Below, in pieces: positions 1 through 49,297 of a stretch of 49,297 nt of DNA. Position 1 is the first letter of the stretch, and each line of letters begins with the position of its first letter. This DNA is from Agathobaculum butyriciproducens (GTDB lineage Bacteria; Bacillota; Clostridia; Oscillospirales; Butyricicoccaceae). The position numbers were made by a program, and so were the translations under genes. The stretch is from NCBI GenBank assembly GCA_003096535.1, contig QEKJ01000019.1:1-49297 (forward strand). The letters are read 5' to 3'. A model generated the notes under the pieces. That model was given only the letters and a program-made list of their open reading frames with translations, was not told the origin of the DNA and did not search any database.

Positions 1-34
1 GCGTATATCGTTTGTTTGGTACTCCTTTTGGCAT
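1..34 (-). CDS. IS3-type transposase OrfA, N-terminal fragment (runs off the window)
   Basis: Only 11 codons are visible, reading MPKGVPNKRYT from an ATG at 34-32. Such a start is typical of the helix-turn-helix OrfA protein of IS3/IS150 elements, which normally makes OrfAB transposase by programmed frameshifting with a downstream orfB. The rest lies outside the window. An identical start occurs at 49264-49297. Confidence 0.6.
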   Translation of the reverse strand, partial: MPKGVPNKRYT

Positions 35-95
35 AGCAAAACACCCCACTTGTTAGATAGTATACCATACTGTCTAACAAATGGGGTGCAGTTCA
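1..95 (-). mobile_element. 5' end of an IS3-family (IS150-like) insertion sequence, left copy
   Basis: Bases 1-97 are the exact reverse complement of 49201-49297; the match stops at base 98. The outer end reads TGAACTGCACCCC on the minus strand, with the 5'-TG terminus usual for IS3 elements. Just inside is an imperfect palindrome (ACCCCA...TGGGGT, about 46 bp), then the start of an orfA running off the window. The element lies in the same direction as the mutS gene it interrupts. Two extra matching bases (96-97) are probably chance. Family assignment rests on the terminus and the first 11 residues of OrfA, so IS3 is likely but not proven. Confidence 0.75.
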
Positions 96-166
96 AACAG
101 AATGTAATCTTTATTTTTGTTTTTGATCTCAAAATACTGCTGCATCATGGGCGTCAGTTCAGCCAT
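74..166 (-). pseudogene. mutS: mutS, DNA mismatch-recognition ATPase, cut by an IS after codon 24
   Basis: From an ATG at 166-164, preceded by an AGAGGT ribosome site, the frame reads MAELTPMMQQYFEIK and continues to ...DYILF at base 95. This is the conserved start of the MutS mismatch-binding domain, normally followed by FRLGDFYEMF. Instead the frame enters the IS end and adds six residues (ELHPIC) before a TAG at 76-74. It starts 15 nt after the miaB stop, a common miaB-mutS arrangement. MutS is about 850-900 residues, so nearly all of it is missing here. Any remainder would lie beyond the IS. If no other copy exists, the cell lacks MutS repair. Confidence 0.85.
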
Positions 167-181
167 GTTCTTACCTCTTTC

Positions 182-1579
182 TTATAATTTGTGTGCAAAC
201 AGACAGCGAAGCGAGGTTTTCTCGATCTCTGCCTCGATAAATTCACCGATTTTGATATCGTCACCGCGCACGCACACGAGCAGGTTGCCCTCGGTACGGG
301 CGGTAAACGGATATTCCGGTCCTTTGGCATTGCCGTCTACAAGCAGACGCAATTTTTTACCCTGATACGCCGTCTGCTTTTCAGCAACGATTTCATCCTG
401 CGCCTTGAGCAGGCGCTCGAAGCGGCGCTGCTTATCCTGCGGCGTAGCGTTATCCTCATAGGAGGCTGCGGGCGTGCCCGTGCGAGGCGAATACAGGAAG
501 GTAAACAGCAGATCAAACCGGGTATCCTGCACCAGCTTCAGGGTCTGCTCGAAATCCTCGTCCGTTTCGCCCGGGAAACCGACGATAATATCGCTTGACA
601 GCGTAATATCCGGCATTTTCGACCGTGCATCCGCAATCAGCGATTTGTAGTGTTCTGCCGTATAGCGGCGGTTCATGCGGTGCAGAATCTCGTCGCTGCC
701 CGACTGGAACGGCAGATGCAGCTGCTTTGCGACCTTGCCGCACTCCGCCATGGTGGAAAACAGCTTGGGAGACGCGTCCTTCGGGTGGCTTGTCATAAAC
801 CGCAGCCAGAAATCGCCGGGCACGGCGTTGAGACGGCGCAGAAGATCGGCAAAATTCACGTCAATGCCGAGATCCTTGCCATAGGAGTTGACATTCTGGC
901 CGAGCAACGTAATCTCCTTGTAACCCGCCGCGACCAGCTCACGCAGTTCTTTCTCGATCTCCTCCGGTCGGCGGCTACGCTCTCTGCCGCGCACATACGG
1001 CACGATGCAGTAGGTGCAGAAATTGTTGCAGCCGTACATGATGGACAGCCACGCCTTTGCGCCCTTGGCACGCAGCACCGGCAGACCTTCGGCGATATCA
1101 TCCTCGCCGCCGATGTCGAACACGCGCTTTTTCTCGGTCAGCACGCGGTACAGCAGCGACGGAAATCGCCAGAGCGCATGCGTGCCGAACAGAAGATTGA
1201 CCTGCGGATAGCTTTTCTTAATCTTCTCGACGTTTTTCTCCTGCTGGGCCATGCAGCCGCACATTGCAATAACAATGCCCGGGCGCTCCTTTTTCAGATG
1301 GCGGAGTGCGCCGACGTTGCCGAACGCACGATCCTCGGCATGCTCACGCACAGCACAGGTGTTGAACAGAATAAAATCTGCCTCGTCGGGCGTATCGGTC
1401 ATTTCGTAGCCCATTTCGGACAGCATGCCGCGGATACGCTCGGTATCCGCCTCGTTCTGCTGGCAGCCGAACGTATGCGTATAGGCTTTGGGGCGCTTGT
1501 CCCCCAATAGGCGGGCTACTGCGTCAATATAGGTAAACTGCGATTGCAGCTGTTCTTCGGAAACATTCTGGGTTGCCAT
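182..1579 (-). CDS. miaB: MiaB, tRNA (N6-isopentenyladenosine-37-C2) methylthiotransferase
   Basis: A 465-residue radical-SAM enzyme that adds a methylthio group to i6A37 of tRNAs reading UNN codons. The N-terminal UPF0004 domain holds the cysteines for the auxiliary 4Fe-4S cluster (Cys39, Cys75, Cys109). The radical-SAM CxxxCxxC is Cys184, Cys188 and Cys191 in YGCNNFCTYC. A C-terminal TRAM domain for tRNA binding starts near residue 405. The length is normal. AAAAGGAG lies 8 nt before the ATG. It follows the DUF2344 gene by 12 nt and precedes mutS by 15 nt, so the four genes from 4088 down look like one operon. Confidence 0.96.
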   Translation of the reverse strand: MATQNVSEEQLQSQFTYIDAVARLLGDKRPKAYTHTFGCQQNEADTERIRGMLSEMGYEMTDTPDEADFILFNTCAVREHAEDRAFGNVGALRHLKKERPGIVIAMCGCMAQQEKNVEKIKKSYPQVNLLFGTHALWRFPSLLYRVLTEKKRVFDIGGEDDIAEGLPVLRAKGAKAWLSIMYGCNNFCTYCIVPYVRGRERSRRPEEIEKELRELVAAGYKEITLLGQNVNSYGKDLGIDVNFADLLRRLNAVPGDFWLRFMTSHPKDASPKLFSTMAECGKVAKQLHLPFQSGSDEILHRMNRRYTAEHYKSLIADARSKMPDITLSSDIIVGFPGETDEDFEQTLKLVQDTRFDLLFTFLYSPRTGTPAASYEDNATPQDKQRRFERLLKAQDEIVAEKQTAYQGKKLRLLVDGNAKGPEYPFTARTEGNLLVCVRGDDIKIGEFIEAEIEKTSLRCLFAHKL

Positions 1580-1591
1580 GAAACTCTCCTT

Positions 1592-2260
1592 TTATCGAAA
1601 TGGAGTGCCGTCAGAAGTAAACACGTTCATGCGGTGGTACGCGCTGAACGGAATCTCGTACTGCGGCAGATACTGCCGAATGGCACGGGTCAGATATTCC
1701 GGACTCATGTTGTTATTGCCGGCAGCGGTGGTGACAACAGCGGTCACCTCATCAGGGCCGTCAGTAACGGTCAGATCGCGCATCAGCTCACGCATATTGA
1801 CCGTCTTTTCGCCGCGCTTGGAACGCTTGACGATCTCGACCATGGGGCGGCGGAACAGATTGCGCACATCGTCGGCAAAGCCCTTGGGCGTACCATCCTC
1901 AAAACCCCATGTGATGCGGTACTGCGACCATTCAATTGAACCGACCTTCATGCCGCCGTCGGCAAGCGGGTAAATCTCGATTGCACGCAGGCCCTCGGGA
2001 AATACATCATTGAGCGCTTCCACCGCATTTTCCGGCACGGCTTCTGCCGTGATATTGAAATCCAGAAATTCGCACTCGCCGGAGTAGCCGGTCGAGAGCG
2101 GCAGCGCCACCGAAACGTAGGCGTGCTGATTGAAACCCTCGGTGAACCACAGCGGCATCTGGCAGCGTGCCATCGAACGCTGCATAGCGTGCATCAGATC
2201 AAGGTGAGAGATATACTTGGCTCTTCCTTCTTTGGCAAATTTCATTCGAGCCTTAAACAT
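1592..2260 (-). CDS. DUF2344 (TIGR03936) radical-SAM-linked protein
   Basis: A 222-residue protein of the DUF2344/TIGR03936 family. The N-terminus MFKARMKFAKEGRAKYISHLD and the EGFNQHAYVSVALPLSTG segment are typical. The family is nearly always encoded next to, or fused with, a TIGR03960 radical-SAM protein, as here; its biochemical role is not established. The start codon lies inside the last codons of the upstream gene (8-nt overlap), with GGGAGG as ribosome site, which suggests translational coupling. miaB follows after 12 nt. Confidence 0.9.
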   Translation of the reverse strand: MFKARMKFAKEGRAKYISHLDLMHAMQRSMARCQMPLWFTEGFNQHAYVSVALPLSTGYSGECEFLDFNITAEAVPENAVEALNDVFPEGLRAIEIYPLADGGMKVGSIEWSQYRITWGFEDGTPKGFADDVRNLFRRPMVEIVKRSKRGEKTVNMRELMRDLTVTDGPDEVTAVVTTAAGNNNMSPEYLTRAIRQYLPQYEIPFSAYHRMNVFTSDGTPFR

Positions 2261-4088
2261 GGCACTTGCCTCCCTTCAGCAGAGCGCTTGCGCCGCAGCC
2301 GGCACACTGGTGCATACAGTCCGGCGTGATAGCCGCTTCGCGGGAACGCTCCCACTCACGCTTGAGATGCTCCTTGCGCGTGCCGCAGCCGATGTGATCC
2401 CACGGGAACACCTCGTCCATCGGACGCTGACGAGATGCGTAGAACTCTGGATCGAGTCCGCAGTCGCGAAACGCCTGCATCCACTTGTCAAAGTCGAAGC
2501 ACTGATCCCAGCCGTCCATCTTGCAGCCGCGCTGCCACGCCAGCAGAATCGCCTTGCCCTGACGGCGGTCGCCGCGTGCAATAACGCCCTCGAGCACCGA
2601 GGTCTCGGCATCATGCCAGTTGTAGGTGACATTCTTGGTTTTCATGACCACCTTGAGGTGCGCCTGCTTCTCGCGGAACTGCTCGAGCGTGTCCTGCGCG
2701 TCCCACTGGAACGGGGTCTGGGGCTTGGGCACAAAGCACGAAGCCGACGCTGTGATACGCACGCCGCGCGCACGGTTGGGCGTGTTCTCACGCCAGCAAT
2801 AGGCGACCTTTTTGCAAATGTCGGAAATGCCGTCCAGATCCTCGTATGTCTCGGTCGGCAGACCCATCATGAAATAGAGCTTGACGTTATTCCAGCCGCC
2901 TTGAAAGGCAATCTCGCAGGCATGTAGTACATCCTCCTCGCGGATGTTCTTGTTGATAACATCACGCAGGCGCTGCGTACCGGCCTCACATGCGAACGTC
3001 AGGCCGCTTTTGCGGGTTTTCTGTACGCGCTCCATCAGTTCGGCGGAAAAGCTGTCCGCACGAAGAGAAGGCAGCGACAGGCTGATATGCCGCGGCTCAC
3101 AATAGTCGAGCATGCACTCGGTCAGACCGGACAGCTCACCGTAGTCACTGGTAGACAGCGAGGACAGAGAGATTTCCTCGTAACCGGAGTTCTTGAGCAC
3201 CGCCTGCGCCTGCTTGAGCAGCACTTCCTTGGACTTGGTGCGCAGCGGACGATACGTGTGGCCGGCCTGACAGAATCGGCAGCCGCGCGGACAGCCGCGG
3301 AACAACTCGATCATCGCACGGTCGAACACAATATCCGTCGAGGGCACGACGAAGGACTCCGGATAGTACATGGTATCCAGATCCTTGACGATGCGCTTCT
3401 GCACGAGTGCGGGTGCGCCGTGTGTCGGCGTAACGCTCTCAATTGTGCCGTTCTCGTGGTACTTGACCTCGTACAGCGAAGGTACATACATGCCCTCGAT
3501 CTGTGCTGCCGCAATCAGGAATTCCTGCTTAGACCAGCCTTCGCGCTTGGCCTTGCGGTACAGATCGGTAAATTCCAGCATGATCTCCTCGCCGTCGCCG
3601 ATCATGAACAGGTCAACGAAGTCAGCCAGCGGCTCCGGATTGTAGGCACACGGACCGCCGCAGGCTACAATATGCTTGAGTTCGGTACGGTCCTTTGCCA
3701 GCACCGGAATACCGCCGAGATCCAGCATATTCAGAATGTTGGAAAACGACAGCTCATACTGCAGCGTAAACGCGATAATATCAAAGTCATAAAGCGGATC
3801 ACCGCTCTCCAGACCATACAGCGGCAGACCGGCCTCGCGCATTTCAGCCTCCATGTCGATCCATGGCGCGCAGACGCGTTCGCACCAGATGCCCTTCTGA
3901 TCATTGAGCAGGCCGTAAAGGATACGCGAACCGAGGTGAGACATGGCAACCTCATAGGTATCCGGAAAACAGAACGCAAATCTCAGATCGATGTTCTTTT
4001 TATCTTTCATCACCGAGCCCCATTCACCGCCGACGTAGCGTGCCGGCTTCTGTACACGGGACAAAATGGCTTCCATCTTTTTATGCAA
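2253..4088 (-). CDS. TIGR03960-family B12-binding-domain radical SAM protein
   Basis: A 611-residue radical-SAM protein with an N-terminal cobalamin-binding-like region (about residues 30-190), a radical-SAM core with CxxxCxxC at Cys266, Cys270 and Cys273 (FRGCPRGCRFCQAG), and a Cys-rich tail (CMHQCAGCG). The substrate is unknown; pairing with DUF2344 and closeness to miaB suggest an RNA-related modification, but that is inference. An ATG seven codons upstream (4109) is possible, but it lacks a ribosome site. GGAGG sits 8 nt before the TTG at 4088, and the family usually starts close to the KPARY segment, so I chose the TTG. Confidence 0.9.
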   Translation of the reverse strand: MHKKMEAILSRVQKPARYVGGEWGSVMKDKKNIDLRFAFCFPDTYEVAMSHLGSRILYGLLNDQKGIWCERVCAPWIDMEAEMREAGLPLYGLESGDPLYDFDIIAFTLQYELSFSNILNMLDLGGIPVLAKDRTELKHIVACGGPCAYNPEPLADFVDLFMIGDGEEIMLEFTDLYRKAKREGWSKQEFLIAAAQIEGMYVPSLYEVKYHENGTIESVTPTHGAPALVQKRIVKDLDTMYYPESFVVPSTDIVFDRAMIELFRGCPRGCRFCQAGHTYRPLRTKSKEVLLKQAQAVLKNSGYEEISLSSLSTSDYGELSGLTECMLDYCEPRHISLSLPSLRADSFSAELMERVQKTRKSGLTFACEAGTQRLRDVINKNIREEDVLHACEIAFQGGWNNVKLYFMMGLPTETYEDLDGISDICKKVAYCWRENTPNRARGVRITASASCFVPKPQTPFQWDAQDTLEQFREKQAHLKVVMKTKNVTYNWHDAETSVLEGVIARGDRRQGKAILLAWQRGCKMDGWDQCFDFDKWMQAFRDCGLDPEFYASRQRPMDEVFPWDHIGCGTRKEHLKREWERSREAAITPDCMHQCAGCGASALLKGGKCHV

Positions 4089-4120
4089 GACGTATTCCTC
4101 CATTTTCATTCATACAGATT

Positions 4121-4129
4121 ATTGTATCA
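4121..4129 (-). promoter_or_regulatory. Possible extended -10 promoter of the radical-SAM/miaB/mutS operon
   Basis: On the minus strand TGATACAAT is an extended -10 (TGn plus TACAAT) about 30 nt before the TTG start. The -35 position (TGGTTT) is poor, so this is only a candidate. Confidence 0.35.
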
Positions 4130-4185
4130 TATCCTTCCGAAAAAAACCATACTGTTTTTGACTGTTTTCGCGCAGAAAGTACACA

Positions 4186-4231
4186 AAACAAAAAAGAAAC
4201 GCGAAGAAAGCCTTTACACTTTCTTCGCGTT
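4186..4231 (-). terminator. Rho-independent terminator of the ArsR/P-type ATPase operon
   Basis: A perfect 13-bp stem (4198-4210 with 4219-4231, AACGCGAAGAAAG) is followed on the minus strand by a T-rich run at 4197-4186. It lies 4 nt after the ATPase stop codon. Confidence 0.9.
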
Positions 4232-4235
4232 TTGC

Positions 4236-6920
4236 TTATTCCTCTGAAATTTCCGGCTTACTGCCGAGCAGTCGGGACGTATTGAACACAGTCAGCGCCG
4301 TGAGTACGGCATCAACGACAACTGCCATCCACATCTGCGCCAGACCGATCAGCGCCAGTACAGCAAGTACCAGCTTGATGGCGGCCAGCAGTGTCAGATT
4401 CTGCATTGCCACTCCGTGTGTACTCTTGCAGACCTGAACAGCTTCGCCGAGACCGCTCAGATCATTTGCGGTAATCAGTACATTCGCCGCATCCGCTGAA
4501 TAGCGGGAGCCGCGCGTGCCCATTGCCACACCGACATCAGCCATCTTGAGCTGCTCGATATCGCTTACGCCGTCGCCGACATAGGCGGTCGTACCGTCTG
4601 TCGGAATCGTGCGCATCATAAAGTCCAGCTTCGCTTGCTTTTCCTCGGGCATCAAGCTGCAGTGAACGGTATCGATACCGGCGGCATTTGCAATTCGCTG
4701 GGTTGGTGTCTCAGCGTCACCGGTGATAAGTACAGTACGCTCAACGCCCTGATCCTTGATCTTCTTGATCGCGTCAGCAGCGGACGGACGAACCGTATCC
4801 TCCAATTCAATCACGCCGATGTGCTCCCCTTCACAGGCGATGTAAACAACCGTGCCGTCGATATCCGGCAAGCCCTTGACACCGCGGGAGACCATCAGCT
4901 TTCGGTTGCCTACCAGCAGAACGTGATCACCGATACGGGCGCGCACGCCGCGGCCCGGGAATTCCTCGAATTCCTCGATCTTCGGCAGCTTTTCCCGGCA
5001 TGCACTTACGATTGCGCGTGCAACCGGATGCTGCGAAAGCTGCTCGGCTGCTGCGGCAAGTGCCAGACAGTTCTTTTCGGAGAACTCCTGCGTGGGATAA
5101 ATCTTTTTAACCTGCAGATTGCCGGTGGTCACTGTGCCGGTCTTGTTGAATACGACCAGACGCAGATCTGCAGTCCGTTCCATCGCTTCGCTGCCCTTCA
5201 TGTGAACGCCTTCGCTCTCAAGTCGGCCGCCGCCGCATACAAAAGCAAGCGGTACAGCCAACGCCAGTGCGGTCGGACAGCAGGCGATGAGAAGCGTCAG
5301 TCCGCGATATACCCAGCCGGTCATATCCGAACCGGGCATGAACAGCGGCGGAAGTGCGGCTGCCAGTACGGCAATGACGATCACAACCGGAACCAGGCGC
5401 TTGGCATTACGCTGCGCACTGTTTTCCAACGCTGCCTTGTGTTCGGCAGCTGCATTCTGTACGCGGCGAATCTGACGAACCGCGCAGTCCTCGTAGCGCG
5501 AGATCACACGAATCAGCATCAGAGAGCCGTTATACCGGCTGCCTGCCAGCACACGCGTATTCTTATCAACTGCCATCGGCACGTTTTCGCCGGTAAGCAC
5601 GCTGTCATCCACCGTGCCGTCTCCGCGAAGCACAACACCGTCAATCGGTACGCGCTCACCCGAGTGCACCAGAACCAGCTCGCCCAGACGGATATCTGCC
5701 AGCGGAACCTGACGCTGTTCGCCCTTCATGTTGACGACCGTTGCCTTTTCCGGCATGAAATCATGCTGCTGCGGCAACGCCTGATAGGTGGATGCCAGAA
5801 CGATATCACCTGCGATTTTGCCAATCTCGAACAGGATGAGCACAACCGTTGCTTCTGCACGGCTGCCGAGCGCGAATGCGCCGATAGACGCTATTAGCAC
5901 GAGCAGATATTCATCGAAAAACGAGCCGTGTGTCAGATTGGTCAGCACACGCGCTGCAATCGGCAGCGCTGTGATCAAAAACGCCAGCAGGCAGAGCGGC
6001 AATGCCGCGCTCGAATCTCCCATTGCGATTCCGGCCACAAGAACGATTGCCGCGGCAGCCAGCCGTGCACCTACACTCTGCATATCCAGCCGTGTCATCG
6101 GCTGATAGGTCACTTCAGCACCTTCCTGTATACGGCGTGCATTTTCTCGCCGCAGACGGGTCTGCTCACGCCGACGCATTTTCGCCCGGTACTGTGCCTT
6201 CTGCACGAAATTCATACCGGTGGTATCGTCCGCGTCCTCCGGAGCTTCGATTACTGACGGTTCCGGCTTCTTTTCCTCCGGCTTTTTTTCATCCTTTGGT
6301 TTAGGCTTCTCCTTAGGTGCGGATTTTGCCTGTTCCTTTTTCTCCGCCTTGTCCTTTTCATGGTTTTTCAGTTTTTCTTTTAGCTTCTGCAGCCTGTCCG
6401 GCTTTTCCTCTATGATAGGCTCGAATTCCGCTTCCTCTGATTGTTCTTCCTCAGGAAGCTCGTCCTCTATACCTTCGTCGTCAAATTCCGGTTCGTCCCA
6501 GTCGCCCTCGTCTTCGGTCTCATCCGACGAATCTTCTTCTTCGTCAAATTCGTCTTCCGAATTTTCCGGCGATTCCTCAGCTGCGTCTGATTCCTCCGAG
6601 GGCTTTGCAGGCTCAGCTGCCGCCGCTTCCTCGGGCGGCGTTTCCGCCTCCGGAGATTCGCTTTCACTTTGGTGCGATGTATCGGCTTCCGGCTGTTCTG
6701 CATTCTTGTCCGGCGGCTCAGGCTCGCCGGGCGGCGCTGATTCTTCTTTTTCAGGCAGTTTTTTATTCTCTTCGGGTTTAGGTTTTTCCGGAGCGGCAAA
6801 CAGCTGCGCTACTGCCGAATTTTCCAGATCCGCTAAAATCGAATCGACCTGTGCTAAAATATCTTCCGCCGTTGTCTGGTCCTTCTTCTGTTCCGAATCA
6901 GGGCGGTTATTTTCGCTCAT
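4236..6920 (-). CDS. P-type heavy-metal ATPase-like protein with acidic N-terminal tail and Asn at the phosphorylation site
   Basis: An 894-residue membrane protein of the P1B (CadA/ZntA-like) P-type ATPase fold. Residues 1-270 are a low-complexity Glu/Pro/Lys-rich tail with no visible CxxC metal-binding domain. The core follows: membrane segments from about 285, actuator TGE at 443-445, a CCPT transport motif (Cys548-Pro549-Thr550, usually CPC), HP at 631-632, TGD at 733-735, GDGVSD at 782-787 (usually GDGxND), and membrane Asp near the C-terminus. The DKTGT motif reads FNKTGT, so the phosphorylated Asp is Asn592 (codon AAC, 5147-5145). That should prevent the normal catalytic cycle. It starts 5 nt after the ArsR gene with AGGAGG upstream; metal-controlled expression is likely. 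Confidence 0.88.
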   Translation of the reverse strand: MSENNRPDSEQKKDQTTAEDILAQVDSILADLENSAVAQLFAAPEKPKPEENKKLPEKEESAPPGEPEPPDKNAEQPEADTSHQSESESPEAETPPEEAAAAEPAKPSEESDAAEESPENSEDEFDEEEDSSDETEDEGDWDEPEFDDEGIEDELPEEEQSEEAEFEPIIEEKPDRLQKLKEKLKNHEKDKAEKKEQAKSAPKEKPKPKDEKKPEEKKPEPSVIEAPEDADDTTGMNFVQKAQYRAKMRRREQTRLRRENARRIQEGAEVTYQPMTRLDMQSVGARLAAAAIVLVAGIAMGDSSAALPLCLLAFLITALPIAARVLTNLTHGSFFDEYLLVLIASIGAFALGSRAEATVVLILFEIGKIAGDIVLASTYQALPQQHDFMPEKATVVNMKGEQRQVPLADIRLGELVLVHSGERVPIDGVVLRGDGTVDDSVLTGENVPMAVDKNTRVLAGSRYNGSLMLIRVISRYEDCAVRQIRRVQNAAAEHKAALENSAQRNAKRLVPVVIVIAVLAAALPPLFMPGSDMTGWVYRGLTLLIACCPTALALAVPLAFVCGGGRLESEGVHMKGSEAMERTADLRLVVFNKTGTVTTGNLQVKKIYPTQEFSEKNCLALAAAAEQLSQHPVARAIVSACREKLPKIEEFEEFPGRGVRARIGDHVLLVGNRKLMVSRGVKGLPDIDGTVVYIACEGEHIGVIELEDTVRPSAADAIKKIKDQGVERTVLITGDAETPTQRIANAAGIDTVHCSLMPEEKQAKLDFMMRTIPTDGTTAYVGDGVSDIEQLKMADVGVAMGTRGSRYSADAANVLITANDLSGLGEAVQVCKSTHGVAMQNLTLLAAIKLVLAVLALIGLAQMWMAVVVDAVLTALTVFNTSRLLGSKPEISEE

Positions 6921-6925
6921 TCCGT

Positions 6926-7300
6926 TTATCCCTCCTGCACGTGCGCGATTCCCTGTGCCAAAATGGTCTGAATATGATCATCGCACAGCGCATAGTATAC
7001 TGTTTTTCCGTTTTTTCGACTCTTGACCAGCCGCGCCTGCTTCAAAAAACGAAGCTGATGCGATATCGCGGACTGGCTCATGTTCAGCAGCGATGCAATA
7101 TCGCAGACACACAGCTCCGCGGAAACGAGCGCCGCCAGTATCCGCAAGCGGGTCTTGTCGGAAAACGCTTTGAAAAAATCTGATGCGGCTGTAGTGATCT
7201 CCTCTGCCGGCATTGCGCTGCGCGCTGCCATAACTGCATCTGTATGGACGATATGCTCCTCGCAGCACTCCAGTTCTGCGTCTGTATGCTTTGCCGACAA
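6926..7300 (-). CDS. ArsR/SmtB-family (CadC-like) metal-responsive repressor
   Basis: A 124-residue winged-helix repressor. The ELCVCDIASLLNMSQSAISH segment is the recognition region, with the ELCVCD motif whose cysteines bind Cd/Pb/Zn in CadC proteins. An N-terminal CCEEH resembles the other CadC-type metal-ligand site. The reading frame is open to 7405, but the TTG at 7300 is best: GGGAGG lies 7 nt upstream and the residues that follow match where CadC proteins begin. The metal ATPase follows after 5 nt, a standard repressor-exporter operon, probably autoregulated at the palindrome 7317-7328. Confidence 0.88.
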   Translation of the reverse strand: MSAKHTDAELECCEEHIVHTDAVMAARSAMPAEEITTAASDFFKAFSDKTRLRILAALVSAELCVCDIASLLNMSQSAISHQLRFLKQARLVKSRKNGKTVYYALCDDHIQTILAQGIAHVQEG

Positions 7301-7316
7301 TTTGATCCCTCCCGCA

Positions 7317-7328
7317 ATATGTGCATAT
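7317..7328 (-). promoter_or_regulatory. Candidate ArsR operator
   Basis: ATATG-CA-CATAT is a 5-2-5 palindrome just after the expected transcription start of the arsR promoter and just before its ribosome site. ArsR/SmtB repressors bind AT-rich palindromes in this position. The arms are shorter than the usual 12-2-12, so support is moderate. Confidence 0.45.
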
Positions 7329-7339
7329 CTATTCAACTT

Positions 7340-7368
7340 ATGATAACATTCCAGTCCACTTCTGTCAA
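7340..7368 (-). promoter_or_regulatory. Sigma-A promoter of the arsR-ATPase operon
   Basis: TTGACA (7368-7363), a 17-nt spacer and TATCAT (7345-7340) on the minus strand, with the start expected near 7333. Confidence 0.75.
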
Positions 7369-7403
7369 GAATCGAGTCGGACACAAATGACAATTTTGCG
7401 TGC

Positions 7404-7440
7404 AAAAAAGTCCTGCAGGCCGGATACGGTCTGCAGGACT
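7404..7440 (-). terminator. Terminator after the SPFH gene
   Basis: A 10-bp stem (AGTCCTGCAG, 7431-7440 with 7410-7419) is followed on the minus strand by six T. It separates the nfeD-SPFH operon from the arsR promoter. Confidence 0.9.
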
Positions 7441-7452
7441 TGAACGCAATTT

Positions 7453-8376
7453 TTACTTTTCGGGCTGTTCACGCTTCGGATCGGTCATAACTTCCTTGAA
7501 TGAAGTTGCCAGACCCGCAAGGCTCTGAATCTCGCTCGGGATGATGATCTTGGTTGCCTTGCCGTCGGCGGCGCTGCTGAATGCCTCGAGAGATTTCAGC
7601 TTGATAACCTGCTCGGTCGGTGCCGCTTCATTCAGCAGAGTGATGGAGTCTGCCAGTGCCTTCTGCACGGTAAGCAGCGCTTCCGCTTCACCTTCGGCCT
7701 CCTTGATCTTGGCAAGGCGATTTGCCTCTGCAGCAAGAACAGTTGCTTCCTTTTCGCCTTCAGCCACCAGAATCGCGGACTGCTTTTTACCTTCCGCTAC
7801 CAGAATGGACTCACGGCGTTCGCGCTCGGCCTTCATCTGCTTCTCCATAGATTCCTGAATGGCAGCCGGCGGAATGATGTTTTTCAGCTCCACGCGATTT
7901 ACTTTAATGCCCCAGTCATCGGTCGCTTCATCGAGGATGGAGCGCATTTTGGTGTTGATGATATCGCGGCTGGTCAGCGTCTGGTCAAGCTCAAGATCAC
8001 CGATGATGTTTCGCAGTGTGGTTGCAGTCAGATTTTCGATTGCCGCCATCGGGCTTTCGATACCGTATGCAAACAGCTTCGGGTCGGTAATCTGGAAGTA
8101 CACGACCGTGTCGATCTGCATGGTTACATTATCCTTGGTGATAACCGGCTGCGGCGGGAAATCGACTACCTGCTCCTTGAGGGTTACCTTGCGGGCAATG
8201 CGCTCAAACAGCGGCACCTTGAAATGCAGGCCGGTGCTCCATGTGTCACGGTAGGTACCGAGACGCTCGATAACATACGCCTTCGCCTGCGGCACGATCA
8301 CGATATTGCTTGCAATGAACGCGATGAGCAGAACAATCAGCACAATCCAGATGATGGGTACAATAATATAATCCAT
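7453..8376 (-). CDS. SPFH/band-7 membrane protein (stomatin/slipin-like, QmcA type)
   Basis: A 307-residue protein with one N-terminal membrane helix (residues 3-28), an SPFH/band-7 domain to about residue 180 (IERLGTYRDTW, PQPVITKDNV, ELKNIIPP), and a long charged Ala/Glu/Lys-rich coiled coil (about 180-250) as in oligomerising flotillin/stomatin proteins. Such proteins form membrane scaffolds and often pair with an NfeD protein, as here: nfeD ends 12 nt upstream. AAAGGAG lies 7 nt before the ATG. The exact role in this cell is unknown. Confidence 0.92.
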   Translation of the reverse strand: MDYIIVPIIWIVLIVLLIAFIASNIVIVPQAKAYVIERLGTYRDTWSTGLHFKVPLFERIARKVTLKEQVVDFPPQPVITKDNVTMQIDTVVYFQITDPKLFAYGIESPMAAIENLTATTLRNIIGDLELDQTLTSRDIINTKMRSILDEATDDWGIKVNRVELKNIIPPAAIQESMEKQMKAERERRESILVAEGKKQSAILVAEGEKEATVLAAEANRLAKIKEAEGEAEALLTVQKALADSITLLNEAAPTEQVIKLKSLEAFSSAADGKATKIIIPSEIQSLAGLATSFKEVMTDPKREQPEK

Positions 8377-8388
8377 GATAACGCTCCT

Positions 8389-8835
8389 TTACAGTTGGTT
8401 CGGTTTTACAATCGCCTTGACGCCGCGGATCTCCACAACCGTGACTCTTGTCCCGATTGCAATTTGCGCGTCAGTCGTACTGCGGGCTGTCCAGATCTTT
8501 CCGTTGATTTTCACCGCACCGGTCTCCAGAACATTGTCAATCGGTTCGGTAACAACGGCAGCCTGTCCGATGATACGATCTGCGTTGGTTGCCTGCTGCC
8601 GACTGCCGAGAAAACGGCGGCAGAGCGGACGCACCAGTACAAGCAGCAGCGCGGAGAACACGATGAACACAATCCACTGCCCCATCAGTCCGACCGAAAG
8701 GCTGGCTGCAATGAGTGCCGCGACACCGCCGGCAGCGAACCAGATGCCGCACAATGTGAGTGTAAACGCCTCTACCGCTACACTGATGATAATGACAGCC
8801 AGCCAGACATACAGGCTGTCAATTCCAAACATCAT
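8389..8835 (-). CDS. NfeD-family membrane protein
   Basis: A 148-residue protein with three or four membrane helices in the first 85 residues and a C-terminal OB-fold NfeD domain (about 90-148: GAVKINGKIWTARS, GTRVTVVEIRG). This is the short NfeD form without the ClpP-like protease. NfeD partners with SPFH proteins, and the SPFH gene follows after 12 nt in one operon. AAAGGAGG stands before the ATG. An extended -10 (TGCTATACT, near 8858-8866) lies about 25 nt upstream of the start. Confidence 0.9.
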   Translation of the reverse strand: MMFGIDSLYVWLAVIIISVAVEAFTLTLCGIWFAAGGVAALIAASLSVGLMGQWIVFIVFSALLLVLVRPLCRRFLGSRQQATNADRIIGQAAVVTEPIDNVLETGAVKINGKIWTARSTTDAQIAIGTRVTVVEIRGVKAIVKPNQL

Positions 8836-8952
8836 AAACTATCCCCTCCTTTGGCAACAGTATAGCATGTGCATACGAAAAAGTACAGCAAAACCCGATC
8901 AAATTTCCGGCTAATCTTTGCATATTGCACAAAATGTCGAATAAAACAAAAT

Positions 8953-8983
8953 CCGCTCGAACCGTGCAGTACAGTTCGAGCGG
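8953..8983 (-). terminator. Terminator after the ABC-F/DUF2752 genes
   Basis: A 10-bp stem (CCGCTCGAAC, 8953-8962 with 8974-8983) is followed on the minus strand by a T-rich stretch (ATTTTGTTTTATT). Confidence 0.8.
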
Positions 8984-8990
8984 GAAATCT

Positions 8991-9356
8991 TCAAAAAATC
9001 AGCGGGTCATGCAGCGCGAGACGTATCAGCCAAATTGCGATATCCAGCACGATAACGCTCCACAGCAGCACGCGCTCGAGGTTTTTGGAGCCGAAAAGCG
9101 GCTTTTTGCCAAACAGCGCGTACAAAACGACCGGCGGCAGCACGAAAACCATCGGGTGAAACCGCAGTGCCGTACGAAAGTCCAGTCGGAGCAGAGCGGC
9201 AAGTGCGCGGCTCAGTCCGCAGCCGGGACACGGCACACCGGTCAAGTATTTGATCGGACAGTTCCAGCCGAACAGCAGCGCCGAGGCATATGCCAACGCA
9301 CCCAGTATCAGCAGCACGAGCAGGCCGTTCAGACCGCGCCGAAAGCGCTCCGGCAT
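8991..9356 (-). CDS. DUF2752 small membrane protein
   Basis: A 121-residue protein with three or four hydrophobic segments and the DUF2752 signature VPCPGCGLSRA followed by RFHPMVF. The family is widespread in Firmicutes and Bacteroidetes without a known function. The start codon overlaps the ABC-F stop by one base (TGATG), so translation is probably coupled. Confidence 0.85.
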   Translation of the reverse strand: MPERFRRGLNGLLVLLILGALAYASALLFGWNCPIKYLTGVPCPGCGLSRALAALLRLDFRTALRFHPMVFVLPPVVLYALFGKKPLFGSKNLERVLLWSVIVLDIAIWLIRLALHDPLIF

Positions 9357-10960
9357 CAGCCCTTGTAGGTCTCGCGGAACTCGAGGAACTCGTCATAGGT
9401 GCATTCCTTGTCCAGAACGCCCTTTTCACGAATTTCGATAATACGGGTCGCAATGGTCTGCACGAACTCGTGGTCGTGGGAAGCAAACAGCACGGTGCCC
9501 TTGAAATCACGAACGCCGTTGTTGACTGCGGTGATGGATTCCAGATCAAGGTGGTTGGTCGGCTGGTCGATGACGAGCACGTTCGAGCCGAACAGCATCA
9601 TGCGCGCCAGCATCAGGCGAACCTTCTCACCGCCGGACAGTACGCGAACCGGCTTGTAAACATCGTCGCCGGAGAACAGCATACGGCCGAGGAAGCCGCG
9701 CAGTGTGGATTCCAGTGTATCCGTGCGGGAATACGGCGCGATCCAGTCGAGCATATTCTCCTCGTGGCCCTCGAAGAACTCGTTGTTGTCCTTGGGGAAA
9801 TAGCTCTGCGAGGTGGTGACACCCCACTTGAAGCTGCCCTCATCCGGTTTCATCTCACCCATAAGAATCTGGAACAGCGTAGTCATTGCCAGCTCGTTAT
9901 CCGAGATGAACGCAATCTTGTCACCGCGGCGCACGATGAAAGATACGTTGTCGAGCACCTTCTCGCCGTCGATGGTCTTGGAGATGCCGCGCACCTCGAG
10001 AATGTCCTTGCCTGCCTCACGGTCCGCGTCAAACGCTACCCACGGGTAACGGCGGGACGAAGCCGGCATTTCCTCGACGGACAGCTTGTCGATCAGCTTG
10101 CGGCGGCTGGTCGCCTGACGGGACTTGGACTTGTTTGCCGCAAAACGCTGAATGAAGTTCTGCAGTTCCTTGATCTTTTCCTCGTTCTTGCGGTTCTGAT
10201 CCTTGATCATGCGCTGAACCAGCTGAGAGGACTCATACCAGAACTCGTAGTTGCCGACATACAGCTTGATCTTGCCGTAGTCGATATCAACAATATGGGT
10301 ACATACATTGTTCAGGAAATGACGGTCATGCGATACAACGAGGACGGTGCCCTCAAAATCGGCAAGGAAGTCCTCCAGCCAGCGGACTGCCTGAATATCC
10401 AGATGGTTGGTAGGCTCGTCCAGCAGCAGGATATCCGGCTTGCCGAACAGTGCACGCGCCAGCAGCACCTTGACCTTCTCGACGTCACCGAGGTTCTTCA
10501 TCTCGGTGTACAGGATGGCATCTGCATCCAGACCCAGACCGTTCAGCAGCTGGCTGGCCTCGGTCTCGGCGTCCCAACCGCCCATTTCAGCAAACTCGGA
10601 CTCCAGCTCGGCAGCCCTGTTGCCGTCCTCCTCGGTGAACGGATCCTTCATGTAGAGCGCATCCTTTTCGTGCATGACCTCAAGCAGACGCTCGTTGCCG
10701 CCGAGAACCGTGTTGAGAACAGTCTCCTCGTTGAAGGCAAAGTGGTCCTGCTTGAGTACGCTCATACGGGTCTTGGGCGCAATCGAAACCGTGCCGGTGG
10801 ATGGGTCCAAATCGCCGGACAGAATGCGCAGAAATGTAGACTTGCCTGCACCGTTTGCACCGATAACACCGTAGCAGTTGCCCTGGGTAAATTTCAGGTT
10901 TACATCTTTGAACAGCGGCTCGCCGCTGAAGTTTAAGCTAAGATCGCTGATAGTGATCAT
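9356..10960 (-). CDS. ABC-F family ATPase (YkpA/YbiT-like) with one degenerate ATP site
   Basis: A 534-residue soluble protein with two ABC domains and no membrane segments; ABC-F proteins act on the ribosome. NBD1 has an intact Walker A (GANGAGKST, 34-42) and DEPTNHLD (181-188), but its LSGGQ position reads LGDVE (157-161). NBD2 keeps LSGGE (440-444), but Walker A reads SDNELAMTT (353-361, no Lys) and the catalytic Glu is Gln465 (DQPTNHLD). A charged linker runs from about 250 to 300. The frame is open 10 codons further, but the ATG at 10960 has GGGAGG upstream and matches the family start. An extended -10 (TGGTATACT) lies near 10999-11007. DUF2752 follows, overlapping by 1 nt. Confidence 0.9.
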   Translation of the reverse strand: MITISDLSLNFSGEPLFKDVNLKFTQGNCYGVIGANGAGKSTFLRILSGDLDPSTGTVSIAPKTRMSVLKQDHFAFNEETVLNTVLGGNERLLEVMHEKDALYMKDPFTEEDGNRAAELESEFAEMGGWDAETEASQLLNGLGLDADAILYTEMKNLGDVEKVKVLLARALFGKPDILLLDEPTNHLDIQAVRWLEDFLADFEGTVLVVSHDRHFLNNVCTHIVDIDYGKIKLYVGNYEFWYESSQLVQRMIKDQNRKNEEKIKELQNFIQRFAANKSKSRQATSRRKLIDKLSVEEMPASSRRYPWVAFDADREAGKDILEVRGISKTIDGEKVLDNVSFIVRRGDKIAFISDNELAMTTLFQILMGEMKPDEGSFKWGVTTSQSYFPKDNNEFFEGHEENMLDWIAPYSRTDTLESTLRGFLGRMLFSGDDVYKPVRVLSGGEKVRLMLARMMLFGSNVLVIDQPTNHLDLESITAVNNGVRDFKGTVLFASHDHEFVQTIATRIIEIREKGVLDKECTYDEFLEFRETYKG

Positions 10961-11067
10961 GTAAGAGATTCCTCCCGCATTATTTTTCAATTAGAATCAG
11001 TATACCACATAAACCGCTGTTTTCACAGATAATTTACAGATGCAGCCGTATTTTTGTTCATGTTGTC

Positions 11068-11096
11068 TTGAAACGACACCCAGAATGCTATATACT
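11068..11096 (+). promoter_or_regulatory. Sigma-A promoter of the nitroreductase gene
   Basis: TTGAAA (11068-11073), a 17-nt spacer and TATACT (11091-11096), 46 nt before the ATG. Confidence 0.75.
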
Positions 11097-11142
11097 ATAT
11101 TTATAAATATCAATCCCTATTTGTTTCAGGAGGTTTTTCCCT

Positions 11143-11664
11143 ATGTCTAACCTGATGAAAGTTATCAAGTCTCGCCGCTCTACGCGCGCGTTCAAGTCCG
11201 AGCTGCCGCCGAAGGATCAGATCATGCAGATTGTTGAAGCTGCCGAGTGGGCTCCCTCCGGCATGGGCAAGTATCTGTGGCACTTTACCGTTGTTTACAG
11301 CGCCGAGAAGTCGCTCAAGCTGGCTCGTGCCGTCGCTGAGGCAGACAATCGCGGTCCGCAGTACAATTTCTACGGTGCGCCGGTCAACATTATCATTTCC
11401 TACAAACGGGATGAGCACCACGCTCTGGTAGACGGCGCTGCTGCAATGGAGAATCTGCTGCTGATGGCTACCGAGCTTGGCCTCGGCTCCTGCTGGATCA
11501 ACCAGCTGCGCGAGACCTGCGACGTGCCCGAGGTTCGTGCACTGCTGACTGAGTACGGCGTACCGGAGGACCACATCGTTGTCTGCTCCGCTGCAATTGG
11601 CTACATCGAGAAGGAAACGCCGGCAAAGCCGCGCCATGAGGGCTTAGTTTCGATTACCGAATAA
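11143..11664 (+). CDS. Nitroreductase-family flavoprotein
   Basis: A 173-residue FMN-dependent oxidoreductase of the nitroreductase superfamily. The N-terminal RRSTRAF (11-17) contacts the FMN phosphate; AAEWAPSGMGKYLWHF and the GLGSCWINQLRE segment are typical of short-chain nitroreductases, which work as dimers with NAD(P)H. The natural substrate cannot be told from sequence. CAGGAGG lies 8 nt before the ATG. A clear promoter lies upstream, and a heptamer repeat follows the stop. Confidence 0.9.
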   Translation: MSNLMKVIKSRRSTRAFKSELPPKDQIMQIVEAAEWAPSGMGKYLWHFTVVYSAEKSLKLARAVAEADNRGPQYNFYGAPVNIIISYKRDEHHALVDGAAAMENLLLMATELGLGSCWINQLRETCDVPEVRALLTEYGVPEDHIVVCSAAIGYIEKETPAKPRHEGLVSITE

Positions 11665-11673
11665 TCGAAATAA

Positions 11674-11701
11674 TGGAAAATTGAGAATTGAGAATGGAAA
11701 A
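11674..11701. repeat. Short tandem heptamer repeat
   Basis: Four 7-nt units in register: TGGAAAA, TTGAGAA, TTGAGAA, TGGAAAA, starting 9 nt after the nitroreductase stop codon. One of several such runs in the window's spacers. Confidence 0.7.
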
Positions 11702-11787
11702 TGCCGCTATTCTTGCGTGCATTAAATTATTCGGCTGTGCCAAATACCTTAATTTTCAATTCATTAGCGACGAAAGGAGCTAATATC

Positions 11788-12504
11788 ATGGATGAGAAGA
11801 TTGCTAAATTAAAAGAGTGGATCGACGGCAGCGACAACATTGTCTTTTTCGGCGGTGCGGGCGTATCGACCGAGAGCGGCATTCCGGATTTCCGCTCGGT
11901 GGATGGTCTATACAACCAGCAGTACAAGTACCCGCCGGAGACCATTCTCAGCCACACGTTCTTTTTGAGCGAAACTGAGGAGTTTTATCGCTTCTATCGG
12001 GCGAAAATGCTGGCTCTTGATGCAAAGCCGAATGCGGCTCACCTCAAGCTGGCCGAGTGGGAACGCGAGGGCAAGTGCCGTGCCGTTGTAACGCAGAACA
12101 TCGACGGTCTGCACCAGAAGGCAGGCTCGAAGGAAGTGCTTGAGCTGCACGGTTCGGTGCTGCGCAACTATTGCATGCGCTGCCGCAAGCCATATCCGGT
12201 TGAGGATATCGCCAAGGGCACCGGCATTCCGCGATGCTCCTGCGGCGGCATTATCAAGCCGGATGTCGTGCTGTACGAGGAGGGACTCGACAGCTACACG
12301 ATCAACAAGAGCGTAGACTACATCTCCAAGGCTGATATTCTGATTATCGGCGGCACATCGCTGGCTGTGTATCCGGCCGCTGGTCTGATCGACTATTACC
12401 GCGGCAATAAGCTGGTTTTGGTCAATAAGTCCCCTACTCCTGCGGATCGCCGTGCTGATCTGGTCATTCACGCGCCAATCGGCGAGGTTTTCTCGCAGCT
12501 GTAA
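11788..12504 (+). CDS. cobB: Sir2-family NAD-dependent protein deacylase (sirtuin)
   Basis: A 238-residue sirtuin that removes acyl groups from protein lysines using NAD+. The NAD-binding GAGVSTESGIPDFRS (residues 20-34), the TQNIDGLH motif, catalytic His121 (LHGS) and four zinc cysteines (Cys129, Cys132, Cys150, Cys152) are present. C-terminal GTSLAVYPA and VNKSP complete the Rossmann fold. The frame is open upstream, but GAAAGGAG sits 8 nt before the ATG at 11788 and the family starts there. The gene name is by family only. Confidence 0.93.
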   Translation: MDEKIAKLKEWIDGSDNIVFFGGAGVSTESGIPDFRSVDGLYNQQYKYPPETILSHTFFLSETEEFYRFYRAKMLALDAKPNAAHLKLAEWEREGKCRAVVTQNIDGLHQKAGSKEVLELHGSVLRNYCMRCRKPYPVEDIAKGTGIPRCSCGGIIKPDVVLYEEGLDSYTINKSVDYISKADILIIGGTSLAVYPAAGLIDYYRGNKLVLVNKSPTPADRRADLVIHAPIGEVFSQL

Positions 12505-12624
12505 AAATAAAGCTCCCTTTTCCGGTTATATAAACTGCAAACCGAAAAAGGTGGTATTATGCCGATTGATAGAATTGCACTCATTTTTGCCATCATCGAG
12601 GGATGAAACTGCTGTACAGATAGG

Positions 12625-12651
12625 AAAAGACCCGCTTTCAGCGGGTCTTTT
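12625..12651. terminator. Bidirectional terminator between sirtuin and metY
   Basis: AAAAGACCCGC-TTTCA-GCGGGTCTTTT: a stem with A and T runs on both sides, between two convergent genes. Confidence 0.88.
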
Positions 12652-12696
12652 CTCGTCAAATGGTAAGAGGTAAAATAGGAATACGCGATATTCAGC

Positions 12697-13989
12697 TTAG
12701 TTGAATGCCTGCTCGAGGTCAGCCAGAATATCATTGATATTCTCGGTGCCGATGGACAGACGGATGGTGCCCTGATGGATACCCTGATCCTCCAGCTCCT
12801 CTGCGGTCAGCTGCGAGTGAGTGGTGGTTGCCGGATGGATGACCAGGCTCTTAACGTCAGCAACATTTGCCAACAGAGAAAAGATCTGCAGCTTGTCAAT
12901 GAACTTAAATGCTGCTTCCTTTCCGCCCTTGATATCGAAGGTGAAGATGGATGCGCCGCCGTTCGGGAAGTACTTCTCGTACAGAGCATGATCCGGGTGA
13001 TTCGGCAGAGACGGATGGTTCACATGCTCAACCTGCGGGTGATTGGTCAGGAACTCAACAACCTTCTTGGTGTTCTCAACGTGACGCTCGATACGCAGAG
13101 ACAGAGTCTCAGTGCCCTGCAGCAGCAAAAATGCGTTGAACGGAGAAATGGTAGCACCGGTATCACGCAGCAGGATAGCGCGGATGTAGGTTACGAAAGC
13201 AGCAGGACCAACTGCATCTGCGAAAGAGATGCCGTGATAACTCGGGTTCGGCTCAGCGATCGGTGCATACTTGCCGGATGCCTTCCAGTCGAACTTGCCG
13301 GAATCAACAATGATGCCGCCGAGGGTCGTGCCGTGGCCGCCGATGAACTTGGTAGCAGAGTGAACAACGATATCAGCGCCGTACTCAATTGGACGGATGA
13401 GGTACGGGGTACCGAAAGTGTTGTCGATTACGAGCGGCAGACCGTGCTTGTGCGCAACCTTTGCGATAGCCTCGATATCCGGAATATCGGAATTCGGGTT
13501 GCCGAGAGTCTCGATGTAAACCGCCTTAGTATTGTCCTTGATAGCGCCTTCCAGTTCTTCCAGATTGTGTGCATCAACGAAGGTGGTCTCAACGCCGAAC
13601 TGCGGCAGAGTATGTGCCAGCAGGTTGTAGCTGCCGCCGTAGATGGTCTTCTGTGCTACGATGTGGTCGCCGGCCTGAGCAAGTGCCTGAATGGTGTAGG
13701 TAATCGCTGCGGCGCCGGAAGCGGTAGCCAGAGCGGCAACACCGCCCTCGAGTGCTGCAATGCGCTTCTCGAACACATCCTGCGTGGAATTGGTCAGACG
13801 ACCGTAGATATTGCCTGCGTCAGCCAGACCGAAACGGTCAGCCGCATGCTGGCTGTCATGGAAAACGTAAGAAGTGGTCTGGTAGATCGGAACTGCACGG
13901 GAATCGGTAACCGGATCAGCGGTCTCCTGACCGATGTGCAGCTGCTTGGTTTCAAAGGACCAGTTTTCGGTATTCTTGATAGTTGCCAT
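12697..13989 (-). CDS. metY: O-acetylhomoserine sulfhydrylase (MetY type)
   Basis: A 430-residue PLP enzyme of the Cys/Met metabolism family. It makes homocysteine from O-acetylhomoserine and sulfide. The start ENWSFETKQLHIGQ, the substrate loop SRAVPIYQTTSYVF, and the PLP-binding Lys214 in SATKFIGGHG mark the O-acetylhomoserine group rather than cystathionine synthases. The length is typical. AAAAGGAG lies before the ATG. It is transcribed alone from a perfect promoter at 14158-14186, with a 160-nt leader that contains an 18-codon ORF and no visible S-box or T-box. Confidence 0.94.
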   Translation of the reverse strand: MATIKNTENWSFETKQLHIGQETADPVTDSRAVPIYQTTSYVFHDSQHAADRFGLADAGNIYGRLTNSTQDVFEKRIAALEGGVAALATASGAAAITYTIQALAQAGDHIVAQKTIYGGSYNLLAHTLPQFGVETTFVDAHNLEELEGAIKDNTKAVYIETLGNPNSDIPDIEAIAKVAHKHGLPLVIDNTFGTPYLIRPIEYGADIVVHSATKFIGGHGTTLGGIIVDSGKFDWKASGKYAPIAEPNPSYHGISFADAVGPAAFVTYIRAILLRDTGATISPFNAFLLLQGTETLSLRIERHVENTKKVVEFLTNHPQVEHVNHPSLPNHPDHALYEKYFPNGGASIFTFDIKGGKEAAFKFIDKLQIFSLLANVADVKSLVIHPATTTHSQLTAEELEDQGIHQGTIRLSIGTENINDILADLEQAFN

Positions 13990-14056
13990 GATAATAATCT
14001 CCTTTTTATATACATGTTTGAAGTGATTGATTCGTTTCGTGTACTAAAAAGAAGGT

Positions 14057-14113
14057 TCACATTCGCCCAAATCGGAAATTCGAGCGGAGCAGCTTTTCAA
14101 AGTAGTATCGCAT
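14057..14113 (-). CDS. Possible 18-residue leader peptide upstream of metY
   Basis: An ATG at 14113 with GGAG 8 nt upstream opens an ORF reading MRYYFEKLLRSNFRFGRM, ending in TGA at 14059-14057. It lies wholly inside the predicted metY 5' leader, about 38 nt after the expected transcription start and 67 nt before metY. It has a proper ribosome site, no Cys codon and a Met codon as its last sense codon. The start, spacing and basic-aromatic sequence suggest a translated leader. I see no clear terminator hairpin, so attenuation is inference. Confidence 0.5.
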   Translation of the reverse strand: MRYYFEKLLRSNFRFGRM

Positions 14114-14157
14114 AACCGCGTCTCCTAAATTCATATTATTTCACTGGGATTGCTATG

Positions 14158-14186
14158 ATTATACTAAACTCCCCCTCTTCTGTCAA
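14158..14186 (-). promoter_or_regulatory. Consensus sigma-A promoter of metY
   Basis: TTGACA (14186-14181), a 17-nt spacer and TATAAT (14163-14158): a perfect consensus, with the start expected near 14151. Confidence 0.88.
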
Positions 14187-14302
14187 CCCTTTCCGACAAA
14201 CTTTTTTCGTTCCGGCAGATTGCCCAATTTCCGATGGTCCAATCCCTATTTTTTCGATAGGTTTTGGGGTGGTGTTTCCTGTTCGCCATCCAAATAAAAG
14301 AA

Positions 14303-14331
14303 AACCGCCGCACAGGGATTGTGCAGCGGTT
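14303..14331 (-). terminator. Terminator of glyS
   Basis: A 12-bp stem with one mismatch (AACCGCTGCACA with TGTGCGGCGGTT) is followed on the minus strand by TTCTTTTATTT, 28 nt after the glyS stop. Confidence 0.85.
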
Positions 14332-14359
14332 TTGATGATCAATGTTCAGCAGCGAAAAA

Positions 14360-15772
14360 TCAGAACTCGATCTTCTTTGCGATATAAGCAGCAACTTCCT
14401 CAATCTTGATGCGCTCCTGCTCCATAGTGTCACGGTCACGAACGGTTACGCAGCCATCCTGCTCGGTCTCGAAATCGACGGTTACGCAGTACGGCGTACC
14501 GATCTCGTCCTCACGGCGGTAGCGCTTACCGATAGAGCCTGCATCGTCAAAATCAACAGAGAACTGCTTAGCCAGCTCCTGCCAGATCGGCATAGCCTTG
14601 TCGGTCAGCTTCTTGGACAGCGGCAGTACAGCAGCCTTGAACGGTGCCAGAGCCGGATGCAGACGCAGAACAGTACGAACATCGTCCTTGCCGTTCTTGT
14701 CCTGACCTACGACTTCCTCGTCGTAAGCGTCGCACAGGAAAGCCAGTGCAACACGGTCAGCACCAAGCGAAGGCTCGATAACATACGGAATATACTTCTC
14801 ATTTGCTTCCTGATCGAAGTATTCCATCGAAACACCCGAGGTGTTCTGATGCTGGGTCAGGTCGAAATTGGTGCGGTCGGCAATGCCCCACAGTTCGCCC
14901 CAGCCAAACGGGAACATAAACTCGATATCGGTGGTAGCGTTGGAGTAATGAGACAGCTCCTCCGGATCGTGGTCGCGCAGACGCAGGTTCTCGTCCTTCA
15001 TGCCGAGAGACAGCAGGAAGTTGTGGCAGTAATCCTTCCAGTACTTGAACCACTCAAGGTCGGTGCCCGGCTTGCAGAAGAACTCCAGTTCCATCTGCTC
15101 AAACTCGCGGGTACGGAAGGTGAAGTTGCCCGGAGTAATCTCGTTGCGGAAGGACTTGCCTACCTGACCAACGCCGAACGGAATCTTCTTACGGGTGGTG
15201 CGCTGGATATTCTGGAAGTTTACGAAGATGCCCTGTGCGGTCTCCGGACGCAGATACAGCTCGTTCTTCGCGTTCTCGGTAACGCCCTGGAAGGTCTTGA
15301 ACATCAGATTGAACTGACGGATGTCGGTCCAGTTGTGCTTGCCGCAGGTCGGGCATGCGATCTCATGTTCGTCGATGAATGCCTTCATCTCAGCCTGGCT
15401 GAGTGCGTCAACACTCTTGCCGAGATCGTAGTTGTTCTCAGCACACCAGTCCTCAATTACCTTGTCGGCACGGAAACGCTCCTTGCACTCCTTGCAGTCC
15501 ATCAGCGGGTCAGAGAAGCCGCCAACATGACCGGAAGCAACCCAGGTCATCGGGTTCATCAGGATCGCGGAGTCAAGACCTACATTGTACTGGCTCTCCT
15601 GCACAAATTTCTTGCGCCATGCTGCCTTGACGTTGTTCTTGAACTCAACGCCGAGCGGACCGTAGTCCCAGGTGTTTGCAAGACCGCCGTAAATCTCCGA
15701 GCCGGAGTATACAAAGCCGCGGCCCTTGCAGAGCGCTACGATCTTTTCCATTGTTTTTTCGCTGTTTTTCAT
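14360..15772 (-). CDS. glyS: Glycyl-tRNA synthetase, single-chain (class II, alpha2) type
   Basis: A 470-residue class II synthetase that charges tRNA-Gly. It is the eukaryote/archaea-like homodimeric form, not the GlyQ/GlyS alpha2beta2 enzyme. Motif 2 is visible in [11 protein letters not shown] and [14 protein letters not shown], motif 3 in [10 protein letters not shown], and the anticodon-binding domain follows from about residue 365 ([15 protein letters not shown]). CxxC pairs (CKEC; CPTC) lie in the insertion near 100-155. The frame is open upstream; the ATG at 15772 has AAAGGAG. No T-box lies in the short leader; a palindrome abuts the promoter. Confidence 0.95.
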
Positions 15773-15851
15773 GTTAAATTCTCCTTTTGGCACAGCTGGC
15801 TGCTGCACGCTGTTTTTGCTTTGCACCGGAAAAAGTGCTTGACATGAAATT

Positions 15852-15880
15852 ATTCTACCGTTATAATTAATCATTGTCAA
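15852..15880 (-). promoter_or_regulatory. Sigma-A promoter of glyS
   Basis: TTGACA (15880-15875), a 17-nt spacer and TAGAAT (15857-15852), leaving a leader of about 75 nt. Confidence 0.8.
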
Positions 15881-15885
15881 GAGTA

Positions 15886-15901
15886 GTTTAACGAGTTAAA
15901 C
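15886..15901. promoter_or_regulatory. Perfect 16-bp palindrome next to the glyS promoter
   Basis: GTTTAAC-GA-GTTAAAC has 7-bp perfect arms and begins 5 nt upstream of the glyS -35 box. It could bind a dimeric regulator; nothing else supports this. Confidence 0.35.
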
Positions 15902-16053
15902 GAATAGAATTCGGTTTGATCAGTAAATTGCTTGCGAGAAGCTGACATTAAGGCGATTCGCTCAGTTGGGAGCGGAAGCGGTACAGAAAGCAGTCCCCGT
16001 TCTTCCCTGTTCAGTTGAGTTTGCTCAAAACGCTTTTCTTGACACATATATTC

Positions 16054-16130
16054 GGGCTTGTAGCTCAGTTTGGGAGAGCGTTCGGTTCGCATCCGAGAGG
16101 TCGAGGGTTCGATCCCCTTCAAGTCCACCA
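16054..16130 (+). tRNA. tRNA-Ala(CGC)
   Basis: A 77-nt cloverleaf. The acceptor GGGCTTG pairs with CAAGTCC and contains the G3-U70 wobble that identifies alanine tRNAs. D-arm GCTC/GAGC, anticodon stem TTCGG/CCGAG with loop TTCGCAT (anticodon CGC, 16088-16090), T-arm GAGGG-TTCGATC-CCCTT, and an encoded CCA. It would read GCG codons. Confidence 0.93.
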
Positions 16131-16192
16131 TAATGCGAAGATACAAACTTTTTTTCATAGTTCGGAATGTTTTCGCATTAACCATCAGAATA

Positions 16193-16223
16193 GAGCACAC
16201 CTGATTGCGGGTGTGCTCTTTTT
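16193..16223 (+). terminator. Terminator downstream of tRNA-Ala
   Basis: A 9-bp stem GAGCACACC (16193-16201 with 16210-16218) is followed by TTTTT. Confidence 0.88.
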
Positions 16224-16274
16224 CTTTGCCCTCCTCTCTGTTATAATAAAAATATAGGATTGGAGGAAATATGA

Positions 16275-16538
16275 ATGGTTTCAAGAAAAATTTTTGTCGG
16301 TGAAAAATACTTGCACTTTAAGAACAAGCTGTATCAGGTACTCGCTATCGCCACGCACACAGAAACCGGCGAACCGCTGGTGATCTATCAGGCGCTCTAC
16401 GGCGACTTCAAAATTTATGCGCGGCCGTATGATATGTTCGCCTCCGAGGTGGATCACAAGAAGTACCCTGATGTTACGCAGCGTTTCCGCTTTACTCATG
16501 TAATCTTTGACGGAGATACGCCGAAGGCAACTGAATAA
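16275..16538 (+). CDS. DUF1653 domain protein
   Basis: An 87-residue protein matching DUF1653 across its length: [36 protein letters not shown] and a RFRFTHV end. The family is common and of unknown function; the domain is small and beta-rich. GGAGG lies 8 nt before the chosen ATG. Another ATG 4 nt earlier is out of frame and gives only 10 codons. A TATAAT at 16242-16247 may be its -10 box. Confidence 0.85.
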
Positions 16539-16546
16539 AAACAGCC

Positions 16547-16585
16547 CCTCCAGGAGCCAGCATAAAACCAGTTCTCGGAGGGGTT
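16547..16585. terminator. Probable terminator after the DUF1653 gene
   Basis: CCCCTCC and GGAGGGG form a stem around a 25-nt loop, 9 nt after the stop codon. The T-run is weak on the plus strand and better on the minus strand, where the decayed phage genes end. Confidence 0.45.
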
Positions 16586-16927
16586 TCGCTTTACTCCTGC
16601 ATAGCCTCGGCAGGCTTCTTCACAAGGTCCTCACCGTACTGATACCGCGCCCAGACCGAAGCCTACGCCGCGGTTGCCGGAAGCGTCATACGGGAAGAAG
16701 TTGACGGTCACGCGAGCATACATACCGGAGTAAACATCGGTCGGCAACAGGTCGGCATGGACGTTGGAAATATGCACGCACTGCGGCTTCTGCTTGTGAC
16801 CCAGTGCCCCTTGCACTCCCAGGACGAACGGCTCACCGGACGGACGGGTGCCGTCGCCGCCGCAGATAACCAGATAGCGTATCTGCAGACGTTTTCCCTT
16901 CCACAGCTCCTTGACGTCGTATCCCAC
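16568..16927 (-). pseudogene. Fragment of a DUF2815 phage/ICE protein
   Basis: The minus-strand frame holds the C-terminal part of a DUF2815 protein: TDVYSGMYARVTVNFFPYD followed by GNRGVGFGLGAV. DUF2815 proteins are found in phage and conjugative-element replication modules. Only about 90 residues are recognisable of about 180. The N-terminal half is missing, and the frame shifts after GLGAV (near 16635), where a new frame ends in KKPAEAMQE. It lies within a run of broken mobile-element genes. Confidence 0.7.
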
Positions 16928-17050
16928 AGAGCGGTCAGCTGCTCGAGCTACTCCTCCGTCCAGCAGAAGTAAAGACGCTTGCTCGGCTTGATGCCGCAGC
17001 TGTGCTTCCCGACTGCAGCCAGATTGGCTGCGAAATTGTTGTTTTACATT
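16928..17050 (-). pseudogene. Remnant of an unrecognised mobile-element gene
   Basis: After an AGAAAGAAG ribosome-like site, an ATG at about 17050 is followed at once by TAA and then by NNNFAANLAAVGKHSCG and KPSKRLYFCWTEE, a TAG, and LEQLTALWD, where it joins the DUF2815 fragment. Two in-frame stops and the join by deletion show it is dead. I do not recognise the family. Confidence 0.45.
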
Positions 17051-17071
17051 GAATCTTCTTTCTTGTGTATT

Positions 17072-17320
17072 TTATCGTACAATGCCAATACGCCGCTTGA
17101 CGATGTCGGTCGCAACGTCGCCAAGATAGTACATCACGCGATGCTCGCCGGACACTCTCGGTGCGCCGATTATGCGCTTGGCTTTGTGCTTGTCAGTAAA
17201 ACCGTAGATTTTTGCGACTTGCTCCAGTGTCAGCAATACCATGTTCGAATACATCCGCATCAGGTCGTTCTTGCCCCCCTGACGGAGTTCCTGATAGGTT
17301 CAGGCGTTTATGTTTTACAC
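17072..17320 (-). pseudogene. Small helix-turn-helix phage/ICE gene, damaged start
   Basis: A strong AAGGAGG (about 17326-17320) is followed by ATAAACGCCTGA, where an ATG start seems mutated to ATA and a TGA stands in frame. The frame then runs TYQELRQGGKNDLMRMYSNM and continues with LLTLEQVAKIYGFTDKHKAK to EHRVMYYLGDVATDIVKRR. The LTLEQVAKIYG region resembles a MerR/excisionase-like helix-turn-helix. An internal ATG at 17260 could still give 62 residues. It is divergent from the S24 repressor remnant, as in many small prophages and ICEs. Confidence 0.5.
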
Positions 17321-17409
17321 CTCCTTGTGTGATTTATAATCACGCAGGTGGTACACTAATTACAACCAATCGAATGTTTGATGTAAAGTAAGGGTGTTTG
17401 TTCTGACAT

Positions 17410-17769
17410 TAGGAGAAAGAATCAAAAGAGAAAATGGTCGAAGTTCCCGACACCTATCTCAAGGGCCGCAAGCCGGAGGATTTCTGCGCTATGCATGTCC
17501 GCGGTGGCAGTATGTATCCTGATTTCCGTAATGGTGATATCGTGCTGGTGCTCAAGCAGAACACCAGGGAACCACAGCGGCGAGATCGGAGTCATCAGCT
17601 ATGGCGATGACGAAATGACCATCAAACGCATCAACTATGTTCAGAGCTAGGATTGGCTAGAGCTTGTGCCCCTGAAACCCGTCTCACCCGCCCAGACGGA
17701 TCGAGGGCACCGACCCGGAAAGATGCCGTATTATCGGTATCCCGCGCGTACTGATACGCGAGTTCTAAA
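17410..17769 (+). pseudogene. Broken LexA/S24-type phage or ICE repressor
   Basis: The sequence begins with LTLGERIKRENG, the usual start of an XRE helix-turn-helix domain, but about 60 residues of that domain are missing. It jumps to VEVPDTYLKGRKPEDFCAMH, then VRGGSMYPDFRNGDIVLVLK, the S24 peptidase catalytic-Ser region (GGSMYPDF). A frameshift near 17565 is followed by GEIGVISYGDDEMTIKRINY, a TAG at 17648, and an ending in IIGIPRVLIREF. Such repressors hold integrated elements silent; this one cannot work. Confidence 0.75.
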
Positions 17770-17839
17770 TATAAAAATTACGCCCACCGGCTGCAACCGA
17801 TGAGCGTTAGCGAGTGCATTCTACCCTCTTATTTTACAA

Positions 17840-18354
17840 CCAAAGATGTTTTACAATAAAAACAAACACATCAGACGGATGTTTCCGCAAAACGTTTACC
17901 TATAATGGCAAGCGGTACTCCGTCCGGGTAAAGACCGCGCGCGATCTCTGGCACAAGGTCGAGGAAAAGAGTAGCGGCTATCTTTTTACGCAGCCGACTA
18001 CCGGCAGACCGCACACCGAAACGTCCATGAAGCAGATGTGGCGCTCGTTCAAGCAGGCACTTGATCTCGATATGGGCGCACAGATGGCCAGCGGCGCAAT
18101 CGACCCGGAAACGTCGTTGTGGCTGATGATCTCACGCCGTACTGCCTGCGGCATACATACGCGACTGATTTGCAGTCCGCCGACGTGCCGATCAACGTTG
18201 CAAAGGACTTTCTGGGCACAAGTCGATTGCCATGACGTCGCATATTTATACGCACCTCTCCGATGAAGCGTTCACGAACGCCTCGTTAAAGGTGCTCAGT
18301 TTTGCGACCGAGAGCAGGAAGAAAACGCAGAAAAAAGTCGTCTCTATCCATTGA
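17840..18354 (+). pseudogene. Tyrosine recombinase (phage/ICE integrase), internally deleted and frameshifted
   Basis: The first part (RKTFTYNGKRYSVRVKTARD) is an integrase arm-binding domain. It joins directly to the end of the catalytic domain: YLFTQPTTGRPHT, a frameshift near 18115, then ADDLTPYCLRHTYATDLQSA with the HxxR-like LRHTYATD motif, another shift near 18220 and MTSHIYTHLSDEAF with the final Tyr region. The first catalytic Arg and much of the core are absent. With the neighbouring repressor it marks a decayed integrated element whose far end is lost. No att repeat is visible in the flanking tRNA genes. Confidence 0.75.
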
Positions 18355-18478
18355 TTTTTGCTCCCACACTTAGTCCCACATCCTGCACCCGTAAAAACCC
18401 CAAAAAAACCGCATTCACACAAAAACAAAAAAAGCGCCGCTTCCCTTGCGACACTGTAAAAAATTCAAATAAACAGAG

Positions 18479-18512
18479 AAAAAGCTCCCAAACCACAATG
18501 TTTAGGAGCTTT
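18479..18512 (-). terminator. Terminator of tRNA-Val
   Basis: On the minus strand AAAAGCTCCTAAAC and GTTTGGGAGCTTTTT pair around a 6-nt loop, just after the tRNA 3' end. Confidence 0.88.
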
Positions 18513-18517
18513 TCGTT

Positions 18518-18593
18518 TGGTGGAAGTTACAGGGCTCGAACCTGTGACCCTCTGCTTGTAAGGCAGATGCTCTCCCAGCTGAGCTAAACTTCC
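18518..18593 (-). tRNA. tRNA-Val(TAC)
   Basis: A 76-nt cloverleaf on the minus strand. Acceptor GGAAGTT pairs with AACTTCC; D-arm GCTC/GAGC; anticodon stem CTGC.../...GCAG with loop CTTACAA (anticodon TAC); T-loop TTCGAGC; encoded CCA. It reads GTA and related valine codons. Its 3' end faces the decayed integrated element. Confidence 0.95.
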
Positions 18594-18630
18594 ATCGGGT
18601 CGTTGTCGTCTCATCCCTGACGACTTGTTT

Positions 18631-18659
18631 AGTATATAACAGAATTACGAATCTGTCAA
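18631..18659 (-). promoter_or_regulatory. Sigma-A promoter of tRNA-Val
   Basis: TTGACA (18659-18654), a 17-nt spacer and TATACT (18636-18631). Confidence 0.8.
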
Positions 18660-18746
18660 CACATTTTCTGAAAAAATTCCAAAAAATTTTTAGACCCGAA
18701 AATTTACGCCGCGCACAGCGTTCTCCGACATGCGCGGCGTAATGTA

Positions 18747-21700
18747 TTATCGTTCCATCTTTTCACAGAACCTCATCAGCATTGCCGCGACCTGTGCGCG
18801 GGTGGCATTCCCATGTGGATTCAGTCTGCCGTGTGAACCGTTGACGATTCCGTTCGCTGCCGCCCATCGCATAGCATCGACCGCGTAGGCGCTGACGGTA
18901 TCTGCGTCTGCAAAGGCATCCAGTGTGCCGCTGGCTTCAGGGACATCCGCATAGCGGTACAGCATGGTGACGAGCTGCTCTCGTGTAATGCCGGCCTCCG
19001 GCGCGCGGCCATCCGAAATGCCTGCCGACTGCGCCCACGCCATGCCCTTCTCGTACCAGTTTGCACCGCCGGTCGTATCCGCACCCGCGTACCGTGCGAG
19101 AATCGTCATCAGCATACCGCGCGTGGTCGTGCCATCCGGCGAGAACGCATCCGTACCTGTGCCGCTCATCAGACCCTTTTCCACAACACAGCGTACGGCA
19201 TCGGCGTACCACTCGGTTGGCTTGACGTCATCGAAGCTCACATTTTGAGCAGGCTGTCTCTCGAAAATAGGTGTAAGCGTGACATTGCACGCAGGCATGA
19301 CGAATGTAAACCGACCGTCCTTCTCCGTCACTGCGACCGGCTTGCCGCTCTGGTCGGTAACCGCGATTGTTTTGAGCGCATAGCCTTCCTTTGGCACAGC
19401 TTTAATCATCACTGTGCTGCCTTTGGCTGCGTTTTTCGGTGTGATTGAGACCTCGCCGTGCTCGCTCTTAGCCGCAGTCACCGCACCGGTCGGCGTGCGG
19501 ACCGGACCGCCGCCGCCACTGCCGCTCGTTCCGCCACTCTGCTGAGCAGTGAACACCGGTGCTGCAGTCTGCGTGCCGTTCAGTTTAGTAAGTGCTTCCT
19601 CCGTCAGCGTCGTGTACGTTTTATCACCGATTTTCCACCCGTCAAACGTGTATCCGCGCTTACTATCGGTCGGAAACGCCGTTCCGATATCTCCCGCGCC
19701 GTAAACGTTGGTCTGCGCACTGCTGTCCGCAAACACGAACGTGATCTCCGCGCGGCGCATATCCACTGCGGAACGGTCGATCGTGTACGTCACGCCATGG
19801 ATGGTCAGCGTATCGCCCGCGGCCACGGCATCCGGCGCAGAAACCGTGATCGGCTCGGTCGCAAAGCCGGTCAGTCGAATCGTCAGGCCGTCGATTACGG
19901 CAGTAACGGTACTCGGCGTGACAGTTGCCGTCTCGAGCGCCTTCTTGATCTGAAACGAGAAGGTTTGTGCCTCGGGCAGCACATAGTTGCCCGCCTTTCC
20001 GCCTGCCAGAGCGACCGCACGTGCGGTGTACTCCCCGATTTCGGTCCGGCTGCCGTCCTCGATTATGACAGTAAGCGCATCTCCGTTCACCGCGCCAATC
20101 GCTTCTGCCGTGACCGATTTCGGCGTACTATCATAATAGAAAATACTCTCGCTGTTCCATTTTATCTCAACAGGCTTCGGCTGTACGGTCAACACGCCGT
20201 TTTCGTATGTAATTTTGTAATTTTCAGCTTGTGCATTCATCGGGATAATCGTGTAAGTTCCAATATCGCTAAACTGCGCATAGTCAAACGCATAGTGCAG
20301 ACCCGAAAGCACAGTTTCGTTCTCATTATTCACGAATCCGTTGATTTCCACACCATTATCACTTAACGTTTCCCCATAGGTTATGGTTTTATCCTTGGCA
20401 CGAATACACAGCGGCGCTTTTTCAATATGAAACCGAACCGCTTGCGAGGTTGCGGAAGCCGTGCTGCTCGTTTCCGATGCATACGCTTCCACCCAGTAAG
20501 TTCCAGCGTTGATCGGCGCACCATCCAGCTGATTGCTCTTTGCACCGTTGCTGTCGGCGTAGTAGCGATATGTCGGCGCGGACGTGCCCGAGCAGGTCAG
20601 ATTGCTCTCGCTGTACGGCAGACCGGTATAGACTGCATCCTTCGCGCTTACAATAAGTTCGACCGCTTTCGGCAGGATTTTACCCTTTACAGTGCAGTTT
20701 TCGTCCTCTAACGTGTAATTTTTATTCGTAAGTGTAACTGTAACCGTCACGTCCCACTCGCCAGCTTCGGCAGATGCGTACCGTGTTGAGAGCGTGTAAT
20801 CCGTGCCCTCGCTCAGTGCCGCGCCTTCCGGAAGATTGCTGAACGCCAAACCGCTAATCCGTGCATCATCATCGCGTCCGTTGCATGTCTTGTCCGCGAC
20901 TTTCAGCGCTGTTGTATCCAAGGAAATCGTGCGCTTATTGATTGTAAAACTGCCGACATTCACCCGTTCGACCGCAGAAAAGTTATCACTCGATGCAATC
21001 CCGACCGCCACGTTGTAAGTTCCGGCACGAACCGGCAAAGCTGTGCTGTCGTTGTACCAAACTGTGACCTCGCCAACGCCTGTTCTCGTCCACACCGACG
21101 CCTCACACGGCTTGCCGTCGTAGGTCGAATCAACAGGCAATGCAATCTTGTAATCGGTGTCCTTTTCGGGTGTTTTCGGTGTGATTTGGAATGTTTTCTC
21201 AACTTTTCCGGTATAATTTTCCTTGCCGGTAATTGTCACCGTTCCTGCACCGCAGTCTCTGTTATTGGTGTAAGAAAGTTCGTAATCTACGTTGATTTTC
21301 AACGTTTTATTGTCTATTGCGATGATTGGCTTGGGATTATGCTCGACTCCGTCATACACATACTCGGTCTGCTTCATATCAATCTGCGCGTCTGCAATAT
21401 CCCGCGGAGTAACTTTCAGCGTGCCATTGGCATAGCTGATTGCGTAATTTTTCGTCTTATCTGTACCGTTTCCGCATATTTTTGCATTATGTGGTACATT
21501 TTCTGCATTTCCTGCATTCGTCTGCGTGCCGGAAACCTTCACCTCGATGATTTTGTCGCCGGGCACCAGTTTGCCTGCTGTGTATCCATCTTTCACCAGA
21601 GGTTCGCCATCGTACACTTTCTCTGCACTTTCCGCCGTAATTGTCAGCGGTTTCGGCTGAATTTCTGCAGAAAACTCCTCGCTTTCCACAGTGTACTTGC

Positions 21701-22391
21701 TGTCTTCCGACATAAATTTGAGCCGATATTTGTCCCCGACATTCGGGACGGTTTCACCGTTTACGACCTCGAATGTGCCGGAAAGTTCGGTGCCGTTCAG
21801 CGTTGCACTGCAACCGGAAACATCAACCATTTCATTCCAGGTCTGGCCGTATGTGCCGGTGGCCACTGCAGACCAGTTAATAACCGGGGTTTTCTCTGTG
21901 TTTTCTTCGGCTGAGCACAAAACGATGTCAAGTTTCTCAGGTGTAATCTTCATACATGAAGCCGTCAAGTGATAGACAGCTCCTGATTTTGCAAATCTTG
22001 TGACGTACATAAACCATTGACCGCCTTCTGTCCTGAAAGAAACTCCATCCAGTCCGTCAGACGAAACCGCAGTTCCATCCGCAGTATTCAGTTCAATATC
22101 ACAAGACGCCTCTGAATTGACCGTTTTATCCTCAAAAAGCGCATCTGCCGTATAAGTATCCCGACATGGCTCATCATTAGTTGGAATCGAAACAGTAATC
22201 GACTTTTCAACTACAGGTGTACCATTTCGATTGATTCGGATTGATGTAGTTGGTTGAGCCTTTCTACATATCCGTTCCGGATAAACCGCATTCTGATAAG
22301 TGCCGTCGGCCGCTCCCGCAGGAACGACTACCATGCCGAGCGCCATCGAGAGCGCCAAGACCACCGAAAATGCCGTTTTAAGACGTTTCAC
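18747..22391 (-). CDS. Large secreted MBG/SLH-domain surface protein
   Basis: A 1214-residue exported protein. A signal peptide (KRLKTAFSVVLALSMALGM, cut near PAGAADG) is followed by MBG-type beta-sandwich repeats that alternate short phrases such as KVYDGEPL, YVYDGVEHNPKP and YENGVLTVQPKP across roughly residues 240-860. Next comes an InlB/Flg_new-like RGYTFDGWKIG segment, a Ser/Gly-rich linker and a bacterial repeat-like domain. Three SLH repeats (about 1053-1214; FDDVKPTEWYADAV, ITREQLVTMLYRY, NATRAQVAAMLMRF) should anchor it to the cell wall. The frame is open 29 codons further, but AGGAGG before the GTG at 22391 and the signal peptide decide the start. Adhesin or binding function is inferred. 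Confidence 0.88.
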   Translation of the reverse strand: MKRLKTAFSVVLALSMALGMVVVPAGAADGTYQNAVYPERICRKAQPTTSIRINRNGTPVVEKSITVSIPTNDEPCRDTYTADALFEDKTVNSEASCDIELNTADGTAVSSDGLDGVSFRTEGGQWFMYVTRFAKSGAVYHLTASCMKITPEKLDIVLCSAEENTEKTPVINWSAVATGTYGQTWNEMVDVSGCSATLNGTELSGTFEVVNGETVPNVGDKYRLKFMSEDSKYTVESEEFSAEIQPKPLTITAESAEKVYDGEPLVKDGYTAGKLVPGDKIIEVKVSGTQTNAGNAENVPHNAKICGNGTDKTKNYAISYANGTLKVTPRDIADAQIDMKQTEYVYDGVEHNPKPIIAIDNKTLKINVDYELSYTNNRDCGAGTVTITGKENYTGKVEKTFQITPKTPEKDTDYKIALPVDSTYDGKPCEASVWTRTGVGEVTVWYNDSTALPVRAGTYNVAVGIASSDNFSAVERVNVGSFTINKRTISLDTTALKVADKTCNGRDDDARISGLAFSNLPEGAALSEGTDYTLSTRYASAEAGEWDVTVTVTLTNKNYTLEDENCTVKGKILPKAVELIVSAKDAVYTGLPYSESNLTCSGTSAPTYRYYADSNGAKSNQLDGAPINAGTYWVEAYASETSSTASATSQAVRFHIEKAPLCIRAKDKTITYGETLSDNGVEINGFVNNENETVLSGLHYAFDYAQFSDIGTYTIIPMNAQAENYKITYENGVLTVQPKPVEIKWNSESIFYYDSTPKSVTAEAIGAVNGDALTVIIEDGSRTEIGEYTARAVALAGGKAGNYVLPEAQTFSFQIKKALETATVTPSTVTAVIDGLTIRLTGFATEPITVSAPDAVAAGDTLTIHGVTYTIDRSAVDMRRAEITFVFADSSAQTNVYGAGDIGTAFPTDSKRGYTFDGWKIGDKTYTTLTEEALTKLNGTQTAAPVFTAQQSGGTSGSGGGGPVRTPTGAVTAAKSEHGEVSITPKNAAKGSTVMIKAVPKEGYALKTIAVTDQSGKPVAVTEKDGRFTFVMPACNVTLTPIFERQPAQNVSFDDVKPTEWYADAVRCVVEKGLMSGTGTDAFSPDGTTTRGMLMTILARYAGADTTGGANWYEKGMAWAQSAGISDGRAPEAGITREQLVTMLYRYADVPEASGTLDAFADADTVSAYAVDAMRWAAANGIVNGSHGRLNPHGNATRAQVAAMLMRFCEKMER

Positions 22392-22490
22392 GTTTTCCTC
22401 CTGACCCGCAAGCTGGTATTTGACGATTGCGTGCGCTTTGTTCACTGCACTCTGCACAATTTTTCGCAGAGAACACATATATTTTTATTC

Positions 22491-22519
22491 AGCTTACCAT
22501 GAGGTTTCATATGCGTCAA
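22491..22519 (-). promoter_or_regulatory. Probable promoter of the SLH surface-protein gene
   Basis: TTGACG (22519-22514), a 17-nt spacer and TAAGCT (22496-22491), about 100 nt before the GTG. Confidence 0.5.
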
Positions 22520-22950
22520 TGTTTTAATCGACAAAATTCGACATATAATATTCATCATTTTCCATAAAGGCACAGCCAGTCGTTAGTCTGTTTCTTTGTG
22601 TCTACTCCGCTTATACAGTGAGCCTTTCATCGGCAGAATATTCATATTTGCATATTTATGTTATTATCTTAAAAGCGACTACTAATTCTCTATTATGGCA
22701 TTTCCATATATATATTGTCTGATGTTTTTCGTTTAATAACTATACGTTCATTTATCTGTGTTTCGCATAAATATTCTATAAGTGCAAAAAGCTCCGTGAA
22801 GCTTTCCACAGGGCTACGCCGTTGATGAGTAATAATAAGACGAAAAACACGAGCGCTGTATATTAATTTTACCCGACAGTTTAGTTTCTCCATAAATCCA
22901 TGCTATTCTTCCTGATTCATATGATAAGGTACAATAAGTTGCGCAAATTG
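22520..22950. other. AT-rich gene-free stretch
   Basis: About 430 bases of clearly AT-richer sequence than the surroundings (many TATTCATA and ATATATA runs) between the surface-protein promoter and the dead transposase. I find no convincing ORF, RNA or repeat here. The base composition fits imported DNA or decayed transposon flanks. Confidence 0.4.
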
Positions 22951-22952
22951 AA

Positions 22953-23946
22953 AACCTCACCACGACCTCCGGTAATGTCACGCTCCACATGACGCGGCTC
23001 AAGGGCGTGTCCTTCGAGACAGCCATCATCGAACGGTATCGCTGCCGGGAGAGCAGCGTGGAGGAAGCGCTCATCGAGATGTATCTGGCAGGCGTTTCCG
23101 TGCGCCGTGTGGAGGACATCACCGAGGCGTTGTGGGGCAGCAAGGTTTCGCCCGCTACCATCAGCGAGCTGAACAAGAAATCCTATGTCCACATCGAGGC
23201 CTGGCGGAACCGTCCGTTACAGGGCGGACGCCATCCATACGTCTACGTGGACGGTATCTACCTGCGCTACCACTGAGGCGGAGAGTACGAAAATGTAGCT
23301 ATTCTGGTGGCAATCGCCGTGAATGAGGATGGTTTCCGTGAGGTTTTGGGAGCTGTCGAGGAAATGAAGGAGGCCAAGGCCAGCTGGGTCAGCTTCTTCC
23401 AATGGCTCCGCGGCCGCGGTCTGGACGGCGTGAAGCTCATCGTCGGCGACAAGTGCATGGGGATGGTGGAGGCCGTGGGCGAGGTGTTCCCGGACGCCAA
23501 ATACCAGCGCTGCACGGTGCATTTCTATCGCAATGTTTTCTCTGTTGTACCTAAATCCAAGGTCAAAATTGTAGCAAAAATGCTCAAGGCGATCCAGCCA
23601 AAAGACGCCCCGCGACAAGGCTAAAGCGGTCGTTGCCGGACTGCGCGCCATGAAGCTAAAGGAGGCTGCCAAGAAGGTCGAGGACGGCATTGAGGAAACT
23701 CTGATCTACTGCGATTTTCCCAGCGAGCATTGGACTCGCATCCATACCAACAACGTGATTGAGCAGCTGAATCGTGAAATCCGCCGGCGTACCCGTGTGG
23801 TGGGAACATTTCCTGACGGCAACTCTGCTCTGATACTGGTCTGTGCCCGGCTTCGCCATGTGGCGGGCACGCAGTGGGGCAGCAAAAAATATATGAACAT
23901 GAAGCACTTGGAGACGGCGCTGGACGACGCCTTTATTGCCGGTTGA
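22953..23946 (+). pseudogene. IS256-family (Mutator-type) transposase, truncated and broken
   Basis: The three pieces read as one transposase: LKGVSFETAIIERYRCRESS up to VYVDGIYLRYH, a TGA at 23275-23277 where the family has Trp, then GGEYENVAILVAIAVNEDGF to CTVHFYRNVFSVVPKSK, a frameshift near 23605, and HTNNVIEQLNREIRRRTRVV to the end. DDE residues can be placed in VDG, VGDKCMGM and the E of NVIEQLNRE. About 70-80 N-terminal residues are missing. The downstream GCGCATAA...CTTGACGGGACC (about 23979-23999) resembles an IS256-type end. It cannot transpose by itself. Confidence 0.85.
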
Positions 23947-24117
23947 CTTCATTCAGCCGGAGCCTGCAAATAATTTTGCGCATAAATCTTGACGGGACCG
24001 AATCTATTAGATGCACGCATGTGATATAATCTTGGCCACGCATTTTGTCAATTCATATACAGATCTTTGTCGAAATCATAGATGCTACCGCACTGTTTCC
24101 GATTATTGAACAAAAAA

Positions 24118-24142
24118 GTGCTCTCCGTTTGATGGAGAGCAC
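24118..24142 (-). terminator. Terminator of ribU
   Basis: A perfect 9-bp stem GTGCTCTCC (24118-24126 with 24134-24142) is followed on the minus strand by six T. Confidence 0.9.
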
Positions 24143-24155
24143 CTTCGCTTTTCAC

Positions 24156-24767
24156 TTATCCGACACGCTGTCTGGAGTGGTGCAGTTCGATCTGCTTGGA
24201 CTTGATGAACACGCTCAGCTTCTTGTAGGCGAGCATGGTAATCGCAGTCAGGATTGCGCCTTTGATGAGATTGAACGGCAGAACGCCAAGCAGCAGATAG
24301 CCCTGCATGCCGGTCACATACGGGTTGATAGCATTGCACGCATCAAAGATAGCCTGCAACGGCATAACCTGCGAATAAAACGGAATGATAAGGAAATAGT
24401 TGGTCAGCATGCCGACACAGGCCATAGCGACCGATCCGGCTGCACAGCCGAGGACAGCCATCTTGCGGCTCTTGTGTCCGCGGTACAGCAACACGGCGAT
24501 AACAACGAGCGTGGAAAGCATCAGGAAATCTGCGACCTCACCGGAGCCGCCGGTCTGGGTCTGGGTCAGATGAATAATGTCCTTGATGCCGATCATTGTA
24601 ATCGCCGGAGCGATGCCGAAGATAAACGCGCCGATGAGCACGACCGCGCCGGACAGATCCACCTTGAGAAACGGCGGCATGAACGGAATCGGAAACTCAA
24701 AGTACATCAGTACGGTTGCGATAGCCGCAAAAATTGCGGTGTAGGTGATTTTGCTGGTTTTTGTCAT
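24156..24767 (-). CDS. ribU: RibU-type ECF transporter substrate-binding (S) component for riboflavin
   Basis: A 203-residue integral membrane protein with about six helices. The N-terminal TAIFAAIATVLMYFEFPIPF followed by LKVDLSG is the signature of RibU S components. It binds riboflavin outside and delivers it with the shared EcfA/A'/T module, which is not in the window. An FMN riboswitch with its own terminator precedes it, which fixes the substrate with good confidence. The gene stands alone. Confidence 0.93.
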   Translation of the reverse strand: MTKTSKITYTAIFAAIATVLMYFEFPIPFMPPFLKVDLSGAVVLIGAFIFGIAPAITMIGIKDIIHLTQTQTGGSGEVADFLMLSTLVVIAVLLYRGHKSRKMAVLGCAAGSVAMACVGMLTNYFLIIPFYSQVMPLQAIFDACNAINPYVTGMQGYLLLGVLPFNLIKGAILTAITMLAYKKLSVFIKSKQIELHHSRQRVG

Positions 24768-24814
24768 TGCTGTTTTTTCTCCCTTTCAGGAGTCCTGTTC
24801 CATAAATAAAACAA

Positions 24815-24836
24815 GCCCCCGGATTGCTCCAGAGGC
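24815..24836 (-). terminator. Riboswitch-controlled terminator upstream of ribU
   Basis: GCCTCTGGA-GCAA-TCCGGGGGC forms a 9-bp stem (with G-U pairs) followed by TTGTTTTATTT on the minus strand, between the FMN aptamer and ribU. FMN binding would favour it. Confidence 0.8.
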
Positions 24837-24857
24837 ATACAGACGTAGCGATAGGTA

Positions 24858-24986
24858 CATCTGTTTCTCTCATCCGGACTATAACCGTCGGTTGGGATTC
24901 TAACCCATCATGCCTTGCGGCTCGCAGACTATCAGACTCGAAGCCTGTATACTGCCGGTGGAGACTTTCACTCCGCCCTGAAACAG
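24858..24986 (-). ncRNA. FMN riboswitch (RFN element)
   Basis: On the minus strand the conserved blocks occur in order: TTCAGGGCGGAGTGAAAG, CCACCGGCAGTA, a variable arm, CTGCGAGCCG, GATGGGTTAGAATCCC, ACCGACGGTTATAGTCCGGA and TGAGAGAA. This is the six-stem FMN aptamer. It sits between a consensus promoter and a terminator ahead of ribU, so FMN should switch off riboflavin uptake by early termination. Confidence 0.96.
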
Positions 24987-25006
24987 AACTGATTTATTAT
25001 ACTGCT

Positions 25007-25035
25007 ATTATAGTCTCCGGTAAGGGATTTGTCAA
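25007..25035 (-). promoter_or_regulatory. Consensus sigma-A promoter of ribU
   Basis: TTGACA (25035-25030), a 17-nt spacer and TATAAT (25012-25007). Confidence 0.88.
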
Positions 25036-25055
25036 CACTTCAGCAAGAAAAACAT

Positions 25056-25086
25056 AAAGCCGCCTTTCCTTGCGAAAAGCGGCTTT
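25056..25086 (-). terminator. Terminator of the arginine operon
   Basis: An 8-bp stem AAAGCCGC (25056-25063 with 25079-25086), with inner pairs, lies 10 nt after the argF stop. Confidence 0.8.
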
Positions 25087-25096
25087 TTATCAGAAA

Positions 25097-26011
25097 TCAG
25101 TCTTCCTTGCTGCCCATCAGAGTAACCATAACGGCCTTCTGTGCGTGCAGGCGGTTTTCTGCTTCATCGAAAATTTCGTTTGCGTGCTCCTCGAACACCT
25201 TGGTGGTGATCTCCTGCTCACGGTAGGCAGGCAGGCAGTGCTGCACCATGCAGCCCGGCTTTGCAGCAGCCAGCAGCTCATCATTGACCTGATAGCCCTG
25301 GAATGCCTTCATGCGGACTTCCTTCTCGGCTTCCTGACCCATGGACGCCCATGTATCAGTGATAACAACGTCTGCGTTCTCAGCAGCCTTCATCGGGTCA
25401 TCAGTGATGAAGAAGTTCGGGTTCGGCTCTGCGAATGCCATAACCTCAGCGTCCGGACGGTAGTCCGCCGGCGTTGCGATGGAAACCTTCATGCCGGTCT
25501 TGAGGCCGCCGACGATCAGCGAGTTTGCCATGTTGTTGCCGTCGCCAATGTAGCACATCTTGAGCCCCTCAAGAACGGCAAACTTCTCACGGATGGTCAT
25601 GAGGTCTGCCAGAACCTGACACGGATGGCAGAAGTCAGTCAGACCGTTGATGATCGGAATAGAGCCGTAGTTTGCCAGATCCTCTACTTCCTTCTGCTCG
25701 TAGGTGCGGATCATAATGCCGTCCAGATAACGGCTCAGCACACGGGCCGTGTCCTGTACCGGCTCGCCGCGGCCGATCTGAAGGTCGCGATTGGACAGGA
25801 ACAGTGCCTGACCGCCCAGCTGATACATGCCGGTCTCGAAAGAAACACGGGTACGGGTGGAGGACTTCTGGAAGATCATGCCAAGGCTCTTACCTTCCAG
25901 ATGACGATGGGAAATGTTGTGCTTTTTCTCATACTTGAGCTGATCCGCCAGATCGAGCAGACCGATGATCTCTTCAGTGGAGCAGTCAAGCAGCTTCAGT
26001 AAATGCTTCAT
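25097..26011 (-). CDS. argF: Ornithine carbamoyltransferase
   Basis: A 304-residue trimeric enzyme that makes citrulline from ornithine and carbamoyl phosphate. The carbamoyl-phosphate loop STRTR is at residues 50-54, followed by VSFETG; the DFCHPCQVLADL and VQHCLPAYR motifs bind ornithine. Last gene of the leftward arg operon, 106 nt after argD, in a spacer that carries a heptamer-repeat hairpin. Anabolic rather than catabolic role is inferred from the operon. Confidence 0.96.
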   Translation of the reverse strand: MKHLLKLLDCSTEEIIGLLDLADQLKYEKKHNISHRHLEGKSLGMIFQKSSTRTRVSFETGMYQLGGQALFLSNRDLQIGRGEPVQDTARVLSRYLDGIMIRTYEQKEVEDLANYGSIPIINGLTDFCHPCQVLADLMTIREKFAVLEGLKMCYIGDGNNMANSLIVGGLKTGMKVSIATPADYRPDAEVMAFAEPNPNFFITDDPMKAAENADVVITDTWASMGQEAEKEVRMKAFQGYQVNDELLAAAKPGCMVQHCLPAYREQEITTKVFEEHANEIFDEAENRLHAQKAVMVTLMGSKED

Positions 26012-26033
26012 TGTAAAAAACCCCTTTTAATAG

Positions 26034-26117
26034 AGTGAAGATTGAGGAGTGGAGAGTGGAGATTTTCTGCGGAGTGAACCTTCTCTTCACTCTTAACTCT
26101 CCACTCTTCACTCTCTC
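26034..26117. repeat. Heptamer-repeat hairpin between argD and argF
   Basis: Left arm units such as GAGTGGA, GAGTGGA and right arm units such as CACTCTT, AACTCTC, CACTCTT, CACTCTC are in 7-nt register and roughly complementary, so the RNA can fold into a long imperfect hairpin. The right arm begins directly at the argD stop codon. Confidence 0.7.
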
Positions 26118-27299
26118 TTAAAAGACTTTTGCCATGATGGAAAGCGCTTCATCCATTTCTTCCTTGGAAATGGTGAGCGGCGGAAGCAGACGAACGGCAT
26201 TTTTGCCGGCGGTGATCGCCAGAACGCCGTTTTCGATCAGCTTATTGGCAAACACGGAGTGCTTTCCTTCCTCAACGATGATGCCGAGCATGAGACCCAT
26301 GCCGCGCACGCCCTTGATATTCGGCGAGCCAAGAGACAGGATGCCGTTGCGCAGGTACTCGCCCTTTTCGCGTACTTTCATCAGAAACTGGCCGTCACCG
26401 ACCGTATCGAGCACGACGTTTGCTGCGGAGCAGACAATCGGCGTACCGCCGAAGGTGGTCGCGTGCGTGCCCGGCGTCAGGACGTTGCAGCAGGTATCCG
26501 CCGCCATGACAGCGCCGATCGGCATGCCGCCGCCAAGACCCTTTGCCATAGTGACAACGTCCGGCTTGATGTCGTACTGCTGGAAGGCAAACAGGCTGCC
26601 GGTACGGCCGATACCAGTCTGCACCTCGTCGATGATGAGCAGCATATCCTTCTCGCGGCAGAGCTTCTCTACCTCCTTGACGAACTCGCGGTCAAGCGGC
26701 AGGACACCGCCCTCACCCTGGATCAGCTCCATCATGATGGCACAAGTCATATCGTCCGCCTTTGCGCGTACCGACTTGATGTCGTTGGCAACCGCGTAAT
26801 CAAAGCCCTCGGTAAACGGGAAGAAATAGTTGTGGAAACGCTCCTGACCGGTGGCCTTCAGCGTGGTTACGGTACGACCATGGAAGGAGTTGATGAGCGT
26901 CAGCACCTTGTAGCGGCCCTCGCCGTACTTGTCGAACGAATACTTACGAGCCAGCTTGATGGCACCCTCGTTTGCCTCAGCGCCCGAGTTGGCAAAGAAT
27001 ACCTTGCCGCCCAGATGCGTCTTTTCTACCAGCTTCTTGGCAACCTGAACCATCGGTTCGGTGGTGAACAGGTTGGAAACATGCATCAGCTTGTGCGCCT
27101 GCTTGTCGATTGCGTCAATGATCGCCGGATTGGCATAACCCAGACAGTTTACACCGATGCCGGAAGCAAGATCGATGTACTTCTTGCCCTCAACGTCCCA
27201 CAGAGTCGCACCCTCGCCGTGGTCCAGCGCAATCGGAAACCGGCCGTAGGTATTCATTACATATTTGTTTTCTTCGCTTTTTAATTCATTGTAAGTCAT
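26118..27299 (-). CDS. argD: Acetylornithine aminotransferase
   Basis: A 393-residue class III PLP aminotransferase that converts N-acetylglutamate semialdehyde to N-acetylornithine. Substrate and cofactor motifs are clear: NSGAEANEGAIKLARKY, LLIIDEVQTGIGRTG and the PLP Lys in VTMAKGLGGGMPIGAV. The length is typical. It lies 65 nt after argB in the arg operon, and a heptamer repeat fills part of the spacer. Confidence 0.96.
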   Translation of the reverse strand: MTYNELKSEENKYVMNTYGRFPIALDHGEGATLWDVEGKKYIDLASGIGVNCLGYANPAIIDAIDKQAHKLMHVSNLFTTEPMVQVAKKLVEKTHLGGKVFFANSGAEANEGAIKLARKYSFDKYGEGRYKVLTLINSFHGRTVTTLKATGQERFHNYFFPFTEGFDYAVANDIKSVRAKADDMTCAIMMELIQGEGGVLPLDREFVKEVEKLCREKDMLLIIDEVQTGIGRTGSLFAFQQYDIKPDVVTMAKGLGGGMPIGAVMAADTCCNVLTPGTHATTFGGTPIVCSAANVVLDTVGDGQFLMKVREKGEYLRNGILSLGSPNIKGVRGMGLMLGIIVEEGKHSVFANKLIENGVLAITAGKNAVRLLPPLTISKEEMDEALSIMAKVF

Positions 27300-27335
27300 A
27301 GGGTATCACCTTTTACCGGAGATACGGAGCGAATC

Positions 27336-27370
27336 ATTCTCCATTCTCCATTTTCAATTCTCAATTACTG
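27336..27370. repeat. Heptamer repeat at the argB stop codon
   Basis: Five units in register: ATTCTCC, ATTCTCC, ATTTTCA, ATTCTCA, ATTACTG. The argB stop codon (27365-27367) is inside the last unit. Confidence 0.7.
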
Positions 27371-28237
27371 AAACATAGTGCCTGCGCCGACCTTGGAGAG
27401 CAGCTCGATCAGGATCGAATGCTTTACACGACCGTCCAGAATGGTAGCACGCTCAACGCCCTTTCGGACTGCCTCAACGCAGCAGTCTACCTTCGGGATC
27501 ATGCCGCCCTTGATCACGCCGTCACGCACCAGCTTGGGCACCTCGGACACCTTCAGGCGGTGAATGACACTGTCCGGGTCGTCGACATCCAGCATCAGGC
27601 CGCGCACGTCGGTCAGCAGGATCAGCTTCTTTGCGCCGAGTGCGACTGCCAGCTTGCTGGCTGCGGTGTCGGCGTTGATATTGTAGTTGGTTTCATCGTC
27701 GATGCCCTGTGCAACGGTCGAAACGACCGGGATGTATCCCTGCTGCAGCACATCGATGACCGGAGCCGGGTCAACGTCCATGATATCACCGACGTAGCCG
27801 TAATCCGTGCCGGCACGGTCGGTCAGGCGCTTTGCCTGAAACAGACCGCCGTCCATGCCGCCAAGGCCGATGCCGCGTCCGCCTGCCTTCTCGAGCAGGG
27901 TTACAAGATCCTTGTTGACCTTGCCGCACAGCACCATCTGGACAATATCCATGGTTTCACGGTCGGTGTAGCGCAGACCGTTGACGAACTTGCTCTCCTT
28001 GCCGATCTTTCCCAGCATTTCGTTGATCTCCGGGCCGCCGCCGTGTACGATAACGACCTTGACACCGACCAGATTGAGCAGCACCAGATCGTGGATAACG
28101 GCATCCTTGAGTTCTTCGTTGATCATCGCGTTGCCGCCGTATTTTACGACAACAGTCTGACCGTAATATTCCTGAATGTACGGAAGCGCTTCGACCAGAA
28201 TATTGGCGCGCAGCTCCGCATCAAGTTGAGTATCCAT
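27365..28237 (-). CDS. argB: N-acetylglutamate kinase
   Basis: A 290-residue amino-acid kinase that phosphorylates N-acetylglutamate. Motifs include VVKYGGNAM near the N-terminus, VIVHGGGPEIN for nucleotide binding, YNINADTAASKLAVAL for the substrate and KGGMIPKV near the C-terminus. In many bacteria ArgB is feedback-inhibited by arginine through an N-terminal helix; a matching N-terminal extension (residues 1-20) is present, but sensitivity is inference. Fifth gene of the operon, 43 nt after argJ. Confidence 0.97.
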   Translation of the reverse strand: MDTQLDAELRANILVEALPYIQEYYGQTVVVKYGGNAMINEELKDAVIHDLVLLNLVGVKVVIVHGGGPEINEMLGKIGKESKFVNGLRYTDRETMDIVQMVLCGKVNKDLVTLLEKAGGRGIGLGGMDGGLFQAKRLTDRAGTDYGYVGDIMDVDPAPVIDVLQQGYIPVVSTVAQGIDDETNYNINADTAASKLAVALGAKKLILLTDVRGLMLDVDDPDSVIHRLKVSEVPKLVRDGVIKGGMIPKVDCCVEAVRKGVERATILDGRVKHSILIELLSKVGAGTMFQ

Positions 28238-28280
28238 ACTAATTCGTTCCTTTATCGGGAGTTTTCTTCGTTTTTAAGAA

Positions 28281-29489
28281 TCAAGTTCTGTAATCACCGT
28301 TGATTTTAACGTAGTCGTAAGTAAGATCGCAACCCCATGCAGTAGCGCTGTCCTCGCCCTCATTTACGTCAACTGCAATGGTAACCTCGCTCTCGGAGAG
28401 CACCTTCTTCGCCAGTTCTTCATCAAAATCCAAAGCCGCACCCTTGTCGCAGACTGCTACGCTGCCTGCTGCGGACTCGAACGCCACAGAAACGTACTCC
28501 GGACGGAACGGTGCCTTGGAGTAGCCCATTGCACACAGTACACGACCCCAGTTTGCATCTGCACCGAACATCGCCGCCTTGACAAGGTTGGAGCCGACAA
28601 CGGCCTTGGCCAGTCGCTCAGCTGCCTCCTCGGAGCGGGAGTTCTTAACGGTGCAGGTAACCAGCTTGGTTGCGCCTTCGCCGTCTGCAGCAATCTGGCG
28701 TGCCAGACGGGTGTTCACCTCGTTCAGCGCCTTGCAGAACGCCTGATATTCCTCGTCCTGCCACTCGATGAGCGTGTTGCCGGCCATGCCGTTTGCGAGC
28801 ACGATGCACATATCGTTGGTGGAGGTGTCGCCGTCAACCGTTACGCGGTTGTAGGTCTTCTTGACGTTCTCCTGCAGGGCGTCGGTCAGCATTTCGTGCG
28901 TGATAGCGCAGTCGGTCGTGATGAAGGACAGCATGGTGCCCATGTTCGGATGAATCATGCCGCTGCCCTTGCAGATGCCGCCGATGCGGCAGGTCTTGCC
29001 GCCGATGGTAAACTCGACAGCCGCCGTCTTGGGCTTGGTGTCGGTGGTCATGATGGCACGGTTGGCCTTTTCGGAGGCATTGTCCTCCAGTTTAAGCTCC
29101 GGAAGGTGCTCCTCGATGCACTCGATGTTCAGGCGCTGGCCGATAACACCGGTGGATGCAACGGCAACGTCGGTTTCCGCAACGCCGAGCAGTTGAGCAG
29201 CTGCCTTTGCCATGCGGCGGGCGTTCTCCATGCCGTCCGGTGCGCAGGCGTTCGCGTTGCCTGCATTAGCAACGATAGCGCGTGCTACGCCGTCCTCGAG
29301 GTGCTCCATGGTAACGTACAGCGGAGCCGCCTTAACGCGATTCATCGTGTAAGTGGCAGCCGCGGTGCATTCGCATTCGCTGAAAATGATCGCGGTATCA
29401 TCATTGGTTCGGCTTTCCTTGACGCCGCAGCGCACGCTGCCCGCCTTGAAGCCCTTTGCGGCACAAACGCCGCCTTCGATAATCTTCAT
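28281..29489 (-). CDS. argJ: Bifunctional glutamate N-acetyltransferase/ornithine acetyltransferase
   Basis: A 402-residue precursor that cleaves itself to alpha and beta chains and recycles acetyl groups from acetylornithine to glutamate. The cleavage-site motif GSGMIHPNMGTMLSF places the nucleophile at Thr185; the residue before it is Gly184 where Ala is usual. The gene makes a separate ArgE or ArgA less necessary. Whether it is mono- or bifunctional cannot be decided from sequence alone. It lies 21 nt after argC. Confidence 0.96.
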   Translation of the reverse strand: MKIIEGGVCAAKGFKAGSVRCGVKESRTNDDTAIIFSECECTAAATYTMNRVKAAPLYVTMEHLEDGVARAIVANAGNANACAPDGMENARRMAKAAAQLLGVAETDVAVASTGVIGQRLNIECIEEHLPELKLEDNASEKANRAIMTTDTKPKTAAVEFTIGGKTCRIGGICKGSGMIHPNMGTMLSFITTDCAITHEMLTDALQENVKKTYNRVTVDGDTSTNDMCIVLANGMAGNTLIEWQDEEYQAFCKALNEVNTRLARQIAADGEGATKLVTCTVKNSRSEEAAERLAKAVVGSNLVKAAMFGADANWGRVLCAMGYSKAPFRPEYVSVAFESAAGSVAVCDKGAALDFDEELAKKVLSESEVTIAVDVNEGEDSATAWGCDLTYDYVKINGDYRT

Positions 29490-29510
29490 AACTGTTTCCT
29501 CCTGCTGAAA

Positions 29511-30431
29511 TCAGAGGTTTAAGCCGGTCGTTTCATCCAGACCGAGCATGATATTCATATTCTGCACGGCAGCGCCCGAAGCGCCCTTGCCGAGATTGTC
29601 AAACAGCGCGGTGACGATCGTTTGCTCCTCGTGGCCGCAGACAATGAGCTTTAAGCTGTCGTGACCGGCCAGCGTGTTGGCGTAGATCATCGGCTCTTCC
29701 CCGCCGAACGGCGCCACAGTGACAAGCTGCTGACCCTCATAGTGCTTGGCAAGCGTTCCATGCACAAGGTGTGCGTCTACGCCCGGGAGCATAACGGTAG
29801 TCGCCATGCCCTTGTAGAAGTCGCCGACAATCGGAACGAACACCGGCGCCTGCGTCAGACCGCAGATGTAGCCCATCTCCGGCAGGTGCTTATGATGCAG
29901 GTTCAGGCCGTAAATGCGCTCAGAATCGTGCCGCGGATCGCGGTTCTCGTCCTGATACTCCGCGATCATCTTCTTGCCGCCGCCGGAGTAACCGGTCAGT
30001 GAAGCACAGGTAAGCGCGGTGTCCTCGGCAATGATACCGTTTGCTACCAGCGGGTAAACCGAGGAAATAAATCCGCTCGCGTGGCAGCCCGGATTAGCCA
30101 CACGCTTAGAGTTCTTGATGGCTTCGCGGTGCGCCTTGGAAAGCTCGGCAAAGCCGTAGTCCCAATCCGGGTCGGTGCGGTGCGCGGTCGATGCGTCAAT
30201 AACACGGGTCGTGTCGTTCTCGATGAGCGAAACGGCCTCGCGTGCCGCCGCATCCGGCAGGCACAGAAACGCAATGTCGGCTGCATTGAGGAACTTGCGG
30301 CGCTCCTCGATGTCCTTGCGCTTGTCCTCGTCGATGAGCAGCAGCTCGATATCGTCGCGGCCGCCGAGACGCTCATAAATCTGCAGACCGGTCGTGCCTT
30401 CCTTGCCGTCGATGTAAATTTTAGGCTTCAT
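29511..30431 (-). CDS. argC: N-acetyl-gamma-glutamyl-phosphate reductase, short (type 2) form
   Basis: A 306-residue NADPH-dependent reductase. The catalytic Cys116 lies in ANPGCHASG, and the N-terminal IDGKEGTTG loop binds the cofactor. The length and the early IYIDGKEGTTGLQIYERL segment put it in the shorter type 2 family rather than the 345-residue type 1. The ATG at 30431 is preferred over an in-frame TTG three codons earlier because GGAGG is 9 nt upstream of it. It overlaps the argH end by 11 nt, so the two are coupled. Confidence 0.95.
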   Translation of the reverse strand: MKPKIYIDGKEGTTGLQIYERLGGRDDIELLLIDEDKRKDIEERRKFLNAADIAFLCLPDAAAREAVSLIENDTTRVIDASTAHRTDPDWDYGFAELSKAHREAIKNSKRVANPGCHASGFISSVYPLVANGIIAEDTALTCASLTGYSGGGKKMIAEYQDENRDPRHDSERIYGLNLHHKHLPEMGYICGLTQAPVFVPIVGDFYKGMATTVMLPGVDAHLVHGTLAKHYEGQQLVTVAPFGGEEPMIYANTLAGHDSLKLIVCGHEEQTIVTALFDNLGKGASGAAVQNMNIMLGLDETTGLNL

Positions 30432-31815
30432 CGTCCTCAACCTCCGCGATGAACTTATCGATCTTGTCGATCTGGCGGGTTACCTCCTGCGGAGCCGGGC
30501 CGCCGATGACCTTACGCTCGGCAACACAGGTACGCAGGTCGAGTGCATCGTATACATCGTCGCCGAACTTGTTGGAAATTGCTGCAAAGTCACGCATGGT
30601 CATGGTCTCAAGGGTCTCATCGGCCTTGATGCACTGGTTGACCAGACGGCCCACCGTCTTGTACGCATCGCGGAACGGAACGCCCTTCTTGGTCAGGTAA
30701 TCGGCGCAGTCGGTCGCGTTGATGAAGCCGCGCGAAGCTGCCTTTCGCATATTGTCGCGGCGCAGCGTCATGGTGGAGAACATCGGCGTGAATACCTCGA
30801 GGCACTGCTTTACGGTGTCGATAGCGCCGAATACAGCCTCCTTGTCCTCCTGCATATCCTTGTTGTAGGCCAGCGGCAGACCCTTGAGTACGGTCAGCAT
30901 GGTCGTTAGCGCGCCGTAAACGCGGCCGGTCTTGCCGCGGATGAGCTCGCAGACATCCGGGTTCTTCTTCTGCGGCATGATGGACGAGCCGGTGGAGTAT
31001 GCGTCGTCCAGCTCAACGAACTTGAACTCCCAGGAGCACCACGAAATAATTTCCTCGGACAGGCGGGACAGGTGCATCATCAGGATGGACAGCGCGGAGA
31101 GCAGCTCCACGCAGTAGTCACGGTCGGATACGCCGTCGAGCGAGTTGTCGGTCAGGCGGGCAAAGCCAAGCTGCTCACGAACGAAGTCACGGTCGATAGG
31201 ATATGTAGTCGAAGCCAGTGCGCCCGAGCCGAGCGGCATTTCGTCCATGCGCTCGTAGCAGTCCTGCAGGCGGGATACGTCGCGCTTGAGCATGTTGGCA
31301 TACGCCATCATATAATGTGCAAAGGTCGTCGGCTGTGCACGCTGCAGATGGGTGTAGCCCGGCATAACCGCATCGAGATTCTCACGGCTCTTTACAGTCA
31401 GCGCCTTCATAAAGCCAAGGATCAGCTTGATGATCTCCTTGATCTCCTTCTTGACGTACAGACGCATATCGAGTGCAACCTGATCGTTTCTCGAACGGCC
31501 GGTGTGCAGACGCTTGCCGGTGTCACCGATGCGCTCGGTCAGCAGCTGCTCGACATTCATATGAATGTCCTCGTAATCGAGTGAGAACTCAACCTTGCCG
31601 TCCTCAATATCCTTGAGAATGCCCTTCAAACCTTCGACGATCTTTTCGGCCTCATGCTCCTCGATGATGCCCTGCTTGCCCAGCATGGTAGCGTGCGCGA
31701 TAGATCCGGTGATATCTTCCTTATATAAACGGCAGTCAAACAGGATGGAAGAGTTGAAATCGTTTACCACCAGATCGGTTTCCTTCTGGAAACGTCCTGC
31801 CCATAATTTTGCCAT
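30421..31815 (-). CDS. argH: Argininosuccinate lyase
   Basis: A 464-residue, mostly helical enzyme of the fumarase/aspartase superfamily. It splits argininosuccinate into arginine and fumarate. The family signature GSSIMPQKKNPD is at 276-287, and HTGRSRNDQV (105-113) and YTHLQRAQP (154-162) form the rest of the active site. The second gene of the arg operon, it follows argG by 70 nt with a hairpin repeat in the gap and overlaps argC. Confidence 0.97.
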   Translation of the reverse strand: MAKLWAGRFQKETDLVVNDFNSSILFDCRLYKEDITGSIAHATMLGKQGIIEEHEAEKIVEGLKGILKDIEDGKVEFSLDYEDIHMNVEQLLTERIGDTGKRLHTGRSRNDQVALDMRLYVKKEIKEIIKLILGFMKALTVKSRENLDAVMPGYTHLQRAQPTTFAHYMMAYANMLKRDVSRLQDCYERMDEMPLGSGALASTTYPIDRDFVREQLGFARLTDNSLDGVSDRDYCVELLSALSILMMHLSRLSEEIISWCSWEFKFVELDDAYSTGSSIMPQKKNPDVCELIRGKTGRVYGALTTMLTVLKGLPLAYNKDMQEDKEAVFGAIDTVKQCLEVFTPMFSTMTLRRDNMRKAASRGFINATDCADYLTKKGVPFRDAYKTVGRLVNQCIKADETLETMTMRDFAAISNKFGDDVYDALDLRTCVAERKVIGGPAPQEVTRQIDKIDKFIAEVEDDEA

Positions 31816-31841
31816 ATTTATGTTACCTCACAAAACACTCA

Positions 31842-31872
31842 TAGGGCGGCACACAACGGGCGTGCCGCCCTA
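31842..31872. repeat. REP-like GC-rich hairpin between argG and argH
   Basis: TAGGGCGGCAC (31842-31852) and GTGCCGCCCTA (31862-31872) form a perfect 11-bp stem. There is no T-run in the operon direction, so it is not a normal terminator. Such hairpins are often dispersed intergenic repeats and could protect or attenuate the mRNA. Confidence 0.6.
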
Positions 31873-31885
31873 CGATTTCTTTTAC

Positions 31886-33139
31886 TTACTTTTCAACAGA
31901 CGGGAAATGCTCACCGGTCTTCTTGTACAGGATCTGATCGTTCAGGGCACGAACCTTGAGCGGCAGGCCGAACAGGTTGATGAAGCCTGCGGAATCTGCC
32001 TGATCGTAGCAGTCATCCTCGTTGAAGGTTGCCATATCCTCGGAGTACAGGCTGTACGGAGAGGTTACGGAAGCCGGGATGATGTTGCCCTTGTACAGCT
32101 TCAGCTTAACATCGCCGGTAACGGTTTCCTGGGTGGAGTCAACAAATGCAGAGAGCGCCTTGCGAAGCGGCGTGTACCACTGGCCATTGTAAACCAGCTC
32201 GCCGAACTTGAGAGCAACCTGATTCTTGTAGTGCGAGGTTTCCTTGTCGAGGGTGATCTCCTCCAGCTTTGCATGTGCTGCATACAGGACCGCACCGCCC
32301 GGAGTCTCATAAACACCGCGGCTCTTCATGCCGACCAGACGGTTCTCAACGATATCGAGGATACCGATGCCATTCTCGCCGCCCAGCTTGTTCAGCTTCT
32401 CGATCAGGGCAACGGACTCGAGCTTCTCGCCGTCAACTGCGGTCGGAACGCCCTTCTCGAAGTGGATGGTAACATAGGTCGGCTTGTCCGGAGCCATTTC
32501 CGGGGAAACGCCCAGCTCGAGGAAACCCGGCTTGTTGATCGGTGCTTCGTTGGACGGCAGCTCGAGGTCCAGGCCCTCATGGCTGAGGTGCCACAGGTTC
32601 TTATCCTTGGAGTAGTTGGTCTCCTTGTTGATCTTCAGCGGAATGTTGTGTGCTTCCGCATACTCGATCTCCTTCTCACGGCTGTTCAGCTCCCAGAAAC
32701 GCCACGGAGCGATAATATCCATCTGCGGTGCAAATGCGTGAATAGCCAGCTCGAAACGAACCTGATCGTTGCCCTTGCCGGTGCAGCCGTGGCAGATTGC
32801 GTCAGCGCCTTCCTTCAGCGCGATATCAACAATACGCTTTGCGATGATCGGACGAGCGAACGAGGTACCCAGCAGATACTGCTCGTAGGTTGCGCCCGCC
32901 TTCATGGTCGGGATGATGTAGTCATCAACGAAGTCCTTGGTCAAGTCCTCGATGTACAGCTTGGACGCGCCGGTCTTAAGCGCCTTCTCCTCCAGGCCGT
33001 CCAACTCGGTGCCCTGACCGACATTGCCGGAAACCGCGATGACTTCGCAGCCATAATGCTCCTTCAGCCACGGGATGAGTACCGAAGTATCCAGACCGCC
33101 GGAATATGCCAGAACAACTTTGTTATATTTCTTTTCCAT
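31886..33139 (-). CDS. argG: Argininosuccinate synthase
   Basis: A 417-residue ATP-dependent ligase joining citrulline and aspartate. The PP-loop [10 protein letters not shown] is at 11-20, and [13 protein letters not shown] and [14 protein letters not shown] are the usual substrate motifs. The frame is open upstream; the ATG at 33139 follows GCGAGG and matches the family start. First gene of the arg operon argG-H-C-J-B-D-F, all leftward, with one promoter upstream. Confidence 0.97.
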
Positions 33140-33179
33140 GTTTTTCGACCTCGCATTCTGCGTTTTTTTCGATGGTCTT

Positions 33180-33208
33180 ATTATACTACCGCCATACTCA
33201 TTTGGCAA
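33180..33208 (-). promoter_or_regulatory. Sigma-A promoter of the arginine operon
   Basis: TTGCCA (33208-33203), a 17-nt spacer and TATAAT (33185-33180), about 40 nt before the argG ATG. Confidence 0.85.
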
Positions 33209-33232
33209 GCAAAATTTATAATTATTTTCTCG

Positions 33233-33269
33233 ATTGTATATTTATGCATACTATGAATTTAGATTTGAT
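33233..33269. promoter_or_regulatory. Candidate tandem ARG boxes (ArgR operator)
   Basis: On the minus strand, TATGCATAAATATACAAT (33250-33233) resembles the 18-bp Gram-positive ARG box (CATGAATAAAAATKCAAK) at about 14 positions. A plus-strand neighbour TATGAATTTAGATTTGAT (33252-33269) matches at about 12. ArgR hexamers bind paired boxes. They lie between the argG and pncB promoters, a little far from the argG -35, so this is tentative. Confidence 0.4.
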
Positions 33270-33278
33270 AAATAATGC

Positions 33279-33307
33279 TTGCACTTTCTGTAAAAACGTA
33301 CTATTAT
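33279..33307 (+). promoter_or_regulatory. Sigma-A promoter of pncB
   Basis: TTGCAC (33279-33284), a 17-nt spacer and TATTAT (33302-33307), 85 nt before the chosen ATG. Confidence 0.65.
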
Positions 33308-33391
33308 ATTATAAATGCACTGTGTCAAGACAGATTGCACGGAATGAATAAAAGCGCACAAAAAATGGTGCGCAAAGGGGCGTTTTTCGCA

Positions 33392-34834
33392 ATGACCGAA
33401 AGAAATTTAACCATGCTCACTGACTTTTACGAGTTTACGATGGCGAACGGATACTTCGAAAAGGGTATCGGCAACCGCCGCGCATACTTCGATATGTTCT
33501 TCCGCCGCGTACCGGACGGCGGCGGATATGCCATCATGGCAGGCGTGGAACAGCTGATTGAATACTTCAACAACCTGCATTTTTCCGAGGAGGATATTGC
33601 ATATCTTCGCAGCCGCAAGTGCTTCTCGGAGTCCTTCCTCAATTATCTGCGCGATTTTGAGTTTGAATGCGACGTATGGGCCGTACCCGAGGGTACGCCG
33701 GTATTTCCCGGCGAGCCTCTCGTAACGGTGGCCGGTCCGATGATCCAGGCACAATTTGTCGAAACCATGATCCTGCTGACCATCAACCACCAGACCCTGA
33801 TCGCCACCAAGGCGAACCGCATCACGCGTGCGGCAGAGGGCCGTACTGTGCTCGAGTTCGGCTCCCGCCGTGCACAGGGCTACGACGGCGCTATCCTCGG
33901 TGCCCGCGCTGCCTACATCGGCGGCTGTCAGGGTACCGCCTGCGTTCTGTCCGACCGTGACTACAAGATTCCGGCCGGCGGCACGATGGCGCACTCCTGG
34001 GTGCAGATGTTTGACAGCGAGTACGAAGCCTTCAAGGCTTATGCGGATATTTATCCGGATAACTGCGTATTTCTGGTTGACACTTATAATGTACTCAAGT
34101 CCGGTGTGCCGAACGCAATCCGCGTTGCCAAGGAACTGGAAGCGGAAAAGGGCATCCGCGCACGCGGCATCCGTCTGGATTCCGGCGATATCGCTTACCT
34201 TTCTATCGAGGCCCGCAAAATGCTCGATGCCGCCGGCTTTGAGGACATGCAGATCATGGCGTCCAACTCGCTCGATGAGTATCTGGTACGCGACCTGCTC
34301 GTGCAGGGTGCCCGCGTAGACTCGTTCGGCATCGGCGAGCGGCTCATCACCTCCAAGTCCGAGCCGGTATTCGGCGGCGTATACAAGCTGGCTGCCGTTG
34401 AGGACGAAAACGGCGAGATCATCCCGAAGATCAAAGTTTCCGAGAACGTCGAGAAGATCACCACGCCGCACTTCAAGCAGGTGTACCGCCTGTTCGACAA
34501 CAAGACCGGCAAGGCACTTGGCGACGTGCTCACCGTACACGACGAGCAGATCGACGCTTCCCTGCCGTATGTGCTGTTCCATCCGGTCTACACCTGGAAA
34601 CAGCGTATCGTTACCGATTATACGGTTCGTCCGCTGCGCGTACAGCTGTTCAAGCACGGCAAATGCGTTTACAACAGCCCGGATGTTGAGGACATCCGCA
34701 AGTACTGCATCCGTGAGGTTGATACTCTGTGGGATCAGATCAAGCGTTTCGAGAATCCGCAGACCTACTTCGTGGATCTCTCCAAAAAGCTGTGGAGCTG
34801 CAAGAACGAGCTTCTTGAAGCCTGCCGCATCTAA
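33392..34834 (+). CDS. pncB: Nicotinate phosphoribosyltransferase
   Basis: A 480-residue enzyme that makes nicotinate mononucleotide from nicotinate and PRPP, the entry to NAD salvage. The N-terminal LTDFYEFTMANGYF, the central VLEFGSRRAQGYDGA, and DSGDIAYLSIEARKML are family hallmarks. The frame is open to 33275, but earlier ATG codons lack ribosome sites; the ATG at 33392 follows AAAGGGGCG and matches family starts. Transcribed away from argG and closed by a terminator. Confidence 0.95.
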   Translation: MTERNLTMLTDFYEFTMANGYFEKGIGNRRAYFDMFFRRVPDGGGYAIMAGVEQLIEYFNNLHFSEEDIAYLRSRKCFSESFLNYLRDFEFECDVWAVPEGTPVFPGEPLVTVAGPMIQAQFVETMILLTINHQTLIATKANRITRAAEGRTVLEFGSRRAQGYDGAILGARAAYIGGCQGTACVLSDRDYKIPAGGTMAHSWVQMFDSEYEAFKAYADIYPDNCVFLVDTYNVLKSGVPNAIRVAKELEAEKGIRARGIRLDSGDIAYLSIEARKMLDAAGFEDMQIMASNSLDEYLVRDLLVQGARVDSFGIGERLITSKSEPVFGGVYKLAAVEDENGEIIPKIKVSENVEKITTPHFKQVYRLFDNKTGKALGDVLTVHDEQIDASLPYVLFHPVYTWKQRIVTDYTVRPLRVQLFKHGKCVYNSPDVEDIRKYCIREVDTLWDQIKRFENPQTYFVDLSKKLWSCKNELLEACRI

Positions 34835-34849
34835 CAAGCAAATTTGCAG

Positions 34850-34880
34850 ACAGCGAACCGCAACGGTTCGCTGTTTCTTT
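34850..34880 (+). terminator. Terminator of pncB
   Basis: An 11-bp stem ACAGCGAACCG (34850-34860 with 34864-34874) is followed by TTCTTT. Confidence 0.85.
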
Positions 34881-35108
34881 GCGCCATCATCGCAAGATTG
34901 TATAAAAGCTGTGCAGCACCCCTGCACAGAATTTCACTACTCCAGCCTGTTTCAGCAGTTTTTCGCAGAGATACGCTATCTTTTCACAAACACAAATCGC
35001 AAGAATTTAGTAGCACATCGCACCGCAGGAGATTATACTAATAATCACTAATAATCGCGGTCAAAAAAAGAAAACCGCATATTCCACACAAATTGAAGGG
35101 ACACATCA

Positions 35109-36317
35109 ATGAAAGCATTTTTATCTTCCCTGAGCCGCAGCAAACGCTATGTTGTCGCGGAACTGTTTCTTGTTTATTTCGCACAGGGACTGAGTTCCAT
35201 CATGCTCGGCTCCGTGCTGCCGGATTTACGCGCGGCCTACGCGCTGGATTACCAGATCGGCGGCACGCTGCTGTCCGCACAGTCAATCGGCTATCTCGGC
35301 ATCGGCCTGCTGTCCGGTCTGGCTGCCATCAAATGGGGACTCAAACGCGCATACCTCATCCTGTATTATGTATTCGCGGTCGGCTTTGTCATGCTGCTGA
35401 CCAACGGCTCACCGGTCTGGCTGCTGGCGGCCATGTTCCTGACCGGCATTTCCAAGGGCGCTATCACGGATTACAACAACCGCGTAATGAGTGAATACGC
35501 GAACGGCAGCGCGACCCCGCTCAACATGATGCACGCGGCGTATGCATTTGGTGCGTGTGTGGCGCCGCTGGCCGTACTCGCCTGCCATAAGCTGGGCGGT
35601 GACAACGGCTGGCGTCTTGCGCTCGAGATTTCCATTGTGCTGCTGACGGCTTCGTTTATCTTCGGCCTGTTTATGAAGATGGATGACGATAAATCCACGA
35701 AAACCGAGCAGAAATCCGCAACCGATTACGGCTTTTTCCGCGAAAAGCTGTTCTGGCTGTGCACAGCGCTCTGCTTTTTCTACGAGGCTGTTGAGGCTTC
35801 CATGATGGGCTGGCTGACCAGCTTTTACATTGATTCCGGCGTGCTCGCCGCAGACGCTGCGCAGATCATCACTTCCCTGCTGTGGGTTTCGCTGCTGATC
35901 GGCCGCTTCTCGTGCAGCGTGATCGCTGCGAAGTTCCGTCCGTGGCAGATGATCACGGTCATGTGCTTCGGCGTGGCGGCGTTCCTCGTGCTGCTCGTCA
36001 CCGGAACCACGCTGCCGATTCTCGCCGTTGCGACGATTGGTCTGGGGCTGTGCATGTCCGGCATGTACGGCACAACGGTGGCCAATGCCGGAGATTTGTT
36101 CTCGCGCTATCCGGCATCCATGGGCATTTATGTTACGCTTAACGGCTTCGGCGCGGCTATGGCTCCGGCTGCGATCGGCATCGCTGCCAACCGCACGGGT
36201 ATCCGCTGGGGTTTTGCTACCCTGCTGATCGCAGGCGTGCTGCTCGTTGTCTCGGCAGTGCTCAATGCACGGTATTTCAAGGGCAGACAGCATAGCAAGG
36301 CGGTTTCCCGCGCCTAA
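35109..36317 (+). CDS. Major facilitator superfamily transporter
   Basis: A 402-residue protein with about twelve membrane helices in two halves, split by a short charged loop near residues 185-205 (MKMDDDKSTKTEQK). The cytoplasmic loop after helix 2 has KWGLKRAY in place of the usual MFS motif A. Overall it resembles the FucP/YfkF-like sugar-transporter MFS branch, but the substrate is not clear. GAAGGGA lies before the ATG. Monocistronic between two terminators. Confidence 0.85.
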   Translation: MKAFLSSLSRSKRYVVAELFLVYFAQGLSSIMLGSVLPDLRAAYALDYQIGGTLLSAQSIGYLGIGLLSGLAAIKWGLKRAYLILYYVFAVGFVMLLTNGSPVWLLAAMFLTGISKGAITDYNNRVMSEYANGSATPLNMMHAAYAFGACVAPLAVLACHKLGGDNGWRLALEISIVLLTASFIFGLFMKMDDDKSTKTEQKSATDYGFFREKLFWLCTALCFFYEAVEASMMGWLTSFYIDSGVLAADAAQIITSLLWVSLLIGRFSCSVIAAKFRPWQMITVMCFGVAAFLVLLVTGTTLPILAVATIGLGLCMSGMYGTTVANAGDLFSRYPASMGIYVTLNGFGAAMAPAAIGIAANRTGIRWGFATLLIAGVLLVVSAVLNARYFKGRQHSKAVSRA

Positions 36318-36327
36318 AAAGCACAAA

Positions 36328-36360
36328 AAAACCTCTCTCAAGCGTTTTGAGAGAGGTTTT
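36328..36360. terminator. Bidirectional terminator between the MFS and hydrolase genes
   Basis: A 14-bp stem AAAACCTCTCTCAA (36328-36341 with 36347-36360) with A and T runs on both sides, between convergent genes. Confidence 0.92.
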
Positions 36361-36364
36361 ATTT

Positions 36365-37351
36365 TTATTCCGCTGCCGTTTCCGGCTCCTGCTCGACAGC
36401 CTGCCTTGCAGTTCTTGCGGCAAGGTGTGTCTCCAGCCAACGGGAAATATCTCCGAAGGTTTCAAGTCTGTCAAGCTCGTTGAGCACCTCGTGGCGCGCA
36501 TCCTTATAAAAGATGACCTCGATATTCTTCACACCGTTGCCGCGATACAGATTGACCGTACGGCGCACACCCTCACCGTACCGCCCGACCGGGTCCTTAT
36601 CACCCGAGATGAACAGCAGCGGCAGGTCCTTTGGTGTTTTTCGGAAGGTCACCGGATTGTTCGCCTTGGTGATGAGTGTAAACAGGTCGCGGAATCCGGT
36701 CGCGGTAAACACGAAATTGCACTTTTCATCCGACTGATAGAGCGACACGACCGCCTCATCACGGCTGAGCCAGTCAAACACAGTTTTCGGCTGCTTGATT
36801 TTCCTGTTGAAGCCCTTGAACACCAGATTGGACAGCAGTCCGCTGCGATAGGTGATGCCGCGCGAGCGCGCTACCGAATCCGCAAGATGTACGATGCTGC
36901 CGGAGGCAGCGATCGGGCCGACTGTTCCGATAAGAATGCAGCCGGACAGCTTCTCTCCGTAATCGAGCAGGTACAGCCGTGCGATCAGCGAACCCATCGA
37001 GTGCCCGAGCAGGAAATACGGCAGGTCGGGATAGCGGCGCTGCATCAGGTCGGTCAGGTGCTTGACATCCTCAACAAGATACTTCCAACCGTCGCGGGCG
37101 GCAAAAAAACCGAGATCCGCCGTGCGTGAGACCGATGCTCCGTGTCCGATATGATCGTTTCCGCAGACAATGAAGCCCAGTCCGCAGAGATATTTTGCAA
37201 ATGCGGTATAGCGCGAAAAATACTCGCACATGCCGTGAGACAGCTGTACGATACCGCGCACCTCTACTCCTTCGGGAACAAGAATATAATAGGTGACATT
37301 GGAAACACCATTGGCACTTTTGTAAATATTTTGCGTACACTTGATATTCAT
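36365..37351 (-). CDS. Alpha/beta hydrolase, monoacylglycerol lipase/lysophospholipase-like
   Basis: A 328-residue serine hydrolase of the alpha/beta fold. The nucleophile Ser lies in LLGHSMGSLIARL, the oxyanion region is QLSHGMCEYFSRY, and GNDHIGHGASV is typical of the Hydrolase_4 (monoglyceride lipase) group. Asp (FISGDKDPVG) and His (DARHEVLNE) complete the triad. No signal peptide, so cytoplasmic. The ATG at 37351 is the likely start; its ribosome site (GGGTG) is weak. Substrate unknown. Confidence 0.88.
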   Translation of the reverse strand: MNIKCTQNIYKSANGVSNVTYYILVPEGVEVRGIVQLSHGMCEYFSRYTAFAKYLCGLGFIVCGNDHIGHGASVSRTADLGFFAARDGWKYLVEDVKHLTDLMQRRYPDLPYFLLGHSMGSLIARLYLLDYGEKLSGCILIGTVGPIAASGSIVHLADSVARSRGITYRSGLLSNLVFKGFNRKIKQPKTVFDWLSRDEAVVSLYQSDEKCNFVFTATGFRDLFTLITKANNPVTFRKTPKDLPLLFISGDKDPVGRYGEGVRRTVNLYRGNGVKNIEVIFYKDARHEVLNELDRLETFGDISRWLETHLAARTARQAVEQEPETAAE

Positions 37352-37521
37352 ATGCAACACCCGATCATGGACTGTACTTCTTCACTGTTAATACTATACC
37401 ACAAATCCACTTATTGTGCACCTGTTTTTGATAAAGTTCACAGTTCATTTAAAAATACACTGTCAAAAACTGCTGATTTTAAAACGCCTTTCCCAACTGC
37501 AAATTATGCAGGATTACGATA

Positions 37522-37549
37522 TTGCAAACAGCGGCCGATATGCTACAAT
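37522..37549 (+). promoter_or_regulatory. Probable promoter of the tautomerase gene
   Basis: TTGCAA (37522-37527), a 16-nt spacer ending in TGC, and TACAAT (37544-37549): an extended -10 promoter. Confidence 0.5.
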
Positions 37550-37605
37550 AAAATAAACCACGGGCAATCAGTACTGCCCAATCCAAAAGAAAGAAGGATA
37601 TACCC

Positions 37606-37947
37606 ATGCCGTATATTGCTGTTACCACTTCCAAGGCCCTGTCCGACGAGCAGAAGGACGAGCTGAAGAAGACCATCGGCCAGAAGATTTCCCTGATTCC
37701 AGGCAAGACCGAGGCTGCTCTGATGGTTGACATCTCCGATAACCACACCATGTACTTTGCAGGCGAGAAGCGCAAGCTGGCGTACGTTGATGTTCGCTGC
37801 TACGGTTCGACCGAGTTTGAGAACAAGAAGGCGCTGACCGAGGCACTGTTTGATGCTGTCGAGCTGCACACCGGTCTGCACGATGACAGCATTTACCTGA
37901 CGTACACCGAGTTCTCCAACTGGGGCACCCGCGGTACCATGAAGTAA
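37606..37947 (+). CDS. MIF-like phenylpyruvate tautomerase
   Basis: A 113-residue protein of the MIF/tautomerase superfamily, which forms trimers with the N-terminal proline as catalytic base. Pro2 follows the start Met directly (MPYIAVTTSKALS), and the MVDISDNHTMYFAG and YLTYTEFSNWGTRG segments align with MIF proteins. The bacterial role is unknown. GAAAGAAGG precedes the ATG. Transcribed alone. Confidence 0.88.
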   Translation: MPYIAVTTSKALSDEQKDELKKTIGQKISLIPGKTEAALMVDISDNHTMYFAGEKRKLAYVDVRCYGSTEFENKKALTEALFDAVELHTGLHDDSIYLTYTEFSNWGTRGTMK

Positions 37948-38044
37948 ACTGCAGAAAGACGCTGAGAGGGTTCTCGGCGTCTTTTTAGGTTTCGGATGGA
38001 GAATTGCGAATGTCTGAATTTTCAGAATGTTCACATTTGAGCGA

Positions 38045-38073
38045 TTGACGTTCGCCCGCTTTCGGTCTATTAT
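38045..38073 (+). promoter_or_regulatory. Sigma-A promoter of the marR-ftsH operon
   Basis: TTGACG (38045-38050), a 17-nt spacer and TATTAT (38068-38073), 39 nt before the marR ATG. Confidence 0.75.
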
Positions 38074-38074
38074 A

Positions 38075-38088
38075 GTTTACAAGTAAAC
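38075..38088. promoter_or_regulatory. Candidate MarR operator
   Basis: GTTTAC-AA-GTAAAC is a perfect 6-2-6 palindrome directly after the -10 box, where a bound repressor would block transcription start. MarR proteins bind such palindromes in their own promoters. Confidence 0.6.
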
Positions 38089-38112
38089 CGTTTGCCGAAA
38101 GGAGGACACCGC

Positions 38113-38568
38113 ATGTCCGGCTCTCCCCACGATTTTGCCGCCGATGCGTTCCACGCGGGTCAGCTGTACCGCAGCTGCTTTCGTGAGCTGACCGAAAGCT
38201 GCGGCTTTACGCCAAATGAGATGTTCGTGCTGCTGTTTCTGTACCGCAACGCGCCCGAGCAGGACACCGCAACTGTCATTGCACAGGCGTGGAACGTTTC
38301 CAAGCCGCTGGTGACGCGCAGCGTAGACGGACTGCAGAGGCGCGGTCTGCTCTACTGCGTGCGCGACGAGAACGACCGCCGCCTGGTGCACCTGCACCTG
38401 TCTGATGAAGGACACGCTGCCGCCAAAGAGCTCCATCACCGCTGCGAAACCTTTGCGCTGACACTGCAGCAGGGTATCTCCGAGCAGGAAATGCAAACTC
38501 TGTGCAGTGTGATGCAGAAAATGCAGCGAAACCTCAACGATTTACTCGAAAGGACGAAACTCACATGA
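38113..38568 (+). CDS. MarR-family transcriptional regulator
   Basis: A 151-residue winged-helix regulator. The DNA-binding region is TVIAQAWNVSKPLVTRSVDG, and the wing is LVHLHLSDEG, preceded by the family DxRxxx-like DENDRR. N- and C-terminal helices should form the dimer. AAAGGAGG sits 7 nt before the ATG; the frame is open seven codons upstream, but through the ribosome site. The stop overlaps the ftsH start (ATGA), so the two are translated together. A palindrome covers the transcription start; its ligand is unknown. Confidence 0.9.
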   Translation: MSGSPHDFAADAFHAGQLYRSCFRELTESCGFTPNEMFVLLFLYRNAPEQDTATVIAQAWNVSKPLVTRSVDGLQRRGLLYCVRDENDRRLVHLHLSDEGHAAAKELHHRCETFALTLQQGISEQEMQTLCSVMQKMQRNLNDLLERTKLT

Positions 38569-40403
38569 ATAACAACCCCAAAGGGGCGAAAAATCCCAAA
38601 AAACCGCTGATCTTCTATTATGCTGTCATGCTGCTCGTGCTTATGATGCTCAACTGGCTGCTGTTTCCGAGCTTGCTACAGCGACAGGTGACCGAGGTCG
38701 GCTACGACGAGTTCATCTCCATGGTGGACAAGGGTCAGGTCGAGACCATCGCCTACGACAAGCAGGATCAGGAAATTACCTTCGAGGCCAAGAACGACAA
38801 GGGCAAGGACGCACTCTACAAGACTGGCATCTTCCCGGATGACGAGCTGGTCGGCCGTCTGCTGGGGGCCAATGTCAAGTTTGCCGCCGAGATTCCAACC
38901 CAGACCTCTCCCCTGCTGAGCATGCTCATCAGCTACGTTGTTCCAATTGTGCTCATTATCGCGGTCGGTCAATGGCTGCAGAAAAAGATGATGAAGAACA
39001 TGGGCGGCAACATGATGAGCTTCGGCAAATCCAACGCCAAGATTTACGCCGAGACCGAGACCGGCAAGACCTTTGCCGATGTCGCCGGTCAGGATGAAGC
39101 CAAGGAGGCCCTCACTGAGATCGTGGACTTCCTGCACAACCCGAACAAGTATGCCTCCATCGGCGCCAAGCTGCCCAAGGGCGCGCTGCTGGTCGGCCCT
39201 CCGGGCACCGGCAAGACCTTGCTGGCGAAGGCCGTTGCCGGTGAAGCGCATGTGCCGTTCTTCTCCATCTCCGGCTCGGAGTTCGTCGAAATGTTCGTCG
39301 GCATGGGCGCGGCCAAGGTGCGCGATCTGTTCAAGCAAGCCAGCGAAAAAGCACCGTGCATCGTGTTCATTGACGAGATTGATACCATCGGTAAAAAGCG
39401 CGACGGCGCAGGCATGGGCGGCAACGATGAGCGCGAGCAGACGCTCAACCAGTTGCTGACCGAGATGGACGGCTTTGACGGCACCAAAGGCGTCGTTATT
39501 CTGGCGGCGACCAACCGTCCAGAGTCGCTTGACCCGGCTCTGCTGCGTCCGGGCCGTTTTGATCGCCGCATTCCAGTGCAGCTGCCCGATCTGCAGGGTC
39601 GTATCGCAATTTTGAAGGTGCACGCTAAGGATGTTCATATGTCCGGCAATATCGACTTTAACTCGATTGCCCGTGCAACTTCGGGTGCTTCCGGTGCTGA
39701 CCTCGCCAACATTATCAACGAGGCGGCTCTGCGTGCCGTTCGTCTTGGACGCAACAGTGTCATTCAGGCCGATCTGGATGAGAGCGTCGAGACCGTCATT
39801 GCCGGTGCGCAGCGCAAGAACGCCGTGCTCAGCGCCAAGGAGAAGGAGATTGTTGCGTACCACGAGATCGGTCACGCACTGGTGGCTGCCAAGCAGACCG
39901 ACTCCGCGCCTGTCACCAAGATTACCATTGTGCCGCGCACCTCGGGTGCACTCGGCTACACCATGCAGGTGGATGAGGGCGAGCACAATCTGATGAGCAA
40001 GGATGAACTGCTGAACAAGGTGGCAACGCTCACCGGCGGCCGTGCAGCCGAGGAGTTGATTTTCGGCTCGATTACGACAGGTGCATCTAATGACATCGAG
40101 CAGGCCACCAAGCTGACACGCTCGATGATCACGCGCTACGGCATGAGCCGCAAGTTCGATATGGTTGCGCTCGAGACCGTGACGAATCAGTATTTGTCGG
40201 GTGATACCGCGCTCGCCTGCTCGGCGGAGACCGCGGCGAAGATTGACGAGGAAGTGATTGCCACCGTCAAGACCGCGCATGAGAAGGCCATCGGCATCCT
40301 GCAGAATAATATGGATGCCCTGCACCGGCTCGCGCATTTCCTGCTGGAGAAGGAAACCATCACCGGCGAGGAATTTATGGATTTGCTGCATAAGAGCGAA
40401 TAA
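38565..40403 (+). CDS. ftsH: FtsH-type membrane AAA+ zinc metalloprotease
   Basis: A 612-residue membrane protease that extracts and degrades membrane and short-lived soluble proteins. Two N-terminal helices (about 15-35 and 123-142) flank a short extracytoplasmic domain. The AAA+ domain has Walker A GPPGTGKT (211-218), Walker [12 protein letters not shown] and [12 protein letters not shown]. The protease zinc motif is HEIGH (433-437), with downstream Glu/Asp ligand in [12 protein letters not shown]. The ATG overlaps the marR stop. Unusual in being governed by a MarR protein, it may be a second, conditional FtsH; that is inference. Confidence 0.94.
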
Positions 40404-40438
40404 GAGAAAGCCTCTCTCGTTGCGAGAGAGGCTTTCTC
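40404..40438 (+). terminator. Terminator of the marR-ftsH operon
   Basis: A perfect 16-bp stem GAGAAAGCCTCTCTCG (40404-40419 with 40423-40438) right after the ftsH stop. Confidence 0.88.
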
Positions 40439-40454
40439 AATTCTCAATTATTTT
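40434..40454. repeat. Short heptamer repeat
   Basis: TTCTCAA, TTCTCAA, TTATTTT: 7-nt units that abut the stop codon of the HAD gene and overlap the ftsH terminator. Confidence 0.55.
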
Positions 40455-41071
40455 CACCGTAATGTTAAAATCTCTGCCGGATGCTCAAACCTGAGGTCGG
40501 ACGTTAGTTTCTCCGCCTCGGAGCACCCCCACAGTGCGAGGACGCTCTTGACGCCGGCGCTCTTGGCGCACTGCATATCGTACTCGCTGTCGCCGATATA
40601 GACGGCGTCCTCGGGTTTACAACCGAACCGACGCAGACACTCGAGCAGAGCGTCCGGCGCAGGCTTAGGATGCTCAACATCATCCGCGCAGATAATCTCA
40701 TCAAACCATGGCGTGAAACCAATCGGCTTGATGCCTTGCTCAAGCTGCAGGCGCGTGCGCGAGGTAACAATACCGCACTGACATCCGCCGTTCCGCAGTT
40801 CGGCTATCACCTCGGGGATGCCGTCGTACATCGGGATTTCGTCCAGCCGGTCATACGCCAGCGCTTCCCAGCGAGCCATGATCGGCTCGACCTGCTCGGC
40901 TGGAATGCTTAATTTCGCCAATGCGCGTCTGCCCGGCATACCGAAGGAGAAAATCAGCTGCTCGTAGGTGAACTCATAGCCAAACTCGGCAAGTGCGGTG
41001 CGCATCGCCCACTGGTCTACCTTTGAGGAGTCGATCAGCGTGCCGTCAATGTCAAAAATAAAGTATTTCAT
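40454..41071 (-). CDS. HAD-superfamily phosphatase (phosphoglycolate phosphatase-like)
   Basis: A 205-residue soluble hydrolase with all HAD motifs: FIFDIDGTLIDSS (nucleophile Asp7, acid Asp9), motif II Thr/Ser in GIVTSRTR, Lys in the KPAPDALLECL segment, and YIGDSEYDMQCA. The helical cap (about 20-90) is of the beta-phosphoglucomutase/Gph type. The substrate is not defined. The start overlaps the ROK gene stop by 4 nt (ATGA), so the pair is one operon. Confidence 0.88.
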   Translation of the reverse strand: MKYFIFDIDGTLIDSSKVDQWAMRTALAEFGYEFTYEQLIFSFGMPGRRALAKLSIPAEQVEPIMARWEALAYDRLDEIPMYDGIPEVIAELRNGGCQCGIVTSRTRLQLEQGIKPIGFTPWFDEIICADDVEHPKPAPDALLECLRRFGCKPEDAVYIGDSEYDMQCAKSAGVKSVLALWGCSEAEKLTSDLRFEHPAEILTLR

Positions 41072-42042
41072 GTGGTTTCCTCCATCTTTTTCGCCAAGGT
41101 AAATAACCCTCGGGTGTAGTCCTGCTCGAAGGACCGGGACAGCTCTATCACCGGCATGGCCTGCTCCGGCAGCGCCTGCGCACAGCTTACGCAGATTTGC
41201 GATGCCTTATCTGCCAGACGCGGGTCAGCGTACAGCACCACCCTGTCCGGATTGATGAGCGCCGCACAGCCGCAGATGACCTTGGTGAAATAGTCGCTTA
41301 TATCCGCGCCTGCAAAGTGATTCTGCGCGTATTCGAGATTGTGTTCAATCGGCAGATAGTGTAATTCACCGGCAAAGCCTGCGGCACCGCCCCAGACCTT
41401 TCCGTCCAGCACGATACCTGCGCCTGCGCCCAGCTTGCCGATGTAAATACACACGACGGCTTTCGGTGTGGGCGTGTACTGCGCCGCGTAGCCTGCGGCC
41501 ACGACCTGCATATCGCGAGCCGCCATACACGGCAGGCCGGTTTTATCACGAAGATACGCACTAAGGCTTACGCCCCGCAGCTCAGGGTAGCCAAAGCTCT
41601 CGGTGACGATGCCGTTATGCATCGTTCCGGCAAAGCCGAGTACCACCGCTGCAAGCCGCGGGTAACGCGCCCTAACACGCATCAGAAGCGTGTCGAGAAG
41701 TTCGCGCACATCGCCGGAGCAGGTCTGCTGTTCCTGTTCGAGCGGTGTGCCGTCGAGGTCGCACACAAACCAGTGCAGCGTGTCCTGCTCCAGCCGCAGA
41801 CACAGGAACAGCCGGTACTGCGGGTTCAGCCGGTACTGCATGGCGCAGCGTCCACCAGTGGAAGCCGCCGTGCCGATTTCTTGCGCTTCTCCGCACTCGA
41901 CCATCTCATCCACAATGCGGCTGACGGTCGGAAAGCTGAGATGTGTCAGCCGCGCAAGATCGTTCTTGCCGGCAGAGCCGTTCTGCATCGCCTGCCGGAG
42001 CAGAGCCGTGTTCTCCCGCTTGAGTTTGCCTGTGTCTGCCAT
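41068..42042 (-). CDS. ROK-family transcriptional regulator
   Basis: A 324-residue protein with an N-terminal winged helix (NDLARLTHLSFPTVSRIVDE, residues 25-46) and a ROK/actin-fold sugar-binding domain (LGFAGTMHNG, IYIGKLGAGAGIVLDGKVW). The zinc motif (CxCGxxGCxE) normal in ROK proteins is absent, although GCAALINP lies near that area. It probably senses a sugar or sugar phosphate and controls its own operon. The ATG overlaps nothing upstream; a consensus promoter precedes it. The HAD phosphatase follows with ATGA overlap. Confidence 0.88.
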   Translation of the reverse strand: MADTGKLKRENTALLRQAMQNGSAGKNDLARLTHLSFPTVSRIVDEMVECGEAQEIGTAASTGGRCAMQYRLNPQYRLFLCLRLEQDTLHWFVCDLDGTPLEQEQQTCSGDVRELLDTLLMRVRARYPRLAAVVLGFAGTMHNGIVTESFGYPELRGVSLSAYLRDKTGLPCMAARDMQVVAAGYAAQYTPTPKAVVCIYIGKLGAGAGIVLDGKVWGGAAGFAGELHYLPIEHNLEYAQNHFAGADISDYFTKVICGCAALINPDRVVLYADPRLADKASQICVSCAQALPEQAMPVIELSRSFEQDYTRGLFTLAKKMEETT

Positions 42043-42058
42043 GGCGCACCTCTTTTCA

Positions 42059-42077
42059 AAATACTTTTTAATAGTAT
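42059..42077. promoter_or_regulatory. Possible operator of the ROK-HAD operon
   Basis: ATACT and AGTAT form arms around an AT-rich centre in the leader between promoter and ROK gene. ROK regulators often bind such AT-rich palindromes. Weak support. Confidence 0.3.
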
Positions 42078-42094
42078 GTTAATTTCTTAGGATT

Positions 42095-42123
42095 AGTATA
42101 CCCTCTGTGAGTGGTTCTGTCAA
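42095..42123 (-). promoter_or_regulatory. Consensus sigma-A promoter of the ROK-HAD operon
   Basis: TTGACA (42123-42118), a 17-nt spacer and TATACT (42100-42095). Confidence 0.85.
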
Positions 42124-42227
42124 TGCTAAATTAGGAATTAACGTGAGGATTTATTGTCTGCACAGCATTGTTCTTTCCATTCCACCCATACTGTGGTATA
42201 CTATTCGCAAAGGAAGGAGGAGACAAA

Positions 42228-42560
42228 ATGTCCACTACAATTTCAATCTCGGTGATGTGCTCTGTGGGGAGCCTGACCTGCGGTATACTTTCACTTGTGT
42301 TGCCGTTCATTGCGCTGGCCAGACGAAAAAACGCGCTGCCATTTGCAGCGGTCAGTATGGGTTTGTGCTCACTGGCGTTGCTCGGACAGATTTTCGAGTA
42401 CAATGTCCGCGTATATGCACAGGATTTCAGCGCCCTTCTGGATACATCGTTCGCTATTCGGTTCTGTGCAGTCGTACTGTTCCTGCTGGCGGCTGTTGTA
42501 AACGCGGGCGTGTGCATGTACCAGATGAAACGCAGTGTAAAGCAGCACCCGCAACATTAA
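42228..42560 (+). CDS. Small unknown membrane protein
   Basis: A 110-residue protein with three hydrophobic segments (about 5-27, 34-52 and 78-100) and short polar ends, and no motif I recognise. GGAGGAG sits 6 nt before the ATG at 42228, a strong ribosome site, so it is probably real. A TATACT lies about 30 nt upstream. It ends at a terminator and shows no link to its neighbours. Function unknown. Confidence 0.65.
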   Translation: MSTTISISVMCSVGSLTCGILSLVLPFIALARRKNALPFAAVSMGLCSLALLGQIFEYNVRVYAQDFSALLDTSFAIRFCAVVLFLLAAVVNAGVCMYQMKRSVKQHPQH

Positions 42561-42590
42561 TTTACCATAGATAATGCACAATAAAACCAA

Positions 42591-42615
42591 AACCGCCTTT
42601 TCAGGCGGTTTTATT
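42591..42615 (+). terminator. Terminator after the small membrane protein
   Basis: AACCGCC-TTTTCA-GGCGGTT followed by TTATT. Confidence 0.85.
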
Positions 42616-42800
42616 ATTTTAACAAGGTCTTACAGCTGCCGGTTTGAGGCGGATTGACCTTGCAGGTCTGACAATATTTGAAATCCACTCCCTTTAGGTC
42701 TATGCAGATGAGTTACAGGCGATGTGCCAAGCCAACGTACCCTATGGTATACCTTTAATAATAAGATAGAATCATGTGAAGAAGGGTAAATCGCTACGTT

Positions 42801-42828
42801 ATCTTCACTCTCCACTCTTAATTACTCC
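42801..42828. repeat. Heptamer repeat at a stop codon
   Basis: ATCTTCA, CTCTCCA, CTCTTAA, TTACTCC in 7-nt register; the stop codon of the next minus-strand gene (42822-42824) lies within it. The rest of the 42.62-42.80 kb spacer shows nothing I can name. Confidence 0.6.
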
Positions 42829-43619
42829 GTTGATTTCCGCTTCGGCAGATTGAAGTCAATCCCGGTGAGCATTTTCACAATCCACAGCAGGAGCAGCAGC
42901 ACGAGCACCGGCAGCACGCACGAGGTAACGATCAGCACAGCGAGTGCCTCCATGACATTGCTGAGCAGTTTTTCAAACTTTTCCGTCACGCCGGAGACCG
43001 CATTCTGCACCGAGGACGTGATACCCGACCAGAAACCGCTCTTTTCGCTGTCCGAATCCGAGTCTGAACCCGCACTGGTATCGATAGCATCCGCTGCACT
43101 TTGCGCGTCCTCAATGGTCTGCGACAGCGAGGTTTCATAGGTGGCCTCGATCATGCGCGATACTGTGATGCCGCCCGGAACGACAAGCCAAACCGCCATG
43201 CCGAACAGCGCCAGCTTGAATGCGAGCTTCGCCAGAATCTCGCTGCTGCGGAACTGCCGGACGATGAGCAGCACGCACACTGCCGGTAAAATAAACCGAA
43301 AAACCGCGTATCCGGTAATGGTGAGCAGGTATTTCTCCAGCATAATGGCGCACAGTACGATCAGAAAGTCGGACGTGAGATCAGCCAGCTTTTCTGCGAT
43401 GGCGCTGCCCGTGTCTCCCGGCAGAGCCGAAACAGCTGCAGATGCTGCCGTGGAAGCCGCAGTCAGCTTCATCACAGTCGCCTGCTTTTCGTTTAAATAT
43501 TCAATGCTCGTCCGGTGCGTCTCCGGTGAAGACTGCCATCCCGAAATGCCGAAAAAGCAGCCAAGTCCGATCATCAACAGCAGCACACACGAAACGATTC
43601 GCTTTGTCAGTTCGTTCAT
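42822..43619 (-). CDS. Uncharacterised multi-pass membrane protein
   Basis: A 265-residue protein. An N-terminal signal-anchor helix (about 8-26) is followed by a Ser/Ala-rich segment (TAASTAASAAVSALPGDTG), three more hydrophobic helices (about 85-155), a polar stretch with Asp/Ser repeats (GSDSDSDSEKSG) and a final helix near 233-256 before a basic tail. I know of no function. The frame is open upstream to 43772, but that part crosses the rpe terminator; the ATG at 43619 follows GATGAGGG. It begins about 25 nt after that terminator and has no evident promoter of its own. Confidence 0.7.
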   Translation of the reverse strand: MNELTKRIVSCVLLLMIGLGCFFGISGWQSSPETHRTSIEYLNEKQATVMKLTAASTAASAAVSALPGDTGSAIAEKLADLTSDFLIVLCAIMLEKYLLTITGYAVFRFILPAVCVLLIVRQFRSSEILAKLAFKLALFGMAVWLVVPGGITVSRMIEATYETSLSQTIEDAQSAADAIDTSAGSDSDSDSEKSGFWSGITSSVQNAVSGVTEKFEKLLSNVMEALAVLIVTSCVLPVLVLLLLLWIVKMLTGIDFNLPKRKSTE

Positions 43620-43642
43620 TTTATCCCTCATCTCTATTAGAA

Positions 43643-43679
43643 AACCCCCAACGGTCAGACAGACTAACGATTGGGGGTT
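43643..43679 (-). terminator. Terminator of rpe
   Basis: AACCCCCAA (43643-43651) pairs with TTGGGGGTT (43671-43679); on the minus strand the stem is followed by TTC, so the T-run is short. Read-through into the membrane-protein gene is possible. Confidence 0.75.
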
Positions 43680-43695
43680 GTTCACACTTATATGA

Positions 43696-44379
43696 TTACT
43701 TGCTCCAGGCTGCCTTGGCTGCGCCTTCCTTGAATACCTCGTGGAAGCCCTTGACATTCGCTGCAATGTCACCGCCGAACACGGCAGAACCTGCTACGAT
43801 AACGTCTGCACCGGCGGCTACGATGTCGGCGGTATTGTTCAGCTTTGCACCGCCGTCAATCTCCAGCTCGCACTTATAGCCATTCTTCTGGATTTCCGTG
43901 CGGACAGCCTTGATTTTGTCCATGCACTCCGGGATAAAGCCCTGACCGCCAAAGCCCGGCTCAACGGTCATGATGAGCACCATATCGCAATACGGCAGCA
44001 GCGGGAACAGCACCTCAGCGGGGGTTTTCGGCTTGATAACGCAGGCTGCCTTGACACCGGCTGCGCGGATTTTCTTCAGCTGCTCGAGCGTATCACCGTT
44101 GGACTCGTAGTGTACGGTGATGATATCCGAGCCGGCCTTGATGAAGTCATCCAGATACTGGTCCGGGTCCGAGATCATCAGATGTACATCGAGCACCTTG
44201 TCGGTTGCCTTGCGCAGCGCCTTAACCACCGGAGCGCCGATGGTGATATTCGGCACGAAGTGACCGTCCATAACGTCAACGTGAACATATTCCGCACCGG
44301 CATCGGTGGCAATTTTAATATCGCGTGCAAGATTTGCAAAATCTGCGGACAGAATAGACGGTGAGAGCTTGATTTCCAT
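43696..44379 (-). CDS. rpe: Ribulose-phosphate 3-epimerase
   Basis: A 227-residue TIM-barrel enzyme that interconverts ribulose 5-phosphate and xylulose 5-phosphate in the pentose phosphate pathway. Start KLSPSILSADFANL, metal-binding HVDVMDGHFVPN, and the phosphate loop EIDGGAK and VAGSAVFGG are all present. The ATG at 44379 has AGGAGG 7 nt upstream and fits the family start. An in-frame ATG at 44490 also has GGAGG and would add 37 Arg-rich residues, which the family lacks. Confidence 0.95.
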   Translation of the reverse strand: MEIKLSPSILSADFANLARDIKIATDAGAEYVHVDVMDGHFVPNITIGAPVVKALRKATDKVLDVHLMISDPDQYLDDFIKAGSDIITVHYESNGDTLEQLKKIRAAGVKAACVIKPKTPAEVLFPLLPYCDMVLIMTVEPGFGGQGFIPECMDKIKAVRTEIQKNGYKCELEIDGGAKLNNTADIVAAGADVIVAGSAVFGGDIAANVKGFHEVFKEGAAKAAWSK

Positions 44380-44516
44380 GACAGTTCCTCCTGTAACCGC
44401 AGAGTATTCCGCGGCATAATTTGATACCAGACGCGCCTGTATGCTCAACCGGTTTGCACGGCGCCGTCTTTTTGAATACGAGGGCGGCATGCACGGTCGC
44501 CCTCCTCTTGACTTAC

Positions 44517-44545
44517 ATTATATCACACCTCTTTGGAAATTGAAA
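44517..44545 (-). promoter_or_regulatory. Probable promoter of rpe
   Basis: TTTCAA (44545-44540), a 17-nt spacer and TATAAT (44522-44517), with TGA before the -10 making it an extended -10 promoter. Confidence 0.6.
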
Positions 44546-44548
44546 GGA

Positions 44549-44711
44549 AAGAGTGTGGAGTGGAGATAACATAACGTTTTCATCTTCTTCACACTGCTGC
44601 ATCTTGTCACATCCTGCGGTTTCCATTTTTAATGAGCTATACCCAGAAGAAGGCTGCACCACACCGTCAATTACCGTTTGCTAATTCCTGATTACTAATT
44701 TGTTCTAACGG
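44549..44711. repeat. Spacer with scattered heptamer-like units
   Basis: Within the 445-bp spacer between rpe and purL, GAGTGTG, GAGTGGA (44553-44566) and CTAATTC, CTGATTA, CTAATTT (44690-44710) follow the 7-nt pattern seen elsewhere. Apart from the two promoters, I see no gene, RNA or other signal in this spacer. Confidence 0.45.
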
Positions 44712-44761
44712 TATAGAAAACTTCTCCATCGAAATCAACAATATTTTGTCGCCCTCACCGA

Positions 44762-44790
44762 TTGATTTATCTGCGTGAAAAAGGTAGAAT
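44762..44790 (+). promoter_or_regulatory. Sigma-A promoter of purL
   Basis: TTGATT (44762-44767), a 17-nt spacer and TAGAAT (44785-44790), 34 nt before the ATG. No purine riboswitch is visible in the short leader. Confidence 0.65.
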
Positions 44791-44824
44791 AGAAGTATCA
44801 TGCAATAAAGGAGCGAACACGATC

Positions 44825-47800
44825 ATGAGCGTCAATCGTTGTTATTCCGAGAAAAAAAACGGCTTCGATGTCGAAGCACGCAGCCTGTTCTCCAGCCTGC
44901 ACGACCTGTTGGAAATCAAAAACCTGACTCATGTGCGCTATCTCTGCCGCTACGACGCAGAGGGACTTGCACCTGAGACCTACGAGAAGGCAAAGGGCAT
45001 CGTATTCTCCGAGCCTATGGCTGATGTGTGCTACGACGAGGACTTTCCCCGTCCGGAAGGCGCTCACACCATCCTTGCGGTAGAGCCGCTGCCCGGTCAG
45101 TTCGATCAGCGCGCCGATTCCTGCGAACAGTGCATCCAGCTGCTCACCGGCGGCGAACGCCCGACCGTTGCCGCTGCTAAAATCTACGTTCTGGAAGGCG
45201 AACTCACCGCTGAGGACATGGACAAGATTCGCGGCTACCTGATCAACCCCGTGGACACCCGCGAGGCTTCGATGGACAAGCCTGCTACCCTCAAGGTGGA
45301 ATACGCTATCCCGACCAGCGTTGCGTCCGTTGTCGGCTTCACCCACATGGACGAGAGTGCGCTCTCTGACCTGCTGCACCACATGGGTCTTGCGATGGAC
45401 CTTGACGACCTCAAGTTCCTGCAGACCTACTTCCGCGACACCGAGAAGCGCGACCCGACCATCACCGAAGTCCGCATGGTCGATACCTACTGGTCTGACC
45501 ACTGCCGCCACACCACCTTCCTCACCCAGATCGACGATGTAAAGTTTGAGGACCAGATGGTGCAGGACGCATTTGACCGCTACATGGCTGCCCGTGTGGA
45601 GGTCTACGGCGAGGAAAAGGCTGCCAAGCGTCCGGTAACGCTGATGGACATGGGCACCATCGCCGCTAAGGTGCTCAAAAAGCGCGGCTACCTGAAGAAT
45701 ATCGACGAGTCCGAGGAGATCAACGCCTGCTCCATTAAGGTAAAGGCACTCGTGAACGGCCACTACGAGGACTGGCTGCTCATGTTCAAGAACGAGACCC
45801 ATAACCACCCGACCGAGATCGAGCCGTTCGGCGGCGCGGCTACCTGCCTCGGCGGCGCCATCCGCGACCCGCTGTCTGGTCGCTCTTACGTTTATCAGGC
45901 GATGCGCGTGACCGGTGCGGGTGACCCGACCGTACCGCTGTCTGAGACCCTCGAACACAAGCTGCCGCAGCGCAAGCTGTGCCAGACTGCTGCTGCGGGC
46001 TACTCCTCCTATGGCAACCAGATTGGCCTTGCTACCGGTCTCGTACACGAGATTTACCATCCGGGCTATGTCGCAAAGCGCATGGAGATCGGCGCGGTAG
46101 TCGGCGCAGCTCCGCTGGAGAACGTCATCCGCGAGGTACCCGAGCCGGGCGACATCGTTATCCTGCTCGGCGGCAAGACCGGCCGCGACGGCTGCGGCGG
46201 CGCAACCGGCTCCTCCAAGAAGCACACCGAGGAATCCCTCGAAACCTGCGGCGCGGAAGTCCAGAAGGGCAATCCGCCGGAGGAGCGCAAGATTCAGCGT
46301 CTGTTCCGCGACGGCAACGTCACCCGCATGATCCGCCGCTGCAACGACTTCGGCGCGGGCGGTGTATCCGTTGCCATCGGCGAGCTGGCTGACGGTCTGG
46401 ACATCGACCTGAACGCCGTACCGAAGAAGTACGACGGTCTGGACGGCACCGAGCTGGCTATCTCCGAGTCGCAGGAGCGCATGGCTGTCGTTGTCCGTGC
46501 AAAGGACGTAGACGCTTTTATTGCCGCAGCTGCCAAGGAGAATATCGAGGCTGTTGTTGTCGCAACCGTTACCGACAAGAACCGCCTGTGCATGACCTGG
46601 AACGGCGTCAAGATTGTCGATGTTTCCCGCGATTTCCTCAACACCAACGGCTGCTCTAAGCACGTTGACGCAGAGGTTGGCGCACTGCCGACTCCGTCCA
46701 TCTCCTGCGCTCCGGCAGGCAATTCCGAGAAGGAAAAGCTGCTGAACCACGCCTCTACCCTCGGCATCTGCCTCGAGCGCGGTCTGGTTGAGCGTTTCGA
46801 CGGCTCCATCGGCGCAAGCTCGGTATTCATGCCGTTCGGCGGCAAGTATCAGCTCACCCCGACGCAGGTCATGGCGGCCACCATGCCGGCGCTGAACGGT
46901 CAGTGCGAGACCGCGTCCGTTATGGCGTTCGGCTTTGACCCGTATTTCACCGAGCAGAACCCGTATCTCGGCGCTTCCTCTGCGGTTATTGAGTCGGTAG
47001 CCAAGCTGGTCGCAGCGGGCTGTGACTTTGAGACCGCTTACCTCACCTTCCAGGAGTATTTCGAGCGTCTCGGCAAGGACCCGAAGCGTTTCGGCAAACC
47101 GCTCTCCGCGCTGCTGGGCGCATACACCGCACAAGAGAACCTGTGTCTGGCAGCCATCGGCGGCAAGGACTCCATGTCCGGCTCGTTCGACGATATGGAC
47201 GTACCTCCCACGCTGGTTTCCTTCGCAATCGCACCGCAGGACGCTTCCCGCCTCATCTCTCCTGAGTTCAAGGCGGCAGGTCATCCGGTTTACTTCTTCG
47301 ATGCACCGTACAATCAGGACGGCACGCCGGATTACACCACGCTCAAGTTCATGTGGAACGAGGTTGCAAACCTGATCGCGTCCGGCAAGGCGGTATCCGC
47401 GTGGGCGCTGTCCACCGGCGGTATCGCTGAGGGCGTTTGCAAGATGGCGCTCGGCAACAAGGTTGGCTTTAAGATGGACGATTCCTTCCCGTCTGACGCG
47501 CTGTACCTCAAGAACTTCGGCGGCATCCTGATCGAAGCCGCATCCGAACTCCCGGCTTACTGGCTGGTCGGCTATACCACCGACGATGAGAAGATCACGG
47601 TTGCCGGCGAGTCCGTAACGCTCGACGAGCTGACGAGCGCCTTCGAGGGCAAGCTCGAGAGCGTGTTCCCGACCAAGGCAGCTGCTTCCGACGAGCATCT
47701 GACCAAGGTTTCCTTCACCGAGCGCAATGTATCCGCTCCGGCAGTCAAGAGCGCAAAGCCGCTGGCCGTTATCCCGGTGTTCCCGGGCACCAACTGCGAG

Positions 47801-48556
47801 TACGACACCGCCCGTGCGGTCGAGAATGCAGGCGGCGCGGCTGAGATTGTCGTTGTCCGCAACTTCTCCGCGGATGCCCTCCGTGAGAGCGCAGAGCAGC
47901 TCGAGAACTCTATCCGCAAGGCGCAGATGGTTATCCTGCCGGGCGGCTTCTCCGGCGGTGACGAGCCGGACGGCTCGGGCAAGTTCATCGCGTCCTTCCT
48001 GCGTGACGCAGGCATCAAGGATAGCATCCACGAGCTGTTGAACAAGCGCGACGGCCTGATGCTCGGCATCTGCAACGGCTTCCAGGCGCTCATTAAGCTG
48101 GGTCTGGTTCCCTACGGCGAAATCCGTGACGAGATGACCGGCGACGACCCGACCCTGACGTTCAACCTCATCGGCCGCCACCAGAGCCGCTACGCCACCA
48201 CCCGCGTAGCCTCTGTGAAGAGCCCGTGGCTGTCCTCCTGCAACGTCGGTGACCTGCATTCCATCGCGTTCTCGCACGGTGAGGGTCGCTTCGTAGCGCC
48301 GCAGCACGTCATTGACGACCTGATTAAGAACGGTCAGGTGGCGTTCCAGTACACCGATCTGAACGGCGACCCGTCCATGGACATCGCGTGGAACCCGAAC
48401 GGCTCCATGTGCGCCATCGAGGGTATCACCTCGCCGGACGGCCGTGTCCTCGGCAAGATGGGCCACACCGAACGTTACAGCCCGTTCGTCGGCAAGAATA
48501 TCTACGGCGAAAAGTATCAGCCGCTGTTTGCAAACGGCGTGAAATACTTTAAGTAA
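44825..48556 (+). CDS. purL: Phosphoribosylformylglycinamidine synthase, single-chain
   Basis: A 1243-residue enzyme for the fourth step of purine synthesis (FGAR + Gln + ATP to FGAM). It is the long form in which the PurS-like region, two AIR-synthase-like halves and the glutaminase are in one chain. Visible are YWSDHCRHTTF and NETHNHPTEIEPFGGAAT in the catalytic half, and the C-terminal class I glutaminase (about 980-1243) with FPGTNCEYD, GICNGFQAL (nucleophile Cys1083) and SHGEGRF. GGAG lies upstream of the ATG at 44825. Monocistronic, ended by a strong terminator. Confidence 0.96.
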   Translation: MSVNRCYSEKKNGFDVEARSLFSSLHDLLEIKNLTHVRYLCRYDAEGLAPETYEKAKGIVFSEPMADVCYDEDFPRPEGAHTILAVEPLPGQFDQRADSCEQCIQLLTGGERPTVAAAKIYVLEGELTAEDMDKIRGYLINPVDTREASMDKPATLKVEYAIPTSVASVVGFTHMDESALSDLLHHMGLAMDLDDLKFLQTYFRDTEKRDPTITEVRMVDTYWSDHCRHTTFLTQIDDVKFEDQMVQDAFDRYMAARVEVYGEEKAAKRPVTLMDMGTIAAKVLKKRGYLKNIDESEEINACSIKVKALVNGHYEDWLLMFKNETHNHPTEIEPFGGAATCLGGAIRDPLSGRSYVYQAMRVTGAGDPTVPLSETLEHKLPQRKLCQTAAAGYSSYGNQIGLATGLVHEIYHPGYVAKRMEIGAVVGAAPLENVIREVPEPGDIVILLGGKTGRDGCGGATGSSKKHTEESLETCGAEVQKGNPPEERKIQRLFRDGNVTRMIRRCNDFGAGGVSVAIGELADGLDIDLNAVPKKYDGLDGTELAISESQERMAVVVRAKDVDAFIAAAAKENIEAVVVATVTDKNRLCMTWNGVKIVDVSRDFLNTNGCSKHVDAEVGALPTPSISCAPAGNSEKEKLLNHASTLGICLERGLVERFDGSIGASSVFMPFGGKYQLTPTQVMAATMPALNGQCETASVMAFGFDPYFTEQNPYLGASSAVIESVAKLVAAGCDFETAYLTFQEYFERLGKDPKRFGKPLSALLGAYTAQENLCLAAIGGKDSMSGSFDDMDVPPTLVSFAIAPQDASRLISPEFKAAGHPVYFFDAPYNQDGTPDYTTLKFMWNEVANLIASGKAVSAWALSTGGIAEGVCKMALGNKVGFKMDDSFPSDALYLKNFGGILIEAASELPAYWLVGYTTDDEKITVAGESVTLDELTSAFEGKLESVFPTKAAASDEHLTKVSFTERNVSAPAVKSAKPLAVIPVFPGTNCEYDTARAVENAGGAAEIVVVRNFSADALRESAEQLENSIRKAQMVILPGGFSGGDEPDGSGKFIASFLRDAGIKDSIHELLNKRDGLMLGICNGFQALIKLGLVPYGEIRDEMTGDDPTLTFNLIGRHQSRYATTRVASVKSPWLSSCNVGDLHSIAFSHGEGRFVAPQHVIDDLIKNGQVAFQYTDLNGDPSMDIAWNPNGSMCAIEGITSPDGRVLGKMGHTERYSPFVGKNIYGEKYQPLFANGVKYFK

Positions 48557-48566
48557 AGCCTGTGCA

Positions 48567-48593
48567 GAAAGCGCCCTCGGAGAGGGCGCTTTC
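48567..48593 (+). terminator. Terminator of purL
   Basis: A perfect 12-bp stem GAAAGCGCCCTC (48567-48578 with 48582-48593), 11 nt after the stop. Confidence 0.85.
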
Positions 48594-48616
48594 ACTGTTC
48601 ACGGATGCAATTATAC

Positions 48617-48730
48617 TTAATTAGTAATTAGTAGTTAGTAATTAAGAGCGCTGCCGCGCCAGTTAAGAAGATAAGCACTGGTGCGGCAGCACCTTTAATT
48701 ACTAATTCCCCATTACTAATTACTAATTAG
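48617..48730. repeat. Palindromic repeat element made of heptamers and a GC-rich core
   Basis: Two arms of about 47 nt are near-perfect inverse copies: TTAGTAA, TTAGTAG, TTAGTAA units plus GCTGCCGCGCCAGT on the left and ACTGGTGCGGCAGC plus TTACTAA-type units on the right, around a 13-nt loop. It could fold into a long hairpin. It has no ORF and lies between purL and the thioesterase gene. Confidence 0.75.
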
Positions 48731-48764
48731 CAGAACTGATTTCTAATTGAAAGAAGGTTTTTAG

Positions 48765-49181
48765 ATGGTTCCCTACGACCACAAAGTCCAATACTACGAA
48801 ACCGACGGCATGGGCATCGTCCACCACTCGAACTACATCCGCTGGTTCGAGGAGGCGCGCGTGGACCTGCTCGAGCAGCTCGGCTTTGGCTACGACCGCA
48901 TTGAAGAGGCCGGTTACAGCGGTCCGGTGCTGGAGGTCTCCTGCCAGTACAAAACCATGTCGAAATTCGGCGAAACCGTGCGAATCGAAGCATCTATCAC
49001 GCAGTACAACGGCGTGCGCATGACGCTGCACTACGATGTCTATGACAAGGCAACCGGCACGCTACGCTGTACCGGCGACAGCCGCCACTGCTTTATCAAC
49101 GCCGAGGGCAAACCGGCTATCCTCAAGCGCTGCTGGCCGGAGTTTGACGCGGCACTGGCTGCAAATACTGTCAAAGAATAA
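48765..49181 (+). CDS. YbgC/FadM-like acyl-CoA thioesterase (4HBT hot-dog fold)
   Basis: A 138-residue hot-dog-fold thioesterase. The start YDHKVQYYETDGMGIVHHSN holds the catalytic Asp of the 4-hydroxybenzoyl-CoA thioesterase signature, followed by YIRWFEEARVDLLEQLGF. It should hydrolyse acyl-CoA thioesters in the cytoplasm; chain length is unknown. GAAAGAAGG precedes the ATG. The right IS copy begins 21 nt after the stop and does not damage it. Confidence 0.9.
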   Translation: MVPYDHKVQYYETDGMGIVHHSNYIRWFEEARVDLLEQLGFGYDRIEEAGYSGPVLEVSCQYKTMSKFGETVRIEASITQYNGVRMTLHYDVYDKATGTLRCTGDSRHCFINAEGKPAILKRCWPEFDAALAANTVKE

Positions 49182-49202
49182 AAAAACCGTCATCTCTGCA
49201 TT

Positions 49203-49297
49203 TGAACTGCACCCCATTTGTTAGACAGTATGGTATACTATCTAACAAGTGGGGTGTTTTGCTATGCCAAAAGGAGTACCAAACAAACGATATACGC
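49203..49297 (+). mobile_element. 5' end of the same IS3-type element, right copy (runs off the window)
   Basis: The identical copy of bases 1-95 in inverted orientation, beginning TGAACTGCACCCC. An imperfect palindrome (49210-49255; arms ACCCCATTTGTTAGACAGTA and its near-complement) lies before the orfA start and could hide its ribosome site in read-through RNA. The TATACT inside it might serve as a -10 box. Insertion is intergenic here. Confidence 0.75.
49264..49297 (+). CDS. IS3-type transposase OrfA, N-terminal fragment (runs off the window)
   Basis: ATG at 49264 opens MPKGVPNKRYT, identical to the left copy. The remainder is outside the window. Confidence 0.6.
   Translation, partial: MPKGVPNKRYT

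Follow-up and report, generated by a model that had tools for sequence, protein, structure and literature searches.

The mutS fragments and the element at their ends

The window analyzed here is the entire contig C19 (49,297 nucleotides) of the Agathobaculum butyriciproducens genome assembly, which comprises 2.81 Mb in 57 contigs and is 99.7% complete. Near its left end, the minus strand encodes miaB (182 to 1579), an open frame of 465 aa with 84–88% identity to miaB of four relatives. A ribosome-binding site follows (GAAAGAGG, 174 to 181, minus strand), and the 22 bases upstream of the next ATG, at position 166, pair with the anti-Shine-Dalgarno sequence at -10.5 kcal/mol. This ATG opens a mutS 5' fragment (95 to 166, minus strand) that lies near the contig end and comprises 24 codons, MAELTPMMQQYFEIKNKNKDYILF, matching Pfam MutS_I profile positions 1–20 (E 9.6e-5). 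The frame read thus confirmed the original prediction that an intact miaB precedes a ribosome site and a conserved MutS start. Codon 9 of the fragment (140 to 142) is Q, and the corresponding residue is K in all 19 readable genus relatives.

Host sequence ends at position 96, and base 95 serves twice, closing codon 24 (TTT) and opening an insertion sequence (IS) that begins TGA. From there, the mutS frame reads six IS codons (ELHPIC) and stops at 76–74, as had been predicted for an IS3-type end entered at base 95. The element's left end, TGAACTGCACCCC, occupies positions 1 to 95 on the minus strand with the first orfA codons (MPKGVPNKRYT), is cut by the contig end, and recurs elsewhere in the genome. 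Its orfA runs in the same direction as mutS. The junction reads ATTCTGTT followed by TGAACTGC, and the three host bases next to the element, GTT (96 to 98, minus strand), recur after an IS right end on contig C3.

A MutS1 family search of the assembly identified a single mutS1, at C3:208349-210904 on the minus strand, at the end of this contig of 211,009 bases. The last 143 bases of C3 are an IS right end, and host sequence starts at 210866. In order, the C3 end carries the C-terminus of an IS3-type orfB (EYLDYYNNRRIKAKLKGLPPAIHRQQALSAA, then a stop), the terminal sequence GGGGTCACTTCA, and GTTTTACCGTCTGGGCGATTTTTACGAAATG, which encodes FYRLGDFYEMF. The junction reads GGGGTCACTTCA followed by GTTTTACCG, or, alternatively, CACTTCA followed by GTTTTACC. 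Starting at FYRLGDFYEMF, the mutS tail runs for 841 codons without interruption before reaching its stop. It scored 1008 bits against MutS1 (TIGR01070; cut-off, 642) in a match that includes 38 IS bases, so that the apparent beginning of this match at profile position 8 does not reflect genuine MutS sequence. The break divides Pfam MutS_I at profile position 20, with positions 1–20 in the head and 20–111 in the tail, which continues with MutS domains II, III, IV, and V. The full I–V architecture of MutS1 is thus present across head and tail, and a single continuous frame with a start is absent, as IS ends separate the part on C19 from that on C3. After the tail comes mutL, a 687-aa open frame above its family cut-off. 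These results bear out the prediction that an IS interrupts mutS after codon 24, with the remainder of the gene beyond the element and a short target duplication, here the 3-bp GTT common to both junctions.

An intact mutS elsewhere in the genome would have contradicted that prediction, and the family search found no second mutS1 in the assembly. The 24-base empty site was likewise absent from the assembly with up to two mismatches allowed. We considered two kinds of proteins as substitutes for MutS1 and rejected both. An 802-aa mutS2 frame without stops on contig C13 matches the MutS1 profile at positions 493–839 only. Frames of 2770–3249 aa on C15 (L178:747-10484), C29, and C31 carry MutS domain I, and we infer a mobile-element origin for them. 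The C15 protein, the only one scanned, has SNF2/ResIII helicase domains and a MutS_I domain that keeps GDFFEMY, with no match to MutS domains II–V; judged by these domains, it may be a mismatch-reading module without the MutS ATPase. Neither MutS2 nor the mobile-element proteins have the full MutS1 architecture, and they should not replace MutS1.

Elements of the IS3 family, IS150-like group, have TGA...TCA terminal inverted repeats and produce target duplications of 3–4 bp. The element in mutS has such ends (TGAACTGCACCCC and GGGGTCACTTCA), and its paired copies show duplications of this length, which assigns it to the IS3 family on sequence features; we take it to be IS150-like. The left end (window positions 95 to 1) recurs at 98–100% identity in five other places in the genome, and the right end at 99–100% in five other contig ends. 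Besides GTT, three left/right pairs, matched by eye from their flanks, share CATT, AAGG, and TCA, giving four paired copies; one left end (C35) and two right ends (C23 and C5) are unpaired. A left end at C11:68991 is also preceded by GTT. Because of this second GTT copy and the unpaired ends, the GTT duplication alone does not prove that C19 pairs with C3, and the main evidence for this pairing is mutS itself. A second identical left end, from a different copy, lies at the other end of the window (49203 to 49297, plus strand), where its CATT flank matches a right end on C9. Contig C19 is thus bounded by two IS copies with left ends in opposite orientation.

Only the two ends of the copy in mutS are assembled, and the domain content of orfA and orfB comes from other copies. 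In the same genome, the C11 copy has an orfA with matches to HTH_28 and HTH_Tnp_1. For orfB, matches to rve, HTH_21, and rve_2 come from a 1297-bp element in the relative G078, with a right end 88% identical. Right-end matches, many of them short, occur in 36 of 87 family genomes, the source genome included. A hairpin at the right end folds well, with a stability not beyond that of shuffled sequences (z -1.36), and we do not interpret it as a terminator. At C14:27077-27130 (L014) and C11:52780-52833 (L015), the palindromic 54-base left end is matched in isolation, and these sites are possibly small non-autonomous (MITE-type) derivatives. IS3-family elements are not known to excise precisely at high frequency.

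The mutS locus in related genomes

The mutS locus was compared among 25 genomes of the genus, including the source genome. Eighteen others have a mutS1 above the cut-off: in 17 a single stop-free frame extends from profile position 1 or 2 to position 840, and in G024 the match covers positions 1–778. The source genome is the only one of the 19 above the cut-off with a match that begins anywhere other than profile position 1 or 2. In G006, mutS1 is in two pieces. The five remaining genomes have no mutS1 (four with a mutS2-level match only and one with none), and their completeness is 78–90%. Where the mutS start could be read (19 loci in 19 other genomes), the head runs uninterrupted into YRLGDFYEMF in every case.

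Gene order around mutS was also shared. All 19 loci have miaB upstream of mutS, at 77–88% identity, with the copies in G002 and G013 cut by the end of the locus. Genes of the window precede mutS in G001, G014, G018, and G022 over approximately its first 8 kb (to 15.8 kb, with gaps, in G014), and genes of C3 follow mutS in G001 and G014, the two relatives examined downstream. Because the relatives' gene order holds on both flanks, C19 and C3 are, on this comparative evidence, the two sides of one ancestral locus. The closest named MutS among 80 loci was that of Candidatus Butyricicoccus avicola (70% identity), in a set from which records of the source genome itself or of very near genomes may be missing; this match makes a genus of the Butyricicoccaceae likely.

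Age of the insertion and its probable consequences for MutS

We consider it highly probable that a recent insertion of an IS3-family element at codon 24 of the chromosomal mutS inactivated MutS. A recently active element would have inserted in the same orientation as mutS and duplicated GTT, and C19 and C3 would be chromosomal neighbors with one IS copy between them. This join is itself a deduction, since the IS interior between the contigs is unassembled.

Two measures of decay of the mutS tail were used as a clock, and neither detected any. Mean pN/pS was 0.162 for the tail against 17 relatives and 0.166 among the relatives, and, across 467 columns that do not vary in the others, the tail carries two private changes (range for the relatives, 0–16). 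The insertion is therefore not datable beyond "recent". Neighboring genes were examined for frameshifts in a set of 23 rows less the two mutS rows, with rows below 50% identity dropped; 4 of the 21 genes were covered over less than 90% of their length (lowest, 69%). None of these 21 conserved genes was split into two frames, a weak test given how few genes it covers. The undecayed tail, the unsplit neighbors, and the nearly identical IS ends together indicate that the insertion is recent, or has been in the lineage too briefly to leave a mutational load.

Neither the neighbors nor the tail thus bears a mutator signature, which fits a recent event and also an insertion in part of the population. 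The insertion might be real and yet confined to some cells or have arisen in culture, with the species keeping mismatch repair. We regard this as possible but somewhat unlikely, and it would be compatible with the preferred explanation for the sequenced clone. The undecayed tail and the nearly identical IS ends, which indicate a young event, speak for it, as does the fact that the data are a single assembly. However, the empty site is absent from that assembly, and both contigs stop at the IS, so that the interrupted form is the assembled form.

The several nearly identical IS copies in the genome could also have recombined, leaving head and tail far apart on the chromosome. Such a sequence of events has a parallel in Pseudomonas aeruginosa strain C19, in which, according to the available part of the report, IS6100 in mutS was followed by an inversion (PMC10040652). 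Here, however, GTT matches across both ends and both flanks are in the relatives' gene order, making recombination improbable; the consequence for mutS would be the same.

Whether the tail could be translated depends on starts upstream of F30-x-E32, which the tail keeps and which we take to be the mismatch-reading Phe-x-Glu motif. Two in-frame TTG codons lie inside the IS, with Shine-Dalgarno energies of +1.7 and +1.5 kcal/mol (no pairing) versus -10.5 at the native ATG. Codon 27 of the tail is a CTG, rare as a start codon; it shows a degree of Shine-Dalgarno pairing (-5.4 kcal/mol) and would keep F-x-E. The following ATG, codon 33 (-2.8 kcal/mol), and the best internal ATG, codon 62 (-8.0 kcal/mol, a value reached by ~3% of 2000 random 22-mers from the window), both lie past the motif. 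No ATG, GTG, or TTG with a ribosome site that would keep F-x-E was found, and a promoter scan found no promoter-like site near the junction, with 0.2 expected.

Translation of the tail from a TTG in the IS right end (9 or 5 codons ahead of the junction) or from the CTG at codon 27, yielding a nearly full and partly functional MutS, is improbable. The frame is open for 47 codons into the IS, the IS and mutS share an orientation such that transposase transcripts could run through, and the orfB stop lies 20 bases ahead of the first in-frame TTG, so that re-initiation is conceivable, as is use of the CTG. There is also a precedent in Vibrio splendidus 12B01, whose mutS receives a new start from a mobile element, as described in the accessible part of that study, which also reports a contribution of the HTPMMQQ motif to mismatch binding by MutS (PMC5296598). 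In our case, however, the insertion is at codon 24, after HTPMMQQ, which stays on the head side of the IS, and the IS frame offers no replacement for the lost residues TPMMQQY. The unpaired TTGs, the lack of a promoter-like site, and the position of the next ATGs past F-x-E also argue against such translation.

Under the preferred explanation of an inactivating insertion, the cell would produce a head peptide of 30 residues and lack any MutS whose mismatch-binding domain is whole, since the tail has no usable start upstream of F-x-E. MutL would have no MutS to load it, mismatch repair would be off, and transitions and homopolymer slips would rise. Loss of mismatch repair is likely because the split falls inside MutS domain I and no start with a ribosome site keeps F-x-E. 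The most likely outcome is the absence of functional MutS and a mutator strain; going by this predicted loss of MutS, the strain is probably a natural mutator.

An assembly error, with a chimeric contig end and an intact mutS in the real genome, is very improbable: many IS-bounded contig ends do offer breakpoints in this fragmented 57-contig assembly, but the coincident break of two contigs at one codon, with the two different ends of a single type of element and a target duplication, is not expected of a chimera, and neither an intact copy nor an empty site turned up in the assembly.

Comparable cases and mismatch-repair genes in the family

IS knock-outs of mutS and natural mutators are already known (PMC10040652, PMC4316635). 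Pseudomonas fluorescens ATCC948 is a natural mutS-defective mutator with a 41-bp duplication in mutS. As in our strain, mutS is broken by an insertion and, in the part of the report available, the other repair genes show no abnormality; ATCC948 is, however, a measured mutator (PMC4316635). Its short duplication was exactly reverted in one line, according to the same partial source (PMC4316635), whereas mutS is broken here by an IS flanked by a 3-bp duplication; the present strain also belongs to a different phylum and is known from sequence alone. P. aeruginosa clone C strain C19 is similar in that IS6100 splits mutS, leaving a 373-bp 5' fragment, and the portion of the report available states that its mutator phenotype was detected in earlier work (PMC10040652). 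It differs in the large inversion that followed, as well as in the IS and the phylum (PMC10040652).

In V. splendidus 12B01 and others, mobile DNA also lies in the first mutS codons with a host-derived orphan head upstream, as far as the accessible text describes (PMC5296598). There, a large integrase element in HTPMMQQ provides a new promoter and start, and mutS works until excision (PMC5296598), whereas here a small transposase element lies ~14 codons past HTPMMQQ and provides no recognizable start. SpyCIM1 in mutL of Streptococcus pyogenes SF370 is likewise a mobile element that blocks a mismatch-repair gene, and its growth-phase-dependent excision restores transcription, according to the part of the paper available (PMC4689407). 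mutS hypermutators of Lactiplantibacillus plantarum arise in the mouse gut, as reported in the available portion of PMC9795633. A further candidate case was rejected because mutS is intact there, going by the accessible part of the article (PMC7643977). Among the titles and openings of abstracts listed from the open-licence literature, we found no report of a mutS insertion or a natural mutator in Butyricicoccus, Agathobaculum, or Butyricicoccaceae.

Mismatch-repair genes were also surveyed in the 87 family genomes, including the source genome. mutS1 was above the cut-off in 68 of these, and 48 of the 52 genomes with completeness of 90% or more and contamination of 5% or less have a match at E up to 1e-60. 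Of the four others, G035 has mutS1 end pieces on two contigs, most likely reflecting a gap, and three (G008, G039, and G071) have a mutS2-like match only. Elsewhere in the family, partial matches were found in G048, G066, and G081. For mutL, G071 has a partial match below the cut-off, G008 has weak matches only, and G039, rated 100% complete, has none. A missing contig is possible in all three. G039 thus has neither a mutS1 nor a mutL match, only MutS2, and may either have lost mismatch repair naturally or be missing a contig. In G062 (L186, G062:C43:1637-4204), an otherwise full-length mutS contains one TAG stop. Given the IS knock-out described here, the lack of mutS1 and mutL matches in G039, and the stop within mutS in G062, we raise as a tentative and rather doubtful suggestion that mismatch-repair loss recurs in this Clostridia family, with mutator or repair-free lineages as a regular route that is partly driven by the widespread IS.

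The present case is a probable IS knock-out of mutS, an event familiar in kind, in a group of bacteria that has received little study. If the insertion is fixed, the genome used here for this species comes from a mutator, and neither its point mutations nor its homopolymer slips should be regarded as representative of the species. The finding also offers a test of mutators among relatives of butyrate producers.
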